Shown: positions 1 through 64,000 of the stretch, one piece after another | Numbering within the stretch: the first letter of the stretch is position 1 | Layout: each line of letters begins with the position of its first letter | Source of the DNA: Archangium violaceum | GTDB lineage: Bacteria; Myxococcota; Myxococcia; Myxococcales; Myxococcaceae | Reading direction: 5' to 3' | NCBI RefSeq assembly: GCF_016859125.1 | Contig: NZ_CP069338.1 | Coordinates: 9,551,501 to 9,615,500 of the forward strand | DNA: 64,000 bases | Notes under the pieces: generated by a model | Databases searched by the model: none | What the model saw: the letters and a program-made list of their open reading frames with translations, nothing else | What the model was told of the DNA's origin: nothing | Program-made: the position numbers and the translations under genes

Positions 1-2
1 GT

Positions 3-368
3 ACGGAGGTCACGAACTTCATCCCCGCGTTTGAGGTGAAGGAGACGAAGGACTCGTACGTCTTCAAGGCGGACCTCCCTGGCATCAAGGAGGACGGGCT
101 CGACATCTCCCTCACCGGCAACCGGCTGACCATCTCCGGCCAGCGGCAGGAGGAGAAGAAGGACGAGGGCGACAGGCACTTCGTCTACGAGCGCAGCTTC
201 GGCAGCTTCTCGCGCTCCTTCACCCTGCCGGAGGGCATCGACGTGGACCACGTCCAGGCCGAGCTCAAGGACGGCGTCCTGAACGTGGTGGTGCCCAAAA
301 AGCCCGAGGTGCAGCCCAAGCGCATCCTCGTCAAGGGCCCGGGCGAGGGTGAGAAGGCGAAGGCGTAG
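3..368 (+). CDS. Hsp20/alpha-crystallin small heat shock protein (5' partial)
   Basis: ATP-independent holdase chaperone of the cytoplasm that binds unfolding proteins. The reading frame is open from base 3, so the true start lies to the left; 121 residues are visible. The alpha-crystallin domain begins at FIPAFEVKETKDSYVFKADL and reaches the conserved ELKDGVLNVVVPK strand. The C-terminal RILV resembles the IxI/V tail that docks into neighbouring subunits. The family is usually 140-170 aa, so about 20-40 residues are missing. A strong hairpin follows the stop codon. Confidence 0.93.
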   Translation, partial: TEVTNFIPAFEVKETKDSYVFKADLPGIKEDGLDISLTGNRLTISGQRQEEKKDEGDRHFVYERSFGSFSRSFTLPEGIDVDHVQAELKDGVLNVVVPKKPEVQPKRILVKGPGEGEKAKA

Positions 369-387
369 TTCGTAGGTGTTGTTCGCA

Positions 388-417
388 GAGGGGCGGGGGG
401 GATTTCTCCCGCCCCTC
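388..417 (+). terminator. Hairpin terminator after Hsp20 gene
   Basis: Perfect 10-bp arms, GAGGGGCGGG (388-397) and CCCGCCCCTC (408-417), enclose a 10-nt loop and are followed by GTTGT. The hairpin starts 20 nt after the stop codon. The U tract is weak, so termination is likely but not certain. Confidence 0.65.
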
Positions 418-433
418 GTTGTATCCGGCGGGA

Positions 434-562
434 TTACTCCCACGTGTGGTGCGTTTTCTTGCTCTTGCTCACCCGGGTGACAACGAGCTTGCCGTTGCTC
501 AGGGTCGCTTCATAGGTCGCGGACTGCCGGTCCGCCACGCCCGCGGCATGGTGCCCATACAT
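434..562 (-). CDS. Small conserved-looking ORF, 42 aa, unknown function
   Basis: A minus-strand frame reads MYGHHAAGVADRQSATYE...KSKKTHHTWE with G/C-ending codons almost throughout (GCC GCG GGC GTG GCG GAC), which looks like real coding sequence. It is a short soluble basic protein rich in His and Lys. The frame remains open upstream (IAPTLIEQHC) back to a TGA that overlaps an ATG preceded by AAGGAAAGG. Removing one A from ATGAATC would join that ATG to the frame, so the gene may be longer, or broken by a 1-nt insertion. No family is recognised. Confidence 0.4.
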   Translation of the reverse strand: MYGHHAAGVADRQSATYEATLSNGKLVVTRVSKSKKTHHTWE

Positions 563-699
563 GCAGTGTTGCTCGATGAGAGTGGGTGCGATTCATCGTG
601 CCTTTCCTTGATCCTGCAATGCTCGAACGACGCTACCGCGCTCTCGGACGCGAGCGCGAGGTCATCACCGATGCTCCAGGTAGATCAGCTCTGGAGATG

Positions 700-3528
700 T
701 CACGTCCCGGGGTGGTCGAGTGAGACGGCCCAGGGCTCGCGGCCATGTGCCTCGTCCACCGCGAAGAAGAAGAGCCGGTCTCCGACCCGTGCGAGATTGG
801 AGGGGTCGGCGGAGATGGCGCCAGGCACTGCATCCACCCACCGGTAGGTGCCGGCCGCCGTGCCGTCCGTGCGCCACAGTTCCGCACCGCCTTCCGGCTC
901 CGCGGCCGTGAAGATCACGACACCTCGGTCCTCGAGCGCGAGCGGTGTGATGAAGGCCGTCTGGTCCTCATCGAGGATGCGCATGCCGGACTCGGCGCCC
1001 GGCCAGATATCCGCCAGCCGGACGGTACCCTCGGGTGTGCCGTTCGTCACGAAGGGCTCGAAGCCGTGCGTGGCGTCATGGGCGGTGAAGAACACGGAGG
1101 TGCCGAGCTTCGTGAACTGGTGGGGGTAGCTCGACGCCGGTCCGGAGGCGAGCTCCGCGAGCAGCCGGGTGCCCTCCACCGTTCCGTCGCTCACCCAGAG
1201 CTCCGCGCCGTGCACCGCGTCTTCTCCCGAGAAATAGAGACGCCCGTTCGCCCAGGCGAGTTTGTCGATGCTGCTGAGCCCCTGGGTGATCAGCGGCACC
1301 GTGCCCGCCTCCGTCCCGTCGCTCTTCCAGAGCTGGACGAGCTGCTCCTGGGTCTTCCACGAGTACAGGTTCACCTCGAAGTAGATGGCGCCCTCTCCGG
1401 CCACCACCTCACCGACGTAGGCGTAGTCCGACTCCTCACCCGGCGTGAAGAGCTCGAGCCGCCGCGTCCCCGCTGAGGTGCCATCCGTCGTCCAGAGCGC
1501 TTTGTTCTCTTCCTCGTCCTGAGCGAAGAAGAGGATCTGGGAGCCCAGCTTCACGAGGCGGGTTTTCTCCATGATGAAGTCGCCCGACGTGTCCGAGGGG
1601 ACGAACTGCGTGGTCCCGGCTTCCGTCCCGTCGCTGCGCCAGAGCCTCACCGGCGCGTAGCTTCCCGTGGAGAAGATGAGCGCCCCACCCAGCTCGACGA
1701 GGTTGCTCACGTTGTTGTACTCACCGGGACCCGTGGCGAAATCCTTTACACGCACCGTCCCGGCCTCCGTTCCGTCCGTTTTCCAGAGCTCCGCCCGGTG
1801 GATGTCGTTGTCGGGCACGAAGAACAGCTGACTGCCCACTCGCTGGCCGGCGGTTCCTTCCGCGAAGAAGAAGTACGTCGACGCGCCCTCGAAGCGCCGG
1901 ACGCGCGACGTGCCAGCCGCCGTGCCATTGCTCCTCCAGAGCGAGGACGTCACGCCATCGTCGGATGCCAGGAAGAAGACCTGATCATTCAGGATGCCGA
2001 CATTCCTCAGGCCAACCTGGGATGACTGTGTCGCATCCGGCCTCAGCGGCTCGAGGATTCGCGTTCCCGCCACGGTTCCGTCGGTGCGCCACATTTCGAC
2101 GCCGCCGGAGAGCGGCTCGACGCGGAAGACCAGGCTGTCGCCCACGTTGATGGGATGGAGTCTGCTGGGAATGGAGTCCCCGGTGTAGCCCTCCCAGGAC
2201 TTCAGCTCCACGGTGCCCGCGGCCGTGCCATCCGTCCTGTACAGGGCGAGCACCCGTTCGCGGGGCGTGGCCTGGAAGTAGAGGTGGCCCTTCCATGCGA
2301 AGAGGTTGGTCGGTTGGGCGTCGCCCGCTCCAGGCCACAGGTCCGCCACGCGCGACGTGCCAGTGGCCGTGCCATCGCTCGTCCACAGTTCCTCGCCCGC
2401 GCTGTCGTGCGCGACGAAGAAGACCCGGTTGCCCACGGGCGTCAGGTCGTGATACCGCCAGCTATTGAAGGGCATGACCTCCACGGTTCCCTGCGGGGTT
2501 CCATCTGTCTTCCAGAGCGCCCCGAAGGTGGAGAACCTGTAGGTGGAGAAGAAGAGGGTGCCTCCCGCCGCGGCCATCCCGCCGATGTGATTCATATGGA
2601 TGGGGAACTCCAGCAGCCGGACGGTGCCCTCCGGGGTTCCGTCGGTCTTCCAGAGCTCGTTCCGTGCCTGTTCGGGTCCCGCGGCGAAGAAGACATTCGA
2701 GCCCGAGCGGGTGAACCACCGGGGCCAGCTCGACGCGGGGCCGGGGACGAGATCCTTGACCAGCACGGTCCCCGCCTCCGTTCCATCCGTCTTCCACAGC
2801 TCCATGCCGGAGGCGGCGTCATTGGCCACGAGCAGCATCACGTCACCCAGCGCCTGCGCGACCTCGATGCCGCGCCTCTCGGTGTCGTAGAGCTCCGCGG
2901 GCGGGAAGCGTTTGAGCTCCCGGGTCCCCGCCACCGTGCCGTCCGTCTTCCACAGCCCGTCATCAAAAGAGAAGAAGGCGGAGGAACCGAGCGCCGCGAT
3001 TTCACCTTGCCGCCAGCCGTGGTCATCCAGGACGCTGTCGAACTCGTGGAGGACGAGCGTCCCGGGTGTGGTTCCATCCGTCTTCCACAGGCCCAGCTTC
3101 CCGGCGAAGCTCGTGGCGCTGAAGAAGTAGGCCACGTTGCCGGCGGCGGTCAGGGCGGTGGGCCCCTGGGAACTCGACAGCAGGCCTGGGGTCAGGTCCC
3201 TCGTCAGCGTGGTGCCCGCCGCGGTGCCATTGCTGCGCCATAGCTCCAGGCCCGTCAGGTGATCCTCGAGCACCATGAGGGTCGTGCCATTGGCCAGCGT
3301 GGCGACGCCTCCCCCATAGGAGTAGGTGTCGGTGAGGATGGGCGGGAAGGGGCTCGGCAGGGTGTTGATGTCGCGTAGCAGCGTGGGGCCCGTGTTCAGT
3401 GGGAGGGCCTGGGAGGTGGGCGCAGCGGAGGAGGGAAGGGTGCCGCCATCCGGGGTGGATGGTGTGCAGCTGAGGATCGGCAACAAGGCGAGCCAGAAAC
3501 CTCGCCGAGGAAGGAAGTGGGGAGTCAT
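700..3528 (-). CDS. ELWxTDGTxxGT-repeat surface lipoprotein (942 aa)
   Basis: The start at 3528 was chosen because it is preceded by GGAGG at good spacing and gives a lipoprotein signal (MTPHFLPRRGFWLALLPILSC); the frame stays open further upstream. The mature protein is built of 17 recognisable copies of a roughly 50-residue unit with the signature (E/A)LW(K/R)(T/S)DGTxxGT, plus a degenerate last one (EPWAVSLDHPGT). Such repeats are common in secreted myxobacterial proteins and are predicted to form beta-propeller-like folds; their ligands are unknown. It is divergent from the GH3 gene, separated by about 180 bp that should carry both promoters. Several long antisense frames here are by-products of codon bias. 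Confidence 0.88.
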   Translation of the reverse strand: MTPHFLPRRGFWLALLPILSCTPSTPDGGTLPSSAAPTSQALPLNTGPTLLRDINTLPSPFPPILTDTYSYGGGVATLANGTTLMVLEDHLTGLELWRSNGTAAGTTLTRDLTPGLLSSSQGPTALTAAGNVAYFFSATSFAGKLGLWKTDGTTPGTLVLHEFDSVLDDHGWRQGEIAALGSSAFFSFDDGLWKTDGTVAGTRELKRFPPAELYDTERRGIEVAQALGDVMLLVANDAASGMELWKTDGTEAGTVLVKDLVPGPASSWPRWFTRSGSNVFFAAGPEQARNELWKTDGTPEGTVRLLEFPIHMNHIGGMAAAGGTLFFSTYRFSTFGALWKTDGTPQGTVEVMPFNSWRYHDLTPVGNRVFFVAHDSAGEELWTSDGTATGTSRVADLWPGAGDAQPTNLFAWKGHLYFQATPRERVLALYRTDGTAAGTVELKSWEGYTGDSIPSRLHPINVGDSLVFRVEPLSGGVEMWRTDGTVAGTRILEPLRPDATQSSQVGLRNVGILNDQVFFLASDDGVTSSLWRSNGTAAGTSRVRRFEGASTYFFFAEGTAGQRVGSQLFFVPDNDIHRAELWKTDGTEAGTVRVKDFATGPGEYNNVSNLVELGGALIFSTGSYAPVRLWRSDGTEAGTTQFVPSDTSGDFIMEKTRLVKLGSQILFFAQDEEENKALWTTDGTSAGTRRLELFTPGEESDYAYVGEVVAGEGAIYFEVNLYSWKTQEQLVQLWKSDGTEAGTVPLITQGLSSIDKLAWANGRLYFSGEDAVHGAELWVSDGTVEGTRLLAELASGPASSYPHQFTKLGTSVFFTAHDATHGFEPFVTNGTPEGTVRLADIWPGAESGMRILDEDQTAFITPLALEDRGVVIFTAAEPEGGAELWRTDGTAAGTYRWVDAVPGAISADPSNLARVGDRLFFFAVDEAHGREPWAVSLDHPGT

Positions 3529-3704
3529 GTCGAATTGCCTCCAGTGGGGCACATGCTCCGGTAACCGGAATGCATATGCCTCACGGTGTCGATCATTCCA
3601 TACATGACGTCGCGTGTCATCGCTCTGCCCGGCATGTTCGCGTTGCGGAAGCGCCGGTCCTCCACGTATCACCGGAGCCCAGGCTGCTGGAATCCAACAA
3701 GGCC

Positions 3705-5705
3705 ATGGGCCGGGTGATATTGGGAATGAGCGTGTCATCGTGTAGCAAGGACATCGCCGATGCTTCGGCCGCGCATCAGGTTGAGCTCGGGGGCAGGGGA
3801 GTCGGCTTCATCGTCAAGGACGGTCTGCGCTTCAAGGACCTGAACAAGAATGGTCAGGTCGAGCCCTACGAGGACTGGCGGCGGACTCCTGAAGAGCGGG
3901 CGAGGGACCTCCTCGGCCGGATGACGCTGCAGGAGAAAGCGGGCGTCATGATGCATGGAACGGCGCCCACCCAGGCGACGGAAGGCGTCACGCGTTATGA
4001 CAGGGCGCTCGCCACCCGGATGATCGCCGAGAAGGGCGTCAACAGCTTCATCACGCGACTGGACGGCGCCGCGCGGTTCCTCGCCGAGGAGAACAATGCC
4101 TTGCAGGAGATCGCGGAAGCGACGCGCCTGGGCATTCCCGCCACCATCAGCACGGACCCTCGCAATCATTTTCAGTTCACGCCTGGCGCCAGCGTCGCCG
4201 CGGGGAGCTTCTCCCAGTGGCCAGAGGTCCTGGGGTTCGCGGCCATCGGTGACGAGGCCCTGATGAGGCGCTTCGGAGACATCGCCCGGCGGGAGTACCG
4301 TGCGGTCGGCATCCAGGAAGCGCTCTCTCCGCAGGCGGACCTCGCCACCGAGCCGCGTTGGTCGCGCATCAATGGGACCTTCGGTGAGGACGCCGATCTC
4401 GCCAGGAAGCTCGTGCGGGCCTACATCGAGGGCTTCCAGAACGGCGGCGAAGGGATTGGCAGGGACAGCGTGGTGGCCGTCGTGAAGCACTGGGTGGGCT
4501 ACGGCGCCGCGAAGGATGGCTTCGACAGCCACAATGCCTACGGGAAGTACGCGGTGTTCCCGGGCAACAACTTCGAGTACCACGTCAAGCCCTTCGAGGG
4601 CGCCTTCGCCGCGAAGACCGGCGGGGTGATGCCGACCTACTCCATCCTCGAAGGGGTCACCTTGAACGGACAGCCCCTGGAGCAGGTCGGCGCGGGCTTC
4701 AACAAGCAGCTCCTGACGGACCTGTTGCGAGGCCGGTACGGTTTCGACGGAGTCATCCTCTCGGACTGGGCCATCACCAACGATTGTGATGAGGCGTGTG
4801 TGAACGGCGCGCCTCCCGGGCAGAAGCCCTCCTTCGTGGGGTTTGGAACTCCCTGGGGAGTGGAGACCCTGTCGAGGGTGGAGCGCTTCGCCAAGGGCGT
4901 GAACGCGGGGTTGGATCAGTTTGGTGGGGTCGATGATCCCGATGCGCTCGTGGCCGCGGTCAACGCCGGCCTGGTGACCGAGGCGCGCCTGGACGAGTCG
5001 GTGTACCGGATCCTGCTGCAGAAGTTCCAACAAGGTTTGTTCGAGAACCCGTACGTCGATGTGGAAGGAGCGGGTGAGGTGGTGGGGAGCTCCGCCTTCC
5101 AGGAAGAGGCGACGGAGGCCCAGCGGCGCTCACTCGTCCTGCTGGAAAACAAGAACGAGATCCTCCCCCTGAAAGCCAACATCCGGAAGGTCTACCTCCA
5201 TGGCATCGAAGGTGCGGTTGCCGCCAGATATGGTCTGACGGTCGTCGGCACCCCCGAGGAAGCGGACGTCGCGATCATCCGGACCGAGGCCCCGTTCGAA
5301 ACCCTCCATCCCCAGTACGTGTTCGGACTCCGGCAGCATGAAGGAAACCTCGCCTTCGAGGATGGCAACGCCGACTATGAGATCATCAAGAGCGTGAGCG
5401 CCAAGGTGCCGACCCTCGTCACGGTCTACCTGGATCGCCCGGCGATCCTGACGAACGTGAAGGACAAGGTCAGCGCCCTCCTCGGTAACTTCGGCGTGAG
5501 CGATTCCGCGCTGTTCGACGTCTTGACGGGCAAGGCCGAGCCACGAGGCAAGCTGCCCTTCGAGTTGCCCTCCTCGATGGCGGAGGTGGAGGCCCGGCGG
5601 TCGGACATGCCGCACGACACGGCCCATCCGCTGTACCCCGTGTTCTTCGGGCTGGGTTACCGAGGTAGAAGGGACTCTCTCCCTCTCCAAGGTGAAGACA
5701 CATGA
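3705..5705 (+). CDS. Glycoside hydrolase family 3 (beta-glucosidase-like)
   Basis: Hydrolyses terminal beta-glycosidic bonds, probably outside the cytoplasm. The (beta/alpha)8 domain shows the conserved substrate-binding K261-H262 pair (VVKHWVGYG) and the nucleophile Asp354 in ILSDWA; the C-terminal alpha/beta sandwich ends in FFGLGYRG. With the 3705 ATG the protein is 666 aa and starts MGRVILGMSVSSC, a weak lipoprotein-like signal. The frame is open back to 3570, and ATG 3726 is another option, so the start is uncertain. It overlaps the next gene by ATGA, so a two-enzyme glucan-degrading operon is likely. Substrate specificity cannot be read from the sequence. Confidence 0.85.
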   Translation: MGRVILGMSVSSCSKDIADASAAHQVELGGRGVGFIVKDGLRFKDLNKNGQVEPYEDWRRTPEERARDLLGRMTLQEKAGVMMHGTAPTQATEGVTRYDRALATRMIAEKGVNSFITRLDGAARFLAEENNALQEIAEATRLGIPATISTDPRNHFQFTPGASVAAGSFSQWPEVLGFAAIGDEALMRRFGDIARREYRAVGIQEALSPQADLATEPRWSRINGTFGEDADLARKLVRAYIEGFQNGGEGIGRDSVVAVVKHWVGYGAAKDGFDSHNAYGKYAVFPGNNFEYHVKPFEGAFAAKTGGVMPTYSILEGVTLNGQPLEQVGAGFNKQLLTDLLRGRYGFDGVILSDWAITNDCDEACVNGAPPGQKPSFVGFGTPWGVETLSRVERFAKGVNAGLDQFGGVDDPDALVAAVNAGLVTEARLDESVYRILLQKFQQGLFENPYVDVEGAGEVVGSSAFQEEATEAQRRSLVLLENKNEILPLKANIRKVYLHGIEGAVAARYGLTVVGTPEEADVAIIRTEAPFETLHPQYVFGLRQHEGNLAFEDGNADYEIIKSVSAKVPTLVTVYLDRPAILTNVKDKVSALLGNFGVSDSALFDVLTGKAEPRGKLPFELPSSMAEVEARRSDMPHDTAHPLYPVFFGLGYRGRRDSLPLQGEDT

Positions 5706-6613
5706 GGCGTCTGGTCGCTCCCTCATTCATCGCTGTCCTCCTGCTGCTGGGTTGTGGTGCGAGCACGTCGGGCACGGGGGCCTTGCCCTCGTCTGATGCG
5801 GGTACCCCTGACTCGGGCACCCCGACGTCTCTTCCCACCAAGAGCGCCAAACGGGGGATTGCCTTCGACCTCGCGACTCCGGAGGACCTCGCTGCCGTCG
5901 CCCCAGGGGTGAGCTGGTGGTACAACTGGAGCCCTCGGCCCCATTCGAATGTGCCCGCAGACTACCGGACGCGCTACGGGATGGACTTCATCCCCATGCT
6001 GTGGAACGGGGACTTCGACAGCGCGAGCATCGAGGCCTTCCTCGAGGCCAATCCAGACATCAAGTACCTGCTGCTCCTCAACGAGCCCAACCTCACCGAC
6101 CAGGCCAACATGTCGCCCCAGGACGCGGCACGGCTGTGGCCCAGGTACGAGAGCGTCGCCGAGAAGACGGGGGTCAAGCTGGTCGGGCCCGCGATGAATT
6201 GGGGCACCTATCCGGGTTACTCGGACCCGGTTGTCTGGCTCGATGCGTTCTACGCGACCTACCGCGCGGCGAACGGGAATCGCGATCCCCGCATCGATTA
6301 CCTCGCGTTTCACTGGTATGACTATGGGCTCGCGGGTCAGCTGGACCGGCTGAAGAAGTATGGCAAGCAGTTCTGGGTCACGGAATTCGCCAACTGCCAT
6401 AGCCAGCAGGACGGCGCGCAGATCGACTCGGTCGCCAGGCAGAAGGCCCAGATGACGGAGATGGTGGCGGTCTGCGAGAACCGTGAAGACGTGTTCCGCT
6501 ACGCCTGGTTCACGGGACGGTGGCAGAACGACCCGTGCTTCGCGAGCCTGTTGGGCGCTCCGGGCGCCGTGACGGAGCTGGGCGCCCATTACCTCTCCCT
6601 GCCTTTCCGCTGA
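5702..6613 (+). CDS. GH128-like (Asl1-type) glycoside hydrolase lipoprotein
   Basis: 303 aa. The signal peptide has a lipobox (LLLGC, Cys18) followed by an S/T/D/G-rich linker to residue 48. The catalytic core has two carboxylates in typical places: Glu128 in LLLLNEPN as acid/base and Glu228 in FWVTEFAN as nucleophile. The family is best known for beta-1,3-glucanases, fitting a predator of fungi or a user of yeast cell walls, but specificity here is inferred. It is translationally coupled (ATGA, 5702-5705) to the GH3 gene, which could finish hydrolysis of the released oligosaccharides. Its 3' end overlaps the convergent MFS gene by 25 bp. Confidence 0.82.
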   Translation: MRRLVAPSFIAVLLLLGCGASTSGTGALPSSDAGTPDSGTPTSLPTKSAKRGIAFDLATPEDLAAVAPGVSWWYNWSPRPHSNVPADYRTRYGMDFIPMLWNGDFDSASIEAFLEANPDIKYLLLLNEPNLTDQANMSPQDAARLWPRYESVAEKTGVKLVGPAMNWGTYPGYSDPVVWLDAFYATYRAANGNRDPRIDYLAFHWYDYGLAGQLDRLKKYGKQFWVTEFANCHSQQDGAQIDSVARQKAQMTEMVAVCENREDVFRYAWFTGRWQNDPCFASLLGAPGAVTELGAHYLSLPFR

Positions 6614-7749
6614 CGCGCGGCGGGGACTCGCTCACCCCGGTGGGCCGCTACGGCGGCCAGCAGTACCCCCAGCGGCTGGGCGAGCAGGACGAGCAGGGCC
6701 GCGAAGAGTCCGGGGCCGTTCGCCACCGCGCCGACGAGCAGCGGCAACGTCAGCTCCAACGCGCCGAACAAGGAGCCCGCCGCGAGCACCACGTTGGGCC
6801 TCTCCGGCATGGCCGCGAAGGCCCTCGCCCGCAGCAGCGGGTAGTGGGCGGTCGCGAACAGCCCGGCCACTCCGAGCGCCAACGCGCTGGTGAGCCAGGT
6901 GGTCGCCGCCAGCCAGGCCGAGTAGCCAAGGGCACAGCCCAGGCCCGAGATGGCCAGGAGCGTGGACGGACGGAAGCGCGACGCGACCCGCTCGAGCAGC
7001 ACCGCCCCGAGTATTCCGCCCAGCACCGCGGCGGAGAGAATGGCGGCCCGCTCGGTGGCGTTCGCGCCCAGGCGCTCGGACAGGAAGAGCGCTCCGAAGG
7101 CGACCAGCACCTCGTCCATCAGGCCGCACAGCACCACGATCACCGACCAGGCCACGAGCGGCGGACTGCGCACGGCGGCGCGCAGGGTCTCGAGCACGGG
7201 TACTTCCTGCTCTTCGCTCGTGCCATCCCCGGTGCCGGGGGCGCGGAGCGCGACCGCCGCCTGCAACGCCGCGAGCACCCCCACCGCGATCAGCGCGCCC
7301 CTCCAGCCCGTGCCCAGCGCCACCGAAACGGCCAGCGCGGCGGGGGCCAACAGGTCCCCGACGAGCCCGAGCAACCCCCAGCGTGCGAGCACCGCCTCGC
7401 TCCGCTTCGGGTCCGCGGAGACGAGCGCGGCCTGGGCCAGATTGACGCCGAGGCCGCTCGCCGGGCCATAGAGCACCAGCGCCGCCAGGAGCAGCCAGTA
7501 CGAGGGTGCGAGCGCCGCCGCCAGGGTGGTCACCGCCATCAGTGCCAGGCCCGCCACCCGCATCGGCCGCTCACGACGGCCATGTGCCATCGCGAGCAGC
7601 GGTGGCTCGAGCACCGCGCCGAGTACCTGGAAGGCGAACAGGGTCCAGCCCGCCGCCTGGGCAGGCGTCAGTCCGAACGCGCCGAGGAGCTCGGGTGCAC
7701 CGGAGGGCACCACGCCCGTCGCGAGCTCATCGGTGAACGCCACCGCCAA
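6589..7749 (-). CDS. Major facilitator superfamily transporter
   Basis: About 386 aa with 11-12 hydrophobic segments (for example WLLLAALVLYGPASGLG) and short Arg-rich cytoplasmic loops (GRRERPMR), typical of a small MFS permease. The substrate is not evident. The frame opens only after a TGA at 7780-7782, and no ATG precedes TDELATG; possible starts are CTG 7752, TTG 7749 or GTG 7743. An out-of-frame ATG at 7783 lies just upstream, so a small indel at the start is possible. It is convergent with the GH128 gene. Confidence 0.75.
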   Translation of the reverse strand: MAVAFTDELATGVVPSGAPELLGAFGLTPAQAAGWTLFAFQVLGAVLEPPLLAMAHGRRERPMRVAGLALMAVTTLAAALAPSYWLLLAALVLYGPASGLGVNLAQAALVSADPKRSEAVLARWGLLGLVGDLLAPAALAVSVALGTGWRGALIAVGVLAALQAAVALRAPGTGDGTSEEQEVPVLETLRAAVRSPPLVAWSVIVVLCGLMDEVLVAFGALFLSERLGANATERAAILSAAVLGGILGAVLLERVASRFRPSTLLAISGLGCALGYSAWLAATTWLTSALALGVAGLFATAHYPLLRARAFAAMPERPNVVLAAGSLFGALELTLPLLVGAVANGPGLFAALLVLLAQPLGVLLAAVAAHRGERVPAARQRKGRER

Positions 7750-8003
7750 CAGGGCAGCCGACCACCGACGTCGTACCGGTCATGGGGGAGATGTCTGCTT
7801 TGTCATGGGCATCCGTTAACCGCTCACTTCCGAGATTGCCACCGGAACTCCTGCCGCGAAGCTCGTCGCCACGCAGGGCCTATGTCCTGGGTGCCGGTTG
7901 CTTGTTCCATGTCTGGAAGGTCTTGGGCGGCGCAGGGGGATGTGCACCCGATTTTTTACTGGAGAGGGGAGACCCGTGCCCCCGTTTCCCGGTGCTACTC
8001 CGC

Positions 8004-8025
8004 CCAAGTGCTTGAAAACACTTGG
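8004..8025. promoter_or_regulatory. Perfect inverted repeat CCAAGTG-N8-CACTTGG
   Basis: Seven-base arms (8004-8010 and 8019-8025) are separated by CTTGAAAA. The shape suits a dimeric regulator site, but no gene starts close by on either strand, so its role is open. Confidence 0.35.
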
Positions 8026-8096
8026 TCCGTGTCTCGGGTCCAAGCCTGGCACGTGCCCTGCTATGAGGTCTCATGGCAGCACGGGGCGGTACGGGT

Positions 8097-8285
8097 GGCG
8101 GGTAGGTCGGGGCAGTACGGGGCAGTGGCGGTAAGGGCGGCGGGTAGGTCGGGGCGGTACGGGGCAGTGGCGGTAAGGGCGGCGGGTAGGTCGGGGCAGT
8201 ACGGGGGGGCGGGTAGGTCGGGGCAGTAGGGGCAGTGGCAGTAGGGGCAGTGGCAGTAGGGGCGGCGGGTAGGTCGGGGCAGTAC
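8097..8285 (+). repeat. G-rich tandem repeat with five copies of GGCGGGTAGGTCGGGGC
   Basis: The 17-base core begins at 8097, 8139, 8181, 8208 and 8264. The first three units are 42 bp apart and near-identical, each followed by (A/G)GTAC and GGGGCAGTGGCGGTAAGG. The last two intervals are 27 and 56 bp and contain a secondary GGCAGTGGCAGTAGG repeat. All clustered G runs lie on the plus strand, so the block could form G-quadruplexes. It is a minisatellite, not a CRISPR: the spacers are themselves repetitive. Confidence 0.85.
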
Positions 8286-8428
8286 GCCAGTCAGAGCAGG
8301 GCAGTCGGGCCTGCTTCAGTCCGGACGGCTCGGGCGTGAGGGATGGGGATGGAGGGAGCCGGTCCTCGGCGGAGGAGTACTTTCGCGAGGGCCGGTTCGC
8401 CTCATCCGGGAAGCGGGTTGATTGCTGA

Positions 8429-8611
8429 CATGCACCCCATTCCCAGATTCGCGTACCGCTCGGTCAGACATTTCTTCTTCGGTTATGTCTTGTTAATGGA
8501 AGGTCGCTCGAGAACAGCGACCCGGTGCTCAGGTTCACGCTGAGTCCCTCTGGTTTCTTCTCCAAGAATCCCGCGCTGGATGTCCTGGACACGAAACCGG
8601 GCCTCCCCTGA
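8429..8611 (+). pseudogene. Orphan 3' fragment of a coding sequence
   Basis: The frame is open from 8429 to the TGA at 8609-8611 without an ATG. From about 8504 the codons almost all end in G or C (TCG CTC GAG AAC AGC GAC CCG GTG CTC), giving SLENSDPVLRFTLSPSGFF and then SKNPALDVLDTKPGLP. This is the bias of genuine local genes, yet no start or upstream body exists, so it is probably the C-terminal stub of a deleted gene. The family is not recognised. Confidence 0.4.
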
Positions 8612-8842
8612 TTCGAAGTGTAGGAGCCGCGAGGCATCTGGCGCCCGCTGTCGCACCCCGGAGCGACAACGCTCTCTTGATGGATAAGACTCGGGACGCG
8701 GAAATGATTCGCATCCGGGAATGGGCTCACGGTTGGAAGCGCCATGGAAGCAAGGAGGCAAGGGAAACGATCCATGAGGCGGCCAGAGGCGCTACAATGG
8801 TTCCGTTTCCAACCATCCCCCCCCTTCAGGTTCGGTTTATTC

Positions 8843-10591
8843 ATGGCGAATTCCCCAACCCGTTCACGGCTCGCGGGTCTCGCGCTGGCCTCCCTCCTCT
8901 CCCTCATAGCTTGCGATCCGACTCCGGTCCCGACCCCGACCCCGGACTCGGGTACGTCCGAGCCGTCCACCGACGCCGGCACCGACGCGGGTCTGCCCAC
9001 GGGCGGCCGCTGTGGTGATGGCATCCTCCAGGCCGGCGAGGTCTGCGACGATGGCAACACGGCGGCGGACGATGGCTGTTCGGCCGACTGCAAGGAGCGC
9101 GCGGAGGGCTATACGTGCGAGGTCCCGGGCGTCCCCTGCGTCTTCACGGGAACGTGCGGCAATGGCCAGGTTGAGGCCGCCGAGACCTGCGACGACGCCA
9201 ACACGACGGCCGGCGATGGCTGCTCGGCCAACTGCGGGACGGAGGCGGGATGGAACTGCCCGTCGACGGGTGGGCGGTGCGTGGCCGCGAGGTGCGGTGA
9301 CAAGATCATCGCGGGCGACGAGGAGTGCGAGGACGGCAACGCCACGGCGAATGACGGTTGCAGCGCGGTCTGCCGGCTCGAGGAGGGCTGGAAGTGCCCC
9401 ACCATCGGCGAGAAGTGCACACGCACCACCTGCGGCGACAAGATCGTCGAGGGCACGGAGGAGTGTGACGATGGCAACAACAACCTGGGGGATGGGTGCA
9501 CCCCGCTGTGCAAGCGCGAGCCCAAGTGCACGAATGGCACCTGCGAGGAAGTGTGCGGCGATGGTCTGATGCTTCCCGCCGGCGTCTCCACGGAGGAGTG
9601 CGACGACGGCAACAGGCGCGCCAACGACGGCTGCTCGCCGGACTGCAAGACCGAGTCGGGCTTCGTCTGCACGATCACCGAGTCCACTCCGCCCCAGCAG
9701 GTGGAACTCCCCATCGTCTACCGCGACTTCCGTGGCTATGACCTGGCGGCCAGTGGCGGCCTGCCGAGGGGCCACATCGACTTCGAGAACGCCAATGGCA
9801 CGGAGTCGGGCATCGTGACGAGCACGCTCAGCAGCGACGGCAAGCCCCAATACGCCAAGACGAGCGGCTCCTCCAGCACGACCCACGGCAAGGAGGCGTT
9901 CGATCAGTGGTACCGCGACGTGGCGAACGTGAACGTGCCGGTGGTAGACAAGCTCACCCTGAAGCGCAACGGCACTTCCACCTCCTACGTGTTCGAGAAC
10001 ACCTCCTTCTTCCCGCTCGACAACAAGGGCTGGGTGGCCCTTGGCAAGGAGTCCTCGCGGTCAGGCGGCCACAACTTCAGCTTCACGAGCGAGGTGCGCT
10101 ACTGGTTCGAGTACAAGGAAACCGAGGTGCTCGACTTCTACGGTGATGATGACGTCTGGGTGTTCATCAACGGCCGTCTGGCGCTCGACCTGGGCGGCGT
10201 CCACGGGCCGCTGTCTGGCACCATCAACCTCAAGAGCAAGGCAAGCGAGCTCGGCCTGGTCAAGGGCCGCATCTATGAGGCCGTCGTGTTCCAGGCCGAG
10301 CGCCACACGACGGGTTCCCAGTACAAGCTCACACTCACCGATTTCGTCACGCGCCGCACCGAGTGCCGCGCCACCTGCGGCAACAAGATCGTCGACCCGG
10401 GCGAGGAGTGCGATGACGGCATCAACAACGGCGACTATGGCAAGTGCGCCCGCGGTTGCGTGTGGGGACCCCGCTGCGGCGACAAGGTCGTCCAGGAGGA
10501 CAAGGGCGAGGAGTGCGACGACGGCAACAAGGTGGGCGGCGACGGCTGCTCCGCTACCTGCAAGGTCGAGCTCGCCTTGATCCCCCGGTGA
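8843..10591 (+). CDS. Fibro-slime domain lipoprotein with DUF4215 Cys-rich repeats
   Basis: 582 aa from ATG 8843, which gives a standard lipoprotein signal with lipobox LSLIAC (Cys24). ATG 8774, preceded by AAGGAGG/AAGGGA, would add 23 residues and is an alternative. After a P/T/D linker come five Cys-rich repeats of the form CGDxxxxxGEECDDGNxxxxDGCSxxC, then a fibro-slime domain (from VELPIVYRDFRGYDL to the VFQAERHTTGSQYKLTLTDF end, with YGDDDVWVFINGRLALDLGG), then two more Cys repeats. DUF4215 repeats are typical of myxobacterial surface proteins, and the fibro-slime domain is linked to extracellular matrix or carbohydrate-binding proteins. Probably an outer-membrane-anchored adhesin or matrix protein. 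Confidence 0.85.
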   Translation: MANSPTRSRLAGLALASLLSLIACDPTPVPTPTPDSGTSEPSTDAGTDAGLPTGGRCGDGILQAGEVCDDGNTAADDGCSADCKERAEGYTCEVPGVPCVFTGTCGNGQVEAAETCDDANTTAGDGCSANCGTEAGWNCPSTGGRCVAARCGDKIIAGDEECEDGNATANDGCSAVCRLEEGWKCPTIGEKCTRTTCGDKIVEGTEECDDGNNNLGDGCTPLCKREPKCTNGTCEEVCGDGLMLPAGVSTEECDDGNRRANDGCSPDCKTESGFVCTITESTPPQQVELPIVYRDFRGYDLAASGGLPRGHIDFENANGTESGIVTSTLSSDGKPQYAKTSGSSSTTHGKEAFDQWYRDVANVNVPVVDKLTLKRNGTSTSYVFENTSFFPLDNKGWVALGKESSRSGGHNFSFTSEVRYWFEYKETEVLDFYGDDDVWVFINGRLALDLGGVHGPLSGTINLKSKASELGLVKGRIYEAVVFQAERHTTGSQYKLTLTDFVTRRTECRATCGNKIVDPGEECDDGINNGDYGKCARGCVWGPRCGDKVVQEDKGEECDDGNKVGGDGCSATCKVELALIPR

Positions 10592-10604
10592 GCGGGTCGT
10601 GAGG

Positions 10605-10641
10605 ACGGCCGCTTCGGGGGATCACCACCCGGAGCGGCCGT
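10605..10641 (+). terminator. Long GC-rich hairpin after the fibro-slime gene
   Basis: CGGCCGCTTCGGG (10606-10618) pairs with CCCGGAGCGGCCG (10628-10640) with one mismatch across a 9-nt loop. No U tract follows, so it may end transcription inefficiently or stabilise the mRNA 3' end. Confidence 0.5.
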
Positions 10642-10716
10642 TCGCGTTCCTTCGTGTCGAAGCCGTGCGCCAGTCACGACCTCATCCCCGCTGCCCTCCG
10701 GCCGCACTTTCCTCCA

Positions 10717-10739
10717 ACCTGTCCGGCAATCGGACAAGT
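10717..10739. repeat. Dispersed palindromic repeat, copy 1
   Basis: ACCTGTCCG-GCAAT-CGGACAAGT. The 23-bp block matches 54318-54340 at 21 of 23 positions. The arms TGTCCG/CGGACA are a perfect inverted repeat. Both copies sit in intergenic DNA shortly downstream of a plus-strand gene. Confidence 0.6.
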
Positions 10740-10962
10740 TGCTGAAGACCGGGCCCGGAGGGTCTCCTGCTCTGGATTCGTTCAGGCCCCTGACGAGACT
10801 TTCTTCTCCTGGCTTGGACGTGAAGACATCGGCCGGAAACGTTCACTTTGCGAGTCTCACGGATCTCGCGGCGCGGGACGGGAGGCGGTGCTGGTACACG
10901 GTCCCGCGCTTGAACGTCGACGGGCGGTGCCTCCGGCCCGCCCGGTTCTTCTCGGAGGGAGC

Positions 10963-12558
10963 ATGAAGTCGCGGATGGTGATGTTGGCGGCGCTGGCAGC
11001 GGCGGTCACCGGGTGCGCATCGGCCCAGAAGCCCTCGACGTCGCCCGAGCAGGTGCGGGTCTCGGGGGGCATCGTGCAGGGCTCGGTGGAGAACGGCGTC
11101 CTGGCCTTCAAGGGGATCCCCTTCGCCGCGCCGCCCGTGGGCGACCTGCGCTGGCGCCCGCCCCAACCCGTCCAGGAGTGGAGCGGTGTGCGCCAGGCGA
11201 CCGCCTTCGGTCACGACTGCATGCAGGTCCCCTTCGCGGGCGACGCCGCCCCGCTGGGGACTCCGCCCGCCGAGGACTGTCTGACCCTCAATGTCTGGCG
11301 CGCGGCCGACGCGCCCGCGGACGGCAGGTTGCCGGTGATGGTGTGGATCTACGGCGGCGGCTTCGTGAACGGTGGCTCGTCTCCGTCCGTGTACGACGGC
11401 TCGCGGTTCGCCCAGCAGGGCGTGGTGCTGGTCAGCTTCAACTATCGCCTCGGACGGTTGGGCTTCTTCGCACACCCGGCGCTCACGGCCGAGGCGGAGG
11501 GTGCCCCCACCGGCAACTTCGGCTACATGGATCAGATCGCGGCCTTGGAGTGGGTGAGGAACAACATCGCCGCATTCGGGGGTGATCCGAACAACGTCAC
11601 CATTTTTGGCGAGTCCGCTGGTGGCGGCTCGGTCCACACCCTGCTGACCTCGCCGAAGGCTCGAGGCCTGTTCCACAAGGCCATCATCATGTCGGGCGGA
11701 GGGCGGGGTCCGCTGCTCGGTGGTAGCAAGCTGAGCGAAGACACGCCGGGTGGGCCGCGCTCGGCGGAGTCCGTCGGCGTGGAGTTCGCCAGGAGCGTTG
11801 GTATCCAGCAAACGGGTCCGGAAGCGCTGGCCGCGCTGCGCGCCCTGCCGGTGGAGCGGATCGGTGACCTCAGCATGATGAACATGGGCGTGCCGACCTA
11901 CTCGGGCCCGATCCTCGACGGTCAGATCGTCGTCGAGTGGCCGGACGTCGCCTACCGTGCCGGCCGCTGGGCCAGGGTGCCGGTGATGGTGGGGGCCACC
12001 AGCGCGGACCTGGGCTTCGGCTTCGCCCGGACCAGGGACGAGGTGTTCGCTCCCTTCCCGGATCAGGCGGCGGCTCGCGCGGCCTATGATCCGACCGGAG
12101 AGGCCGACGTGCGCACGCTGGTCGCCCTCACCGCGATGGATCGCACCATGATCGAGCCCGCGCGGTACACGGCCCGACTCGTGGCCGCCCAGGGGCTGCC
12201 TGCCTACCACTACCGCTTCTCCTACGTCGCCGACTCCATGCGTGACGAGTGGAAGACCGGGGCTCCGCACGCGACCGAGATCCCCTACGTGTTCGACACG
12301 GTCCAGGCCAGGTACGGGGCGGAGGCAACCGAGCTCGACCGCAAGGTCGGACGCGAGGCCAACGCCTATTTCGCCAACTTCGCCAGGACGAGTGATCCGA
12401 ACGGACAGGGTCTGCCCCAATGGCCACGATACGAACCCGGTACGGACCTGATCCTGGATTTCTCGGCGAGCGGCGAACCGGTTGCTCAGCCCGATCCGTG
12501 GAAGGCCCGGCTGGACGCGACCGAGGCAGCCGCGAACGCGGCGGCGACCGGGATGTGA
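10963..12558 (+). CDS. Type-B carboxylesterase lipoprotein
   Basis: 531 aa alpha/beta-hydrolase. ATG 10963 was chosen for its GGAGGGA ribosome site and lipoprotein signal (AAAVTGC). The nucleophile Ser218 lies in FGESAGGGS and the catalytic His436 in GAPHATEIPY. The oxyanion region is VWIYGGGF, and the early Cys-containing EDCLTLNVW is a family signature. At the usual acid position (normally GxNxxEG) the sequence is TSADLGFG, so an Asp may replace Glu. It would hydrolyse carboxylic esters at the cell surface; the substrate cannot be predicted. Confidence 0.88.
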   Translation: MKSRMVMLAALAAAVTGCASAQKPSTSPEQVRVSGGIVQGSVENGVLAFKGIPFAAPPVGDLRWRPPQPVQEWSGVRQATAFGHDCMQVPFAGDAAPLGTPPAEDCLTLNVWRAADAPADGRLPVMVWIYGGGFVNGGSSPSVYDGSRFAQQGVVLVSFNYRLGRLGFFAHPALTAEAEGAPTGNFGYMDQIAALEWVRNNIAAFGGDPNNVTIFGESAGGGSVHTLLTSPKARGLFHKAIIMSGGGRGPLLGGSKLSEDTPGGPRSAESVGVEFARSVGIQQTGPEALAALRALPVERIGDLSMMNMGVPTYSGPILDGQIVVEWPDVAYRAGRWARVPVMVGATSADLGFGFARTRDEVFAPFPDQAAARAAYDPTGEADVRTLVALTAMDRTMIEPARYTARLVAAQGLPAYHYRFSYVADSMRDEWKTGAPHATEIPYVFDTVQARYGAEATELDRKVGREANAYFANFARTSDPNGQGLPQWPRYEPGTDLILDFSASGEPVAQPDPWKARLDATEAAANAAATGM

Positions 12559-12650
12559 CGGACGTAAAAAGAGGGTAACGAGAAAAAACAGTTTACCTGA
12601 TGATTCGGGAAATCGTTTAGTGGTCCGCCCCAAGAAAGGCGGGATCACCG

Positions 12651-13718
12651 ATGCTCCTCATTCGTCGTCAGTCTTCTGGCGTCATTGCGCGCGCCGTCGT
12701 CCCTGTTGCCGTGATGTTGCTCTCCGCTTGCGGAGCGAGCTCTCTGGAAGATGAAACCGTTGGAGAGGCCCAGGAGGCGCTCGCGACGGGTGTGGGCTCG
12801 TCCGCGTTCCGGGCCGCCCTCGCCAAGCGTTGGGCGCCCATCCACTACCAGGACGTGGACGTGACGGGCTCGCACTCGCTCGGCGGCCGGTCCGACTACA
12901 TCAGCCGGGTTGACTTCGATGGGGACTGGAGCGGGACGAACAACTGGGACAACGCCGCGTCCAGGCCGCTCACCGCGCATGCCTATCAGTCCGTGGTGGA
13001 GACGAGCTCGCACTGGTACATCGTCTACACCTTCTTCCACCCGCGCGACTGGTCCGACACCATCTTCGACACGGAGCACGAGAACGACGGCGAAGGCGTG
13101 CTGCTCATCGTGGAGCGTGACGGGACCGAGTACGGCAAGCTCATCGGCGCCGTGACGGTGGCGCACAAGGACTTCTTCTCGTTCCTGCCGGATGGCAGCC
13201 CGATCAGCGCGGGCGCGGAGTCGGTCGACGGCAAGCTGTCGTTGGCGCCCTTCGAGGGAGTCCAGCACCCCATCACCGCGCAGGAGGCCAAGGGGCACGG
13301 GCTCAAGGCCTGGCCGGCCTATGACATCGTGGGTGACGGCGTGAAGTACTACCCCTCGCTCACTACCGCCGAGGAGCCCTCGTCGGCCACCGATTCCGAC
13401 GTGCGCTACAAGCTCATCGACATCTACGGTTCCGAGGGGTTGTGGCAGCGCCGGGGCCTTTCCGAGCTGTTCGTGTCCGAGGGCACGTTCCGGGGAGACA
13501 CGAGTGGTGGCTGCGGCCTCATCGCGGGCCTCTGCTCCTCGAACTCGGCGAACGCGCCCTGGGGCTGGGATGACGGGAACGATGGTCCCATCCAGCGCGG
13601 TGAGATCGCCTCCGATCCGGCGAAGCTCGCGGCGCACTACTTCAGCCCGTCCTCCCGGTTCTCGACGACGTACACGTTCAATCCCTTCAAGGGAATTGGG
13701 GACCCGAACGCCCCCTGA
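12651..13718 (+). CDS. Lipoprotein with NPP1/Vps62-like features
   Basis: 355 aa, signal peptide with lipobox (VMLLSAC, Cys27). The core has WAPIHYQDVD, YIVYTFFHPRDWSDTIF and TEHENDGEGVLLIVERDG. The arrangement resembles the region of necrosis-inducing (NPP1) and Vps62/DUF946 proteins where a GHRHDWE-type motif coordinates a metal, but the motif is altered here. A late segment has one Cys pair (GGCGLIAGLC). The relationship is tentative; no activity should be assumed. Leader DNA 12559-12650 is A-rich and probably contains its promoter. Confidence 0.55.
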   Translation: MLLIRRQSSGVIARAVVPVAVMLLSACGASSLEDETVGEAQEALATGVGSSAFRAALAKRWAPIHYQDVDVTGSHSLGGRSDYISRVDFDGDWSGTNNWDNAASRPLTAHAYQSVVETSSHWYIVYTFFHPRDWSDTIFDTEHENDGEGVLLIVERDGTEYGKLIGAVTVAHKDFFSFLPDGSPISAGAESVDGKLSLAPFEGVQHPITAQEAKGHGLKAWPAYDIVGDGVKYYPSLTTAEEPSSATDSDVRYKLIDIYGSEGLWQRRGLSELFVSEGTFRGDTSGGCGLIAGLCSSNSANAPWGWDDGNDGPIQRGEIASDPAKLAAHYFSPSSRFSTTYTFNPFKGIGDPNAP

Positions 13719-13771
13719 GTGCTTACGGGTGGGTGAAGGGCCGGCCGCGCGGGGGCCCGGGGGTTCCTTTT

Positions 13772-13924
13772 TTGCGCGGGGACCGCCGGGAGGGTAGGGA
13801 TGCGGTCTTCGTATGTCTGTGACCGCCGAGCTGCTCGAAGCCGTCCGGGAGGAAGCGCGCCCGGACACCTGGTCCGCCGGCATGGGTCTGGCCCGCGCGG
13901 GTGCCGTCTCGGTGCAGTCCGTCG
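13772..13924 (+). repeat. Direct repeat, copy 1 (duplicated 5' end of helicase gene)
   Basis: This 153-bp segment is identical to 14985-15137 except for one base (C13877 versus T15090). It covers about 40 bp of leader and the first 37 codons of the SNF2 helicase gene. Homology with mismatches extends back to about 13761. Confidence 0.95.
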
Positions 13925-14004
13925 CGGACCTCGCCAGCGTCAAGGCTGATGCCAAGGGGAGTAACTCGACCCATTTGTATGGCTCCCTGGAGCATTCTCG
14001 ATGA
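13813..14004 (+). pseudogene. Truncated copy of the SNF2 helicase start fused to foreign sequence
   Basis: A 63-codon ORF. Residues 1-37 equal the helicase N-terminus (one A-to-V difference), then the sequence diverges abruptly at 13925 to ADLASVKADAKGSNSTHLYG and stops at a TGA that overlaps the ATG of the following lipoprotein gene (ATGA, 14001-14004). It has the same leader as the functional helicase and could be translated as a leader peptide coupled to the lipoprotein. It lacks the SWIM zinc finger and all helicase motifs. Confidence 0.85.
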
Positions 14005-14915
14005 TTGCGTTCCGCCATGTATCCGGAGCAATGTCGAATGCGCTCACGCAGTGTCGCGTCATCAGAGCCATGCTCTGGCTCGCGTGGCTGATGGTCGTTC
14101 CGGGGTGCCCTGACAAGAAGACCGCACCCAATCTCGTGGCTGGTGATGCGGGTGTTGTGGTGGTTGATGCTGGAGGAGGGGCGGATTCGGAAACCGATGC
14201 CGGGAGCACAGGCGCGGAGGCGGCCGCCATGGATGCAGGCCCCCAGGCCGCCACAGCCGTGAAGCCTCCCACGATCGTGCCTGCTGGTGCCATCGACGAT
14301 GAAGACAGCGAGCAGTCTCTCCTGCGCAACTACGCAAAGGTTCTGCAATGGAGTGTTGAGGACGAGTCACTGGATTCATACTGGGAAGTCGTCGAGCGCC
14401 TGAATGTTGGTGATCGGCAGTTCACCCTGGTTCGCCTGGCCAAACACTCCGAGCCTCGTGGCGGCCAGCAGCAGTGGTTGCTCGTGCGCAAGCACCAGAA
14501 GAGCGGACCTGTGTCCTACAGCCCGCTCGCCACGCAATATCCCTTCACGCCTGATCATTGGCAGCAGGTGAAGCCCATTGGCATGAAGCTCCAGCCACTG
14601 GAGAAGTCGTCCAGCAGCGTGCTTTGGATACGCCTCCGAGAGAAGTCCTCGGAGTCAGGGAACGGAGGGGAGCACATCAAGGACAAGGAGCGCCAACTCG
14701 CGTATGCGTTCCTCGTCGACGAACGAGGCGCCTTCAAAGCACTCGCGCTCCAGATTCCCGAGAAGGTGACGCTCTCGGTCGATGATGAGGTGACGGCGGA
14801 GACCACGCTCGAGATCAACATCCCGTCCGTAGAGCGCCTCATCATCCGGCCGGGTCCGACGGGCGTCGATGCCGAGCAGCAGAGCTGGCTCGGTGAGCAC
14901 TCCCTCACGAGGTAG
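14001..14915 (+). CDS. Lipoprotein of unknown function carried inside the duplication
   Basis: 304 aa from ATG 14001, or 294 aa from ATG 14031, which has GGAG just upstream. The signal peptide ends in lipobox VVPGC, followed by an Asp/Gly/Ala-rich linker (DAGVVVVDAGGGADSETDAG). The soluble part shows no family I recognise; it has many aromatic residues and the segment LRNYAKVLQWSVEDESLDSY. Codon use is less GC-biased than in neighbouring genes, in line with acquisition together with the flanking 153-bp repeat. Confidence 0.7.
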   Translation: MIAFRHVSGAMSNALTQCRVIRAMLWLAWLMVVPGCPDKKTAPNLVAGDAGVVVVDAGGGADSETDAGSTGAEAAAMDAGPQAATAVKPPTIVPAGAIDDEDSEQSLLRNYAKVLQWSVEDESLDSYWEVVERLNVGDRQFTLVRLAKHSEPRGGQQQWLLVRKHQKSGPVSYSPLATQYPFTPDHWQQVKPIGMKLQPLEKSSSSVLWIRLREKSSESGNGGEHIKDKERQLAYAFLVDERGAFKALALQIPEKVTLSVDDEVTAETTLEINIPSVERLIIRPGPTGVDAEQQSWLGEHSLTR

Positions 14916-14984
14916 GGGCCCGCCACGGGGGAGCACCGCACCTCAAGAGCAATTGGCTCCGACGCGACCGGGCGGGTGCCTTTG

Positions 14985-15137
14985 TTGCGCGGGGACCGCC
15001 GGGAGGGTAGGGATGCGGTCTTCGTATGTCTGTGACCGCCGAGCTGCTCGAAGCCGTCCGGGAGGAAGCGCGCCCGGACACCTGGTCCGTCGGCATGGGT
15101 CTGGCCCGCGCGGGTGCCGTCTCGGTGCAGTCCGTCG
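14985..15137 (+). repeat. Direct repeat, copy 2 (native helicase 5' end)
   Basis: Second copy of the 153-bp repeat, offset exactly 1213 bp from copy 1. Here it reads through into the intact helicase. The interval between equivalent points is the unit that was inserted or duplicated. Confidence 0.95.
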
Positions 15138-18061
15138 GGCAGGAGGAGGCCGTGCTGCGAGTGCGCGCGGCCGGCCGGCCCGCCCCGCTGACCACCGTGC
15201 TCTACCCGGAGGACGAAATCTGGGAGTGTGACTGCCGCGGCCGGGTGGACCCCTGCGAGCACGTGGTGGCGGCGGCCATCATCCTCCATCACTCGGTGGC
15301 CCAGCGTCCCCCCGCACAGCGCGCCCCGGCGCCACGTGCTCCCGCTTCGTCCATGCCGGCACGGCCCGCCGCGGCCTCCTCGGTCCAGGCCGGCCCGCGC
15401 CCGGGTGCCACGCCGAAGCCGGAGCGCATGGTGTACCGCTTCAAGCGCGTGGAGGGAGGGCTGCAACTCGAGCGCCTTCTGGTGCGTCCGGACAACACCG
15501 CTCGGCTGCTGGCTCGCAGTCTGGCGTCGGTGCTGACGAACCCCGTGGAGGCGGCCCGGATCCAGGTGGAGCCGTGCGATCTGCTCGCGGACAAGCTGCT
15601 GATGCGGCCCACGCGGGGAGCGCTTCCTCCCGAGCGGCTCGATGCGCTCCTGCGTGTGCTGGAGCCCGCGCGCACCGTGCTCTTCGACGGCGTCCTGGTG
15701 TCCGTCTCGAGCGAGCCCCTGCTTCCGCGTGTCACCGTGGAGGACCGGGGCGAGCAGACGGTGCTCAAGGTGGAGAAGGATCCGCGCATCACCGAGGTGG
15801 TGAGCTCCGGGGTGGCGGTGTGCGGAGGCACGCTCTGCCGGCTCGGCGAGCAGAGCCTCACGGGTGCGTGGCTGGAGAAGCTGCCGCAGGAGCGTGTCTT
15901 CTCACCCGAGCAGATGGGGGACCTCACCGGCAAGGTGTTGCCGGACTTCGCGCGGCGCATGCCGGTGGACGTGAGGAGCCAGCGGATTCCGCCCATCGAC
16001 CGCACGCTCGAGCCGCGCATCTCCCTGGAGCTCAACCAGCTGGACTCCGGACTCTCGGTGTTGCCCACGCTGGTGTACGGCTCTCCGCCCTCGGTGCGCA
16101 TCGACAACGGGCGCATGGTGTACCTGAAGGGCGCGGTGCCCGTGCGCGACGAGGCCGCCGAGCAGAAGCTCATCCACCAGCTGCGCGATGATCTGAACAT
16201 GGTGCCCGGCCGGCGCGTGACGGTGCACGGCAAGGAGGCCGTGCAGCTCGCCGACAAGCTGCGGCGCTGGCGCGGCGATCTCACCGGGGACGCGGCGCGC
16301 GTGGTGAGCCCCAACGTGCAGCTGCGTCCCATGCTCTCGGTGGAGGCGGGCGCCACGCAGACGGGTGTGCCGCGGGTGGAGTTCTCGCTCGACTTCCAGG
16401 TCGAGGGCGCGGGGCCGGGCGCGCCGCGCTCGGTGGACGCGGGCGCGGTGATGCGCGCGTGGGAGGAGGGGCTGGGATTGGTGCCGCTCGAGGGCGGCGG
16501 GTGGGCGCCGCTGCCCACCGCGTGGTTGAAGACGCACGGCCAGCGCGTGGCGGATCTGCTGGCCGCTCGCGGGAAGGACGGGCGGCTCGCCAACCACGCC
16601 CTTCCTCAGCTCACCGGATTGTGCGAGGCGCTGGAGCATCCGCCTCCGCCCGGGCTCGAGCGTCTGGCGCCCCTGGTGGAGGGCTTCGAGAAGCTGCCGG
16701 ACGTGCAGCTCCCGAAGGATCTCACCGCGACGCTGCGCCCCTACCAGCTCCAGGGCGTCAGCTGGCTCACCTTCCTGCGGCAGGCGGGCCTCGGCGGCGT
16801 GCTCGCGGACGACATGGGTCTGGGCAAGACGCTGCAGACCCTCTGCATGTTGGGGCCGGGCACGCTGGTGGTGGCCCCCACGAGCGTGCTTCCCAACTGG
16901 GAGGCGGAGGTGAGGCGCTTCCGTCCCTCGTTGAAGGTCTCCGTGTACCACGGCCCCGGCCGCACCCTGGACGAGACGGCCGACGTGACGCTCACCACCT
17001 ACGCGCTGCTGCGCCTGGACGCGGAGGTGCTCGGGGCGAAGACGTGGGACACGGTGGTGCTGGACGAGGCCCAGGCCATCAAGAACCCGGACAGCCAGGT
17101 GGCGCGCGCGGCGTACGGGCTGCAGGCCTCCTTCCGGATCGCCTTGAGCGGTACGCCCATCGAGAACCGGCTCGAGGAGCTCTGGAGCCTGATGCATTTC
17201 ACCAACCAGGGGTTGCTCGGGGGGCGCAAGGAATTCGAGGAGCGGTGGGCGCGGCCCGTATCGGACAACCAGAAGGGCGCGGCCGAGCAGCTGCGCGCGC
17301 GCATCCGCCCCTTCGTGCTGCGCAGGCTCAAGCGGGACGTGGCACCCGAGCTCCCGCCGCGCACCGACTCCGTGCTGCACGTCACCCTCAACGAGCGGGA
17401 GCGCGCCGTCTATGACGCGGTGTACGCCGCCACGCGCGAGGAGGTGGTGTCCCAGCTGGAGGAGGGGGGCAGCGTCCTGAAGGCGCTGGAGGCGCTGCTG
17501 CGGCTGCGTCAGGCGGCGTGCCACCCGGCGCTCGTGCCGGGACAGCAGGCGAAGACGTCCTCCAAGGTGGAGGCGCTGGTCGAGGCGCTCGGCACCGCGG
17601 TGGAGGAGGGGCACAAGGCGCTCGTCTTCTCGCAGTGGACGTCCCTGTTGGATCTCATCGAGCCGGCGCTGAAGGAGGCGGGCATCGGGTTCATCCGGCT
17701 GGACGGCGGCACGTCCAACCGCGGCGCCGTGGCCGCGTCGTTCCAGGATCCGAAGGGCCCTCCGGTGATGTTGATCTCCCTCAAGGCGGGCGCCACGGGG
17801 CTCAACCTCACGGCGGCGGACCACGTCTTCCTGGTGGACCCGTGGTGGAACCCGTCCGTGGAGGCGCAGGCGGCGGACCGCGCGCACCGTATCGGTCAAC
17901 AGCGGCCGGTGATGGTGTACCGGCTGGTGTCCCAGGGCACGGTGGAGGAGAAGATCCTCACCCTGCAGGAGAAGAAGCGCGCTCTCTTCGAGTCCGCGCT
18001 CGGTGGGGCCTCCGGGGCCGCGGCCATCACGCGGGCGGACCTCATGCAGTTGCTCGACTGA
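15026..18061 (+). CDS. SWIM zinc finger SNF2-family DNA-dependent ATPase
   Basis: 1011 aa. The N-terminal SWIM finger has Cys68, Cys70, Cys77 and His79 (CxC-x6-CxH). A middle region of about 450 residues is followed by the SF2 ATPase: Walker A GLGKT with Lys601, motif II DEAQ starting at Asp680, motif [11 protein letters not shown], and a helicase-C lobe with [20 protein letters not shown] and GTVEEKI. These proteins remodel protein-DNA complexes or aid repair and transcription; the bacterial RapA/HepA-like and SWIM-SNF2 group is poorly characterised. Its leader and first 37 codons are duplicated upstream. It is convergent with the START-domain gene. Confidence 0.93.
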
Positions 18062-18070
18062 CTCCCGCCC

Positions 18071-18730
18071 CTATTGGTTGAGGCGCGCGCGGAGGACCGT
18101 TCCCAACACCTTCGCGGTCTCCTCCGGCACGCGGGAGAGGTGCGTGTAGAGCGTCTCCTCCATTTGAGCGATGAGCTCGGGCGCCGCACCGGCCTCCCGC
18201 ATGCCGGCCAGGACGGTATAGGCCGCCATGCCGAGCGGCTCGACGAAGCCATTCGACTCCTCCCAGAACTCCTCGAAGCAGGGCACGGTCTCTCCAGAGG
18301 CGACGCGGATCAGGCGTCCCACGTTGACGTCCCAGTATGCCCTGTAGGCCTCCTCGACCTCCCGGCTCGAGAACGGTCCCTGGCGGATCTTGATGCGAGT
18401 CCCCTCGCCATCGGGGAGGAGGGTGAAGGTGACGCGGGTCGTCTCGTGGCCGAGGTCCCCGCCGTCCCAGCTCAGCTCCATCAAGAATCCCATGCGAGGG
18501 TACATCTCGAGGATGCGGCCGGTCTGCGTCAGGGGAGCGCCCTTCGCATCGAGCAGATTCACCCGGAACGGCCCGTCCTCTTCGTCGTTTCCCTCCTCTC
18601 CAAGGCGATGGCCTCCCGGTGGGGCCCCGTACCAGCGTCGCATCCGGAAGGGGTCCTCGATGGCCGCGAAGACCTGCTCCCGGCTCTGGCCCACCCACCA
18701 CTCCATCGTCAACTCGCGCATGTCGCTCAT
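18071..18730 (-). CDS. START/AHSA1-like ligand-binding domain protein
   Basis: 219 aa. The N-terminal two thirds form a START/SRPBCC-like domain: MEWWVGQSREQVFAAIEDPF, then RVNLLDAKGAPLTQTGRILE and TTRVTFTLLPDGEGTRIKIR. A helical C-terminal tail (EELIAQMEETLY-like) follows. The fold binds hydrophobic ligands or acts as a co-chaperone. ATG 18730 overlaps the stop of the upstream oxygenase gene (ATGA), so the two are probably co-translated and may act on one substrate. Confidence 0.78.
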   Translation of the reverse strand: MSDMRELTMEWWVGQSREQVFAAIEDPFRMRRWYGAPPGGHRLGEEGNDEEDGPFRVNLLDAKGAPLTQTGRILEMYPRMGFLMELSWDGGDLGHETTRVTFTLLPDGEGTRIKIRQGPFSSREVEEAYRAYWDVNVGRLIRVASGETVPCFEEFWEESNGFVEPLGMAAYTVLAGMREAGAAPELIAQMEETLYTHLSRVPEETAKVLGTVLRARLNQ

Positions 18731-19377
18731 GCCAGCGCTCCCTCCCGGGTCCGCAGTTGGAACCGGGGCACCTTCATGAGCAGCGCTTCCGGCATGCGGT
18801 ATTGCTCGACCACCAGGCTGATGCGCGCCGCCGAGAGCTCCGGAGCCCCGGCCTCGACCGCCACCACCTCGTGCACCAGGTCTCCCCGGAACGTCACCAG
18901 CGAGCGTGGCAGGGGCGCCAACGCCGCCACCCTCGCGCCGCGGTGATACAGCCGCAGCTCGCCCCCCGCGAGCTGCTCGGGCACCTGGACGTAGAGCACG
19001 CTCACGGCGAGCGGGCCGTCGGCGCCCGCTCCGTAGAAGGTCATGCTGCGATCCAGGTGCGCATCCACCCCGCGCCCGTTCTGGACCAGGAGCGGGTTGA
19101 GCAGGAACGCGTTGCACTCCGGCAGGATCGCGGCCTGGAGGAACGGGGCGAAGGCGGGGAAGCGGTCCGTCACCTCGGAGAGGGCCTCGCGTCGGAACGT
19201 CACCGAGAAGCCATAGGTCCCCGAGAAATGGGAGGACAGGTTGGTCTCGCCCAGCAGGGAGGAGCCCAGGATGGCCGACCGGATGGCCTCGATGGCGTCC
19301 ACGGGCAGGGCGTCGGGCGTGCGGTGGAAGAAGCTCTGGAGACGGAAGGCTCCGCTCCACGGTGGCTGGAAGCGCAT
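18727..19377 (-). CDS. 2-oxoglutarate/Fe(II)-dependent oxygenase-like protein
   Basis: 216 aa from ATG 19377; GTG 19419 is an alternative start that would add 14 residues (VLIDFSARLRPNPS). A double-stranded beta-helix is suggested by VDAHLDRSMTFYGAG (HxD iron ligands), LYVQVPEQLAGGELRLYHRG, RGDLVHEV (distal His) and RISLVVEQYR (Arg that would bind 2-oxoglutarate). The pattern matches PKHD/prolyl-4-hydroxylase-type enzymes. The substrate is unknown. It is coupled to the START-domain gene downstream. Confidence 0.7.
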   Translation of the reverse strand: MRFQPPWSGAFRLQSFFHRTPDALPVDAIEAIRSAILGSSLLGETNLSSHFSGTYGFSVTFRREALSEVTDRFPAFAPFLQAAILPECNAFLLNPLLVQNGRGVDAHLDRSMTFYGAGADGPLAVSVLYVQVPEQLAGGELRLYHRGARVAALAPLPRSLVTFRGDLVHEVVAVEAGAPELSAARISLVVEQYRMPEALLMKVPRFQLRTREGALA

Positions 19378-19487
19378 GGAGGGATTTGGCCTCAGCCGGG
19401 CCGAGAAGTCGATCAGCACGGATATGTTGTGGCCCTGAAGCAGGGGCGGAAATTGGGAACCGGAATTTGTTGGCTCCCCGGGTGCCC

Positions 19488-21917
19488 TCAGTGTTCGAAC
19501 TGGCCAACGCGCTGTACACCGCGCGCCCGCCTCCGCCGGAATGCCAGCGTGCCCAGCGCGAGCCACGCGAGCGGCGCCACCGGGGCCGCGCCGCAACCGC
19601 AGCCGCCCTCCGGCACCTGCTCCCCGCCCGTCCCCGCGTCCGGCTGGTCCAGCGCGCAGTTCCCGTCACCGACGCACACCGTGATGGTGAAGGCCTGCTC
19701 CGCGTCCGGCGCCTCGCCGTTGCTCACCCGCACGATGACGTCCGCCGAGCCCGCCGCCGAGGGCGTCCAGGAGATGAGGCCGGTGGTCGCGTCGATGGTC
19801 ATCCCCTCTGGCGGCGGCACGCCCACCAACTCATACAGGGGGGCCGGCCGGGCCTCCGCCTCCACGTCGTAGCTGAAGGGGATGCCCACCACCGCGGTGG
19901 TGAGGGGCGTGGAGGTGATGACGGGGGCCAGCGGCTCATCATCCACCTCGACGGCCTCCACCGAGCGCGCGTCCTGTCCCGCCGCGGCCACGGTGATGGT
20001 GGCGACCCCGGTCAGGTTGTCCGCGTCCGACGCGGCCCACAGCGTGACTGTCCTGGGCGTGTTCCAGTCGACGGAAGTGAAGGTGAGCGAAGCCCCGTCC
20101 TGCACCATGATGTCCGCGTCGCCATGCGTGCGGGCCACGTTGACGGTGACGCGACCCGAGGGCTGCTTGGACAGCGACACGCCGAAGGTGGCGGTGCCGT
20201 TCTCCGGGACGGATACCCGTGAGGAGGACAGCACCAGCCTCGGGGCGTTGTTGTCGATGGTGGTGACCCTCGCTGACTCTTCCCCCAGTCCCGCCGCCGT
20301 CACCGTGAAGGTGGCGATGTCCGCATTGGAGTCCGCGTCCTCCGCCGCCGCGATCGTCACCACGCGAGGCACGCTCCAGTCCGCCTGGGAGAAGGTGAGC
20401 GACGCTCCGCTGGCGACGCTCAAATCCTCCGAGCCACCCATCGCCCGAGTCACCTGCACCGTGACGGCCGCGGTGGGCGCCTGGGCCAGGCGCACGGTGA
20501 AGGCGGTGCGCCCGCCCTCCACCACGCGCGGGTTGAGTCCGGACACCACCAACTTCTGACCGGGCGCGGAAGGGGCGATGCGGCGCACGGTGCCGTTGTT
20601 GTACCCGAGCGCATACAGCGCTCCGTCCGGCCCCACCTCCATGTCCACGTTCGACGAGAAGCCCGTGCCCCACTCATCCACCGTGGCCACCGAGTTGTCC
20701 GCCGCCAGCGTGGCGCGAGTCACCTGCCCGGAGTTGTAGTCCCCGAAGAAGTAGTTGCCGCGGTACTCCGGCGGGAAGAGCGTGGCGTCATAGAAGGTGC
20801 CGCCGGTGATGGAGCCGCCCAGCGCCTGCGTCGTCGCGGTGCCGCCCCCGCTGCTCGCATCCGGCTGCCCCGGCTGTGCCACGGTGAAGGTGGTGGCGGA
20901 GGGGGAGGCGGGGATGCTGGCGACGTAGAAGGTACCGTTGAAGCTCGCGTCGTCCACGCCCGCGAGGGTGAGCTTCTCTCCCTTGCGGAAGCCGTGCTGC
21001 CTGGTGGTGGTGAAGGTGGTGACGCCCCCGCTGCGCACCGCCCCACCCGCGGTGAGGTTGCGCATGTCGACGCCGTTGGTGCGGTACTTGATGACCGGCG
21101 GGAGGTACCCGGCGGGCTGGTTGTTCTCGTAGCTGCTGTAGCCGGCGTGGTCTCTCATGCTCACCACGAAGACCTGCTCGTAGTCCGTGCCCACGGTGTT
21201 GCTCCACAGCTCCCCGGTTGCCGGTTGGAAGGTGAGGGTGAACGGATTGCGGAAGCCTCTCGCCCAGATGTACTCGTTGTTGGGGCCCACGCCGTCATAG
21301 AAGGGGTTGTCGTTGGCGGGCGTGCCGTCCAGGTTGGCGCGCCCCACCTTCGCCGCGAGCGACGTCAGGTCGGCATTCACACCGGTGCCGTTGCCCAGGT
21401 CGCCGATGGACCAGTAGAGCTTCCCGTCCGCGCCGAAGCCCAGGCCGCCACCGTTATGGTTCTGCCCGGCGGTGGGCAGCCGGGTGACGACCTCCGTGCG
21501 CGCGGTGCCCACGCCATTGGCGTCCGTGTAGCGGACGATGCGCTGCTCGGTGGAGGAGACGGTGACGAAGAAGTAGACGTACCGGTTGACCACGTAGTTC
21601 GGGTCGAACGCGATGCCGATGAGGCCGCACTCGCTGTTGGTGTAGATGGCGGGCTCCGTCGCGAACACGCTGGAGACGGGCGTGTTCGTCCCCGCCTGCG
21701 TCTCCAGGGCACCGTTCTTCATCGCCACCGTCCGCACCACGCCATTCTTGAGGGTGATGAACAGGCGGCCCGAGCCATCCGGCGCCCAGGCCATGCTCGT
21801 GGCGGGCGTCAGCTCGCTGGACGTGTAGCTCGTCTCCGAGAAGCCCTCGGGCACCGCGGCCCATGAGGGGGAACACCACAGCAGGAGCAACAACGACGTC
21901 ACGAGGGATGAACGCAT
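19488..21917 (-). CDS. Secreted glucose/sorbosone dehydrogenase-like protein with Calx-beta-like repeats and MYXO-CTERM tail
   Basis: 809 aa from ATG 21917 (signal LVTSLLLLLWCSPSWA). The first 450 residues are a six-bladed quinoprotein-like propeller: GIAFDPNYVVNRYVYFFVTV, NHNGGGLGFGADGKLYWSIG, EYIWARGFRNPFTL. Next come two related Calx-beta-like or CHU-type repeats (LVVSGLNPRVVEGG, LVLSSSRVSVPENG), then a putative Ig domain (PEGMTIDATTGLISWTPSAAG). The C-terminus has GGCGCG, a hydrophobic helix and RRRR, the layout of the MYXO-CTERM sorting signal. An oxidoreductase or a surface-displayed binding protein. Confidence 0.85.
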   Translation of the reverse strand: MRSSLVTSLLLLLWCSPSWAAVPEGFSETSYTSSELTPATSMAWAPDGSGRLFITLKNGVVRTVAMKNGALETQAGTNTPVSSVFATEPAIYTNSECGLIGIAFDPNYVVNRYVYFFVTVSSTEQRIVRYTDANGVGTARTEVVTRLPTAGQNHNGGGLGFGADGKLYWSIGDLGNGTGVNADLTSLAAKVGRANLDGTPANDNPFYDGVGPNNEYIWARGFRNPFTLTFQPATGELWSNTVGTDYEQVFVVSMRDHAGYSSYENNQPAGYLPPVIKYRTNGVDMRNLTAGGAVRSGGVTTFTTTRQHGFRKGEKLTLAGVDDASFNGTFYVASIPASPSATTFTVAQPGQPDASSGGGTATTQALGGSITGGTFYDATLFPPEYRGNYFFGDYNSGQVTRATLAADNSVATVDEWGTGFSSNVDMEVGPDGALYALGYNNGTVRRIAPSAPGQKLVVSGLNPRVVEGGRTAFTVRLAQAPTAAVTVQVTRAMGGSEDLSVASGASLTFSQADWSVPRVVTIAAAEDADSNADIATFTVTAAGLGEESARVTTIDNNAPRLVLSSSRVSVPENGTATFGVSLSKQPSGRVTVNVARTHGDADIMVQDGASLTFTSVDWNTPRTVTLWAASDADNLTGVATITVAAAGQDARSVEAVEVDDEPLAPVITSTPLTTAVVGIPFSYDVEAEARPAPLYELVGVPPPEGMTIDATTGLISWTPSAAGSADVIVRVSNGEAPDAEQAFTITVCVGDGNCALDQPDAGTGGEQVPEGGCGCGAAPVAPLAWLALGTLAFRRRRARGVQRVGQFEH

Positions 21918-22047
21918 GACCGATGAAGCTAACGCACGCGAAGTGCGACTTCCGTCCGTCATGTGTCCGCGCTCGCGCCGCACCCCCCACCGGCTTTTTA
22001 CAACCCTGTTGCCACAACCAGTCGCGCCGGGTGACGCGGTACATGAA

Positions 22048-22079
22048 AACGGCGGCCTCCCGGGAAGGAGACCGCCGTT
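22048..22079 (-). terminator. Hairpin terminator of the M4 protease operon
   Basis: AACGGCGGCCTCC (22048-22060) and GGAGACCGCCGTT (22067-22079) pair with one mismatch around a 6-nt loop. Read on the minus strand the stem ends in GCCGTTTTC, a short U tract. It lies 30 bp after the stop of the cohesin-like gene and separates that operon from the dehydrogenase-like gene. Confidence 0.7.
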
Positions 22080-22108
22080 CGAACTACCAGGAGTGAGGAC
22101 TCACCGGC

Positions 22109-22903
22109 TCACCGGGTGGTGAGCGTCCCCACGGCCACGTCGATGGCACCCAGGGCGCCGCTGTCCGACAGGGCGTGCGCCTTGACGACGGAGATGGGAA
22201 CGAGGGTTCCCGCCGGCGTCGAGGGGCCGGTCTTCAGATCCAGCGCCACCGAGAGCAGGGCCCCGGAGTACGCCGTCGCCGGGCCGAGCGTGCCCTTCTG
22301 GAACACGCCGACCGTGAGGGTGCCCTCCTTGACGTTGCTCTTGAAGAGCCGAGGCTCGGCGCCCAGCTCGAACAGCCGGTTGGTCACGTACTCGGTGTCC
22401 GCGTCGGACACCTTGGCCCAGCTCGCCCGGGTCGGGTCCACCGAGAGCGTCAGGCCCACGCCCCGGCCGGACTGATCCGCGGGGCCCACGAGATCCAGCA
22501 CGAGCCGGCTGTCCGTGGAGGCACTGGTGTTCTTCACGAAGCGCCAGCCGGTGCCCGTCGGATCCTGATAGCCAACGCCCGAGGTGCCCGGCACGGTGAC
22601 GGTGGCCGTGTCCTTCTTCGAGGTGTCCACCGCGTTCGTGGCCACCACGGTGTAGGTGCCGGGCTCCGAGGGCGCGGTGTAGACACCCGTGCTGGTGATG
22701 GTGCCGTGGGCATCGCCGCCCTCCACCGACCAGAGCACCCGGGGCTCCTTGGCGTCCTTGACGGTGGCGGTGAAGGTGAGCTTCTCACCCGCGTTCATGG
22801 TGGCGGTCTTCGGTGAGATCGTCACCGGCCCCGCGTTGGGGTTGCCGCAGGCGGTAAGCAGCCCGAGCAGCAGCGGAACAATGAATTGAGTCAACGTTTT
22901 CAT
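22109..22903 (-). CDS. Lipoprotein with Ig-like and cohesin-like domains
   Basis: 264 aa. Signal peptide with lipobox LLTAC (Cys19). Residues about 26-105 form a bacterial Ig-like (Big2-type) domain: TISPKTATMNAGEKLTFTAT, LWSVEGGDAHGTITSTGVYT. Residues about 115-264 look like a beta-sandwich of the cohesin/CBM type: RLVLDLVGPADQSGRGVGLT, EGTLTVGVFQKGT, SGALLSVALDLKTG, GALGAIDVAVGTLTTR. The upstream gene, 3 nt away, ends in a dockerin, which supports the cohesin reading: the lipoprotein could anchor the protease at the cell surface. The cohesin call is inference from pattern and context. Confidence 0.6.
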   Translation of the reverse strand: MKTLTQFIVPLLLGLLTACGNPNAGPVTISPKTATMNAGEKLTFTATVKDAKEPRVLWSVEGGDAHGTITSTGVYTAPSEPGTYTVVATNAVDTSKKDTATVTVPGTSGVGYQDPTGTGWRFVKNTSASTDSRLVLDLVGPADQSGRGVGLTLSVDPTRASWAKVSDADTEYVTNRLFELGAEPRLFKSNVKEGTLTVGVFQKGTLGPATAYSGALLSVALDLKTGPSTPAGTLVPISVVKAHALSDSGALGAIDVAVGTLTTR

Positions 22904-22906
22904 GGC

Positions 22907-25900
22907 TTACCGTCCGAACTGGCTGACGAAGAGGGTGACGTCGTTGTCGTCCACGGAGCTGCTCGCATCGAGATCCACGTCCTCGCTGTAGAGCGGGGCG
23001 TCGGAGTCGGTGGCGCCGTAGGCCCGGGCCATCCGGCCCATGTCCTCTCCGTCCACGACATGATCTCCGTTGAGATCGCCGGTGAAGACCTTGATGGTCG
23101 TCGTAGCGCTCGCTCCGGGGGCGACGGTGCTGGTGGCCGTGGCGTGGCAGAAGCCCGTCGCGGTGGGCGCGGTGTAGACGCCATCCGCGGAGAGGGAACC
23201 GCAGATGCGTCCTTCCTTCAGGACCCAGGTGAATGACGTGTCCACCGCATGGGCGACGCTCGCGGTGAGGGTGGCCGAGCCGCCCACCGGCACCACGATG
23301 AAGGGCGACCCGACGCTCACGGAGACGGCCTCGCTCGTGAAGGTGGTCGAGGCCTTGTTGGAGTGGCCGTAGGCGTCGTACGCGACCGCCTCCAGGGTGT
23401 GCTCGCCGGGCGACAGCGGGAGGAGGCTGAAGGGGAGCGTGTAGGGCGGTGCCAGGGCCCGGCCCTTGAACGCGCCATCCACGTAGAACTCCACGGCGGT
23501 GACGCCCGTGTCGTCGGTGGCCTCGGCCTTCAGGACCGTCGTCTCGAACATGCCCTCCAGGCCCACGCTGACAGTGGGGCCGGCCACGTCCTCCACCTTG
23601 GAGTTGAAGATGTCGAAGGCCACCTCCGCGGTGCTCTCGTTGCCCGAGATGTCCACCGCCTTGACCGTCAGGGTGTGGGGACCGTTGGTCAGGTCGGCCG
23701 CGTCGAACGGCTCCGTGTAGCTGCCATGGGGATCCGTGCGCGTGGCCACCGGGTTGCCGTCCACGGAGAACTCCAGGCGCGACGTCCAGACGTTGTCGCT
23801 CACGGCGGCGTGGAGTTGGACCGTCTTCCCGTAGGTGCCACTGACGGACGCGGTGAGCTGGGGCGCCAGCGTGTCCGGCGTGCTCGTGGTGGTCAGCGTC
23901 ACGTCGTCGAGGAACATCTGGGTGACGCCATCCGGGAGCTGCGGCGCCTCCGTCTGGTTGGCCTCGAAGACGAGCTGGATCGTCTGGCCCCTGTAGGCGC
24001 TCAGATCGAAGCGGTGCTCATAGTAGTCGCCGGCGGTGTCATCCAGGTTGGAGAAGGACTGGAGCGTCCTCAGAGCCGTGCCGCTGGAGTCCCGCACCTT
24101 CGCGATGAGGGTGTGGTGCGCCTCCCCATCGGTGAACGCGCTGTTGTGGAGGCGCAGCCAGAAGCTGTAGATGGCCGAGGTGGAGTCCGCTGGGATGGTG
24201 AGGGTCTGGCCCACGGACGACGTGTGGGGGCCCAGGTTCGACCAGAAGAGGAAGAACCTCGCGCCCGTGTGGGCGAACGAGCTGTTCGTGAAGAAGCGGG
24301 ACGAGCCAGTCAGGGTCGTGGTGATCGGCCAGAGCGCCTGACCCGCGGCGGTCGAGTCCTCGAAGCCGGGGTTCAGCACCCGCTGCTGTTGGTTGCGGTC
24401 GAGGAAGAACGCCACCAGGGCCGACTCCCCCACGTTGCCGGCCGCGTCCACGGCTCGGGCCATGACGGTGTGCGCGCCGTTGGACAGCGACGAGGCGTCC
24501 ACCACGTGGGTGAACACGTTGGACGCGGTCCCCACCGACGCACCATCCAGGAAGAACTCGACGGCGTCGACATGGCCGTTGTCCGACACGTTCGCGAAGA
24601 GCCCCACCTTGCCGCCCACCACGACGGCCTGGGCCGTCACGGAAGGTGTCTCGGAGTCGGCGGAGCCGCTCACGCGCAGCGTGAAGTCATCCAGCTTGAA
24701 GCTGGTGCCGAGCGTGGCGTCCTCGTTGCCCTCCAGGTAGATGCGGACGGTCTGGCCCGCGTAGGCGGAGAGGTCGAAGCTGCGCTGCACCCACCCGAGC
24801 GTCGCGTCCAGGTTGGACCAGGTGGCGAGCGTCTCCAGCACCTCTCCCGAGGTGCTGCGCACCTGCACCACCAGGGTGTCCCTGGCGGCGGTGGCCGGCT
24901 CCGCGGTGGTGAGCTCGAGGTAGAAGGTCAGCGAGGCCCGCGCGGCGGAGGCGGGGATGGTGACGTCCTGGTAGAGGTTGTCCACGTGGACGGTGCCGTA
25001 CCCGTTGAGCCAGACGTAACCCTGGCCCGTGTGCGCGCCGGTCACGGGATGGTTGATGTTGCCGCGGGGATCGGCCTCCCATCCCTCGCCAGCCTTCTCG
25101 AAGCCCGGATCCCTCAGGAGCTGATCGAAGCTGTTGGCCACGTTGAAGGAGTAGGGCGCCGACGGGCCCACGTTGCCAGCCAGGTCGTAGGCCTTCACCA
25201 CCAACTGGTGCGTTCCGTTGGAGAGCGTGGTGGTGTCGAGCGGCACCGTGAAGGGCAGCGAGGAATCCGTGCCCACGATGGCCCCGTCGACGAGGAACTC
25301 CACGCGCGTGATGCCCACGTTGTCCGTGCCCAGGGCGTGCAGCTGGAGGCCAGGGGCGGTGCCCGAGACGCTCGCGGTGACGGACGGCGCCATCCGGTCA
25401 TCATAGGTGTTGGCGGTGTAGCCCACGTTGATGGCGGCGAAGGCGTTCTGCACCGCGCGGTACTCGTTGGACGCGGCGCCGAAGAGGTCCGCCGCCGACC
25501 GCAGGGACGCCGTGCGGGCCACCAGGTAGTTGGCTGACGGGAACATGTAGACGGTGATGGCCCGGTACCAGATGGCCGCCGCCTTGTCGTTGCCGATCCC
25601 CTCCATGCCCTCGGGCAGGTACTCGCTGGAGGTCTCGAGCCCGAAGCTCGCCTTGTCCGCGCCCTGGGACAGGAAGTAGAAGGCGCGGTTCATCGGGCCG
25701 CTGCTGAAGTGGACGTCGATGTTCTCGATGCCGGGGTACCAGGCATCCACGCTCACGCCGTCCAGACTCGGCTTGTGCATGTAGCGCATCGGAGCGTACG
25801 GGTTCAGGCTCTCGCCGATGAACCAGTTGCCCTTGGTGCCATCTCCGATGGTGGAGCCCTGGCCGTTGCGCACCCAGAACTCCGTCATGGTGCCGAAGAT

Positions 25901-27166
25901 GTCGGAGTTGGCCTCGTTCAGGCCGCCGGACTCGCCGGAGTAGATGAGCGCGGCCGTCTGCGACATGACGCCGTGGCTCAGCTCGTGGGCCGACACGTCG
26001 AGCGCGGCGAGCGACTTGGAGCCCGTGGGGTCGCCCGGGTAGGAGCCGTCGCCGTAGCTCATGCAGAAGCACGAGCTGTTCCAGAAGGCGTTGTTGTAGA
26101 GGTTGCTGACGTGCACCCGGTTGAAGGTGGGGGTGCCGGCGTTGTCGATGCCCAGGCGGCCGTGGATCTTCAGGTAGTAGTCCCACGTGGCCTGCAGGCC
26201 GTAGTGCGCATCCACGGCGGCCGTCTGGCCGTTGTCGCCGAGCGTGGGCTGTCCGGGGACGTAGTTCGCCCCGTCACCCCAGGTGTTGTCGGGGTCCGTG
26301 TACAGGGTGAGCGTGGCCTCGGCGCCGTTCTGCAGATCGGCGTGGTTCACGTCATAGGTCCGCAGGCCCTCGCCGAGCGCGCGGGTCGTGTCGCGCAGCT
26401 CGTAGAGGCCCTCGGCGTTCTTCCAGACGTTGAGCTGCACGCTCCCGTTGTGCTGGGAGTTGCCCTTTCCAATGGCCGCCGAGGTCTGCAGCGAGCTCCA
26501 CTTCTTCAGCACCTCGCCGGAACGCGCGTCGAGAAGGAGGTCCGTGTGGGCGATGCCATCCTGGGGGTTGTCCAGCTCGACGTGGACGTGCCAGGCGAGC
26601 CGGTAGCCCACCACCTCCTGCCTGAAGTCCGCCGCGTTCAGCTGCTTGAAGGACTTGTGCGGCGCGAGGTTCACCCGGCGCGTCTCCGGGTAGATGACGA
26701 GCTCGGCGCTCGGCTCGGCACCCATCAGGCCGCGCGGGGAGATCTCCAGGGTCGCCAGGGAGATGGCGCTGGCCGCGTCCACCGTGGGCTGGGTGGACAT
26801 GCGGATGCCCGTGCGCAGCCCGTCCGCCGTCACCGGCAGGCTCCGTCCGCTTGGATCCAGGTGGGTGATGGCCATGGCCCCCCAGACCGGCACGCCCTGG
26901 TGGAGTTGCTGGAAGTGGGAGTGCGTGAGGCCGAAGCGGTCCGTATGGGCGCCGGACATCCGGAAGTCATCCCCGTCGTTCAGCCCGAGGCGGGTCTTCT
27001 GCGCTCGCAGCGTCGAAAGGGATTCGGCCACGCGTGACGGCTCCCTTGCACGGAGCTGTGTGAACGCGGATTGGGAGAGCGGGGTGATTCTTTCACCCGC
27101 GAGGGAGGGACCCGCCGTCAAGAACGTGGCGAGGAGCAGAGGCCAGCGAGGCCACGGCATGGACAT
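22907..27166 (-). CDS. M4 (thermolysin-family) metalloprotease with Ig and jelly-roll domains and C-terminal dockerin
   Basis: 1419 aa. ATG 27166 was chosen for its GGAG site and signal peptide (WPLLLATFLTAGPSLAG). A propeptide (FTP/PepSY type, to about residue 200) precedes the zinc protease: HELSH at residues 394-398, with the third ligand in GGLNEANSDIFG. Then follow alternating Ig-like Big domains (VEFLVDGAIVGTDSS, repeated) and two carbohydrate-binding-like jelly rolls (LLRDPGFEKAGEGW, RVLNPGFEDSTAAG), and a Big2 domain. The end has two dockerin loops, GDLNGDHVVDGEDMGRMARA and DVDLDASSSVDDNDV. A secreted peptidase for extracellular protein digestion, co-transcribed with the cohesin-like lipoprotein. 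Confidence 0.9.
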   Translation of the reverse strand: MSMPWPRWPLLLATFLTAGPSLAGERITPLSQSAFTQLRAREPSRVAESLSTLRAQKTRLGLNDGDDFRMSGAHTDRFGLTHSHFQQLHQGVPVWGAMAITHLDPSGRSLPVTADGLRTGIRMSTQPTVDAASAISLATLEISPRGLMGAEPSAELVIYPETRRVNLAPHKSFKQLNAADFRQEVVGYRLAWHVHVELDNPQDGIAHTDLLLDARSGEVLKKWSSLQTSAAIGKGNSQHNGSVQLNVWKNAEGLYELRDTTRALGEGLRTYDVNHADLQNGAEATLTLYTDPDNTWGDGANYVPGQPTLGDNGQTAAVDAHYGLQATWDYYLKIHGRLGIDNAGTPTFNRVHVSNLYNNAFWNSSCFCMSYGDGSYPGDPTGSKSLAALDVSAHELSHGVMSQTAALIYSGESGGLNEANSDIFGTMTEFWVRNGQGSTIGDGTKGNWFIGESLNPYAPMRYMHKPSLDGVSVDAWYPGIENIDVHFSSGPMNRAFYFLSQGADKASFGLETSSEYLPEGMEGIGNDKAAAIWYRAITVYMFPSANYLVARTASLRSAADLFGAASNEYRAVQNAFAAINVGYTANTYDDRMAPSVTASVSGTAPGLQLHALGTDNVGITRVEFLVDGAIVGTDSSLPFTVPLDTTTLSNGTHQLVVKAYDLAGNVGPSAPYSFNVANSFDQLLRDPGFEKAGEGWEADPRGNINHPVTGAHTGQGYVWLNGYGTVHVDNLYQDVTIPASAARASLTFYLELTTAEPATAARDTLVVQVRSTSGEVLETLATWSNLDATLGWVQRSFDLSAYAGQTVRIYLEGNEDATLGTSFKLDDFTLRVSGSADSETPSVTAQAVVVGGKVGLFANVSDNGHVDAVEFFLDGASVGTASNVFTHVVDASSLSNGAHTVMARAVDAAGNVGESALVAFFLDRNQQQRVLNPGFEDSTAAGQALWPITTTLTGSSRFFTNSSFAHTGARFFLFWSNLGPHTSSVGQTLTIPADSTSAIYSFWLRLHNSAFTDGEAHHTLIAKVRDSSGTALRTLQSFSNLDDTAGDYYEHRFDLSAYRGQTIQLVFEANQTEAPQLPDGVTQMFLDDVTLTTTSTPDTLAPQLTASVSGTYGKTVQLHAAVSDNVWTSRLEFSVDGNPVATRTDPHGSYTEPFDAADLTNGPHTLTVKAVDISGNESTAEVAFDIFNSKVEDVAGPTVSVGLEGMFETTVLKAEATDDTGVTAVEFYVDGAFKGRALAPPYTLPFSLLPLSPGEHTLEAVAYDAYGHSNKASTTFTSEAVSVSVGSPFIVVPVGGSATLTASVAHAVDTSFTWVLKEGRICGSLSADGVYTAPTATGFCHATATSTVAPGASATTTIKVFTGDLNGDHVVDGEDMGRMARAYGATDSDAPLYSEDVDLDASSSVDDNDVTLFVSQFGR

Positions 27167-27452
27167 GGATTGACTCCACCGGACTTCATCGAGGAGGTGA
27201 CCGGCCGTCCGGCACCCACATCGAGCACCAGCGCCGGGAGCGGCACTACGACTCCGCTGATGCTCGAAAAGTCCGACCGCGTACTGCCAGGGCGCCTGCC
27301 CCTCGACTTTCGCCTTCAGCGCAGCGGCGGGAGTATACACAAGTGGACCTTCGGGCTGAATAAGTCCAGACCCGGTGAACAGCGGATCGGCCACTCAAAC
27401 AGGTAAAACATGAAATTCCTGAAATCCCTTTGCATGTCATCCTTCGTTGATG

Positions 27453-27501
27453 CTTCAATGGATTTACAGGGAAATAATTATTTCAAAGCATTTCATTGAA
27501 G
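27453..27501. promoter_or_regulatory. Nested inverted repeat, candidate operator
   Basis: Outer arms CTTCAATG (27453-27460) and CATTGAAG (27494-27501) flank an inner perfect 14-bp palindrome GAAATAATTATTTC (27471-27484), with 10 and 9 bp between arms and core. The near-perfect symmetry about one centre suggests cooperative dimer binding. It lies 28-84 bp upstream of the extended -10 box of the M35 gene, a position suiting an activator or repressor. Confidence 0.55.
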
Positions 27502-27528
27502 ACTCTTCGTGGACGGATTCCATGTTTT

Positions 27529-27537
27529 TGCTATAAG
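27529..27537 (+). promoter_or_regulatory. Extended -10 promoter candidate for the M35-like gene
   Basis: TGCTATAAG matches TGnTATAAT at all but the last base. No good -35 hexamer exists 17 bp upstream (GTGGAC), as is usual for extended -10 promoters or for activator-dependent ones. The predicted transcript would start near 27544, about 55 nt before the GTG start codon. Confidence 0.4.
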
Positions 27538-27597
27538 TGTTGATTAACCGGTGTAGCCAGAGAGCTACCGGTCCACAGTCGGAAAGGAAGTCACTGC

Positions 27598-28698
27598 GTG
27601 AGCAAGAGCGTTCGCGGTTTCAAGTGGCTGGTGGGAGGAATCGTCGGTGTGTCCATGCTGGGCGCGTGTGGCGCTCCGGCCGAGGGCGAGACTGCCTCCG
27701 AGCAGGTCGACGCGCAGGCTACGGGCGAGGTGGCGGTGAGCCTGTCCGTGGCCAAGGCCTCCCTCAGCGCCCGCGAGGACGTGGCGGTGACGGTCACCCT
27801 CACCAACATCTCCTCGGAGCCGGTGCAACTGCTCAAGTTCTACATCCCGGATGGGCGCCTCAAGGAGGGCCTCTTCGAGGTGACGCGCAATGGCGAGCCC
27901 GTGGAGTACATCGGTCCGCACATCAAACGCGCGGCGCCGCGCCCCGAGGACTACATCACCCTGCAGCCCGGCGAGAGCCTGTCGGGCTCGGCGCCCGTCT
28001 CCGGCATGTATGATCTGTCCGAGACCGGCAGCTATACCGTCCGCTACGCGGCGCGCTCGCTGGAGCAGCACAGCGCGGTGCTCACCAAGGCGGCGCAGCT
28101 CGACTCGAACCTCGTGAACCTGTGGATCGAGGGCCGTGACAGCGGCCTGTCCGAGCTCCAGGCGCAGGGCACCGTGTCCGCCCAGGGCCTGTCGTACTCC
28201 GGCGCCTGCACCAGCTCCGAGCAGTCGTCGATCAGCTCGGCGCTGACGTACGCGAGGACCTACGCGAACAACGCGTCGACCTACCTCAACGGCATCTCCG
28301 CCAGCACCACGCGCTACAAGACATGGTTCGGCACCTTCTCGAGCACCAACCTGACCACGGCGCGCAACCACTTCACCAACATCAAGAACGCCCTGGCCAA
28401 CGCGGCGATCGTGGTCGACTGCAGCTGCAACGACAGCTACTACGCCTACGTGTACCCGACCCAGCCGTACAAGATCTACGTGTGCAACGCCTTCTGGAGC
28501 GCCCCCACGACGGGCACGGACTCCAAGGCGGGCACGCTGGTCCACGAGATGAGCCACTTCAACGTGGTGGCGGGCACGGATGACCACGCCTACGGGCAGA
28601 CCGCGGCCAAGAGCCTGGCGACCTCCAGCCCCACCCGGGCGCTGGACAACGCGGACAACCATGAATACTTCGCGGAGAACACGCCCTCCCTGCCGTGA
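27598..28698 (+). CDS. M35-like (aspzincin, deuterolysin/peptidyl-Lys) metalloendopeptidase lipoprotein
   Basis: 366 aa, GTG start at 27598 preceded by AAAGGAAG. The lipobox is LGAC (Cys24). Residues about 45-165 are a beta-sandwich prodomain (SLSVAKASLSAREDVAVTVT, FEVTRNGEPVEYIGPHIKR). The catalytic domain has HEMSH (His316-His320) and the downstream GTDDHAYG, the GTxDxxYG motif that supplies the third zinc ligand, Asp, in aspzincins. Members from fungi and bacteria cut at Lys or act on basic proteins. The next gene repeats the prodomain alone. Confidence 0.88.
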   Translation: MSKSVRGFKWLVGGIVGVSMLGACGAPAEGETASEQVDAQATGEVAVSLSVAKASLSAREDVAVTVTLTNISSEPVQLLKFYIPDGRLKEGLFEVTRNGEPVEYIGPHIKRAAPRPEDYITLQPGESLSGSAPVSGMYDLSETGSYTVRYAARSLEQHSAVLTKAAQLDSNLVNLWIEGRDSGLSELQAQGTVSAQGLSYSGACTSSEQSSISSALTYARTYANNASTYLNGISASTTRYKTWFGTFSSTNLTTARNHFTNIKNALANAAIVVDCSCNDSYYAYVYPTQPYKIYVCNAFWSAPTTGTDSKAGTLVHEMSHFNVVAGTDDHAYGQTAAKSLATSSPTRALDNADNHEYFAENTPSLP

Positions 28699-28725
28699 TC
28701 TCGGTTAGGGTAGGGATTTGATGGG

Positions 28726-28759
28726 AAACGGGAGCGGCGACGCTCCCGTTTTTCTTTTC
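28726..28759 (+). terminator. Rho-independent terminator after the M35-like gene
   Basis: AAACGGGAGCG (28726-28736) and CGCTCCCGTTT (28741-28751) form a perfect stem with a GCGA tetraloop, followed by TTCTTTTCT. This is the clearest intrinsic terminator in the window. It separates the protease gene from the free-standing prodomain gene, which needs its own promoter or read-through. Confidence 0.88.
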
Positions 28760-28809
28760 TGGCGCGTGAGCCCATCCCAGACGCGCCTGGAGCGGAGAGC
28801 ATCCGTCCT

Positions 28810-29391
28810 ATGATTCGTGGACACGTTGGTTGGGTCGCGCTGTGCTGTCTGGCATTCGGTGGTAGCGCATGTACGCGCAAGGACATCCCGGCGCAGCCGG
28901 AGCCGGCGCAGCAACAGGAGGCCCCACCTCAGAAGGAGAACCCGGCCATGGCATCGCCCCTGGAGTGCTCGTTGAGCGTGCCTCCGAGTGTGCGTGCGGG
29001 TGAGCCCGTGGAGGTTCGTTTCCAGCTCACCAACCGCACGGCGCGGCCCCTGTTCGTGCTCAAATGGCGTACGCCGCTCGAGGGCCTGCGCGGCAATGAC
29101 TTCCAGGTGACCCGCGACGGCACCGACATTCCCTACCAGGGGCCGATGGTGAAGCGGGGCAACCCGTCGGCGGAGAGCTACGTGGCGATCGCGCCCGGTG
29201 CGTCGGTGGAGGCCCGGGTGGAGCTGACCCTGGCCTACGAGATGAACCAGCCGGGGCACTATCGCATCGAGTTCCGCAACCAGCTCATGGATGTCGCCGA
29301 CCAGCAGTCGGACGTGCCCCGGAGCCTGGATCAGCTCCAGTCCATGCCGGTGCAGTGCCCGGTGATCGAGACGACGATCACCGCGCCCTAG
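28810..29391 (+). CDS. Free-standing prodomain-like lipoprotein (possible protease inhibitor or chaperone)
   Basis: 193 aa, lipobox-type signal (GGSAC) and a P/Q/E linker. Residues about 52-165 match the prodomain of the preceding M35-like protease: FQVTRDGTDIPYQGPMVKR against FEVTRNGEPVEYIGPHIKR, SYVAIAPGASVEARVELTLA against DYITLQPGESLSGSAPVSGM, and both run into GHYRIEFR or GSYTVRYA. There is no catalytic domain. Since prodomains hold zymogens inactive or assist folding, this lipoprotein may inhibit or assist the protease in trans; that is inference. Its 3' end overlaps the next gene, which is convergent, by 14 bp. Confidence 0.75.
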   Translation: MIRGHVGWVALCCLAFGGSACTRKDIPAQPEPAQQQEAPPQKENPAMASPLECSLSVPPSVRAGEPVEVRFQLTNRTARPLFVLKWRTPLEGLRGNDFQVTRDGTDIPYQGPMVKRGNPSAESYVAIAPGASVEARVELTLAYEMNQPGHYRIEFRNQLMDVADQQSDVPRSLDQLQSMPVQCPVIETTITAP

Positions 29392-29914
29392 CTTCGAGCA
29401 CCTGGCGGATGGTCTCGGAGGCCTGGGGGAACGGCCCTCGCGCGAGCTCCAGGCCCGAGGGGCTCATCGCCTGGATGAGCACCTGTTGGAAGCCCTTCAC
29501 CAGCCCCAGCGCGCTGTGCGGCTCGCCGCTGGAGTCGGCCACCATGTAGAACGACGCCTCCAGGTCGTCCGGCGGCTGCTGGCCCTGCTCCAGGAACAGC
29601 TGCCGGACCTTGTCGAGCGAATCCCTGTGGATCTTGCGGATCTCCCGGCTCGCGGCCCCCATGAAGAAGCCAGGGATGCCTCGCAGGTCCACATGCACCA
29701 CCACGATGGGGTTCTCGTGGCGCAGCTCGTAGGCGAACCGCATGGCGTGCTCGCGGAGGACCTGGCGCGTGTCCCGGTTGGCGTACAGCACCACCGCCGG
29801 CCGCCCTTGTCCGAGCGGAACCTCCCGCCCGAAGACGTCCTCGAGACCCGAGGCGTGTGCCGGGAAGGCGCCGAACAGTCCCATCAAGCAGGCGAGTACC
29901 ACCAGGATGCGCAT
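29378..29914 (-). CDS. Secreted thioredoxin-fold-like (YtfJ-like) protein
   Basis: 178 aa from ATG 29914, preceded by GGAGGAG. The signal peptide is MRILVVLACLMGLFGAFPAHA. The body begins LEDVFGREVPLGQGRPAVVL and continues YANRDTRQVLREHAMRF with no CxxC, as in YtfJ-type periplasmic thioredoxin-like proteins that lack redox cysteines. The role is unknown. Confidence 0.6.
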   Translation of the reverse strand: MRILVVLACLMGLFGAFPAHASGLEDVFGREVPLGQGRPAVVLYANRDTRQVLREHAMRFAYELRHENPIVVVHVDLRGIPGFFMGAASREIRKIHRDSLDKVRQLFLEQGQQPPDDLEASFYMVADSSGEPHSALGLVKGFQQVLIQAMSPSGLELARGPFPQASETIRQVLEARAR

Positions 29915-30121
29915 GGGCAGGGATCTCCTCCAAGGGGGGGGTAGGAACTGACCGCAGTGTACGGACATTCCTGACGGCTCGGGGAACGGCCGTATTCTCT
30001 TTCTTCCCCGCCAGACGCGGCTACCCCGCGAGGGGCCGGGGCCCTGGCGCTGGCTCCCGCGGCTGTCTCTGGCGGAGTCCCTCCATTTCCTCTAAAGCGA
30101 CCACATTGGAGGTGTGACGCA

Positions 30122-30991
30122 ATGAGTCGAGTTCTGGAGGATCTGCTGGAGCTTCTGAAGTTGGAGGCCATCGAGGAGAACCTGTTCCGTGGCCGGAGCC
30201 AGGACCTCGGGTACCGGCAGCTCTTCGGTGGACAGGTGCTCGGTCAGTCGCTCTCGGCGGCCAGCCAGACGGTGGCGCCCGAGCGCCATGTCCACTCGCT
30301 GCACGGTTACTTCCTGCGCCCCGGCGACGCCAGCCTGCCCGTGGTCTACACCGTCACACGTGTGCGTGATGGTGGCAGCTTCACCACCCGCAGCGTGACG
30401 GCCATCCAGAAGGGCCAGCCCATCTTCACCATGATGGCCTCCTTCCAGGGCGACGAGCCCGGTTTCGAGCACCAGGCGAAGATGCCGGCGGTGCCCGGGC
30501 CGGAGGAGTTCCCGGTGGACCGCGAGCTGCTGCGCCGCAAGGCCCACCTCATCCCCGAGCGGGTGCGGGACAAGCTCCTGTGCGACAAGCCGATCGAGAT
30601 CCGCCCGGTGACGCAGGTGGACCCGTTCGATCCCAAGGTGTGCGAGCCCATCAGGTACGTGTGGTTCCGCGCCGACGGGCCGCTCCCGGAGGATCCGCAG
30701 GTGCACAAGTACGTGCTGGCCTACGCCTCCGACTTCAACCTCATCACCACCGCGCTCCAGCCGCATGGCGCCAGCTTCATGCAGCGCAACATGCAGATGG
30801 CGAGCCTCGACCACGCCCTGTGGTTCCACGCCAACGTGCGCGTGAACGATTGGCTCCTGTACGCCATGGACAGCCCCTGGGCGGGCAATGCCCGAGGGCT
30901 GTCGCGCGGGCACATCTTCACCCGGGAGGGGCGCCTGGTGGCGTCCGTGGCCCAGGAGGGCCTCGTTCGCGTGCGTCAGGACGTGCGCTGA
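30122..30991 (+). CDS. tesB: Acyl-CoA thioesterase II
   Basis: 289 aa, ATG 30122 with GGAGGTG just upstream. A double hot-dog fold: N-terminal LFRGRSQDLGYRQLFGGQVL, GYFLRPGDASLPVVYTV and SFTTRSVTAIQKGQPIFTM; C-terminal MASLDHALWFHANVRVNDWL, with the Asp of the catalytic triad in SLDHALW and the Gln/Thr elements nearby. It hydrolyses medium- to long-chain acyl-CoA in the cytoplasm. Length and motifs fit the E. coli TesB family well. Confidence 0.93.
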   Translation: MSRVLEDLLELLKLEAIEENLFRGRSQDLGYRQLFGGQVLGQSLSAASQTVAPERHVHSLHGYFLRPGDASLPVVYTVTRVRDGGSFTTRSVTAIQKGQPIFTMMASFQGDEPGFEHQAKMPAVPGPEEFPVDRELLRRKAHLIPERVRDKLLCDKPIEIRPVTQVDPFDPKVCEPIRYVWFRADGPLPEDPQVHKYVLAYASDFNLITTALQPHGASFMQRNMQMASLDHALWFHANVRVNDWLLYAMDSPWAGNARGLSRGHIFTREGRLVASVAQEGLVRVRQDVR

Positions 30992-31029
30992 ACGCGCGGG
31001 CCGCGGTCCGGCTGTGTCGTTGAATGGGT

Positions 31030-31058
31030 CTACCCTCGCCCCGTGTGGGGTGGGGTAG
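31030..31058 (+). terminator. Hairpin after tesB
   Basis: CTACCCTCGCCCC (31030-31042) can pair with GGGGTGGGGTAG (31047-31058), with one bulge, before GGGCGTTGTCTTT. A moderate terminator candidate 39 nt after the tesB stop. Confidence 0.45.
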
Positions 31059-31059
31059 G

Positions 31060-31794
31060 GCGTTGTCTTTACGGTGTTGGCTCGAGCGCGGCCCCGCGTG
31101 AGGCGTCGCGCTCGCCACCCCGAGCCCGGTCGGGCAGGTCGTGGTCAGGCCACGCGCGAACGCCGCGCGGATGGCCGGCCGTGCACGCCAGGCTCCATCC
31201 AGTAGCCCGAGGGTGATGAGGCGCGGGGATGCGTGTGCCAGAGGGCCGCTCGCGGGCGACTCATGGCCGCGCCATTCCCGAATCTGGCGGATGCCTCCTT
31301 CACCCCGCATTACACTTACATTGAAACACGCCGGCCGATACATCCCACTTCAATCTGGCGTTTCTTGGAGCCCCCCTCAGTCATCATGCCTACATGTCGT
31401 GACATCTGCGGGCTCTGTATTCCAGCTATTGAGCCCACATTTCGGCATATTTCCGCGTTTCAATGAGGCTGTAAAGTCAAACATCAAAGTCCATGCCTAC
31501 ATATCGCGACAAGTCATACAAATAAAGCAGATGTAGCACTGCACGTCAATTACATACATAAATACAAGCGGGTTTGTTTGTGTTTTATTTGTTTTTTCTT
31601 GGGGCTCTGTTTGTGATTGATTAATGACGTGCGCGTTGCTCTGTGTTTGTTTTTTTGTTTGCTGGTGCAATTGATTGCGGGATTTTGTTTTGTCTTTTGT
31701 TTGTTTTGTGTCGATTTTGTTTGTCATTGTTTGTGGGGCGGTGGAGAACCCAGCCGCCGCCACCCCGACTCGCTTGCCAGTTGCTCCCTCCGTG
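31060..31794. other. AT-rich intergenic island
   Basis: 735 bp with no gene I can support. The left 230 bp are ordinary GC-rich DNA. From about 31290 to 31745 the base composition changes completely: first mixed sequence with two 20-bp imperfect repeats, then about 180 bp dominated by runs such as GTTTGTTTG and TTTTGTTTTG on the plus strand (CAAA-type on the minus strand). It borders the 3' end of the ABC operon on the minus strand. A minus-strand frame 31497-31763 is open, but only because the A/C-rich strand has few stop codons. Confidence 0.75.
31385..31511 (+). repeat. Two imperfect 20-bp direct repeats, 107 bp apart
   Basis: CATGCCTACATGTCGTGACA (31385-31404) and CATGCCTACATATCGCGACA (31492-31511) agree at 18 of 20 bases. 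Each contains a small dyad of the form TRTCRYGACA. They may be regulator sites or remnants of a repeated element. Confidence 0.55.
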
Positions 31795-32832
31795 CTACGG
31801 GGAGGTCTTGCTGGCCGACGCCGTGAGCTCTGGGAGCAGGAACTCGTCCACGGACGGCGCCTTCTCGATGAGGCCCAGCTCCACGAGCTGACGCCCCAGT
31901 GTCTCCCACCGCTCGCGGCTCATGGTCCCCAGCCCCCGGGCGCGCGTCTCCTCCGTCTCGATGAGCGGCTTCTGCGCCTGCGCCGCCGCCGCGAACGTCT
32001 CCGCGTCCATCGTGGTGTTCAGCTTCGCCATGACCGCGTTGGCGGGATCCGGGTTCTCCAGGTAGTTGCTCCAGCCCTCGCGTACCGCCGCCACGAACGC
32101 CTTCACCCGCTCCGGCTGCTCCTTCCACAACTCCCGGCGGGTGATGACCACGGCCTGGTAGGGATTGAAGCCCTCCTCGGCCACCAGGAACACGGTCGGG
32201 TCCGCACCCTGCTTGCGCGCCGCGATGGGCTCCGAGGTGATGAAGCACTGCTGCGCGAAGTCCTTGTCCGCCACGAAGCGAGCCACGCCACCGTCGTAGG
32301 GCACCACCTTCACCTTGTCGAAGCCGTACTTCTTCTTCAGGTACGCGGCATACGGCAGGCCGGGCTCCAGGGCGATGGTCCCCGAGGCGAGCACGTCCTT
32401 GATGCCCTTCGCCCCCCGTGAGGCGTGCACCATGATGCCGTGGGGTGACGTCTGGTACACGGCGAACAGGGGAATCACGTCCACGCCGCGCACCCGGGCG
32501 GTGAGGACATCATCCGCGGCCACGATGCCGAACTCCACCTGTCCGGAGGCCACCATCTGCATCACCGGCACGCCCGCTCCACCGCCGAGGATGTTCACCT
32601 CCAGCCCGTGCCGCTTGAAGGCTCCCGTCTCCCGCGCGGCATAGAAGCCGCCGAACTCGGGCTCGGGCACCCAGTTGAGGGCCAGCTTCACCTGGGCCGT
32701 CCGCGCCTCCTGCGCGCTACTGCCCGCATCCGTGCCCTCGGCCTGTTTCGTGCCTTCCTTCGAGCGAGAGCACGCCCCCACGGCGACGAGCAGCGCCACA
32801 CAGCCCAGCAATCCGACGAGACGTCTTCTCAC
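31795..32832 (-). CDS. ABC transporter substrate-binding lipoprotein, NMT1/ThiY-like
   Basis: 345 aa. GTG 32832 was chosen over ATG 32865 because AGGAGGG lies 8 nt upstream and the signal peptide becomes MRRRLVGLLGCVALLVAVGAC. The start of the ligand domain, KLALNWVPEPEFGGFYAARE, matches the LxWxPNxxHxGxY pattern of hydroxymethylpyrimidine-binding ThiY proteins, and VEFGIVAADDVLTARVRGVD follows as in the NMT1/THI5 group. The ligand could be a thiamine pyrimidine precursor or a sulfonate. Last gene of a three-gene importer operon. No TPP riboswitch was recognised upstream of the operon. Confidence 0.85.
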   Translation of the reverse strand: MRRRLVGLLGCVALLVAVGACSRSKEGTKQAEGTDAGSSAQEARTAQVKLALNWVPEPEFGGFYAARETGAFKRHGLEVNILGGGAGVPVMQMVASGQVEFGIVAADDVLTARVRGVDVIPLFAVYQTSPHGIMVHASRGAKGIKDVLASGTIALEPGLPYAAYLKKKYGFDKVKVVPYDGGVARFVADKDFAQQCFITSEPIAARKQGADPTVFLVAEEGFNPYQAVVITRRELWKEQPERVKAFVAAVREGWSNYLENPDPANAVMAKLNTTMDAETFAAAAQAQKPLIETEETRARGLGTMSRERWETLGRQLVELGLIEKAPSVDEFLLPELTASASKTSP

Positions 32833-32861
32833 TTGTGGTTCCCTCCTGAAGAAGTAGTGCT

Positions 32862-33644
32862 TCATGAGCCCGAAGCCGACGGGTGCCAGCGCCTCAGCAG
32901 CCGGGAGCCCGTCAGGCTCACCGCTCCGAACAGTGCCAGCCCCACCACCGAGGCCGCCAGCACCGCGGCGAAGAGGAGATCCGTTCGCAGCTGCCGGTAG
33001 GCGGACAGCACCAGGATGCCCAGGCCGGCGGCGTCCTCGGAGAAGCCGGCGACGAACTCGCCGCCGATGGCGCCGATGACGGCCAGCCCCGAGGCGACCC
33101 TCAGGCCGGTGAACAGGTGCGGCAGCGCGGCGGGCAGCTCCAGCTTCCACAGCGTGGCGAGCCGGCGCGCCCCGTAGAGGCGGAACAGATCCCGCAGCGC
33201 CGGCTCCACCGATCGCATCCCAGAGAGCGTGTTGGCGATCACGGGAAAGAGCGAGACGATGAAGGACGAGGCGGCCACCGCGCGTCCCCCCGGGCCGAAC
33301 CACAGCACCAGCAGTGGGGCAATGGCGATGACGGGCACCGTCTGTAGGAAGAGGGTGTAGGGATAGAACGCCCGCTCCAGCAACCTCGACGAGGAGAGGA
33401 TGATGGCGGCGAGCACGCCCACCGTCGCGCTCAGCCCAAAACCCAGCAACGCGGAGCGTCCCGTGGTGAGCGCCGCGCTCAGCAGGGCCGTCGCCTCGTG
33501 GGCCCCGACAATAGCGACGGCAGAGGGAGGCGGCAGCAGCCAGACGGGGACGGCGAAGGCGCGTGTCACGCCCTCCCAGAGCCCCAGGAGCACGGCGAGC
33601 GCGGCCACGGGTGCCAGGGCCGCGCTCGGGAATGAGGTCTTCAT
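32862..33644 (-). CDS. ABC transporter permease of the nitrate/sulfonate/pyrimidine type
   Basis: 260 aa with about six membrane segments and a binding-protein-dependent permease signature near LYGARRLATLWKLELPAALP (EAA-type loop contacting the ATPase). ATG 33644 overlaps the end of the ATPase gene (ATGA), and its own stop at 32862 lies just upstream of the binding-protein gene. The tight spacing points to one inner-membrane complex. Confidence 0.88.
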   Translation of the reverse strand: MKTSFPSAALAPVAALAVLLGLWEGVTRAFAVPVWLLPPPSAVAIVGAHEATALLSAALTTGRSALLGFGLSATVGVLAAIILSSSRLLERAFYPYTLFLQTVPVIAIAPLLVLWFGPGGRAVAASSFIVSLFPVIANTLSGMRSVEPALRDLFRLYGARRLATLWKLELPAALPHLFTGLRVASGLAVIGAIGGEFVAGFSEDAAGLGILVLSAYRQLRTDLLFAAVLAASVVGLALFGAVSLTGSRLLRRWHPSASGS

Positions 33645-34459
33645 GTGGCGTCTCCTCGCTCCAGAGCCTGGAGGAGCAGGCCCATCTCGCGGGCGAAGTC
33701 GGGCTCGGCGCGCAGGACGGGGGTGCGCTCCCGGGGCAGGGCGAGCGTGTGGTCCAGCATCACGCGCGCGGGACGCCGGGACAGCACCACGGCCCGCTCG
33801 GCCAGGTAGGCGGCCTCGGAGAGCGAGTGGGTGACGAAGAGGACGGTCATCCCCAGCTCCTTCCACAGCGCCAGGAGTTGATCGTCCAGCCGGTTGCGCG
33901 TCAGTTCATCGAGGGCGGCGAAGGGCTCGTCCAGGAGCAGCAGCCGGGGACGGGTGACGAGCGCCCGAGCCAGGGAGACACGCATGCGCATGCCTCCGGA
34001 GAGCTCGGCCGGGTAGCGCGAGGTGGCATCGCCGAGCCCGACCTCCTTCAGCAGGGCGTGCGCCGCGGTATGGCGCTCGGAGGCGGGGACGCCGGCCAGC
34101 TCCAGCGGCAGGGCCACGTTGTCCAGCACCGAGCGCCAGGGCAGCAGGTGCGCGTCCTGGAAGACGTAGGCGATGGGCGTGCGCGCGCCTCGGGTTCGTT
34201 CGAGGGGCGGGGAGAAGGTGAGGGTACCGGCGTCGGGTTTGTCCAGCCCGGCCACCAGGCGCAGCAGGGTGGACTTGCCGCATCCCGAGGGACCCACCAG
34301 GGCCACGAACGAGCCCGCGGCGATGTCCAGGTCCATCCCGTCGAGCACGGGGACGCCGCCTGGAAAGATCCGCCGGAGGCCGGAGATCTGCACGCGGACG
34401 CCGCCCCTGCCGTCATCGGGCGGGAGCGAATCGGAGGGGACCGGGCTGGGGGAAGCCAT
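33641..34459 (-). CDS. ABC transporter ATP-binding protein (importer)
   Basis: 272 aa. Walker A GPSGCGKST, Q loop YVFQDAHLLPW, signature LSGGMRMRVSLARAL, Walker B LLLLDEPFAALD, switch His in FVTHSLSEA. The sequence is typical of the TauB/SsuB/ThiZ group. First gene of the operon. An inverted repeat CGGTT-TCT-AACCG sits 10 bp upstream of the ATG. Confidence 0.92.
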   Translation of the reverse strand: MASPSPVPSDSLPPDDGRGGVRVQISGLRRIFPGGVPVLDGMDLDIAAGSFVALVGPSGCGKSTLLRLVAGLDKPDAGTLTFSPPLERTRGARTPIAYVFQDAHLLPWRSVLDNVALPLELAGVPASERHTAAHALLKEVGLGDATSRYPAELSGGMRMRVSLARALVTRPRLLLLDEPFAALDELTRNRLDDQLLALWKELGMTVLFVTHSLSEAAYLAERAVVLSRRPARVMLDHTLALPRERTPVLRAEPDFAREMGLLLQALERGDAT

Positions 34460-34468
34460 GTGGTAGAA

Positions 34469-34481
34469 CGGTTTCTAACCG
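34469..34481. promoter_or_regulatory. Short inverted repeat upstream of ABC importer operon
   Basis: CGGTT-TCT-AACCG, perfect 5-bp arms, 10 bp before the first ATG of the operon. It could be an operator overlapping the leader; too short to be sure. Confidence 0.3.
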
Positions 34482-34571
34482 CATGGCGCTCCCCTGGCCA
34501 ATGCCCTAGTGACCGCATGGAGGGCCAGCGGCATCGCTTCCTTCGGCGGACCCCCTATCGGGAGTGACGGG

Positions 34572-35210
34572 CTACTGCCCGGTGGGTGCCCCCTGGTGCG
34601 GTGCGGGCAGCTCCACGCCCTGGGTGGCGGCCCAGTCCTCCGCGGTGCGGCCCTGGGCGTCCCGCACCTCGCGGCGGGCGCCGTTCCGCTCGAGCGCGTG
34701 AGACACGTCGATGCGTCCGGTGAGCGCGCTGAACATCAGCGCCGTCTGGCCCAGCAGGTTCTGCTGATCCACGCGGCAGCCGCTCTCGATGAGCAGATCC
34801 ACCACCGCCTGGTGCCCCCGGAAGGCGGCGCCCATGAGCGCGGTGTTGCCCCGGGTGTCCGGCGCGCAGGGGTTCGCCCCGCCCGAGATGAGCGCTCTCA
34901 CCGTCTCCAGGTGCCCGTGGTAGGCGGCGAGGATGAGGGGCGTGTAGCCGCGCGCGTCCCGGGGAGAGGCGGGCGTGCCGGCCGCGAGCAGTCCGCGCAC
35001 CACCTCGGTGTCTCCCTCGCGAGCCGCCGCGAGGAGGATGTTCTCCGCCTCGGTGACGGCAAGCTCCCGGCGGACTCCCGCCGGAGCCGCCTCCGCGTGG
35101 GTCGGCCGGAAGAGCGCCATCCCCGAGGAGAGGGCGAGGACCGTGAGGACGAGGAGGGTCGCGGCGCCCACCGCGCGCCGGACTCGGGTGTTGGTTTTGA
35201 AGGTACTCAT
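34572..35210 (-). CDS. Exported ankyrin-repeat protein downstream of catalase (AnkB-like)
   Basis: 212 aa with an N-terminal membrane anchor or signal (VGAATLLVLTVLALSSGMA) and about four ankyrin repeats: DARGYTPLILAAYHGHLETV, DTRGNTALMGAAFRGHQAVV, NLLGQTALMFSALTGRIDVS. In Pseudomonas aeruginosa an inner-membrane ankyrin protein, AnkB, is encoded next to the periplasmic catalase KatB and is needed for full KatB activity. The arrangement here, 47 bp after a secreted catalase on the same strand, is the same, so a similar supporting role is likely. Confidence 0.82.
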   Translation of the reverse strand: MSTFKTNTRVRRAVGAATLLVLTVLALSSGMALFRPTHAEAAPAGVRRELAVTEAENILLAAAREGDTEVVRGLLAAGTPASPRDARGYTPLILAAYHGHLETVRALISGGANPCAPDTRGNTALMGAAFRGHQAVVDLLIESGCRVDQQNLLGQTALMFSALTGRIDVSHALERNGARREVRDAQGRTAEDWAATQGVELPAPHQGAPTGQ

Positions 35211-35257
35211 GAGGGTGTCTCCGGAAGAGAAGAGGGTGCGCGGCTCCCCGCGTCGGC

Positions 35258-36787
35258 TCAGGGGACCACGTCGGCGGTGCGGGCCTTCTCCAGCTTGACC
35301 CCCACCGCGCGCGCCACCTGCGCGCCGTACTCGGGATCCGCCTGGAGCAGGAAGCCGACGATGCGCGTCTTCACCTCGGCGCTCTTCACCTGGCCGAGGT
35401 CGGCCGCGAAGTTCTTCACCAGCCGGGCGCGAGCATCCGCCGGGAGGGCCCGGTAGAACTCACCGGCCTGGGCGAAGTTCAGCGTCTTCTGGATGGGCTG
35501 CTGCTGCGTGGTCCCGGACAGCGGCGCGCGCGACAGCAGGAAGCGCGTATCGTCCCCCGTGCGCCCGATGATGCTCGGCTCGTAGTTCACGTCCAGGCGG
35601 GTGTTGGCGAAGTTCATGCTGCCCGCCTGGTTGTTGTTGCGCACCTCGGTGCTCCGGGCACGGTTGATCGGCAGTTGGAGGTAGTTGGTTCCCACCCGGT
35701 AGCGCTGGGTGTCGGCGTAGGCGAACAGGCGGCCCTGCAGCAACCGGTCCTCACTCGGCTCCACCCCGGACGGCATCACACCCGGCGAGAAGGCGGCCTG
35801 CTCCGTCTCCTCGAAGAAGTTGTCCGGCATCCGGTTGAGCGTGAAGCGGCCCAGCTTGATGACCGGGGCCTTGCTCTCGGGCCACACCTTGGTGGCGTCC
35901 AGCGGATCGAAATCGAACGCGTCCAGATCCTTTGGATCCAGCACCTGCGCCGTCAGTACCCACGAGGGGAACTGGCCCTTGCCGATGCTCTCGTAGAGAT
36001 CATGGGTGGCGTGCTGGAAGTCCTTCCCCTGGAGCCGCTCCGCCTCCTCGGCGGTGAGCGACTTCACGCCCTGCTGGCTGCGCCAGGCGAACTTCACGTA
36101 CTTCACCTCGCCCTTCGCGTTGACGAACTTGAAGGCGTGCACGCCGAACCCGTCCATCTGCCGGTAGTTCGCCGGGATGCCGAGATCCGAGTAGACCTGG
36201 GTCAGCATGTGCGTGCTCTCGGGCACGTGGCTGAAGAAGTCGAAGAAGCGGTTGGGATCCTGGCGGTTGGTGACCGGCGAGGGCTTCAGCGAGTGCACCA
36301 TGTCCGGGAACTTGATGGCGTCCCGGATGAAGAAGACCGGCAGGTTGTTGCCCACCACGTCCCAGTTGCCCTCGTCCGTGTAGAACTTGAGGGCGAACCC
36401 GCGCGGATCCCTCAGCGTCTCGGGCGAGCCCTTCGGGTGGATGACCGTGGAGAAGCGCACGAACATGGGCGTCTTCTTCCCCTTGGCCGACAGCATCGAC
36501 AGGCGCGTGAGGTTCGAGAAGTCACCGTCGCTGACGAACTCGCCATAGGCGCCCACGCCGCGCGCGTGCACCACCCGCTCCGGAATGCGCTCGCGATCGA
36601 AGCGCGCCAGCTTCTCGATGAGGTGGAAGTCCTCCAGCAGGATGCCGCCGCGCGGTCCCGCCGTCTTGCTGCTCTGGTTGGTGCCCACCGGGGCGCCGCT
36701 ATCGGTGGTCAGCGGCGAGGCGGCCAGGGCGCCTCCGCTCACACCCAGGGCCAGGGCCATCAGCGTCGTGCGAATCAGGTGTCTCAT
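35258..36787 (-). CDS. Periplasmic monofunctional haem catalase (KatB-like)
   Basis: 509 aa with a signal peptide (MRHLIRTTLMALALGVSGGALAA split at residue 23) and ATG 36787 preceded by GAGGAG. Distal His74 lies in RVVHARGVGAYGEF, the conserved Asn in WDVVGNNLPVFFIRD, and the proximal haem-ligand Tyr in RLFAYADTQRYRVG. Small-subunit size, exported, so it removes peroxide in the periplasm. The gene order activator, catalase, ankyrin protein on one strand and the shared operator motif suggest peroxide- or NO-type stress control by the upstream sigma54 activator. Confidence 0.94.
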   Translation of the reverse strand: MRHLIRTTLMALALGVSGGALAASPLTTDSGAPVGTNQSSKTAGPRGGILLEDFHLIEKLARFDRERIPERVVHARGVGAYGEFVSDGDFSNLTRLSMLSAKGKKTPMFVRFSTVIHPKGSPETLRDPRGFALKFYTDEGNWDVVGNNLPVFFIRDAIKFPDMVHSLKPSPVTNRQDPNRFFDFFSHVPESTHMLTQVYSDLGIPANYRQMDGFGVHAFKFVNAKGEVKYVKFAWRSQQGVKSLTAEEAERLQGKDFQHATHDLYESIGKGQFPSWVLTAQVLDPKDLDAFDFDPLDATKVWPESKAPVIKLGRFTLNRMPDNFFEETEQAAFSPGVMPSGVEPSEDRLLQGRLFAYADTQRYRVGTNYLQLPINRARSTEVRNNNQAGSMNFANTRLDVNYEPSIIGRTGDDTRFLLSRAPLSGTTQQQPIQKTLNFAQAGEFYRALPADARARLVKNFAADLGQVKSAEVKTRIVGFLLQADPEYGAQVARAVGVKLEKARTADVVP

Positions 36788-36946
36788 GGGGTCGTCGCTC
36801 CTCGTGTCGGGGTAGGGGGCGCCCGTGGAGCTCACCGGGCCACCCGCTGCACCTGCACCACTGCGGGAAACGGACCAACGCCAGAACCCCAGGAGTTTCA
36901 GGGAGTTATCGCGGAGGGTCCGAGAGGATCAACGACGGGTCGTCGT

Positions 36947-36969
36947 GGCAACGAAATATCGTCGTTGCC
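36947..36969. promoter_or_regulatory. Operator candidate upstream of catalase (GGCAACG-N6-CGT type)
   Basis: Outer arms GGCAACGA (36947-36954) and TCGTTGCC (36962-36969) form a perfect inverted repeat with an AT-rich centre. The motif GGCAACG-N6-CGT recurs twice upstream of the regulator gene (38573-38615). A second small dyad ACGAC-GG-GTCGT lies beside it (36932-36943). The site is 160-182 bp before the catalase ATG, a normal distance for a sigma54 enhancer. Confidence 0.65.
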
Positions 36970-36976
36970 GGGGCGC

Positions 36977-38539
36977 TCACCGTGCCTTGCGCTTGAGCCC
37001 GAGGCGAGCGAGCCGGCTCTGCAGGGTGGTGGGCGGCACGCCCGCGATCTCGGCCGCGCCCCCGGCGCCGTACACCCGGCCCTCGGTGTGTGCCAGCAAC
37101 CGCTCGAGGTAGGCACGCTCGTTCTCGACGAGCGAGGGCAGCTTGCTCCCAGAGGGCTGCTCCACGTTCGTCTTCATCGCAGCGCCAGCAGGTGGGCGGT
37201 TGCGGACGCGCGGCAGCTCCACGTCCAGCTCGCTTCCCCGGGCGAGGATGCGGGCACGCTCGAGCACGTTCACCAACTCGCGGATGTTGCCCGGCCACTC
37301 GTAGGACTGCATCCGGCACAGGCTCTCCTCGCTCAGGAGCCAGGGGCCGCGGCCGGTCCTCCGCTGGATGCCCTCGAGGATGTGCGCCGCCAGCTGGGGC
37401 AGATCCTCGCGTCGCTCGCGCAGGGGCGGCAGCCGCAAGGGGAAGACGGAGAGCCGGTAGTAGAGATCCTCCCGGAAGGTGCCTTCTTCCACCGCCTTCT
37501 CCAGATCCACGTGGGTGGCGGCGATGACGCGCACGTCCACCCTCATCGTGTGATCGGAGCCCACCGGTTGGAGTGTCCCCTCCTGGAGCACGCGCAGCAG
37601 CCGGGCCTGGATTTCGAGGGGCATGTCGCCCACCTCGTCGAGCAGCAGGGTGCCTCCGTCCGCCAACTGGAAGCGGCCCGGACGGTCCCGCACCGCGCCA
37701 CTGAAGGCACCCTTCACATGGCCGAACAGCTCGCTCTCCACCAGCCCGGCCGGGAGCGCGGCGCAATTGACCTTCACGAAGGGCATGTCGCGCCGGTTGC
37801 TCCAACCGTGGAGCGCTCGCGCCAGCACCTCCTTGCCAGTGCCCGTCTCCCCGGAGAGGAGAACCGGCGCGTCCGTCACCGCCACCTGCCGGGCCGCGTC
37901 CACCACCCGGCGCATCTCCGGATGGCGTGAGCGCGCGAGCGATTCGCCCGCGTCCTCCCCACCACGCGCCTCGTCCTCGAGCAGCCGATTGTGTTCCTGC
38001 AAGCGGCGGCGGTGGCGGTCGAGCGCCCCGGCCAGCTCCGCGGTCACCATGGCCAGACCGATGACCTGGCCGTACACCGTCACCATGGACACCAGCTCCG
38101 GCGGGTAGAGGCCACAGGTGCGGCTGTCGAAGGTGATGACGCCGAGGTTCCTCTCGCCGGCGAAGACGGGGATGACCATGCACGAGTGACCATGCGGCAG
38201 CTCCAGCACGCCATCGTACGGGTCGCCTTCGTCCCCGGAGTGGTGGTGCTCCTCGAGTACCCGCGCCCGGCGCGTCTCCATCACGCTGCGCAGGGTGGGG
38301 TGGCGCTCGAGCGGCAGCCGGTGGGCGAGCACCCGCTTGTCCACCAGGGGGCCTCGCGCCACGCGTACCTGGAGGACGCCCGCCTCCAGCTCGAGCAGCG
38401 CCACGAGATCATGCGGAATGGTCGAGCCGAGCGCGTCGAGCGCGCGGGTGAGGAGCTCCTCGAGCCGCCCCGGGGTGCCGGCCAGGCGGGTCAGCTCCTC
38501 CAGCCGACCGGTCAGGGTCTGGAAATCGCCGGTGATCAT
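36977..38539 (-). CDS. Sigma54-dependent transcriptional activator, GAF-AAA+-Fis (NorR-like)
   Basis: 520 aa. An N-terminal GAF-like sensor (residues about 25-170, PHDLVALLELEAGVLQVRVA through NLGVITFDSRTCGLYPPELV) is followed by an AAA+ domain with Walker A GETGTGKE, sigma54-contact loop GAFSGA (the Thr of GAFTGA replaced by Ser), Walker B GGTLLLDEVGDMP and WPGNIRELVNVLERA. The C-terminal helix-turn-helix is Fis-like (EIAGVPPTTLQSRLARLGLK). The architecture matches NorR-type activators, but the sensed signal is not known. It lies upstream of the catalase gene on the same strand. Confidence 0.9.
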   Translation of the reverse strand: MITGDFQTLTGRLEELTRLAGTPGRLEELLTRALDALGSTIPHDLVALLELEAGVLQVRVARGPLVDKRVLAHRLPLERHPTLRSVMETRRARVLEEHHHSGDEGDPYDGVLELPHGHSCMVIPVFAGERNLGVITFDSRTCGLYPPELVSMVTVYGQVIGLAMVTAELAGALDRHRRRLQEHNRLLEDEARGGEDAGESLARSRHPEMRRVVDAARQVAVTDAPVLLSGETGTGKEVLARALHGWSNRRDMPFVKVNCAALPAGLVESELFGHVKGAFSGAVRDRPGRFQLADGGTLLLDEVGDMPLEIQARLLRVLQEGTLQPVGSDHTMRVDVRVIAATHVDLEKAVEEGTFREDLYYRLSVFPLRLPPLRERREDLPQLAAHILEGIQRRTGRGPWLLSEESLCRMQSYEWPGNIRELVNVLERARILARGSELDVELPRVRNRPPAGAAMKTNVEQPSGSKLPSLVENERAYLERLLAHTEGRVYGAGGAAEIAGVPPTTLQSRLARLGLKRKAR

Positions 38540-38572
38540 GGAAGGGCCTGAGTAAGGCGGCCAGGCAGCCGG

Positions 38573-38615
38573 GGCAACGCTATTTCGTTGTCCAAGGCAA
38601 CGACCCCGCGTTGTG
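38573..38615. promoter_or_regulatory. Tandem operator candidates upstream of the sigma54 activator gene
   Basis: Two adjacent dyads with identical half-sites: GGCAACG-CTATTT-CGTTGTC (38573-38592) and GGCAACG-ACCCCG-CGTTGTG (38596-38615). They lie 34-76 bp upstream of the activator start codon and match the site before catalase. This points to autoregulation by the activator or control by one common factor. Confidence 0.65.
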
Positions 38616-38640
38616 GCGCCAGCCGGGGAGGCTTGGCTTC

Positions 38641-38677
38641 ATGACCATTTGACTGAAAATACGAACCTGGTCATATT
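38641..38677 (+). promoter_or_regulatory. Promoter and operator of the TetR-ABC operon
   Basis: A sigma70-type promoter TTGACT (38649-38654), 17-bp spacer, CATATT (38672-38677) is spanned by a perfect inverted repeat ATGACCA (38641-38647)/TGGTCAT (38668-38674). The repeat arms overlap both promoter elements, the normal layout for repression by a TetR dimer. Start codon at 38684, so the mRNA would have almost no leader. Confidence 0.55.
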
Positions 38678-38683
38678 GTCTCC

Positions 38684-39328
38684 ATGGCCGCATCCTCCCA
38701 TCCTCCGGCGTCATCCGCCGGCCGCGCATCCGCCGAGGCCCGGCGCCAGCGCATCCTCCAGGTGGCCAAGGGCCACTTCGAGCGCTTCGGGTTCCGCCGC
38801 ACCCGCATCGAGGACATCGCCCGCGACGCCGGTATCGCGAAGGGGGCCGTCTACCTGGAGTTCGAGAGCAAGGAAGTGCTGCTCCACGCGGTCATCGAGG
38901 CCCTGTTCGTGGAGATCGGGCGTCGGTACGCCGAGGAGGTGCTGCCGCTGGAGTCGCCCCGCGAGCGGCTGCGCGCCACTCTGCGCTTCGCCTACCGCGA
39001 GTTCGCTCGCGATGCCTTGTTCGAGCGACTCGGCCGCGAGGATCCCGAGCTGGCGGTGTTCCAATCCCTGGCGAAGGCCGGGGACAACCCACGCAAGGCG
39101 GATGTCCAGGTGGAGATGATTCGCGGCTGGGTGCGCGAGGGCATCGAGCGGGGCGAGCTCCGCGCCGACCTGGACGTCGACGCGGTGCCCTTCGTCATCG
39201 GCCTGCTGCGCTTCCTGCACTACCACACCGCGCTCATCACCACGGGAGACCGCATCACCCGCGAGCGGCTGCTCGACGCGGTCATCGACATCTTCATCGC
39301 GGGACTCTCCGCGCCATCCAAGAGGTAA
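38684..39328 (+). CDS. TetR-family transcriptional regulator
   Basis: 214 aa. The N-terminal helix-turn-helix reads RRQRILQVAKGHFERFGFRR then TRIEDIARDAGIAKGAVYLE, the classic TetR pattern. The C-terminal ligand domain is helical and unassigned. It is followed 5 bp later by an ABC ATPase gene, so it probably represses its own exporter operon through the inverted repeat in front of it. Confidence 0.9.
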   Translation: MAASSHPPASSAGRASAEARRQRILQVAKGHFERFGFRRTRIEDIARDAGIAKGAVYLEFESKEVLLHAVIEALFVEIGRRYAEEVLPLESPRERLRATLRFAYREFARDALFERLGREDPELAVFQSLAKAGDNPRKADVQVEMIRGWVREGIERGELRADLDVDAVPFVIGLLRFLHYHTALITTGDRITRERLLDAVIDIFIAGLSAPSKR

Positions 39329-39332
39329 CGCC

Positions 39333-40064
39333 ATGCATGCCATCGAGATCGATCGGCTGACCCGCATCTACGGCTCCGTCCGGGCCGTGGATGGAGTGAG
39401 CTTCCACGTCGAGTCCGGGGAGATCTTCGGATTCATGGGACACAACGGCGCGGGGAAGACGACCACGCTGCGGATGCTGCTCGGGCTGACGCGTCCCACG
39501 TCGGGCAGTGCCCGGGTGCTCGGCCACGACGTGGTGCGCGAGAGCCTCGAGGTGCGCCGCCAGTGCGGCTTCCTCCCGGCGAGCTACGCGCTCCCGGCCC
39601 ACATGACGGCGCGCCAGTTCCTCCACTACATCGCCGCCATGTTCGACCTGGAGGCGGACGTCGCCGAGGCGCGCATCCAGTCGCTGCTCCAGCTCTTCGG
39701 CATCCAGGCCGCCGCGGATCGCAAGCTCGGTGGCTTCTCCACCGGTATGACGCAGAAGGTGGGGCTCGCCCAGGCCCTCATCAACGAGCCCCGTATCGTC
39801 CTGCTGGACGAGCCGACCTCCGGGTTGGATCCGCTCGGTCGATACGAGCTGCTCGAGCACCTGCGCCACCTGTCCTCCGAGCGAGGCGTCACCGTGCTCT
39901 TCTCCAGCCACATCCTGTCGGACATCGAGACGCTCTGCCGGCGCGTCGCGGCGCTGCACCAGGGCCGGCTCGTCGCCTTCGGTCCCATCGAGGCGCTCAA
40001 GAGCGAGTACCGCTCCTCGAACATGGACGAGCTCTACCTGTCGCTCGCGCGGAGGGCCGCATGA
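39333..40064 (+). CDS. ABC-2-type transporter ATP-binding protein
   Basis: 243 aa. Walker A GHNGAGKTT, signature FSTGMTQKVGLAQAL, Walker B RIVLLDEPTSGLDPLGR, switch His in LFSSHILSDIE. The form is that of CcmA/NatA/DrrA-type exporters. It overlaps the following permease gene (ATGA 40061-40064). Confidence 0.92.
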   Translation: MHAIEIDRLTRIYGSVRAVDGVSFHVESGEIFGFMGHNGAGKTTTLRMLLGLTRPTSGSARVLGHDVVRESLEVRRQCGFLPASYALPAHMTARQFLHYIAAMFDLEADVAEARIQSLLQLFGIQAAADRKLGGFSTGMTQKVGLAQALINEPRIVLLDEPTSGLDPLGRYELLEHLRHLSSERGVTVLFSSHILSDIETLCRRVAALHQGRLVAFGPIEALKSEYRSSNMDELYLSLARRAA

Positions 40065-40831
40065 AGGCGCGCTTCCTCTGGCTCGACGTGCGCGCCATGC
40101 TCGGCGAGCGCAAGACGTGGCTGGCCGCGGGGATGATGGCCTACGCGGCGATCTCCATGCCCGTCCTCGTGGCGAAGCCGCCCGAGCATGTGCTCTCGGC
40201 CTTGAAGGGGTGGTTCACCACCACGGATCCCTTCATCCTCTTCCTCTTCATCTGGACCGATCTGGCGATGAACAAGAGCATCCTCGTGCTCAGCGTGGTG
40301 CTCGCGGGCAGCCTGGTCATCCGCGAGCGCGAGACGGGGCAACTCGCGGTGTTGTTGTCCAAGCCCGTATCACCCGCCTCGTACTTCCTGGTGCGGACGT
40401 TGTCGGCCTGTGCCGTCATGGCGGTGCTCTACGTGGGCGCGCATCTGGCCGTCGCGCCCCTCGTTGCTCGGAGCATGCCGGGGTTTCGCTCGGGGCTCTT
40501 CTTCGCGTCGATGGCGGTGCACCTCTTCGCCGCGTTCTTCGCCGTCTGCTTCAGCGCGCTCATGGCCGTACTCATCCGGAAGCGGGCGCTCGCGGGGCTC
40601 GTGAGCCTGTTGGTCCTCAGCCTGCTCGTGGGTCTGGCCTTCATGGGCTTCTACAACCCCGCCTGGAGTGGGCTCGCCTTCTTCAACCCCATCACCCAGG
40701 GCATCTCCGTGCTCGGCCACGTGGATGACCTGCGTCCCGGGCATGTGTTGCTGCCCATCGCCGTCTTGATGGGGATGAACGCGGCCGTACTCGCCCTCGG
40801 CGCCCTGCGGGTGCGCCATCTGGAGGTGTGA
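40061..40831 (+). CDS. ABC-2 permease subunit 1
   Basis: 256 aa with six predicted membrane spans (AAGMMAYAAISMPVLVA, SILVLSVVLAGSLVI, HLFAAFFAVCFSALMAVLI and others). The cytoplasmic loop IRERETGQLAVLLSKPVS is typical of ABC-2 permeases of the NosY/YhaP kind. ATG 40061 is coupled to the ATPase gene. Confidence 0.85.
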   Translation: MKARFLWLDVRAMLGERKTWLAAGMMAYAAISMPVLVAKPPEHVLSALKGWFTTTDPFILFLFIWTDLAMNKSILVLSVVLAGSLVIRERETGQLAVLLSKPVSPASYFLVRTLSACAVMAVLYVGAHLAVAPLVARSMPGFRSGLFFASMAVHLFAAFFAVCFSALMAVLIRKRALAGLVSLLVLSLLVGLAFMGFYNPAWSGLAFFNPITQGISVLGHVDDLRPGHVLLPIAVLMGMNAAVLALGALRVRHLEV

Positions 40832-40836
40832 CGATC

Positions 40837-41625
40837 ATGCAAGCCACTCTTCGCCGCTACCGTCTCCTCGAGGCTCGCCATGCCGTTGGGTGGGTGCCCC
40901 TCCTGTCCCTGTTCGTGGGCATCATCCTCGTGGTCCTCACGGCCGCGCTCATTCCGCGGCTGCCCACCGCGGTCAACGCCTTCATGGAGCGAGCCTTCCT
41001 GATCCGCGGGCTCGGTGCCGTGATCCTGTTGAACGAGTACATCGGCATCTACTTCCTGGCCTTCTTCTGCGGTGCCACGGGGTTGATGAGGGCCCTCGTC
41101 GAGCCCCGGGAGAACCGCTCCCTGGAGCTGTTGCTCAGCAAGCCCATCTCCCGCGGAGCCTTCCTGGTGGCCCGGGTGGGTCCCGTCCTGCTCGCCTCCA
41201 CGGTCGTGGGCGTCGCGATGTCCCTGGCCACGGCGCTCCTCGTGCGTCCCTTCACCGGAGACGGGGCCACCGTGAGCGTGGCGGGGGCGCTGGGGTCCGG
41301 GCTCGTCTTCACGGCGCTGGCGGTGCTGCTGCTCTCCGTGCTCGTCGTCCCGCTGCTCCGGGTGCGCGATGCGCTCCAGGGATTCCTCATCGCGTTCGTG
41401 CTCTGGCTCGTGCCAGTCCTCCCGAGCGCGGTGCTGCTCTACCGCCCCGACCTGTTCGATGGGCGTGAGCGGCTGCGCGAGCTGATCGTGCTGGGGGCGA
41501 ACTTCATCTGGTTCGACGCGTCGATGCCTCTCCTGGGAGTCATCGCGCTGGCCGCCGCCTTCGTGGCCTCCTGGGGGGCGCTGGTGCTCGGCGCCCGCGT
41601 GTTCGAGCGCACGGAGCTCCGCTGA
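40837..41625 (+). CDS. ABC-2 permease subunit 2
   Basis: 262 aa from ATG 40837, which has GGAGGTG upstream inside the previous gene; GTG 40828 is possible. It has six hydrophobic segments and the loop VEPRENRSLELLLSKPISRG, parallel to RERETGQLAVLLSKPVS of subunit 1, so the two permeases are paralogues that probably pair. Substrate unknown. Confidence 0.85.
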   Translation: MQATLRRYRLLEARHAVGWVPLLSLFVGIILVVLTAALIPRLPTAVNAFMERAFLIRGLGAVILLNEYIGIYFLAFFCGATGLMRALVEPRENRSLELLLSKPISRGAFLVARVGPVLLASTVVGVAMSLATALLVRPFTGDGATVSVAGALGSGLVFTALAVLLLSVLVVPLLRVRDALQGFLIAFVLWLVPVLPSAVLLYRPDLFDGRERLRELIVLGANFIWFDASMPLLGVIALAAAFVASWGALVLGARVFERTELR

Positions 41626-41646
41626 GCACGCGGTGACCGGAGACGC

Positions 41647-42363
41647 TCAGGGCCCGAGCGTGGCGGAGTGGGCGATGTTCTTCAGCACCTGCTCGGCGGC
41701 GTCGTCCGCCGTGGGGTCCACACCATCCATCCACGTGTCATAGGCCAGGTGGATGGTGCGGCTCGCCTCCAGCGCATCCTCGGAGAGGGAGATTCCCTCC
41801 AGCCAGACCTCGACGTTGGCGAGGCTGGCGCTCTCCAGATGGAAGGTCTGGGCGGGCTCCTCACCGCTGGGGGGCTCGAACCGTCCCTCCAGCAGCAGGG
41901 TCTTCCCCTCCATGTCCCTCGCGGTCGTCAGCCCCTCGGCGTCCGCGTCCGCCGGAGCGAAGACGAGCCGGGCGCGGCAATAGCTGCCGGGAGGGGGTTG
42001 CAGGGTGCCCAGCGCCAGCGCTTCGCCATCCGGACGCTCCAGGCCACTCACGTGGGGAATGCCCAACCGACGGGGGGTGCTGGCCTCGTGCGCATGGGCC
42101 GTGCCGATGGGAGAGAGCGCGCGCAGCCATCGCCACGTCCTGCTCGTCGTCTGGCAGGGGAAGATCTCCACGCTGCCCAGGGTGACATGGGCTCGGGTCA
42201 GGGCGACGCGAGCGCCCTGCGCGGTGGTGAACTGGCGGACCTGGCCCTCCGTCCGCGCCTCCCGGGCGGGACGGAGGTCGAGGTCGAGGTGCAGCCGGAT
42301 GCCCTCCTCGCGCGAGCCGCACGCGCAGAGGGCCAGCAGGAGGAGGGAGGGGTGGATCTTCAT
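41647..42363 (-). CDS. Lipoprotein of unknown function, His-rich loop
   Basis: 238 aa with signal and lipobox (LLALCAC). The mature part is beta-rich (ARVALTRAHVTLGSVEIFPC) and includes GTAHAHEASTPRRLGIPHVS, a His-rich segment that could bind metal, and GTLQPPPGSYCRARLVFAPA. No family is recognised with confidence. It is translationally coupled (ATGA 42360-42363) to the upstream outer-membrane protein, so both likely act together in the envelope. Confidence 0.6.
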   Translation of the reverse strand: MKIHPSLLLLALCACGSREEGIRLHLDLDLRPAREARTEGQVRQFTTAQGARVALTRAHVTLGSVEIFPCQTTSRTWRWLRALSPIGTAHAHEASTPRRLGIPHVSGLERPDGEALALGTLQPPPGSYCRARLVFAPADADAEGLTTARDMEGKTLLLEGRFEPPSGEEPAQTFHLESASLANVEVWLEGISLSEDALEASRTIHLAYDTWMDGVDPTADDAAEQVLKNIAHSATLGP

Positions 42364-43253
42364 AGGTCGTAGGCGACGGCGGCCTGGAGGATGGGCAGCT
42401 GTCGGACGTTGCCATGCAGGAAGTTGAGGACGGGCACTCGCACGCCGAGCGACATCACCACGTCGGTGGCCGGGCTGAAGAGGACGTCCGGGGAGACGTA
42501 GGCGATGACGCCACTGCCCACCGGATCGCGCACGCCGTTCGTGTCGCTGACGCCATCCAGGAGGCCATCCAGCGCGAGGTGCAGGGCCCAGCGAGGGTCG
42601 GGTTGGTACTGCGCGGCCAGGGTGGTGCGCAGGGAGGGGCCGGCGCGGAAGCCCTCGCGGCCACGCGTGGGGAGGTAGCCCGTGGCGCTGGCGAAGAAGG
42701 ACCAGTCCGCGCGGAAGGTCGAATAGGAGAGACCCAGGAGCGGATCCAGGGAGCCGGTGCCGAGTTGGGCATCGAGCGACAGCATTCTCCCATCCGCGTC
42801 GCGCACCGTGGTCGAGGTGGGGAGCCGGGCGCCGGCGAGGATTCCAAAGAGGTGGTCCGGCGAGAACTCACGATCCCGGAAGACGAAGGCCTTGGCGCTG
42901 ACCTCCATGTCGCCGAGCCCCCACGACGTCTCCCGCGCGAGGCTGACGTCCCGCACCGCCCGGGTCTGCAGGGGCAGTGTAGCCGACAGGAAGAGCCACG
43001 AGAGGGGGGCATAGGCCACCGACAGGTCCATGCGCAGCTCGCGGAGGGAGACGGCGTCGACGGACTGTTGGCCTGTCGTCATGCCCCAGGCACGCATCTG
43101 GGTGGCGAACCTCAGGCGACCGGCGAAGGGCTGCTCGGTGCCCATGGAGGTGAGGGTCGGATCTCCACAGGCGCAGGTGGCACAGGCACGCCCCTCCGTG
43201 GAGACGAGGAGGGTGGCCAGGGTCAGCGCGGCGACGAGCGAGGACTTCCACAT
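42360..43253 (-). CDS. Outer-membrane beta-barrel-like protein with N-terminal Cys cluster
   Basis: 297 aa from ATG 43253. After the signal peptide comes CATCACGDPTLTSMG: three cysteines within six residues. The remainder alternates hydrophobic and polar residues with many aromatic strand ends (LRMDLSVAYAPLSWLFLSAT, ALHLALDGLLDG) and ends in AVAYDL, as outer-membrane barrels do. Similar Cys-rich headed barrel proteins occur in metal-related loci, but I cannot prove the function here. It forms a two-gene operon with the downstream lipoprotein. Confidence 0.6.
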   Translation of the reverse strand: MWKSSLVAALTLATLLVSTEGRACATCACGDPTLTSMGTEQPFAGRLRFATQMRAWGMTTGQQSVDAVSLRELRMDLSVAYAPLSWLFLSATLPLQTRAVRDVSLARETSWGLGDMEVSAKAFVFRDREFSPDHLFGILAGARLPTSTTVRDADGRMLSLDAQLGTGSLDPLLGLSYSTFRADWSFFASATGYLPTRGREGFRAGPSLRTTLAAQYQPDPRWALHLALDGLLDGVSDTNGVRDPVGSGVIAYVSPDVLFSPATDVVMSLGVRVPVLNFLHGNVRQLPILQAAVAYDL

Positions 43254-43337
43254 GGGAGGTACTCTATCGGCCGGGGTGAGGTGACCCACTGCGGCGAGTT
43301 GTCGCGGGGCCTCCTCCGAGTGCTTCACGGAACACTT

Positions 43338-43898
43338 TCAACCCGGAAGTGGCGTGGCTCCGAGTCGGAGTGTCCGCACCACTTCGAAGGGGCGATCTCC
43401 CTCACGCGCGATGATGCTGACCTCGGCAACCTGGAAGACGAGGGGCGTCCAGGTCTCACTCAGCCGTGAGCGGAGCTCCGCCACCTGCTCGGGGCTTCCG
43501 GACTGGCCCACGCTGAGGTGAGGCGTGAAGCCACCCGCGAAGCGCGAGGTCTGGGTGTAATCGGGAGCGGCGGCCTGGAGCGCGGCCTGGATGCGCGCGA
43601 AGGACTCGCGAGGCTCCGGCGCGAGCCAGAGGGTGCTCCGGTCGGCGCGGTGCTGGAAGACCCGGAACGAGGCGAGGGTCGCCTCGAAAGGGCTCAGCGC
43701 GGAGCAGGCGGCCTCGAGCGCGGGCAGCAGCTTCGGCAGCTCGTAGCGAGGTGCGAACGGGTAGAGCAGGGTGACATGAGGCATCCAGCGCTGGACCTGG
43801 CGATCATGCACACGTCGGATCGCCTGGATGGGTGGCCAGACTTCGGCGGGCGGGATGAAGACGACCGCCGTGCGATGGGTCCACGCTGGATTGGCCAT
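43338..43898 (-). CDS. 2H phosphoesterase (2'-5' RNA ligase-like) protein
   Basis: 186 aa from ATG 43898. The two signature motifs are present: PHVTLLYPF and PHLSVGQ (HxT/S), spaced by about 80 residues. The 2H superfamily includes RNA ligase/cyclic phosphodiesterase enzymes such as ThpR and LigT. It is adjacent to, and divergent from, the T6SS module. Activity on RNA is likely but unproven. Confidence 0.8.
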   Translation of the reverse strand: MANPAWTHRTAVVFIPPAEVWPPIQAIRRVHDRQVQRWMPHVTLLYPFAPRYELPKLLPALEAACSALSPFEATLASFRVFQHRADRSTLWLAPEPRESFARIQAALQAAAPDYTQTSRFAGGFTPHLSVGQSGSPEQVAELRSRLSETWTPLVFQVAEVSIIAREGDRPFEVVRTLRLGATPLPG

Positions 43899-43918
43899 GA
43901 GCCATTCTCGCTGAAGCG

Positions 43919-44953
43919 TTGTCGGTAGCACATGGTAGCGTCCATCCCGTTGAGGCAATCGTTTTTCCTGCGATTTCGCCTCATCACCCGAGGGGGGCGG
44001 ATGTCCACCGGGGTGACCCCGGGTCCACGAGCATCCAATATGAGTGCGATTTCGCGCCCTTCAAACCCCGGGCGGACATTCTCCTCAACGGCCAGGCCGT
44101 GTCGCCCACGGGACGGGCAGTCGACTCGCTCCTGGTGACACTGGAGCTGGGGACGCTGCGCAAGTCCATCCGGGTCACCGGAGATCGCCGGTGGGAACGA
44201 GGACTGCTCGGGTTGCGTTCCTCTCCGCCCCAGGCCTTCGTCCAGATGCCGCTCGTCTATGAGCGGGCCTTTGGCGGGACGGATGTGTCACACCCGGAGT
44301 TGCGTCACCAGGGTGCTGAGCTGCGCAACCCGGTGGGGGTGGGCTACCACAAGAATCCTGATGCCCAGGCGGCGGAGGGGACGCGTCTTCCGAACATGGA
44401 GGATCCCCGGCAACCCATCTCCGGATGGAAGGACACTCCACAGCCCATGGGGTTCGGTCCGGTCGGCCGGAGCTGGCAACCGCGCCTCTCCCACGCGGGA
44501 ACCTACGACCAGCGATGGCTGGAGGAGGACCATCCCTTCCTGCCACGCGATTTCGATACGCAGTACTTCCTCTGCGCGCCTGTGGATCAGCAGGTGCCCT
44601 ACCTCCGGGGCGGAGAGACCTTGCGCTGTACGGGAATGACACGAGAGGGCGCACTGGTGGCTCGTGTCCCCTCGCTGCGGTTCCCCGTCACCTTCCGGTT
44701 CGACGATCGGGACCAGTGCCTCGAGCCTCTCCTGGACACCCTCCTCGTCGAGCCGGATTCGCATCGGATGATGCTGACCTGGCGGAGCTCGGTTCCCCTG
44801 GGCAGGAAACCCGGGAGGCTGCGGGAGATCCTGGTGGGACATCAGCCGGTTCGCTTGCCACCCGGGCGAGGCGGCGGAAAGCGGCATTTCAAATCGCTCG
44901 CCGAGGTCGTGGCCATGTACCGGAAGAGCCAGCGAAAGGTGGGCCAGCGATGA
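43919..44953 (+). CDS. DUF2169 T6SS accessory protein, apparently 5'-shortened
   Basis: The frame runs from TTG 43919 and matches DUF2169 from GDPGSTSIQYECDFAPFKPR onward, including QMPLVYERAFGG, NPVGVGYHKN, LPNMEDPRQPISGWKDTPQP, GPVGRSWQPR and RDFDTQYF. DUF2169 proteins are chaperone- or adaptor-like factors that accompany PAAR-type effectors. Members usually have about 60 residues of beta-strands before the point where similarity begins. Here only 30 or so unrelated residues fit before the divergent gene, so the start is either shortened or decayed. It overlaps the next gene by ATGA. Confidence 0.75.
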   Translation: MSVAHGSVHPVEAIVFPAISPHHPRGADVHRGDPGSTSIQYECDFAPFKPRADILLNGQAVSPTGRAVDSLLVTLELGTLRKSIRVTGDRRWERGLLGLRSSPPQAFVQMPLVYERAFGGTDVSHPELRHQGAELRNPVGVGYHKNPDAQAAEGTRLPNMEDPRQPISGWKDTPQPMGFGPVGRSWQPRLSHAGTYDQRWLEEDHPFLPRDFDTQYFLCAPVDQQVPYLRGGETLRCTGMTREGALVARVPSLRFPVTFRFDDRDQCLEPLLDTLLVEPDSHRMMLTWRSSVPLGRKPGRLREILVGHQPVRLPPGRGGGKRHFKSLAEVVAMYRKSQRKVGQR

Positions 44954-46008
44954 GCACCATCCGGCTACACGTGACGGCCACGGGCATGGTGTGCCCGGTG
45001 GGGCTGAATGCCGCTTCGGCTAGCGCCGCCATGCGAGCGGGCCTGTCCGCCTTTGGGCGGCTTCCCTATTGGGACGATGCGCGCAAGCCCGTTACCGGTT
45101 CGGCGGTCCCAGTGCTGCCGCTCGACAGGGGACGCCACGAGCGGCTGGTGGATCTGCTGGCGATGGCGATCTCGGATGCTCTGGGCGGAGAGGCAGGGGC
45201 TGGGCTCGAACACGTTCCCCTGCTGGTGGCGGTGGCCGAGCCAGAGCGCCCCGGCAGCGGAGCGGACATCGCGGGCGAGCTGGTGGCCCGGGTGGAGCGT
45301 CGGCTCGAGCGGAGGTTCCACCCTCGCCTGTCGCGCGTGCTGCCGGGAGGTAACGCCGCTGGTTTCCAGGCGCTGGAGACAGCTCGGAAGTGGGTGATGG
45401 AGCGCCGGGCCGATGCCTGCCTCGTCTGCGCGGTGGACTCCTTCCTCAACGCCCGCTCGCTGCTCTGGTTGGAGGAACACGGGCGTCTGAAGACCCGGCG
45501 CAACGCAGACGGTGTCATTCCCGGAGAGGCGGCGGCGTGCGTCCGGGTGGAGGGCCACATGGGGAGGACTCGCCAGCCGCTGGCCACGCTCGTGGGATTG
45601 GGCTTCGCCCGGGAGCCTGCCTCGGTACTCAATGAGGAGCCCCTCCGCGCGGACGGGCTGGTGCGGGCCGGGCACGCCGCCCTGGAGGAGGCCGGGCTGA
45701 GGATGCAGGACATGGACCTGCGCCTGTCGGATATCTCGGGGGAGTCGTATGGCTTCAAGGAACAGGCACTGGCGCTGACACGCCTGCTGCGGGTGAAGCG
45801 GGAATCCTTCCCGTTGTGGCTGTGTGCCGAGTCCATCGGGGAGGTGGGAGCCGCGGCGGGGCTCTGTCAGCTCGTGCGGGTGACGCAGGCCTATCAGCGG
45901 GGCTATGCGCCCGGAGAGCGCGCGATGTGCTTCACCAGCAGTGCATCTGGAGAGAGGGCGGTGGCGGTGGTGCAGCGGCCGAAACAAGCTGGGGAGGGAC
46001 GCCGATGA
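44950..46008 (+). CDS. Thiolase-fold (beta-ketoacyl-synthase-like) protein without catalytic residues
   Basis: 352 aa. The scaffold of a condensing enzyme is visible: MSTIRLHVTATGMVCPVGLN at the start, GGNAAGFQALETARKWVMER where active-site ACSSG would be, RADACLVCAVDSFLNARSLL, GVIPGEAAACVRVEG, and ESIGEVGAAAGL in place of the NxGHxxGAAG motif. The nucleophile Cys is replaced (Asn135 region) and the catalytic His is Glu, so enzymatic condensation is unlikely. Proteins of this type occur between DUF2169 and DUF4150 genes in T6SS cargo loci, presumably as structural or chaperone factors. Coupled at both ends by ATGA. Confidence 0.78.
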   Translation: MSTIRLHVTATGMVCPVGLNAASASAAMRAGLSAFGRLPYWDDARKPVTGSAVPVLPLDRGRHERLVDLLAMAISDALGGEAGAGLEHVPLLVAVAEPERPGSGADIAGELVARVERRLERRFHPRLSRVLPGGNAAGFQALETARKWVMERRADACLVCAVDSFLNARSLLWLEEHGRLKTRRNADGVIPGEAAACVRVEGHMGRTRQPLATLVGLGFAREPASVLNEEPLRADGLVRAGHAALEEAGLRMQDMDLRLSDISGESYGFKEQALALTRLLRVKRESFPLWLCAESIGEVGAAAGLCQLVRVTQAYQRGYAPGERAMCFTSSASGERAVAVVQRPKQAGEGRR

Positions 46009-47123
46009 GCGGCAAGGTGTATGCGAACGGGAACGAGGTGGTGAGGAAGGGCGGCGCCGGGAAGGTAACGGCGGCCTTTCCGGACGTGTGCATGAGCCCG
46101 CCTCCACCGCCAGCGGGCCCCGTGCCAGTGCCGTACGCGGACAGCTCCTCCGCGAACGAGCTGAAGGCGGGAAGCCGGACGGTGCAGATCGCCAACAAGG
46201 AGGTGGCTCTCCAGGACGAGTCCTACTACCAGTCCTCTCCGTTGGGGAATGAGGCGGCGACGAGGAGCTTCGGGGCGAGCGTGGTGACGCATACGCTCAC
46301 CGGGAAGACGTACTTCGCCTCGTGGTCGATGGACGTGAAGGTGGAGGGAAAGGGGGTGGTGCGGCACATGGACCTGACGACGTCGAATCACGGGAGCTAC
46401 CCGGGAGCGACGCCGCCGTTCCCGAACCTGTCGGAGGCGCAGATCGCGCAGGCGCAGGAGCTTGCCCAACAGCGGATGAAAGAGGGGCAGTGCCCCTGCT
46501 GCGGGAAGGACACCTGCCCAGCGGCCTTCAAGGAGGACGATGAGCCGCTGACGATGGAGGAGTTCTATAGGGTGGACATTGATACGTCCCGGCGGGAGTA
46601 TTTTAAATTGCTGATGGAGGACAAGCAGAAGCTCTGTAAATGTAATGGCCGGGTCTTTCCCGAACCCCCCTGTGATGTATTCAGAGCAAGTGAACGCGGG
46701 GGGCAGCGACGAAAAGATATTGAAGCCGCATGGGGTAAAGAAATCAGGCAATACAGGGAGAGTTACGAGAGAATGACTGGCGTGAGGCTCAAAAGTGCAG
46801 CGGATTTCTTGGACGAATTTCTGCATGATACCGGTAGGCCGCAGGCCTTGAGAGCTACTACCAAGATGACGAAGCGGGAGTTGGAAGCACTCGAACAATT
46901 AGAAAAGCACCAAAAGCCTCATGATGCTCAACTCTTGAAGGATGCGCGGGACTACAAGAAGCTGAGCACGAAGGCCAAGAAGCTGGAGAGAATCAACCAC
47001 TTGGTGCCCAAGGAGGCGTCCGGTTGTCCAACCAGCCCGAACAACCTCCAGCCGCAGCAGACTTTGTGCAGGGTATGTCAGGCAATTGATGATTTCTTTA
47101 CCGAGGAGTGGCAGGGGAGGTAG
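46005..47123 (+). CDS. PAAR-like (DUF4150) T6SS effector with unrecognised Cys-rich C-terminal toxin
   Basis: 372 aa. Residues 1-130 are a DUF4150 PAAR-like spike tip (VYANGNEVVRKGGAGKVTAA, FPDVCMSPPPPPAGPVPVPY, SHG-type end). The C-terminal part begins near 140, has a Cys cluster (Cys163, 165, 166, 171; Cys211, 213, 223), a helical Lys/Arg-rich region, and ends in NHLVPKEASGCP...NNLQP...LCRVC (His332, Cys341, Cys355, Cys358). The end resembles zinc-bound HNH-like nuclease toxins, but I do not recognise a named family. GC content drops from about codon 185, suggesting an exchangeable toxin domain. The following gene, 2 nt away, should be its immunity partner. Confidence 0.8.
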   Translation: MSGKVYANGNEVVRKGGAGKVTAAFPDVCMSPPPPPAGPVPVPYADSSSANELKAGSRTVQIANKEVALQDESYYQSSPLGNEAATRSFGASVVTHTLTGKTYFASWSMDVKVEGKGVVRHMDLTTSNHGSYPGATPPFPNLSEAQIAQAQELAQQRMKEGQCPCCGKDTCPAAFKEDDEPLTMEEFYRVDIDTSRREYFKLLMEDKQKLCKCNGRVFPEPPCDVFRASERGGQRRKDIEAAWGKEIRQYRESYERMTGVRLKSAADFLDEFLHDTGRPQALRATTKMTKRELEALEQLEKHQKPHDAQLLKDARDYKKLSTKAKKLERINHLVPKEASGCPTSPNNLQPQQTLCRVCQAIDDFFTEEWQGR

Positions 47124-47125
47124 CA

Positions 47126-47956
47126 ATGAGACCGTTCTTCTATTGGGAGCCAGTGGATTGGAAGAGCCGTGGATACTTTGTTCCCAGTTCCTCTGCCGAT
47201 GACCCGGATTTGAAAGCGGATGAGAGTTCATCTCTCTGGTTGGAAGTGCAGGGAATCCTGACTCAGGCGAAAGCTGGAGATTTCAACCGGATTGCCCGAC
47301 TTTTGGACATCCATGCTGCGACCAGATCCCACCTCCTGCGCTGGGCCTGTGCTCAGATTTTGGGAGATGCGGGCACGGCGTTCTGTCTCAATCGCATGGT
47401 TCTTGAGTTGGATGATACTTTGGATCCCGATAGGGCGGGAGATTTTTGTCATGCATTCGAGGCATGGGGCAGCCTGTCCGCCATACCAGCCTTCCTCAAG
47501 TCTTACGATAGATATTTCGGGTTCCAAAGCATGGATGCGTTACCTCTCATGCTGTCGACTATCTTGGAGATGGAATGGGGTCCTCTGTCCGATTTCCCGA
47601 CCGAAGATGAGCTGCTTGCCTATGAGGATCGGGTGGTGGAGCAGTACGAGGAACTCAAACAGAAGTTCGGGACGGATGACGTCATTCTGCTGCACGGGGA
47701 GCGTTTTGGAGTGGTGTCGCTGGCTCGCCGGATGCTGAGGAGCCTGGGTGACAGCCATTTCGAGAGAGCCATGCAGCCCTTCTACCGGCGGAGATTCGAG
47801 GCCAGCACGGGCATCGACTGCTCGGGCTTCTATAAGGACCGAGAGTTCCAGCCGCTCACGGCCGCTGCCATCCTCGAGGGGTTCTTGGAGAGCCCGCGGG
47901 CTGCCCGGTACGAGGAGGGCGTGCGCTACTTCTTCGGCCACCCCATTCCAGAATGA
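47126..47956 (+). CDS. Putative immunity protein for the DUF4150 effector
   Basis: 276 aa, ATG 47126 preceded by GGGGAGG. A soluble, acidic, largely helical protein, possibly of HEAT-like repeats (LLRWACAQILGDAGTAFCLN, SLARRMLRSLGDSHFERAMQ). No signal peptide and no catalytic motif seen. Lower GC in its first two thirds matches the toxin tail, and the position directly after the effector gene is where immunity genes lie. It overlaps the next gene by ATGA. Function is inferred from context. Confidence 0.6.
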   Translation: MRPFFYWEPVDWKSRGYFVPSSSADDPDLKADESSSLWLEVQGILTQAKAGDFNRIARLLDIHAATRSHLLRWACAQILGDAGTAFCLNRMVLELDDTLDPDRAGDFCHAFEAWGSLSAIPAFLKSYDRYFGFQSMDALPLMLSTILEMEWGPLSDFPTEDELLAYEDRVVEQYEELKQKFGTDDVILLHGERFGVVSLARRMLRSLGDSHFERAMQPFYRRRFEASTGIDCSGFYKDREFQPLTAAAILEGFLESPRAARYEEGVRYFFGHPIPE

Positions 47957-49194
47957 GCCACCCCATGCCGCTTCCTTCCAACGGTCCATTGCCCGAATTC
48001 GTTTCGCTCCACTTCGAGGAGTCCTCCTTCCTCTGGAGCTTGCGTCGCGGGGCCATACACGCCCCCCACTACACCTTCGTGGAACTGGAGCGGCTCGACG
48101 AGCGCATCGAGGCTCATCTGGATGGATTGCGTGTCGCGGGCGAGGCCGCCCGAGCCATTGTCGATGAGGCACTGCCCGTGGCCGGAATGGGGGAGATCTT
48201 CACCTCGGCCGTCTCCGCGCTCGACACCGGGCCGAGGGCCCGCTTCCCGCCCGTGTTGGAGCTCGCTCGTGAGTCGGAGCCCGGCCTGGAAGCTCTTCTC
48301 GCGGCGCTCTCCTGGTTGCCGTGGCCTCGGGTGGCGGGTGTCATCGAGCAGCTCTCCAAGGAGGAGGAACCCGCCCTGCTCCGGGTGGCCCTCTCCGGGT
48401 ATGCCGCGCATCGTCAGGACGCGGGTGCAGCGCTCTCCCGGGCGCTCGCCAGTACCGACGTGCAGCTCCGCGCTCGGGCTCTCCAGGTCGTGGGCGAGCA
48501 GGGTCGCCGGGAGTTGCTTCCCCTTGCCAGTCAGTCCCTGGCCTCCGCTGATGAGGGATGCAGGTTCTCCGCCGCCAGGACGTGTGTTCTGTTGGGAGAG
48601 AGGGCGGCCTTGCCCGTCCTCCGTTCCCTCGCCGAGCAGGGTGGTCCCCATGCGATGGACTCCTGTGAACTGGCCGTGAGGCGGATGACACACCGTGATG
48701 CCCGTGCGTGGTTGATGGGGTTCACCGAGCGGCCCGAGCACCGCCGTCTCGCTTTCCTCGGCAGTGCGGCCCTGGGCGATCCATTCCTCATTCCCTGGTT
48801 GCTACACGTGATGCGCGTGCCGGAGTTCGCCCGCGTGGCAGGGGAGTCCTTCCGCTTCATCACCGGAGCCGACCTCTCGGAGCCCCGTTTCGAAGGGAAG
48901 GCTCCGGAAGGCATCGAGGCCGAGGATGATCCCGATGAGGAGCCGCCCTGGCCGGCTCCGGAGGCCGTGGAGTCATGGTGGGCCGAGCGGAAAAGGGACT
49001 TCCACCCGGAGGCGCGCCATCTGCTCGGACGGCCCATGACACCGGAGGCGCTCCGGGGCGCACTCCAGTTCGGCCGCCAGCGTGAGCGGAAGGCCGCGGC
49101 CCTGGAGCTGGCCCTGAGACACCCCGGCCAGCCACTCCTCGATGTCGGCGCTTCGGCCTTCAGGCAGCGGCAGTGGCTCGCTGCCCTCATGTGA
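47953..49194 (+). CDS. TIGR02270-family HEAT-like protein of T6SS loci
   Basis: 413 aa. N-terminal EESSFLWSLRRGAIHAPHYT and LERLDERIEAHLDGLRVAGE are typical of TIGR02270; the middle consists of HEAT-like repeats (QLRARALQVVGEQGRRELLP, CRFSAARTCVLLGERAALPV), and the end has WWAERKRDFHPEARHLLGRP. The family is found in type VI clusters but its role is not established. Last gene of the module; convergent with valS. Confidence 0.8.
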   Translation: MSHPMPLPSNGPLPEFVSLHFEESSFLWSLRRGAIHAPHYTFVELERLDERIEAHLDGLRVAGEAARAIVDEALPVAGMGEIFTSAVSALDTGPRARFPPVLELARESEPGLEALLAALSWLPWPRVAGVIEQLSKEEEPALLRVALSGYAAHRQDAGAALSRALASTDVQLRARALQVVGEQGRRELLPLASQSLASADEGCRFSAARTCVLLGERAALPVLRSLAEQGGPHAMDSCELAVRRMTHRDARAWLMGFTERPEHRRLAFLGSAALGDPFLIPWLLHVMRVPEFARVAGESFRFITGADLSEPRFEGKAPEGIEAEDDPDEEPPWPAPEAVESWWAERKRDFHPEARHLLGRPMTPEALRGALQFGRQRERKAAALELALRHPGQPLLDVGASAFRQRQWLAALM

Positions 49195-49212
49195 GCCGGA
49201 GCGCCGGAGTCG

Positions 49213-51888
49213 TCACGCCTCGGTGGGCTCCGGGGTCTTCTCCGCGGCGGGCGCCAGCTCGAAGTCGATGATCTCGAACGTGCCGTCGGCCAGCTCCGCC
49301 TTCTCCACCAGCTCCGCGCTCTGGCAGCGGGTCGCGGACAGAACGTCCTCCCGCACCCGCTCGAAGCCGGCGAGGGTGGCGGCATTCGCCGCGAGCTTCA
49401 TGCGAGCGACGCCCCGGCCCACGCCCACTCCCGACTCGCTCTTGCGCTTGTTGATCGCCTGCTGCGCGCCCTCCGCGAGCTGGAACGAGGCCGGGTTCTC
49501 CGGCTTCGCGATGCCCTCGAAGGTCCTCGCATCGGGCCACGGGGCGCGGTGGATGCTCTTGTGCCCCGTCTCCTCCGCGAAGGCCCAGCTCCACACCTCC
49601 TCGGTGATGTAGGGCAGCACCGGCGCGAACAGCCGCAGCAGCACGTTCAGGCCCAGCCTCAGCGCCGCCACCGCCGAGCCGCGCGCATCCTCGCCACCGG
49701 CGGACTCACCGCGCGCACGCGCCTTCACCAGTTCCAGGTACGTGTCCGTGAAGCTCGACCAGAAGAAGCTCTCCGTGTTCGCCAGCGCCGGCGCGAACTC
49801 GAAGTCCTTGTAGGACGCCGTCGCCGCCTCCACCACGCCCGCCAGCTTCGCCACGAAGGCCCGGTCCAACTCGTGGGTGATGGGGTGCTCCTGCGCCGTC
49901 TGGCTCAGCACGTACTTGCCCGCGTTGAAGAGCTTCGTCACGAGCCGCTTGCCCACCTTGAAGACCTTCTCGTCGAAGGCGGTGTCCGTGCCCAGGCGTG
50001 CCGAGGCCGACCAGTAGCGCACCGCGTCCGCCCCGTAGTTCTCCAGCAGGTGCATGGGCGTGATGACGTTGCCCTTGCTCTTGGACATCTTCTTGCGGTC
50101 CGGATCCAGGATCCACCCGGAGATGATCACGTGCTTCCAGGGGATGGAGTCCTCGTGCAGCATCGCCTTGGCGATGGTGTAGAAGGCCCACGTCCGGATG
50201 ATCTCGTGGCTCTGCGGCCGGATGTCCGCCGGGAACAGGTTGCGGTGGCGCTTCTCGTCCAGCACCCACCCCGAGGCGATCTGCGGCGTCAGCGAGCTGG
50301 TGAACCAGGTGTCGAACACGTCCGACTCGGCCGTGAAGCCGTTGGGCTGGTCGCGCTGGGAGGCCTCGTAGCCAGGGGGCAGATCCACCGTTGGATCCAC
50401 CGGCAGCCGCTCGCGCGTCGCGAGGATGGGCTTGTCGTGGACGGGGTTGCCCTCCGCGTCCAGCGGGTACCACACGGGGAATTGCACGCCGAAGTAGCGC
50501 TGGCGGCTGATGCACCAGTCGAGCTGCAGGTTCTCCGTCCAGTTGCGGTAGCGCGAGCCCATGTGCTCGGGGTGCCACTTCACCCGCTCACCGAAGCGCA
50601 GCAGCTGCTCCTTCTTGTCCATCAACCGCACGAACCACTGGCGCGTGGAGATGAACTCGAGCGGCTGATCTCCCTTCTCGAAGAACTTCACGTCGCGCTG
50701 GAGGGGCTTCGGCTCGCCGATCAGCGGAACGCCCAGGCCCGGCTTCGACGCGGCGTCCTCGCGCCGCAGCAGCTCCACCATGGCCGTCCGGGCCTGCTTC
50801 ACCGACTTGCCCTGCAGGCCCGTGTAGAAACCCTGCGCCGCCGTGGCGTCGAGGCTCTCCCAGCCCGGCGTCCCGAAGGTGACGGGCATCAGCCGCCCGT
50901 TGCGCCCGATGATCTGCCGCAGCGGCAGCTTCTGCTGACGCCACCAGAGCACGTCCGTGGCGTCACCGAAGGTGCACACCATCAGGATGCCCGTGCCCTT
51001 GGTGGGGTCCGCCAGCTCGCTCGGGAAGATGGGCACCGGGACGCGGAAGAGCGGGGTGATGGCGCGCTTGCCGAAGAGGCCCTTGTAGCGCTCGTCCTCC
51101 GGGTGCGCGGTGACGCCCACGCACGCCGCCAGCAGCTCCGGCCGCGTGGTGGCGATGGTGAAGCGCGCGTCCGAGCCCTCCACGCCGAACTCGATGTCGT
51201 GGAACGCGCCCGCCTGCGGCCGATCCTCCACCTCCGCCTGCGCCACCGCCGTCTGGAAGTCCACGTCCCACATCGTGGGCGCCGTCACCGAGTACGCGTG
51301 GCCCTTCTCGTACAAGTCCAGGAAGGAGAGCTGCGCCAGCTGGCGGCTGTGATCGTCGATGGTGGCGTACTCCTCGCTCCAGTCCACCGACAGGCCGATG
51401 CGCCGGAACAGCCCCTTGAAGACCTGCTCGTCCTGCTGTGTCACCTGGTGGCACAGCTCGATGAAGTTGGGGCGAGACACCGTGCGCGGCGGCTGTTTGG
51501 CGGCCTCGGCCGAGACCTGCTCCATGCGCAGGCCGGGCTCGTGCGGGGTGCGGACGTCGGCGCGCACGTTGAAGTAGTTCTGCACCCGGCGCTCGGTGGG
51601 CAGGCCGTTGTCGTCCCAGCCCATGGGGTAGAAGATGTTCCGTCCGAGCATACGCTGCTGCCGGGCGATGACGTCCGTATGCGTGTAGCTGAAGATGTGG
51701 CCCACGTGCAGCGAGCCGGACACCGTCGGCGGCGGCGTGTCGACGACGAAGGTCTCCTCCCGCGAGCGCGAGGGATCGTACCGGTAGAGACCCTCCGACT
51801 CCCACCAGGCATCGAGGCGCTTCTCGACGTTTTCTGCCTCGAAGTGCTTCGGGAGGAGCTCGGGATTGATGGAACGGAACGTCTTCAT
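49213..51888 (-). CDS. valS: Valyl-tRNA synthetase
   Basis: 891 aa class I synthetase that charges tRNA-Val. HIGH motif as HVGH (61-64), KMSKS as KKMSKSKGNV, and the editing CP1 domain FTIATTRPELLAACVGVTAH. The start is ATG 51888; the open frame to 53871 upstream is antisense to other genes. The C-terminal coiled-coil arm usual in many bacterial ValS is absent or reduced, as in the archaeal-type ValS found in some bacteria. No T-box leader was seen. Confidence 0.96.
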   Translation of the reverse strand: MKTFRSINPELLPKHFEAENVEKRLDAWWESEGLYRYDPSRSREETFVVDTPPPTVSGSLHVGHIFSYTHTDVIARQQRMLGRNIFYPMGWDDNGLPTERRVQNYFNVRADVRTPHEPGLRMEQVSAEAAKQPPRTVSRPNFIELCHQVTQQDEQVFKGLFRRIGLSVDWSEEYATIDDHSRQLAQLSFLDLYEKGHAYSVTAPTMWDVDFQTAVAQAEVEDRPQAGAFHDIEFGVEGSDARFTIATTRPELLAACVGVTAHPEDERYKGLFGKRAITPLFRVPVPIFPSELADPTKGTGILMVCTFGDATDVLWWRQQKLPLRQIIGRNGRLMPVTFGTPGWESLDATAAQGFYTGLQGKSVKQARTAMVELLRREDAASKPGLGVPLIGEPKPLQRDVKFFEKGDQPLEFISTRQWFVRLMDKKEQLLRFGERVKWHPEHMGSRYRNWTENLQLDWCISRQRYFGVQFPVWYPLDAEGNPVHDKPILATRERLPVDPTVDLPPGYEASQRDQPNGFTAESDVFDTWFTSSLTPQIASGWVLDEKRHRNLFPADIRPQSHEIIRTWAFYTIAKAMLHEDSIPWKHVIISGWILDPDRKKMSKSKGNVITPMHLLENYGADAVRYWSASARLGTDTAFDEKVFKVGKRLVTKLFNAGKYVLSQTAQEHPITHELDRAFVAKLAGVVEAATASYKDFEFAPALANTESFFWSSFTDTYLELVKARARGESAGGEDARGSAVAALRLGLNVLLRLFAPVLPYITEEVWSWAFAEETGHKSIHRAPWPDARTFEGIAKPENPASFQLAEGAQQAINKRKSESGVGVGRGVARMKLAANAATLAGFERVREDVLSATRCQSAELVEKAELADGTFEIIDFELAPAAEKTPEPTEA

Positions 51889-52113
51889 GGCGAAGTGGGT
51901 GTGTAGGACGTTGTAGGAAGGGAAGCTGGCAAGGAAAAATCCCCCTGCTACCACGGTTTCTCCGAGTGGAGATCGCTGATCGCGGGGACTGGCGCCGGAT
52001 GTGCCGCGGCCGCTCGGTACGACTGAGGGTAGGAAATGTGCGTACCCGGGGTCCGGATTCCTGGGGGGCACGTCGAATGTGCTAAACAACGCACATCTCG
52101 CTGACCCCCCCCT

Positions 52114-52590
52114 ATGCTGGAATCCCTCTCCGTTCCCAAGCGACGCGTAGCGGCCCAGTTCGTCCTTCCCGGCGGCTCGTCGCGTGAAGTGGCCGTGTTC
52201 CTCGCCGAAGCCGCGCCCGGGCACACCGGTGGCGAGCGGTTGTCGGACCTGCTCAACAACAGTGGCTCGCAGTTCATCCCCGCGGTGGACGCGGAGACGG
52301 ACGCCATGACGTTCGTCCGGTGCGAGAACCTCGCCCTGGCGCGTGTGGCCGCCGAGCTCGAGCCCAACGTCGTCGATCAGTTCACCATCCCCACCGAGCA
52401 CGAGGTGGAGGTGCGACTGGTGGATGGCCAGAAGCTGCGTGGGCTCATCACCTACGTGCTGCCCGAGGCGCACTCGCGCCTGACGGACTACCTCAACAGC
52501 GCGCCCCCGTTCATCCCCGTTCTGGAGGGGGAGAAGGTCGCGCTCGTCAACAAACGTCACGTCGCGTACGTGGAAACCCTTCGCCGCTGA
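52114..52590 (+). CDS. Small conserved partner protein of the PilT-like ATPase
   Basis: 158 aa cytoplasmic protein, no signal peptide. Two similar halves: RVAAQFVLPGGSSREVAVFL ... SDLLNNSGSQFIPAVDAETD and HEVEVRLVDGQKLRGLITYV ... TDYLNSAPPFIPVLEGEKVA, each ending in a strand with FIPxL/V, so the protein is an internal duplication. It ends 6 nt before the ATPase gene. Probably a motility or regulatory accessory protein; I do not know a function. Confidence 0.65.
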   Translation: MLESLSVPKRRVAAQFVLPGGSSREVAVFLAEAAPGHTGGERLSDLLNNSGSQFIPAVDAETDAMTFVRCENLALARVAAELEPNVVDQFTIPTEHEVEVRLVDGQKLRGLITYVLPEAHSRLTDYLNSAPPFIPVLEGEKVALVNKRHVAYVETLRR

Positions 52591-52596
52591 GAAGCC

Positions 52597-54267
52597 ATGG
52601 CTCGGTTCGACGCCTTCATCGAGAAGCTCTACAAGGAATCCGGTGTCGCCATCATGCTGGAGACCGGCAGTGGCATCACCCTGCGGACCGCCTCGGGCAA
52701 CGTGCCCATGGTGAAAGCGGGGCTCAACTCGCAGCAGATCATCGGCGCGCTCTCGGAGATCCTCCCCGCCGACATGCGCGGGAACTTCCCCGCCGAGGGA
52801 GTCACCAACTTCCCGTACGCCGCTCCCGCTGGCGCGGTGCAGGTGAAGGTGCAGAACGTCGGGGGCCACTTGAAGGTGGCTCTGGTGCCCTACAAGGCGC
52901 CCTCGCAGCCGGCGGTGAACACCGTGGCGGCGGCGCCCTCGGCCCCCGTTGCCCTGGATCTGCCTCCCGCGTCCGAGGACGACAAGCTGGAGCTGGCCTC
53001 GCCCTCCGACATGATGGAGTTGGCGGCCCGTGGCGCCGGCGGTGCATTCGCCTCCGCCGCTCCCGCCCGTGCTCCCGCGGCTCCGGCCGCCAAGGCCCCG
53101 GCCGCTCCCGCTGCTGCTCCCGCCGCCGAGCAGAAGCCGGCCATCCAGGTGCTGCCGGTGGATGGGGCGGACACGGATGCGCTCCAGGCCCTGCGCGCGC
53201 TGTTGGATCGCATGCTCGACAAGAAGGCCTCGGACCTCCACCTGTCGAGCACCGTGGTGCCCATGCTGCGCATCGACGGCGACATGGTGCCGCAGGAGGA
53301 CTACCGGCCCCTGTCCCCCGAGCGCCTCAAGGCGATGCTCTGGACGATCGCTCCGGAGAAGAACAAGAAGCAGTGGGAGGAGATGCGCGACACGGACTTC
53401 GCCTACGAGACCGAGCGCGCCCGCTTCCGCGTCAACGTCTTCGAGGATCGCAAGGGCATCGGCTCGGTGATGCGGCAGATCCCCAACAAGATCATGACCG
53501 CCGAGGACATGGGGCTCTCCAAGCACATCCTCGACCTGTGCTTCCTCAGCAAGGGGCTGGTGCTCGTCACGGGTCCGACGGGCTCGGGTAAGTCCACGAC
53601 GCTGGCCGCGATGATCGATTTCATCAATCGCAATCGCGAGGACCACATCATCACGATCGAGGACCCGATCGAGTTCGTGCACCCGAACAAGAAGTGCCTG
53701 GTCAACCAGCGCGAGGTGCACGTCCATACCCAGGGCTTCAAGAACGCCCTGCGCGCCGCCCTCCGCGAGGACCCGGACATCGTGCTGGTGGGCGAAATGC
53801 GAGACCTCGAGACGATCGCCATCGCGATCGAAACGGCCGAAACGGGCCACCTCGTCTTCGGAACGCTGCACACCAACACGGCGCCCTCGACGGTGGACCG
53901 CATCATCGACCAGTTCCCCGCGGACCGGCAGGAGCAGATCCGCATGATGCTCTCCGAGTCCCTCAAGGGCGTCATCTCGCAGATGCTGGTGAAGAAGATC
54001 GGCGGAGGCCGCGTGCCGGCGCAGGAGGTGCTCCTGTGCACCAACTCCGTGTCCAACCTCATTCGCGAGGGAAAGACGTTCCAGATTCCCTCCATCATGC
54101 AGACCTCGCGCGGCATCGGCATGCAGACGCTCAACGATGCCCTGCTGGATCTGGTGAAGAAGAAGCTGTGCGAGCCGAACGATGCGTACGTCAAGGCCAT
54201 CGCCAAGGCGGAGTTCAAGCAGATGCTGGAGCGCGCGGGCTTCAAGATCGACCTGCCGACCTCCTGA
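52597..54267 (+). CDS. PilT/PilU-family type IV pilus retraction-type ATPase with N-terminal extension
   Basis: 556 aa. The first 125 residues form an extra domain (FDAFIEKLYKESGVAIMLET, VTNFPYAAPAGAVQVKVQNV), followed by an Ala/Pro-rich linker (residues about 150-182), then a PilT-like hexameric ATPase with KKASDLHLS, Walker A GPTGSGKST, Asp box EDPIEFVH, Walker B IVLVGEMRD and His box GHLVFGTLHTN. PilT is normally about 345-370 aa, so the extension is the notable part. Likely drives or modulates pilus retraction in twitching motility; it is probably one of several PilT paralogues. Confidence 0.9.
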   Translation: MARFDAFIEKLYKESGVAIMLETGSGITLRTASGNVPMVKAGLNSQQIIGALSEILPADMRGNFPAEGVTNFPYAAPAGAVQVKVQNVGGHLKVALVPYKAPSQPAVNTVAAAPSAPVALDLPPASEDDKLELASPSDMMELAARGAGGAFASAAPARAPAAPAAKAPAAPAAAPAAEQKPAIQVLPVDGADTDALQALRALLDRMLDKKASDLHLSSTVVPMLRIDGDMVPQEDYRPLSPERLKAMLWTIAPEKNKKQWEEMRDTDFAYETERARFRVNVFEDRKGIGSVMRQIPNKIMTAEDMGLSKHILDLCFLSKGLVLVTGPTGSGKSTTLAAMIDFINRNREDHIITIEDPIEFVHPNKKCLVNQREVHVHTQGFKNALRAALREDPDIVLVGEMRDLETIAIAIETAETGHLVFGTLHTNTAPSTVDRIIDQFPADRQEQIRMMLSESLKGVISQMLVKKIGGGRVPAQEVLLCTNSVSNLIREGKTFQIPSIMQTSRGIGMQTLNDALLDLVKKKLCEPNDAYVKAIAKAEFKQMLERAGFKIDLPTS

Positions 54268-54317
54268 GTCCCCGGAATGAGTCTCGGGAGTGGGGCGCCG
54301 CCGCGCTCTCTCCTCGG

Positions 54318-54340
54318 ACCTGTCCGACAGTCGGACAAGT
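54318..54340. repeat. Dispersed palindromic repeat, copy 2
   Basis: ACC-TGTCCGA-CAG-TCGGACA-AGT, with perfect 7-bp arms, 21 of 23 bases identical to 10717-10739. It lies between the convergent PilT-like and MFS genes, without a U tract. Confidence 0.6.
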
Positions 54341-54363
54341 CGCGGAGGAACGCGGCCAGTGGG

Positions 54364-55896
54364 TCAGGGCCTGGTGCTGGCGGACGGGCTGTCGGCGAGC
54401 ACTGGGGCCTGAGCGGGCTCCCGCGCCGCACGGGCCTGGAGCCACGAGCCCACCAGCGACACCAGTGCCCCCAATGAGCGCACCGGCTTCGCGTCCGGCT
54501 CGACGATGCGCATGGCCAGGAAGGCCGCGGCCACCCGCGTCACCGCGGACAGCACGAAGAGCACGTGCAGGTTCACCCAGAGGTGGCCCCCGAGGGTGAA
54601 CTCCGTGGGCAGCAGGCTCGCCAGTCCCCCGCCCAGCGTCGAGGCCGCCGCGTAGGCCAACCCACCCGCCGTGGAGAACGCCGCGAGGTAGAAGGGACGG
54701 CCCTTGCGCGGTGCCACCGACAGCGGCAGCGCGAAGATGGCCAGGCCATGGCCACCCCAGAGCGCGCCGGCCATCACCACGTCCAGCAGCAGCGGCCAGA
54801 GGAACGTGGCCGTGGGGAACAGCCAGATGGCGGGGATGAAGCCGATTCCCAGCGAGCACGCCAGCAGCACCGGCTGGGCTCCCAGTCTGTCGATGAGCTT
54901 GCCCCACAGGGGCGCGGTGAGCATGCGCATCCCGGCCACCGCCGCCAGGTACAGCGCCATGGTCAGGAAGCTCATCTTCAGGTTCTTCAGCATGTGGAAC
55001 GAGAAGAAGGGCGCGGACAGACCCACCGCCGCGTTCCAGGCCACCTGATACAGCAGCACCCGGCGCGCCCGATCGTCACGCAGCGGCAGCAGGGCCACGT
55101 GGAAGTCCAGCTTCGTCTTCTCCCTGCTCGGCGCGGGATCATGCTGGCGCGCCATCAGCACCGTGGTCACCAGGCCCGCCACGCAGGCGAGCGCCGCCAG
55201 CAGCGGCAGACCCACGCCCACGCCCTCGGGAGGGCGCAGCTTGTCCATCACCACGCCCGCCACCAGCGAGGTCAGCGTGCCACCCAGTGTGCACAGCGCC
55301 GTGCGCCGGCCGAAGAATCGCCCCCGGATGGACTCGGGCACCAGCTCGCCCATCCACGCCACCCAGGCGTTGTTGCCGATGACGCCCAGCACGGCCGACA
55401 CCGCCGCCACCGCCACCAGCAGCCGCTGTTGCCCCTCCAGCGTCAGCGGCAGCCAGGGCAACACGCACAGCGGCAGCATCACCTGACGCGACAGGAACAC
55501 CGCCACCAGCGCCACACGCCGGTAGCCAAAGGTGGACGTCAGCCACGCCGCCGGGAATTGAATGAACTGGGCGAAGAAGGGCAGGGCGGTCATCACCCCC
55601 ACCAGGAAGGGCCCCAGCTTCAGCGCCAGCGCCCAGGCGGTGAGCACCGTGGCTCCCGCGCACGCGGTGAACACCTCCGCCACGATGCCCTCGGACACCG
55701 AGGCCTTCAGCGAGCAACGCAGGGCCCTGCGTCCCGCGGTGTCCGGAGCGGACGTCGCGGTGGTGCTCGCGGCGGGAGCCCCCAGCAGCGGGGCGGCGGA
55801 ACCCGGCAGCGAGTTTCCAGGCCGGAAGAGGGGAACGGCGGATGCCAGGGCAGCGAAGCTGCGCAGAACGTTGCGGCGCACGACGGCGAGTGACAC
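54364..55896 (-). CDS. Major facilitator superfamily transporter
   Basis: 510 aa from GTG 55896; the frame is open to 55950, so the start is uncertain. About 12 membrane spans (LKLGPFLVGVMTALPFFAQF, LAALACVAGLVTTVLMA, FLTMALYLAAVAGMRMLTAP) with an MFS motif-A-like loop (VPESIRGRFFGRR). An N-terminal low-complexity extension of about 60 residues precedes the first span. Substrate unknown. Divergent from the polyprenyl synthase gene. Confidence 0.78.
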   Translation of the reverse strand: MSLAVVRRNVLRSFAALASAVPLFRPGNSLPGSAAPLLGAPAASTTATSAPDTAGRRALRCSLKASVSEGIVAEVFTACAGATVLTAWALALKLGPFLVGVMTALPFFAQFIQFPAAWLTSTFGYRRVALVAVFLSRQVMLPLCVLPWLPLTLEGQQRLLVAVAAVSAVLGVIGNNAWVAWMGELVPESIRGRFFGRRTALCTLGGTLTSLVAGVVMDKLRPPEGVGVGLPLLAALACVAGLVTTVLMARQHDPAPSREKTKLDFHVALLPLRDDRARRVLLYQVAWNAAVGLSAPFFSFHMLKNLKMSFLTMALYLAAVAGMRMLTAPLWGKLIDRLGAQPVLLACSLGIGFIPAIWLFPTATFLWPLLLDVVMAGALWGGHGLAIFALPLSVAPRKGRPFYLAAFSTAGGLAYAAASTLGGGLASLLPTEFTLGGHLWVNLHVLFVLSAVTRVAAAFLAMRIVEPDAKPVRSLGALVSLVGSWLQARAAREPAQAPVLADSPSASTRP

Positions 55897-56077
55897 ACGA
55901 ACCCTTGTGGCTGTAGAGGCCGAGTCTGTCTCACGACGCACCGCGCCCACTCAAACCGACCTCCCGGGCCTGCCTGCCGCCCTTGCAGGCCCCTCCGCCT
56001 GCCCGGCCATGCAGGAAGCAGGTGCAGTTCACACGGTCTTGAACTATATGAACGGGCCCAGAGGAGAAGAGGGGTAC

Positions 56078-57082
56078 ATGGAACTCGCGCGTGAACTGGC
56101 GGATTTTCTGGGGAGCGTGGAGCAGCGGCTGGGCTCGATGCTCGAGGATGGGGATGCGGGCCCAGGTGTGAAGGGCGATACGCTCATGGAGGCCGCGCGC
56201 CACCTGTGCATCGGCACCGGCGGCAAACGCGCCCGCCCCCTCCTGGTGCGCCTGTTCGGCGGCGCGGTGGGCGTGGCCCCCGAGAAGCTCGTGGACGTGG
56301 CCGTGGCCTCGGAGATGATCCACTCCTCCAGCCTCCTGCACGACGACGTGGTGGACGCCGGCATGTACCGCCGCGCCCGGCCCACGGTGAACGCCCGCTG
56401 GGGCAACATCGTCGCGGTGATGAGCGGGGACCTCATCCTGTCCACCGCGCTCCACCGCCTGTCCACCCTGGACTCGCGCCTCACCCAGAGCGCCCTGGCC
56501 GTGGTCATGGAGATGTCCCGCGCCGCCATCACCGAGGTGGAGTCCCGCGGCAACCTGGATCTGCCCCTGGAGCGCCTGCGCTACGTCGCCGAGGGCAAGA
56601 CGGGCTCGCTCTTCGGCTGGTGTGGCAGTGCCGCCGCCACGCTCGCCGGTCTGCCCGAGGCCGCCGAGCGCTTCGATCGCTTCGGCCGCCGCTTCGGCGT
56701 GGCCTTCCAGATCGCCGATGACATCCGCGACGTGCTTGGCACGGATCCCGGCAAGCCGCGCTACGCCGACGTGCTCTCGGGGACGCCCTCGCTGCCCATC
56801 CTCCTGGCGGTGGCGCGTGACGGCAGCCTGAAGAGCAAGCTGAAGGACGCCTGGGCCTTCACCACGGTGAACCCCGAGCGCACCCGCGCCATCGGCGACG
56901 CCATCGAGGCCACCGGCGCCGTGGAGCTGGCCATGGAGCGGATGAACAAGGAGCTCGAGGCCGCCCTGGACGCGCTCGGGCCGTACGGCCAGCAGGGCAC
57001 GGGCGCGGAGCTGGTGGACTGGGCACGCAAGCTGTCCGTGGGCATCGCCGCCCAGGCGCAGGAACGGAGCCGCGCTGCATGA
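56078..57082 (+). CDS. Polyprenyl diphosphate synthase (trans-isoprenyl type)
   Basis: 334 aa from ATG 56078, preceded by AGAGGGG; ATG 56048 is an alternative. First Asp-rich motif DDVVD in HSSSLLHDDVVDAG and second DDIRD in FQIADDIRDVLG; GGKRARPLLVRL binds diphosphate. It condenses isopentenyl diphosphate units, making the octaprenyl- or heptaprenyl-type side chain of menaquinone or another polyprenoid. It overlaps the regulator gene by ATGA. Confidence 0.92.
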   Translation: MELARELADFLGSVEQRLGSMLEDGDAGPGVKGDTLMEAARHLCIGTGGKRARPLLVRLFGGAVGVAPEKLVDVAVASEMIHSSSLLHDDVVDAGMYRRARPTVNARWGNIVAVMSGDLILSTALHRLSTLDSRLTQSALAVVMEMSRAAITEVESRGNLDLPLERLRYVAEGKTGSLFGWCGSAAATLAGLPEAAERFDRFGRRFGVAFQIADDIRDVLGTDPGKPRYADVLSGTPSLPILLAVARDGSLKSKLKDAWAFTTVNPERTRAIGDAIEATGAVELAMERMNKELEAALDALGPYGQQGTGAELVDWARKLSVGIAAQAQERSRAA

Positions 57083-57657
57083 AAGGCTACCTGTGGACAG
57101 GCGGTCTCGAATCGGCCCGGGGGGTGGGCTCGAACAACGGACGTCTCGCTCCCTGGGAAGCCATCGCCGTCGATGCCGTTGGCAATGTGATTGAGTTCTG
57201 GGGCTTCAAGCGCAACCAGGGCCGCGTCTGGGCCCTGCTGTACCTGCGCGGCGAGCCCCTCACCGCCGGAGAGCTCGAGCGCGAGCTGGAGCTCTCCAAG
57301 GGCGGAGTGTCCATGCTGCTCAGGGATCTGGAGCGCTGGGGCGTGGTGCGGCGCGTGCGCTCGCCCCAGGACAGCGCCTGGCGCTACGCCGCCGAGACGG
57401 ATCTCATCCGCATGGTGTCGCATGTGATCGAGCAGCGGGAGGCCGGCTTCATCGAGCGCATCCGCGCCGATCTGGCCGAGGCCCGGCGGCTCGCCCAGGC
57501 GGCGGGGAACGTTCCTCCCGAACATCTCTCCCGGCTGGAGAAGATGGCCACCCTTGCCGAGCACGTCGAGCGCGCGTTACGGCTGTTCATCAAGACGGCG
57601 CGCCTGGACGTGGGCGCCATCCTCGGCGCGCTGCGCGAGGACTCGAACCGGCAGTGA
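57079..57657 (+). CDS. GbsR/MarR-family transcriptional regulator
   Basis: 192 aa winged-helix protein: GFKRNQGRVWALLYLRGEPL, TAGELERELELSKGGVSMLL, RDLERWGVVRRVRSPQDSAW, as in GbsR-like regulators. The C-terminal half is a long helix for dimerisation. Coupling to the prenyl synthase gene hints that it could sense an isoprenoid- or membrane-related signal, but this is only context. Confidence 0.85.
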   Translation: MKGYLWTGGLESARGVGSNNGRLAPWEAIAVDAVGNVIEFWGFKRNQGRVWALLYLRGEPLTAGELERELELSKGGVSMLLRDLERWGVVRRVRSPQDSAWRYAAETDLIRMVSHVIEQREAGFIERIRADLAEARRLAQAAGNVPPEHLSRLEKMATLAEHVERALRLFIKTARLDVGAILGALREDSNRQ

Positions 57658-57685
57658 GACGGCCTGGGGGCCCGAGGAGCACGGC

Positions 57686-58207
57686 ATGGACTCGCATTAC
57701 GATCAGGTGATGAAGGCGCGGAACACGGCGGATACCGCGGCCTCGAAGCTGTACTTCGCCTACTCGACGATCCTGGACCGGGCGGCCTTCGAGGAGTGGC
57801 GCTCGCAGCACGGCTACGACTTCTTCGAGCTGCCCGAGGGCAAGCTGGCCGAGGCGCTGGACGTGGACCTGGTGTACGACTTCCCCTCGAGGTGGTGGGG
57901 AGGGCGGGTGGCGGGGCTGACGGACGCGCCGGGCAGGAGCGTGTACGGGAGGCTCTTCGAGATTGGCGGAAAGGACTGGCCCATCATCCAGCACAAGGAG
58001 GGCGCGGTGACGAGCATGTGCGTGGAGCGGCTCGTGCGCGTCCGGGTGGAGGGGCAGGAACTGCAGGCCACGGCGTTCGTGACGTCGCCGAGGCGCGCGT
58101 CCACCGAGGGCCCCCTCAGCCAGCGGTTCATCGAGGCGCTGGTGCGTGGCGCGCAGAGCGCGGGACTGCCCGCGGAGTACATCGAGCGGCTGCGCCGCGG
58201 GGAGTAG
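57686..58207 (+). CDS. Gamma-glutamylcyclotransferase-like (GGCT/AIG2 fold) protein
   Basis: 173 aa, ATG 57686 after CGAGGAGC. The start of the fold, KLYFAYSTILDRAAFEEW, parallels the YGSNL motif of GGCT proteins, though the Gly is absent here; GRVAGLTDAPGRSVYGRLFE and QATAFVTSP follow. GGCT-like enzymes cleave gamma-glutamyl peptides; a changed binding loop makes the activity uncertain. Its last codons overlap the acceptor arm of the tRNA-like element. Confidence 0.65.
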   Translation: MDSHYDQVMKARNTADTAASKLYFAYSTILDRAAFEEWRSQHGYDFFELPEGKLAEALDVDLVYDFPSRWWGGRVAGLTDAPGRSVYGRLFEIGGKDWPIIQHKEGAVTSMCVERLVRVRVEGQELQATAFVTSPRRASTEGPLSQRFIEALVRGAQSAGLPAEYIERLRRGE

Positions 58208-58279
58208 GGGATGGCGGTGGGTCGAGCCCCCTGGGTCCGAGACCAGGGGACTCAGGTTCGAGTCCTGTCTCCCCGACCA
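58198..58279 (+). other. tRNA-like remnant, 3' half similar to tRNA-Arg(CCG)
   Basis: The 3' part has a T-arm TCAGG-TTCGAGT-CCTGT and acceptor CTCCCCG-A-CCA (58269-58279), which pairs perfectly with CGGGGAG at 58198-58204. An anticodon-like arm CTGG...ACCAG holds TCCGAGA, close to tRNA-Arg(CCG) but one base short, and the D-arm is not formed and too long. So this is not a functional tRNA as it stands. It may be a degenerate gene or an attachment-site scar. Confidence 0.4.
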
Positions 58280-58664
58280 TGAAAAGCCCTGGAGTTTCGA
58301 GCTATCTGGTGGGTCTCCCCAAACTCGGCGGAGATGAATCCCGCCCGCGTCAGTAGCGCCCTGCCAATCCCCTGCCGCTGGAACCTCGGGTGGATGTACA
58401 ACGCCAGAGTGCAGTCCACCCCCCGCACACGCCGGGTCACCAGGACGCCCGCCGGCTGGCCGTCGACACAGGCCATCAGGGCCGTCTCACCCGCCTTCGG
58501 GAGGAGGAAGGTGAGCGAGTCGTCCTCGAGCAGCGTGTACATCGATTCGAGCACACCCAGTCCCGCGTAGAGCACTGGGCCCACGCCTCACGCAGGATGC
58601 GCCGGACACCCTCGCGGTCCGAGGCGTCGAATTTTCGGATGGAAGCGTGACGGCTCACTTCCAA
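58252..58664 (-). pseudogene. GNAT acetyltransferase pseudogene (frameshifted, 3' truncated)
   Basis: From ATG 58664 the frame reads MEVSRHASIRKFDASDREGV RRILREAW and then leaves the family; a different frame resumes at GPVLYAGLGVLESMYTLLED and contains the acetyl-CoA motif LALYIHPRFQRQGIGRALLT. A 1-nt shift near 58575-58582 joins the two. The C-terminal part of the GNAT fold (after GRALL...) is replaced by GETHQIARNSRAFHGRGDRT, which is read from the tRNA-like segment. The gene is broken at two places. ATG 58664 overlaps the end of the preceding gene by 10 bp. Confidence 0.7.
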
Positions 58665-59170
58665 TGGTAGCCGCGCTCCGCCAGTTCCTCGTAATACCTG
58701 TCAATCCAGGCCTGGGTGGGCCCCGCGGGTTCGTCTTCCCGGCAGAACTGCGTTAGCACCTGCCGCGTCATGTCCAGCGCGGACGGTGACATGTCCGTGG
58801 AGATGACCACGGCTGGGTACGCCGTGGCGCCTGTGGCGTCGCGAACCTCGTCGAGCCACAGGTCCAGGGGGAGGAAGTACTCGCCGGGCATCTCCGGACT
58901 GCCCGCGGGGTAGAGGGGCTTGTCGTCCTCGTTGATTCGCAGGTGGATGCGCACGGCCCGGTTGCGGCTGGCATTGGCGACGACGAGGATCGGCACGCCA
59001 TCCCGTTCGGCCGGGAACAGTGGGTCCCAGTCCCGTGCATCCTCGGGCTTCTCAAGGCAGTCCCGGAAGAACTCGGCCCAAAACATCTCCAGCAGCAGGA
59101 ACTCCAGATCGTTCTGCTTGAAGGCCAGGAATGGAAAGGACGGATGCTTCCGTAGCTGCTCGAGGTTCAT
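58655..59170 (-). CDS. Conserved-looking hypothetical protein, 171 aa
   Basis: A soluble acidic protein without signal peptide: LRKHPSFPFLAFKQNDLEFL, GVPILVVANASRNRAVRIHL, PGEYFLPLDLWLDEVRDATG, QAWIDRYYEELAERGYHWK. No motif I recognise. Size and charge are like those of small immunity-type or hypothetical proteins in myxobacteria, but that is not evidence of function. It precedes the GNAT pseudogene in the same direction and is divergent from the amine-oxidase-like gene. Confidence 0.65.
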   Translation of the reverse strand: MNLEQLRKHPSFPFLAFKQNDLEFLLLEMFWAEFFRDCLEKPEDARDWDPLFPAERDGVPILVVANASRNRAVRIHLRINEDDKPLYPAGSPEMPGEYFLPLDLWLDEVRDATGATAYPAVVISTDMSPSALDMTRQVLTQFCREDEPAGPTQAWIDRYYEELAERGYHWK

Positions 59171-59249
59171 GGCCCCTCAGGTGACGAAGTTGTTGGACGG
59201 CCCGAAGGAGTCGATATCGAAGCGGATGCTCCCTCTGACAGGAAATTTC

Positions 59250-60809
59250 ATGGCCGAACTCAAAGAAGTCCGCGTCCCCGATTTGGGCAGTTCCAACTTG
59301 ACCGCGAGCCAGAGGCGCCGCGCCGTACCGTGGGCCGCCGTGCTCGGCGCGGTGGCGCTCCTCGTCGCAGCGGGCTGCAAGGTCCATGACCCAGCGACGA
59401 CGCATGTCGCTGCGACCGAGCGACGGTCCCTCTCGTGCGAAATCGGCATCGTCGGCGGCGGCCCGGCCGGGACCTATATGGCGTATCGGCTGGCGCCGCG
59501 CTTCGGCGCGGGCGTCTGTCTCTTCGAAAAGGAGGTCGAGGTCGGCGGGCGCTTGCGCGACGAGACGCTCGGCGGTGTGCGGGTCGGGTGGGGGGCGCGT
59601 CGTGTCAACGACAGCCAGGGCTACGTGAAGGAGCTGGCACGCGAGCTCGACATCGAGCTCGAGACGCCGGAGCCGCGCGGCCACCTCATGCTCGTCAAAG
59701 GCCGTTTCGGCTACTCCCCCGACGACTTCGTCGACCTCTTCCCGGGGCTGAAGGGACCGCTCGATGACGATCCGGCAACGACGCGCGAGGACGAGCTCTA
59801 CGCGCTGCTCCTGCGCGAGAAGGCCAGGGCGAAGGCGTATCCGAACTTCCGCGACTTCGTCGACGCCGTCGCCGGCCCGGCCTCGTCCGAGTACCTGCGC
59901 AGCGTGTCGCGATTCCACTCCGACTTCGACCTCGCCCATTCCGCCGCCAACTACATCGAAATCCTCGAGGAGGAGATGCAACTCTCGAGCGTCAACCATT
60001 ACCCCGTCGGCGGCATGAGCATGTTTCCGCTCGAGCTGGCCGAGAGGGCGGCGGCCCGGGGCGTGCGCATCTACACGTCCGAGCCGCTCCTTTCCTTGGA
60101 CACCGCGGGCCCCGGCCCGGGCGCCGGCTACGCCTTGCGGACGCCGAGCTACGACGTGACGGTGCGAAAGCTCGTCATCGCGGCGCCGCCGTCGGGGTTC
60201 GACTTCGTCCAAGGCCCGCTCGCCGAGGAGATTCGCGCGCAGCCCGCGTACCAGGCGCTGATTCCGCTCCGCATCGTGGTCATCAACCAGCGCTGGAGCT
60301 CGCCCTGGTGGGAGAACGTGGACAACCCGAAGCGCGAGGACCTGACCGGCAAGCCGTTTCGGGTCTACACCACCGACCACTGCGTCCAGCACACGGAGAT
60401 CCCGCGGGAGCCCTACCTGGCCGGGGCGCACGTCCTTCGCTCCGTCTACGCCGAGGAGCCGAAGTGCGTCGCCTTCTGGGAGGACCTGTTCAAGAAGGGC
60501 GGCCTTCCGGCGGTGGAGGCTGAAGTCGTGCGCGGACTGAACCTGACGTTCAACACGGGCGCTCCGGGGCAGCAGATCGCCGTGCCCAAACCGCTCGAGA
60601 CGACGTTCCACGTGTGGCCAGCCGGCTGGTACTACGTTCGCTCCGGGACCTCGATGACCATCGCCGAGATCGAGCGCTGGTCGATCGAGCCGCTGAAAGG
60701 TCGTGAGGACCTGATGCTCGTCGGCGAGGCGTGGAGCAACCGTCCGGGCTGGGCGATCGGTGCCTTCCGTACGGTCGACACGGTGCTCGAGGCCCGCTTC
60801 GGCTTCTGA
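59250..60809 (+). CDS. FAD-dependent amine-oxidase-like lipoprotein
   Basis: 519 aa from ATG 59250 (AGGAAA upstream). After a 30-residue N-terminal stretch comes a hydrophobic helix with lipobox LLVAAGC. The dinucleotide-binding motif is IGIVGGGPAGTYMAYRLAPR, with the acidic end of strand two in CLFEKEVEVGGRL. Later IAAPPSGFDF and a C-terminal FAD region, LMLVGEAWSNRPGWAIGAFR. It belongs to the NAD(P)-binding Rossmann/monoamine-oxidase superfamily; a lipid-anchored, exported version is unusual. The substrate is unknown. Confidence 0.82.
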   Translation: MAELKEVRVPDLGSSNLTASQRRRAVPWAAVLGAVALLVAAGCKVHDPATTHVAATERRSLSCEIGIVGGGPAGTYMAYRLAPRFGAGVCLFEKEVEVGGRLRDETLGGVRVGWGARRVNDSQGYVKELARELDIELETPEPRGHLMLVKGRFGYSPDDFVDLFPGLKGPLDDDPATTREDELYALLLREKARAKAYPNFRDFVDAVAGPASSEYLRSVSRFHSDFDLAHSAANYIEILEEEMQLSSVNHYPVGGMSMFPLELAERAAARGVRIYTSEPLLSLDTAGPGPGAGYALRTPSYDVTVRKLVIAAPPSGFDFVQGPLAEEIRAQPAYQALIPLRIVVINQRWSSPWWENVDNPKREDLTGKPFRVYTTDHCVQHTEIPREPYLAGAHVLRSVYAEEPKCVAFWEDLFKKGGLPAVEAEVVRGLNLTFNTGAPGQQIAVPKPLETTFHVWPAGWYYVRSGTSMTIAEIERWSIEPLKGREDLMLVGEAWSNRPGWAIGAFRTVDTVLEARFGF

Positions 60810-60991
60810 CCGGACTCACTCCTCCGTCCGATAGCCGGTTCCAAGTGTCCGCCTCTGGGTGGGCCGCGGCCCCTCCGGCCGCCTCGGCTGGCCGGCAGCA
60901 CACAGAGACCCTTCTGCTCAGGCATGTGCTCACCGCACTGCGGTCAATTTGAACTTTCTGGCACCTGTTCCGCGCGAGAGGGCTTCACAGG

Positions 60992-61003
60992 CGGGCATGC
61001 CCG
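60992..61003. promoter_or_regulatory. 12-bp perfect palindrome upstream of arylamine N-acetyltransferase gene
   Basis: CGGGCATGCCCG, about 90 bp before the ATG of the N-acetyltransferase gene. In the intergenic stretch 60810-61092 nothing else stands out. It may be a regulator site; GC-rich palindromes of this size also arise by chance here. Confidence 0.25.
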
Positions 61004-61092
61004 TGAGGTCGGCTCTTGCGCGGTAGACGGCGCTGCCCACCTATACCACCTTACAATGTAGGCGGTATTCTGGAGCCGGTTTGGGGGGAGCC

Positions 61093-61875
61093 ATGGACGT
61101 CGGCCAGTACCTTCAGCGGATTGGTTACGCGGGGCCTCACGTGCCTGGGCTGGATACCCTGCGCGCGCTGCATCGTCGTCACATCGAATCCGTTCCTTTC
61201 GAGAACCTCGACATCCACAGCCAGCGGCCCATCGTCCTCGACGAGGCGGCCTTCTTCGACAAGCTCATCCGGCAGCGCCGAGGCGGGTTCTGCTACGAGC
61301 TGAACGGCCTGTTCGCCGCGCTCCTGCGCAAGCTGGGCTTCCAGGTGACGTACCTGTCGGGGCGGGTGTCCTCGGATGGCGTCCAGGACAACGGCCCCGA
61401 ATTCGATCACCTCCTCCTGGAAGTCACGTGGGACGGCTCCTGGCTCGTCGACGTGGGCTTCGGTGACGCCTTCGCGGATCCACTTCCGCTCATACCGGGG
61501 CAGTGGGCCTCGCAAGGGAAGATGTTCCGCCTGGAGCAGCGGGGCGGCGATTGGGCACTCTCACAAGAGCAACCGGAGGGCACGTGGCGGCTCCTCTATG
61601 TGTTCTCGCGTGTACCGAGACGGTTGGAGGAATTCTCGGAGATGTGCCTCTACCACCAGACCTCTCCGGACTCCTTCTTTCGCAAGAATCGGCTCTGCAC
61701 GCGAAAGACAGCCACGGGCAGGGTGACCTTGAGCGGGCAGCGCCTCATCATCACGGAGGCGGGGTTGCGTAGGGTGCGGATCCTCGAGATGGAGGAGGAC
61801 GTCGAGCAGGCCCTGCTCGAACATTTCGGCATCCCTCGAGGGGTCCTCAACAACTCCTCGTGGCCTCCCTCGTAG
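61093..61875 (+). CDS. Arylamine N-acetyltransferase
   Basis: 260 aa with GGGGGAG before ATG 61093. The catalytic triad is complete: Cys67 in RRGGFCYELN, His106 in FDHLLLEV, Asp120 in VDVGFGDAF. It transfers acetyl from acetyl-CoA to arylamines or hydrazines; related enzymes also close amide bonds in some natural-product pathways, but no polyketide genes are nearby. Cytoplasmic. Convergent with the UDP-glucose dehydrogenase gene. Confidence 0.93.
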   Translation: MDVGQYLQRIGYAGPHVPGLDTLRALHRRHIESVPFENLDIHSQRPIVLDEAAFFDKLIRQRRGGFCYELNGLFAALLRKLGFQVTYLSGRVSSDGVQDNGPEFDHLLLEVTWDGSWLVDVGFGDAFADPLPLIPGQWASQGKMFRLEQRGGDWALSQEQPEGTWRLLYVFSRVPRRLEEFSEMCLYHQTSPDSFFRKNRLCTRKTATGRVTLSGQRLIITEAGLRRVRILEMEEDVEQALLEHFGIPRGVLNNSSWPPS

Positions 61876-61886
61876 CAGGCGCTGCC

Positions 61887-63188
61887 CTACGGCCGCCCGA
61901 TGCCGGTGTACCAGAATCCGAGGGCGCGCAGTTCCTGGGGCTCCCAGATGTTGCGACCGTCGAGGAGCGTGGGCGTGCGCATGAGGCGTTTGATCCGCTC
62001 GAAGTCCGGCCGCCGGTACTCCTGCCACTCGGTGAGGAGCGCGAGGGCATCCGCGCCCTCGAGGGCCTCGTACATGTTCTCGCAGTACGTGATGCGGTCG
62101 CCGAGGACCGCTCGCACGTTGTTCATGGCCTCCGGGTCGTGCGCGCGCACCTTCGCGCCGGCCTCGAGCAACTCGCGGATCAGCACGAGCGCGGGGGCCT
62201 CGCGGATGTCGTCGGTCTGGGGCTTGAACGCGAGCCCCCACACCGCCACCGTCCGGCCCTCGAGCGCTCCGTCCAGGTGACGGCGGAGCTTCTCGAACAG
62301 CAGCCGCTTCTGCCGCTTGTTCACGGACTCGACCGCGCGCACCACCTCGAGATCGTGCCCCGCCCCCTGCGCGATCTGGATCAGCGCGGAGATGTCCTTG
62401 GGGAAGCACGAGCCGCCGAAGCCCGCGCCCGGGTACAGGAACCTGGGGCCGATGCGCGGATCCGCGCCCACGGCCTTGCGCACCCGTTCGATGTCCGCGC
62501 CCAGCTTCTCGCTGAGCACGGCCAGGTCGTTCATGAACGAGATGCGCGTCGCGAGCATCGCGTTGGCCGCGTACTTGGTCAGCTCGGCCGAGCGCGCGTC
62601 CATCTCGTGGATGTCTTCGCTCGTGCGGACCAGTGGGGTGTACAGGGTCCGCAGCACCTCGAGCGCTCGCGCGTTGTTCGAGCCGATCACCACGCGATCC
62701 GGCTTCAGGAAGTCCTCGATCGCCGCGCCCTCCTTCAAGAACTCCGGGTTGGAGGCGACGCCGAAGGGCTGATCCGTGTGACGGCGGATGCGCTCCTCGA
62801 TGCGATCGGCGGTGCCCACGGGCACGGTGCTCTTGGTGACCACCACCTTGAAGCCGTTCAGGTTCTTCCCGAGGGTCTCCGCGACCGCGAAGACGGCGGA
62901 CAGATCCGCGGAGCCGTCCGCCGCGGGCGGCGTGCCCACGGCGATGATGACGACCTCGGCGGCGCGGATCGCGGTGGCGAGGTCCGTCGAGAAGGTCAGG
63001 CGCCCGGCCTTGACGTTGGTCTCGATGAGGGCGTCGAGCCCGGGCTCGTAGATGGGGACCTCGCCGCGCTTCAGGCGCGCGATCTTCGTCTCATCGACGT
63101 CCACGCAGACGACGTCATTCCCGATGTCCGCGAACCCCACACCGGCCACCAGGCCGACGTAACCCGTTCCAATGACTGCAAGTCGCAT
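61887..63188 (-). CDS. UDP-glucose 6-dehydrogenase
   Basis: 433 aa. Rossmann motif IGTGYVGLVAG, EVPIYEPGLDALI, NPEFLKEGAAIEDFLKPDRV, and the catalytic Cys261 in GFGGSCFPKD; the C-terminal UDP-binding domain has WGLAFKPQTDDIREAPAL. It oxidises UDP-glucose to UDP-glucuronate for exopolysaccharide or lipopolysaccharide. The length is normal. A perfect hairpin CGCTGAC-GACC-GTCAGCG (63217-63234) lies just upstream. Confidence 0.95.
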   Translation of the reverse strand: MRLAVIGTGYVGLVAGVGFADIGNDVVCVDVDETKIARLKRGEVPIYEPGLDALIETNVKAGRLTFSTDLATAIRAAEVVIIAVGTPPAADGSADLSAVFAVAETLGKNLNGFKVVVTKSTVPVGTADRIEERIRRHTDQPFGVASNPEFLKEGAAIEDFLKPDRVVIGSNNARALEVLRTLYTPLVRTSEDIHEMDARSAELTKYAANAMLATRISFMNDLAVLSEKLGADIERVRKAVGADPRIGPRFLYPGAGFGGSCFPKDISALIQIAQGAGHDLEVVRAVESVNKRQKRLLFEKLRRHLDGALEGRTVAVWGLAFKPQTDDIREAPALVLIRELLEAGAKVRAHDPEAMNNVRAVLGDRITYCENMYEALEGADALALLTEWQEYRRPDFERIKRLMRTPTLLDGRNIWEPQELRALGFWYTGIGRP

Positions 63189-63216
63189 GTGTCTTCCCGT
63201 GGTGCTTGAAGCGTTC

Positions 63217-63234
63217 CGCTGACGACCGTCAGCG
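63217..63234. terminator. Hairpin between MFS and UDP-glucose dehydrogenase genes
   Basis: Perfect 7-bp arms CGCTGAC/GTCAGCG with a GACC loop, 27 bp after the MFS stop codon on the minus strand. No U tract, so it may be a weak terminator or a control element for the dehydrogenase gene. Confidence 0.4.
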
Positions 63235-63260
63235 TGTGATTGCGGAGAGGTGAGGGGGGC

Positions 63261-64000
63261 CTACTCGCTCGCCAACGAAGGCTCCGGAGCGGTGGCTTTG
63301 CGCAGTGGGATCTCGCGGGTGAACAAGGCGAGGAGCAGTGCGCACAGCCCCACGAGCAGTGCCCAATCATAGACGCGCGTCACGGCCTTGGTGAATGACA
63401 GGCGCACCGCCTGCTCGCCTGCGCGACCGAGCTCGAGCACCCGCGCTTCCTCCCGCGTGAGCGCTTCCTCGTTGGCGCCGGGCTCGCGTCGCAGGGTGTC
63501 GTAGTGCGCGCGGACCTCGTCCGCGATGCGCGCGCTGGCCGAGCCCTGACCTGCGCCAGGGCTCTCCTCCGACACTCCGCCTCTCTGGAGGCTCTCCGTA
63601 TCGAACCAGCGATCGAACCGCTCGTGCATGGCCACGGGCAGCTCCGCGCGCACGGGCCCGAGCGTGTCCGTGAGCGCATGAGCCAGCGACGTGGTGAGGA
63701 TGATGCCGAAGACCGCGCTGCCCAGGGCCTGTCCGAGCTGCTGGAAGAACTGCCGGCCCGCCGTGGCGGTACCCACCTGATGTGGCGGCACGGCGTTCTG
63801 GATGGACAGGGTGAGCATCGGGAGCACGGGGCCCATGCCGCAGCCGAAGACGAAGGTGCTCACGCCAATGTCCCAGAGGGTGCTCTCCGCCGTGAGCGTG
63901 CTCAGCAGGAACAGCCCCAGGCACAGCAGCACGAGGCCCACCACGATGACCCCCTTGTAGCGACCGGTGCGGCTCACCAGTCGCGCCGTCAGGAGCGAGG
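63261..64000 (-). CDS. MFS drug-efflux transporter, 14-span type (5' partial)
   Basis: The frame is open to the right edge, so the N-terminal half is outside the window; about 246 residues are visible. It shows C-terminal spans (GVIVVGLVLLCLGLFLLSTL, WALLVGLCALLLALF), the motif MGPVLPMLTLSIQNAVPPHQ and the VGTATAGRQFFQQLGQALGS signature of DHA2/EmrB-type proton-coupled efflux pumps. A long polar loop (residues 110-195 of the visible part) is Glu/Arg-rich. Substrate unknown. Confidence 0.85.
   Translation of the reverse strand, partial: SLLTARLVSRTGRYKGVIVVGLVLLCLGLFLLSTLTAESTLWDIGVSTFVFGCGMGPVLPMLTLSIQNAVPPHQVGTATAGRQFFQQLGQALGSAVFGIILTTSLAHALTDTLGPVRAELPVAMHERFDRWFDTESLQRGGVSEESPGAGQGSASARIADEVRAHYDTLRREPGANEEALTREEARVLELGRAGEQAVRLSFTKAVTRVYDWALLVGLCALLLALFTREIPLRKATAPEPSLASE

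Follow-up and report, generated by a model that had tools for sequence, protein, structure and literature searches.

An orphan immunity-like lipoprotein gene behind a duplicated helicase 5′ region in Archangium: a putative case of promoter capture

In the 64,000-nt stretch of Archangium DNA analysed here (the window), a lipoprotein gene lies between two direct-repeat copies of the 5′ region of an SNF2 helicase gene. On balance, we read this gene as an orphan T6SS-type immunity gene that, together with the last 26 codons of its effector gene, has captured the promoter and the translation start of the neighbouring helicase. The locus reads, in order, as helicase promoter and 5′ end, fused effector tail, orphan immunity gene and intact helicase gene, all on the plus strand.

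Results

A repeat search of the window returned two 164-nt direct-repeat copies, at 13761–13924 and 14974–15137, with a spacing of 1213 bp and an identity of 98%. The copies differ at three positions (13765/14978, 13771/14984 and 13877/15090). Within them, a 153-bp core (13772–13924 and 14985–15137) contains a single mismatch, and its 5′ boundary falls exactly at a TTGCGC block. Repeat search and alignment therefore agree with the first-pass annotation of this DNA, which had described a 153-bp segment occurring twice, 1213 bp apart, with one mismatch. The duplicated segment comprises the leader of the SNF2 helicase gene, its ATG and its first 37 codons. A 164-bp repeat of such similarity is far beyond chance, and a chance origin was rejected on the length and similarity of the pair. 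We also surveyed 1.28 Mb (10%) of the same genome for pairs of at least 70 bp lying 0.25–12 kb apart; only a handful of comparable direct-repeat pairs occurred outside repeat-rich or paralogous genes.

Copy 2 (14985–15137) supplies the promoter-like leader and first 37 codons of the complete helicase gene (15026–18061). The latter is a single ORF of 1011 aa, which bears out the earlier claim that the host gene is intact. According to Pfam, the predicted protein contains SNF2-rel_dom (2.6e-61) and Helicase_C (2.4e-19) domains; its N-terminal, SWIM-like zinc finger scored 17.5 bits, just below the cut-off of 19.6. A paralogous second SNF2 helicase gene (L031:7892–10824), sharing 77% DNA identity over 2.5 kb, is present in this genome and in the congeners.

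The leader of copy 1 (13761–13924) includes a putative core promoter at 13772–13800, consisting of TTGCGC, 17 bp and TAGGGA. The TTGC and TAGG blocks, 17 bp apart, keep their positions and spacing in all six Archangium species compared. A canonical sigma-70 promoter was sought in the leader and none was detected; because the leader is not a consensus sigma-70 match, it is by position and conservation that we infer a promoter. Immediately upstream, a terminator-like hairpin followed by a T run ends at 13768 and may be part of the upstream gene.

From the ATG of copy 1, the ORF list and translation give a 63-codon fusion ORF (13813–14004), in which helicase codons 1–37 continue into 26 in-frame codons and a stop. 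The TGA of this ORF overlaps, as ATGA, the start codon of the lipoprotein gene at 14001. A GGAG at 13989–13992, within the 26-codon tail and 8 nt before that ATG, is the probable ribosome-binding site as read from the sequence. The lipoprotein gene, hereafter the cargo gene, occupies 14001–14915 and encodes 304 aa. Its GC content is 61.7% (GC3 0.74), versus 71.7% (GC3 0.93) for the helicase gene and 68.4% over 1.2 Mb of the same genome. GC content and ORFs thus confirm that a lower-GC lipoprotein gene lies between the copies and overlaps the truncated helicase ORF, as first reported. The 69 bp that separate the cargo gene from copy 2 (14916–14984) form a spacer whose last ~17 bp resemble the sequence natively present upstream of the helicase promoter. 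The ORF list likewise upholds the earlier remark that no transposase or integrase is visible between the copies.

The arrangement places the conserved blocks, the ATG and 37 helicase codons directly ahead of the cargo gene, as the first-pass annotation had noted for the leader and start. Since leader, start and coding segment stand together before it, they could drive the cargo gene as a translationally coupled leader. We consider this captured-leader reading plausible.

We then compared the locus with those of five Archangium genomes (G001–G005), including A. violaceum Cb vi76 (G004). Orthologues of the helicase gene were present in all five at 88–91% DNA identity, the G004 copy being partial. 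In each congener, the helicase 5′ end was single-copy and the cargo gene was absent from the helicase locus. The two copies in the window differ from each other by one change in 153, versus identities of 85–89% to any congener. Because the copies are far closer to each other than to the congeners, the duplication is either recent or homogenised.

Gene order around the helicase gene, assessed for positions 8700–23000 of the window against the five congeners, was not conserved: beyond the helicase gene and ~50 bp of leader, nothing was common within ~20 kb. The neighbours in the window (an esterase gene, the gene at 12651–13718, the oxygenase region and a sorbosone-dehydrogenase-like gene) each occurred elsewhere in the congeners. 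Overall, the helicase gene with its ~50-bp leader was found in at least four different contexts among the genomes compared. The proposed check for an empty site in relatives thus succeeded in part. All five congeners have one copy and no cargo gene; because most of them have other flanking genes, the empty site is established for the helicase gene and its leader and not across both flanks. At the corresponding locus of A. violaceum (G004:C304), the helicase gene is preceded, at a distance of 58 bp, by an immunity gene of the SitI6 family (double-CXXCG; TIGR02264, 325 bits; L029:1604–2323, minus strand).

The congeners also bear on which of the two copies is native. Over columns −17 to −9, counted from the −35-like block, 25 of 45 cells of the copy 2 flank matched the congeners (p = 0.006 against random genome DNA) and 15 of 45 cells of the copy 1 flank did so (p = 0.36), values that serve as a guide only, as the five congeners are related to each other; the test comprises 9–17 columns. 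In the coding part, copy 1 carries A22, the residue of all five congeners; A22V is derived and occurs in copy 2 only. Because copy 2 holds the native upstream flank, it probably lies in its native setting, copy 1 is probably the added piece, and the helicase gene was probably never interrupted.

The sequence and an AlphaFold model of the cargo protein indicate a signal helix (residues 11–29), a lipobox (VPGC) with Cys36, a disordered linker and a β-rich domain (residues 96–304). The model is of moderate quality, with a mean pLDDT of 71 and values mostly of 75–95 in the domain. No significant match was found in a search of the PDB for a relative of solved fold, nor did the protein match any Pfam or NCBIfam entry; the profile libraries gave no named family. 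The family is patchy, with relatives at E ≤ 0.001 in 4 of 145 genomes of the order. In its own genome, the cargo protein is encoded by one gene, the remaining family members being paralogues of 27% identity. A. violaceum Cb vi76 has a relative of ~40% identity at another place in its genome, and the search of the other four congeners yielded none but one very weak partial match, in G005. An ancient lipoprotein gene shared in the same arrangement by all close relatives was the counter-case raised by the first-pass annotation; the arrangement occurs in none of the five congeners. We rejected an ancient, ordinary lipoprotein gene, given that relatives are lacking in four of the five congeners, distant and elsewhere in A. 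violaceum, and rare in the order.

Three family members, one in A. violaceum (L032) and two in the genome under study (L033 and L034), are encoded directly 3′ of homologous, effector-like genes of ~850 aa. The effector–immunity pair of L034 adjoins and follows a vgrG gene (TIGR03361, 605 bits). The position directly 3′ of an effector gene is the usual context of immunity proteins. Given that large effector genes immediately precede these relatives of the cargo gene, in one case next to vgrG, the cargo protein is probably a T6SS effector immunity protein, a function read from gene context. It may act against a cell-wall toxin injected by a rival. Inspection of the effector by eye suggested LytM/M23-like and lysozyme-like motifs; Pfam and NCBIfam gave no match. 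An AlphaFold model of the effector was unusable (pLDDT 34), and no convincing relative of solved structure was found. Genes for the T6SS component TssC are present in this genome, and the genus possesses sheath genes.

A fourth relative, the closest to the cargo protein, is encoded by the Archangium MAG SZUA-606 (G008:C405, L025:2404–3672) and shares 81% DNA identity with the cargo gene over the C-terminal domain. It is a two-part lipoprotein in which a different N-terminal domain is fused to the cargo-type immunity domain, and it may be a compound immunity protein. The gene lies 3′ of one that, in our reading of its sequence, has a JAB-type look and that has no Pfam match. Comparison of the cargo gene with this homologue gave a dN/dS of ~0.2–0.3. 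As an estimate from the two sequences, this value shows purifying selection on the immunity domain generally and does not demonstrate it for the cargo copy itself.

Two further features were observed at L034 (5600–10989). An ISAzo13-type transposase gene interrupts the effector gene next to vgrG. Behind this effector gene come an immunity gene that is intact and a small Lys-rich gene, and also a second, decayed copy of the immunity gene, which suggests tandem duplication in the immunity family.

Beyond helicase codon 37 (junction at 13924), the 26 in-frame codons read ADLASVKADAKGSNSTHLYGSLEHSR, followed by the stop. The segment at 13924–14004 resembles the 3′ end of a gene of the T6SS-effector family. 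The C-terminus of the A. violaceum effector ends in DIKAKTGSHSASRYMHDFLKHSR, in the same frame and at much the same distance from its immunity gene as the tail in the window. In C-terminus-anchored alignments to the tail, the A. violaceum effector scored better than all 1352 control C-termini, which were taken from the genome under study. The effector from that genome itself outscored 1350 of the 1352, and a third effector all but fourteen. A plain local alignment of the tail with the effector C-terminus was weakly significant (p ~0.03). Because the anchored alignment is strong and the plain local alignment weak, our confidence that the 26-residue tail represents an effector remnant is good but not complete.

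Using tblastn, we searched an 882-kb stretch around the window (~0.4 Mb on each side) for the cargo gene and for VgrG and effector homologues near it. The cargo gene was found once, VgrG was not found, and the effector gave one match of 110 residues, to its N-terminal region, ~0.3 Mb away. The genome encodes one intact effector of the family and one, described above, that is interrupted; each has its own immunity gene. Other matches in the genome were short, N-terminal ones in other large proteins. The cargo gene is therefore an orphan: its cognate effector is absent next to it, and the 26-codon tail is left.

Discussion

The history that we favour is a tandem duplication followed by loss of the upstream copy. 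In the ancestor, an effector–immunity pair on the same strand as the helicase gene would have immediately preceded the helicase promoter. Duplication would then have joined helicase codon 37 to the 3′ end of the effector gene, creating a unit of helicase promoter, fusion ORF and immunity gene. With subsequent loss of the effector gene and any first immunity copy, copy 1 would have come to abut the upstream gene. In the resulting locus, the copied promoter would transcribe the unit, and ribosomes would translate the 63-codon fusion leader before restarting at the overlapping ATG, aided by the GGAG that the effector tail contains. Export would take the lipoprotein to the periplasm, where it would protect the cell when a relative injects the effector. 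Among the elements of this account, the repeat, its single-copy state in congeners, the family context, the similarity of the tail and the orphan state are observed, and it is from these that we infer the order of events, expression and protection.

The main alternative, possible if doubtful, is that the insert arrived in one illegitimate step. A foreign effector tail and immunity gene would have been joined where the helicase 5′ region had suffered a staggered break, through either Ku-type end joining and fill-in or homology-facilitated illegitimate recombination, and the 153-bp overhang would have become the direct repeat. A single step of this kind yields the order of repeat, insert and repeat; Ku is present in all six genomes, and for T6SS immunity arrays the homology-facilitated route has been proposed (PMC5361080). 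One-step insertion predicts, however, that the native flank is at copy 1, and the congeners favour copy 2.

The tandem stage itself is not directly visible, as a second immunity or cargo copy upstream of the junction is absent. Because that copy is missing, one must assume either that it was lost later or that one deletion with templated insertion took place. The latter, which we judge unlikely, envisages break repair in an effector–immunity–helicase locus, during which the body of the effector gene was replaced by a copy of the helicase 5′ end. Product and function would be the same as under tandem duplication and loss, and the history alone would differ. Templated insertion has the merit of accounting, in one event, for the native flank of copy 2, the shortness of the copy, the lone immunity gene and the in-frame join. 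Against it, the start of the copied segment at a promoter-like block and the in-frame fusion would be coincidences unless selected. Moreover, we sought the effector–immunity–helicase order in the five congeners and found no genome with this ancestral arrangement.

The first-pass annotation viewed the insert as a small element that had integrated into the end of the helicase gene and restored it. The intact host gene and the direct repeats flanking the insert agree with that view, but an integrase, an att-like core and inverted ends are all absent: we found no transposase gene or terminal inverted repeats at the ends of the insert and no integrase-sized ORF within it. Furthermore, the repeat is the host's own allele, with one base in 153 different, the flank of copy 2 is native, and the cargo is accounted for as a gene fragment and its neighbour, namely an effector-type 3′ tail and an immunity-type gene, with no viral contig match. 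The claim is therefore not supported, and we regard an integrative element as very improbable. Mobile-element cargo in general was rejected for want of a transposase, integrase, inverted ends, plasmid match or viral contig relative. The integrase-encoding elements of PMC8409611 resemble the present locus in that they, too, involve a host gene at its promoter and 5′ end and keep that gene open; they differ in encoding an integrase and bringing their own, different N-terminus, whereas the insert described here lacks an integrase and its repeat is host sequence. Least credible of all is an assembly artefact or chance: one genome of the species is available, but its assembly is a single contig of 12.68 Mb, three sites distinguish the copies, the insert carries an intact gene that has relatives in genomes other than this one, and on the scale of long reads a 164-bp repeat with a 1.2-kb spacing is short.

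Tandem duplication with loss of the upstream copy has a close parallel in the laboratory. During the long-term experiment with E. coli, a unit comprising the rnk promoter, a truncated rnk–citG fusion ORF and complete citT arose by tandem duplication (PMC5918244), and promoter capture usually proceeds via deletion or tandem duplication (PMC11111574). The Archangium locus contains the corresponding junction, in which the promoter and 5′ end of the downstream gene are followed by the 3′ remnant of the upstream gene and then by the cargo. In both cases, the promoter and 5′ part of a downstream gene run into the truncated 3′ part of an upstream gene, and the resulting fusion ORF precedes a complete cargo gene. 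They differ in that the upstream cargo copy persists in E. coli and the duplication is unstable, whereas the Archangium locus has one cargo copy, is a natural event and carries an immunity-like cargo. Because a second cargo copy is absent, we describe the locus as working like promoter capture by tandem duplication and do not count it as a member of that class.

Orphan T6SS immunity genes are also known. In Vibrio cholerae, they remain after displacement of the effector, as do displaced effector 3′ ends (PMC5361080). The cargo gene resembles these orphans as an immunity gene retained without its effector. By contrast, the V. cholerae arrays lie behind a new effector module in T6SS clusters, and the cargo gene is a lone gene behind the copied promoter of an unrelated helicase. 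The locus is most likely a natural, well-preserved variant that combines two known phenomena, an orphan immunity gene and promoter capture.

An immunity gene that has lost its effector needs a new promoter, and how such promoters are acquired is rarely visible. The sequence of this locus appears to show the process, with the junction, what is left of the effector gene and the promoter that was captured all still readable. If confirmed, the locus would parallel, in nature and in a gene of contact-dependent competition, the citT event of the laboratory. The arrangement leads to a prediction: recombination between the repeats would remove the cargo gene and leave a single-copy helicase leader.

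With respect to the slot upstream of the helicase gene, the myxobacterial SitI6-family (double-CXXCG) immunity gene of A. violaceum G004 occupies the same position as the cargo gene. The products of the two genes belong to unrelated families, and the helicase 5′ end is not duplicated in G004. It is a speculative and rather improbable extension that the slot upstream of the helicase promoter has repeatedly received immunity genes of kin competition in Archangium and that copying of the helicase promoter, start and first codons is a transposase-free means of activating them.

Finally, one of the direct-repeat pairs in the 1.28-Mb survey of the same genome is a second partial duplication linked to immunity. 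A 175-bp piece of a truncated SitI6-family gene (L116:5123–5743, minus strand) occurs twice, with 97.7% identity and 6.5 kb apart, at genome positions 3525333–3525507 and 3531878–3532052, around a module that includes a Tox-PAAR-like gene. Partial duplications may occur more widely around the toxin–immunity loci of this genome.

What the first reader, a model, noticed from the sequence alone, without database searches (positions are those of the whole stretch)
27598..29391. M35-like protease followed by a free copy of its prodomain
The 193-aa lipoprotein at 28810 matches the N-terminal prodomain of the adjacent protease over more than 100 residues (FQVTRDGTDIPYQGPMVKR versus FEVTRNGEPVEYIGPHIKR) and lacks any catalytic part. 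Both are lipoproteins, so both face the same compartment. A prodomain duplicated as a separate protein could be an inhibitor protecting the producer.
Basis: partly seen in the sequence, partly recalled or inferred. Interest (0 to 1): 0.6.

Follow-up and report, generated by a model that had tools for sequence, protein, structure and literature searches.

The report
Stand-alone protease prodomain, likely inhibitor
Next to a secreted lysine-specific protease gene, this soil predator bacterium carries a separate membrane-anchored copy of the protease's own 'off switch', a pairing that recurs across several bacterial phyla and probably protects the cell from its own or its neighbours' protease.

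Summary
Confirmed. The 193-aa lipoprotein gene (28810-29391) encodes only the prodomain of the upstream M35 (aspzincin) protease (27598-28698): 32% identity over 152 aa, far above 1000 shuffles. Its AF2 model matches the propeptide part alone of the solved AsaP1 zymogen (Z 14.1). The aligned Lys of the propeptide's substrate-like loop is kept in 96 of 96 stand-alone prodomains aligned, 9 of 10 from M35-less Myxococcus, and 114 of 115 prodomains inside M35 enzymes.

The pair is not local. Of 63 Myxococcaceae genomes with the small gene, 48 have it next to M35, 6 are split at contig ends and 9 have no M35. It recurs tandem in colwellia relatives and convergent in Massilia relatives, and in single Deltaproteobacteria and Aminicenantes MAGs. 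Stand-alone and attached forms look anciently separate, so it is probably not a copy of its neighbour, though that test is marginal (p-AU 0.055).

Best explanation: a surface-anchored propeptide-like inhibitor of mature M35, giving self- or kin-protection; not shown biochemically. Pfam and NCBIfam gave no match over their cut-offs.

The parts
27598..28698 (+). M35 (aspzincin) metallopeptidase pre-proenzyme, GTG start, 366 aa, lipobox LGAC
   Evidence: PF14521 1e-45; AsaP1 zymogen 7.8e-92 over residues 58-364
27670..28152 (+). M35 prodomain (about residues 25-185)
   Evidence: boundary from the catalytic-domain match used
27913..27930 (+). Substrate-like loop of the attached prodomain, GPHIKR; Lys110 aligned with AsaP1 Lys85
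28153..28695 (+). M35 catalytic domain with HEMSHFNVVAGTDD (residue 316) and ADNHEY (residue 352)
28723..28754 (+). Intrinsic-terminator-like hairpin between the two genes; a similar one by a strict search in 29 of 51 pair loci
28810..29391 (+). Stand-alone M35 prodomain, 193-aa predicted lipoprotein
28870..28872 (+). Lipobox Cys21 codon of the stand-alone prodomain
   Evidence: invariant in 16 orthologues
29140..29166 (+). Inhibitory-type loop GPMVKRGNP (residues 111-119); Lys115-Arg116 at 29152-29157
   Evidence: loop without secondary structure at residues 108-120 in the lone model, strand at 113-115 in the fused model
28966..29358 (+). Span between the Cys53 and Cys183 codons, a possible disulfide closing the domain; Cys53 column: Cys in 1 of 115 attached prodomains

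Best explanation
The small gene encodes a stand-alone propeptide-like inhibitor of the M35 lysine-specific metallopeptidase. Both proteins are exported and lipid-anchored (inferred from lipoboxes). The enzyme is held inactive by its own prodomain; once that is cleaved, the mature enzyme is released from its anchor, while the stand-alone prodomain stays on the cell. There it binds the mature enzyme as the attached prodomain does, with Val114-Lys115 in the S1-S1' subsites, so producer and kin envelopes are spared while targets outside are digested. Shown here: homology, fold, conserved Lys-Arg loop, linkage, loss of M35 with retention of the small gene at the same locus. Inferred: binding, inhibition, compartment, protective role.
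For: Match to the inhibitory propeptide part only of AsaP1 in sequence and predicted fold, Z 14.1 to 2x3b residues 23-154. Lys invariant: 96 of 96 FREE, 9 of 10 SOLO, 114 of 115 attached; Arg 96 of 96, 10 of 10, 91 of 115, even in Massilia-family copies whose core has diverged. The aligned AsaP1 residues fall at Ile84-Lys85 by counting along the alignment; that these fill S1-S1' is recalled from Bogdanovic 2016 (reference seen, paper not held). M35 enzymes cut before Lys (review passages), and the motif ADNHEY is kept. Linkage: 48 of 63 Myxococcaceae genomes, 38 of 45 Massilia-family copies within 3 kb, 37 of them convergent, 18 of 26 alteromonad-family copies directly downstream. In an AF2 model of catalytic domain plus stand-alone prodomain read through as one chain, residues M-V-K become a strand that the lone model lacks, and pTM 0.57 exceeds the roughly 0.43 that I reckon for unplaced domains.
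Against: No binding or inhibition data. pTM 0.57 is modest, the chain is artificial, only one of five models reached pLDDT 74 (others 67-70), and no coordinates were read, so the strand's partner is unknown. 9 Myxococcaceae, 5 alteromonad-family and 2 Massilia-family genomes have the small gene without M35. Two relatives in larger proteins have Ser-Arg, one lone relative Arg-Arg, in place of Lys-Arg, and a tandem copy in G107 has Asp for Lys. A terminator-like hairpin separates the genes, so they are not a simple operon.
Confidence: 0.66

Rival explanations
1. Folding helper in trans: the stand-alone prodomain assists folding or export of M35, as propeptides often act as intramolecular chaperones, with inhibition secondary.
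For: Propeptide homology and linkage.
Against: Every M35 analysed here that has a small partner already carries its own prodomain; small genes persist where M35 is absent.
Confidence: 0.13
2. Unrelated use of the Ig-like fold: the domain now does something else at the cell surface and linkage is historical.
For: 12 other Myxococcota genomes without M35 over the cut-off hold weaker relatives, some in larger proteins with DUF6795; solo lineages; generic Ig-like folds fill the rest of the fold list.
Against: Lys-Arg conserved where the core is not; adjacency kept in opposite layouts in separate families.
Confidence: 0.14
3. Regulator of activation: it keeps M35 silent inside the producer's envelope until release and serves timing rather than immunity.
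For: Same inferred compartment; own transcription unit possible because of the terminator-like hairpin.
Against: Does not explain retention after loss of M35.
Confidence: 0.2
4. Decaying fragment of a second M35 gene.
For: Only the prodomain half is present.
Against: Intact in 63 genomes with its own signal and conserved motif; pairwise dN/dS below 1 in the solo set (median 0.34, 45 pairs); stand-alone forms group apart from attached ones.
Confidence: 0.01

Closest known systems
AsaP1 propeptide (M35 of Aeromonas salmonicida, PDB 2x3a/2x3b/2x3c)
   Same: Same fold (Z 13.8-14.1), same loop with Lys-Arg
   Different: There it is part of the zymogen; here a separate gene and predicted lipoprotein with an extra Cys pair
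Stand-alone subtilisin propeptide-like inhibitors (MEROPS I9; SUB1-ProM of Plasmodium, PMC6993865, abstract and passages read)
   Same: Stand-alone propeptide homologue encoded next to protease genes, acting as inhibitor
   Different: Serine proteases, another fold; inhibition measured there, not here
Cathepsin propeptide-like inhibitors (I29: CTLA-2alpha, crammer; PMC4089206 and PMC3551606, search listing only)
   Same: Free propeptide-like inhibitors
   Different: Cysteine proteases, helical propeptide (recalled), eukaryotic
Protealysin-emfourin operon (PMC9505478, passages read)
   Same: Bacterial metalloprotease gene with adjacent inhibitor gene, proposed by its authors as effector and immunity pair
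   Different: M4 protease; same operon; emfourin not described as a propeptide homologue in the passages read
Bacillus intracellular proteinase inhibitor IPI/BsuPI (PDB 3isy)
   Same: Best non-M35 structural match, Z 8.9, 113 residues, rmsd 3.1
   Different: 12% identity; Z barely above the background of about 8, so a lead only

Membership tests
M35 / PF14521 (upstream gene) | Match over the curated cut-off | tested here: met
   156.1 bits against 30
M35 / PF14521 (upstream gene) | HExxH with downstream GTxD Zn ligand | tested here: met
   HEMSHFNVVAGTDD at residue 316
M35 / PF14521 (upstream gene) | Cleavage on the N-terminal side of Lys | not testable with these tools
   Only the motif ADNHEY seen
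M35 propeptide (small gene) | Sequence homology to M35 propeptides | tested here: met
M35 propeptide (small gene) | Propeptide fold | tested here: met
   Z 14.1, 122 residues, rmsd 2.4
M35 propeptide (small gene) | Joined to a catalytic domain in the same chain | tested here: not met
   no PF14521 in the small protein; hence 'stand-alone relative', not a propeptide proper
Propeptide-like protease inhibitors (as I9, I29) | Stand-alone propeptide homologue | tested here: met
Propeptide-like protease inhibitors (as I9, I29) | Measured inhibition of the cognate protease | not testable with these tools
   needs protein
Bacterial lipoproteins (small gene) | Signal with lipobox Cys | tested here: inconclusive
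   GSAC weak by itself; Cys21 invariant in 16; no signal predictor run
BsuPI / IPI (3isy) | Homology | tested here: inconclusive
   Z 8.9 only; no Pfam match

The most novel reading that the evidence does not exclude
A broad, unnamed immunity family against diffusible lysine-specific M35 proteases: producers keep it beside the enzyme, while non-producers such as Myxococcus xanthus and some colwellias keep it alone as orphan immunity against neighbours' enzyme, a public-goods and competition arms race centred on a substrate-like Lys-Arg loop.
Probability: 0.3. Interest if true: 0.76.

Novelty: new variant of a known kind. Interest (0 to 1): 0.62.

Why it matters
Stand-alone propeptide inhibitors are known for serine (I9) and cysteine (I29) proteases; the searches here found none described for M35 metallopeptidases, and no Pfam or NCBIfam family covers these proteins. 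If right, it names a family in several phyla, explains how predatory and degradative bacteria survive a diffusible protease, gives a handle on M. xanthus, a model organism that lacks M35 over the Pfam cut-off yet keeps the gene, and supplies ready inhibitors for Lys-N proteomics enzymes.

Tried and rejected
Recent local duplication: disfavoured, not excluded (Myxococcaceae FREE+PRO as one clade costs 44.9 log-likelihood units, p-AU 0.055). For the Massilia family the same test does not decide (p 0.59), so a separate origin there is open. In the wider tree the Delta and Aminicenantes attached prodomains sit with their stand-alone partners (support 83), against a single clean split. One operon: rejected for many loci, a terminator-like hairpin in 29 of 51 loci. 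A checkpoint note of mine gives 31; recounting that output gives 29. dN/dS: NG86 on GC-rich genes is crude; only 'below 1 in the solo set' is used; paired copies had median 0.64, some above 1. M35 remnants at solo loci: M35 queries hit the prodomain gene itself plus a few weak hits (E 0.09-0.95) elsewhere; none was a catalytic domain. Weak PF14521 hit in G103 (19.4 bits, cut-off 30) not counted as M35. Pfam scan of 13 stand-alone members gave nothing below E 0.01. Literature: searches found no paper on an M35-linked free propeptide in the held open-access library; subscription journals are mostly absent. Structural rows below the first four lie near background.

Rows dropped before counting: L197 (2 rows), L195, L115, being truncated or contig-cut M35 genes. 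Tree rows with under 95 filled columns or near-duplicates left out (93 of 221 kept); L104, L142, L212 also left out.

Full report
What is there. The first has PF14521 (156 bits), HEMSHFNVVAGTDD and aligns end to end with the AsaP1 zymogen (E 7.8e-92). The second aligns with the first's N-terminal half only: 32% over 152 aa, E 2e-18; score 172 against the prodomain, 24 against the catalytic half, 64 at most in 1000 shuffles. Against the PDB it finds the propeptide part of AsaP1 (E 4.6e-10); the other rows there were weak.

Structure. AF2 gives residues 50-193 with pLDDT mostly above 90; residues 1-46 are largely unordered. VIA-align places the domain on AsaP1 residues 23-154, that is the propeptide, Z 13.8-14.1; the next match is the B. 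subtilis intracellular proteinase inhibitor (3isy, Z 8.9), then a crowd of Ig-like domains at 8 and below. The motif GPMVKRGNP lies in a loop at residues 108-120 with no secondary structure in the lone model. By counting along the printed alignment, Val114-Lys115 falls on AsaP1 Ile84-Lys85. That these two residues fill S1 and S1' in the AsaP1 zymogen is my recollection of Bogdanovic et al. 2016; the paper is not held and only its reference was seen. M35 enzymes of this kind cut before Lys (PMC11985622, passages).

Conservation. In 221 aligned prodomains the Lys is present in 96 of 96 stand-alone copies from M35-bearing or mixed lineages, 9 of 10 from the M35-less Myxococcus set, and 114 of 115 attached prodomains; the next Arg in 96 of 96, 10 of 10 and 91 of 115. 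Two positions before the Lys, stand-alone copies mostly have Met (81 of 96), attached ones His (97 of 115). A Cys (Cys53) is present in 67 of 96 and 10 of 10 stand-alone copies but 1 of 115 attached ones. The one solo copy without Lys is the second of a tandem pair in G107 (Asp).

Distribution. Of 145 genomes of the order, 63 have the small gene at high score (loci tallied): 48 have M35 directly upstream on the same strand, 6 have the two genes on different contigs in draft assemblies, and 9 (G100, G103, G106, G107, G115-G119) have no PF14521 over the cut-off. Their flanks match the pair locus of G113 on both sides at about 75-87% DNA identity, with the M35 segment missing (gene order). In 245 genomes of the Massilia family, 56 have M35 and 44 have stand-alone copies (45 copies), 42 of these 44 with M35; 38 of 45 copies lie within 3 kb of an M35, 37 convergent and 1 divergent; 14 genomes have M35 and no stand-alone copy. 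In 246 genomes of the alteromonad family, 26 have one copy each: 18 directly downstream of M35, 3 with M35 on another contig, 5 without M35; 3 more have M35 only. M35 was sought there only in the genomes with hits, so the background rate is unknown. Single pairs occur in a Deltaproteobacteria MAG and an Aminicenantes MAG (L139, L140). Weaker relatives sit in 12 further Myxococcota genomes that lack M35 over the cut-off, six of those aligned with Lys-Arg, one with Arg-Arg, two with Ser-Arg inside larger proteins, three without the motif.

Origin. On 93 rows by 134 columns, 45 attached prodomains from myxobacteria, Massilia and alteromonad relatives form one clade (99) and the stand-alone copies fall outside; the Delta and Aminicenantes attached prodomains sit with their stand-alone partners (support 83). 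With three long rows removed all stand-alone copies are on one side (support 69), and a forced local origin in Myxococcaceae costs 44.9 log units (p-AU 0.055). For Massilia relatives a local origin is not rejected (p 0.59). So the copy in this window is probably old, but the number of origins is open.

Docking model. The two genes are in the same frame here and in 14 relatives used; reading stops as residues gives a chain of catalytic domain, spacer and stand-alone prodomain. The model has pLDDT 74.4 and pTM 0.57, and shows a strand at residues 332-334, which are Met113-Val114-Lys115. The lone model has no strand there. With 168 and 143 ordered residues of 412, unplaced domains should give pTM near 0.43 by my own estimate, so some relative placement is implied. 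No coordinates were read and no control was run: this is supportive, not proof.

Mechanism. The parsimonious reading is a stand-alone propeptide-like inhibitor anchored in the envelope: mature M35, freed from its lipid-anchored prodomain, is captured at the producer's surface. A terminator-like hairpin between the genes (29 of 51 loci) suggests separate expression, useful for protection independent of protease production. Retention at the same locus where M35 is missing, with pairwise dN/dS below 1 (45 pairs, median 0.34, crude), fits orphan immunity. Chaperone, activation timing and unrelated use remain possible.

Known or new. Stand-alone propeptide-like inhibitors are established for subtilisins (PMC6993865, abstract and passages) and cathepsins (listing); gingipain propeptides inhibit their enzymes (PMC3677877, abstract); a bacterial metalloprotease with an adjacent inhibitor gene is known as protealysin-emfourin (PMC9505478, passages). 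The ten paper searches (listed under Tried and rejected) showed none for M35. Hence a new variant of a known kind.

Noticed in passing
22907-27394 (-): M4 thermolysin-like metallopeptidase with FTP motif, Big_7 repeats and a C-terminus that looks dockerin-like by eye; it lies next to the M35 gene, not seen beside it in relative L078.
   Followed up: partly
L068 7647-8977 (G107): Two tandem stand-alone prodomains without M35; the second has Asp for the conserved Lys.
   Followed up: partly
L218, L219: Prodomain-like domain at the C-terminus of larger proteins with DUF6795, with Ser-Arg in place of Lys-Arg.
   Followed up: partly
L131: Record titled Comamonas sp. KCTC 72670 carries a Myxococcus-type locus; the title looks wrong.
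   Followed up: no
G057, G059, G063, G064, G067, G071: Draft assemblies break between M35 and the small gene in six genomes, perhaps because of the hairpin.
   Followed up: no
L139 1873-3135, L140 2095-3315: M35 enzymes with a C-terminal hydrophobic and basic tail, so membrane-anchored at the other end.
   Followed up: no
window:28810-29388 model: Structural likeness of the M35 propeptide fold to B. subtilis proteinase inhibitor IPI (3isy, Z 8.9).
   Followed up: no
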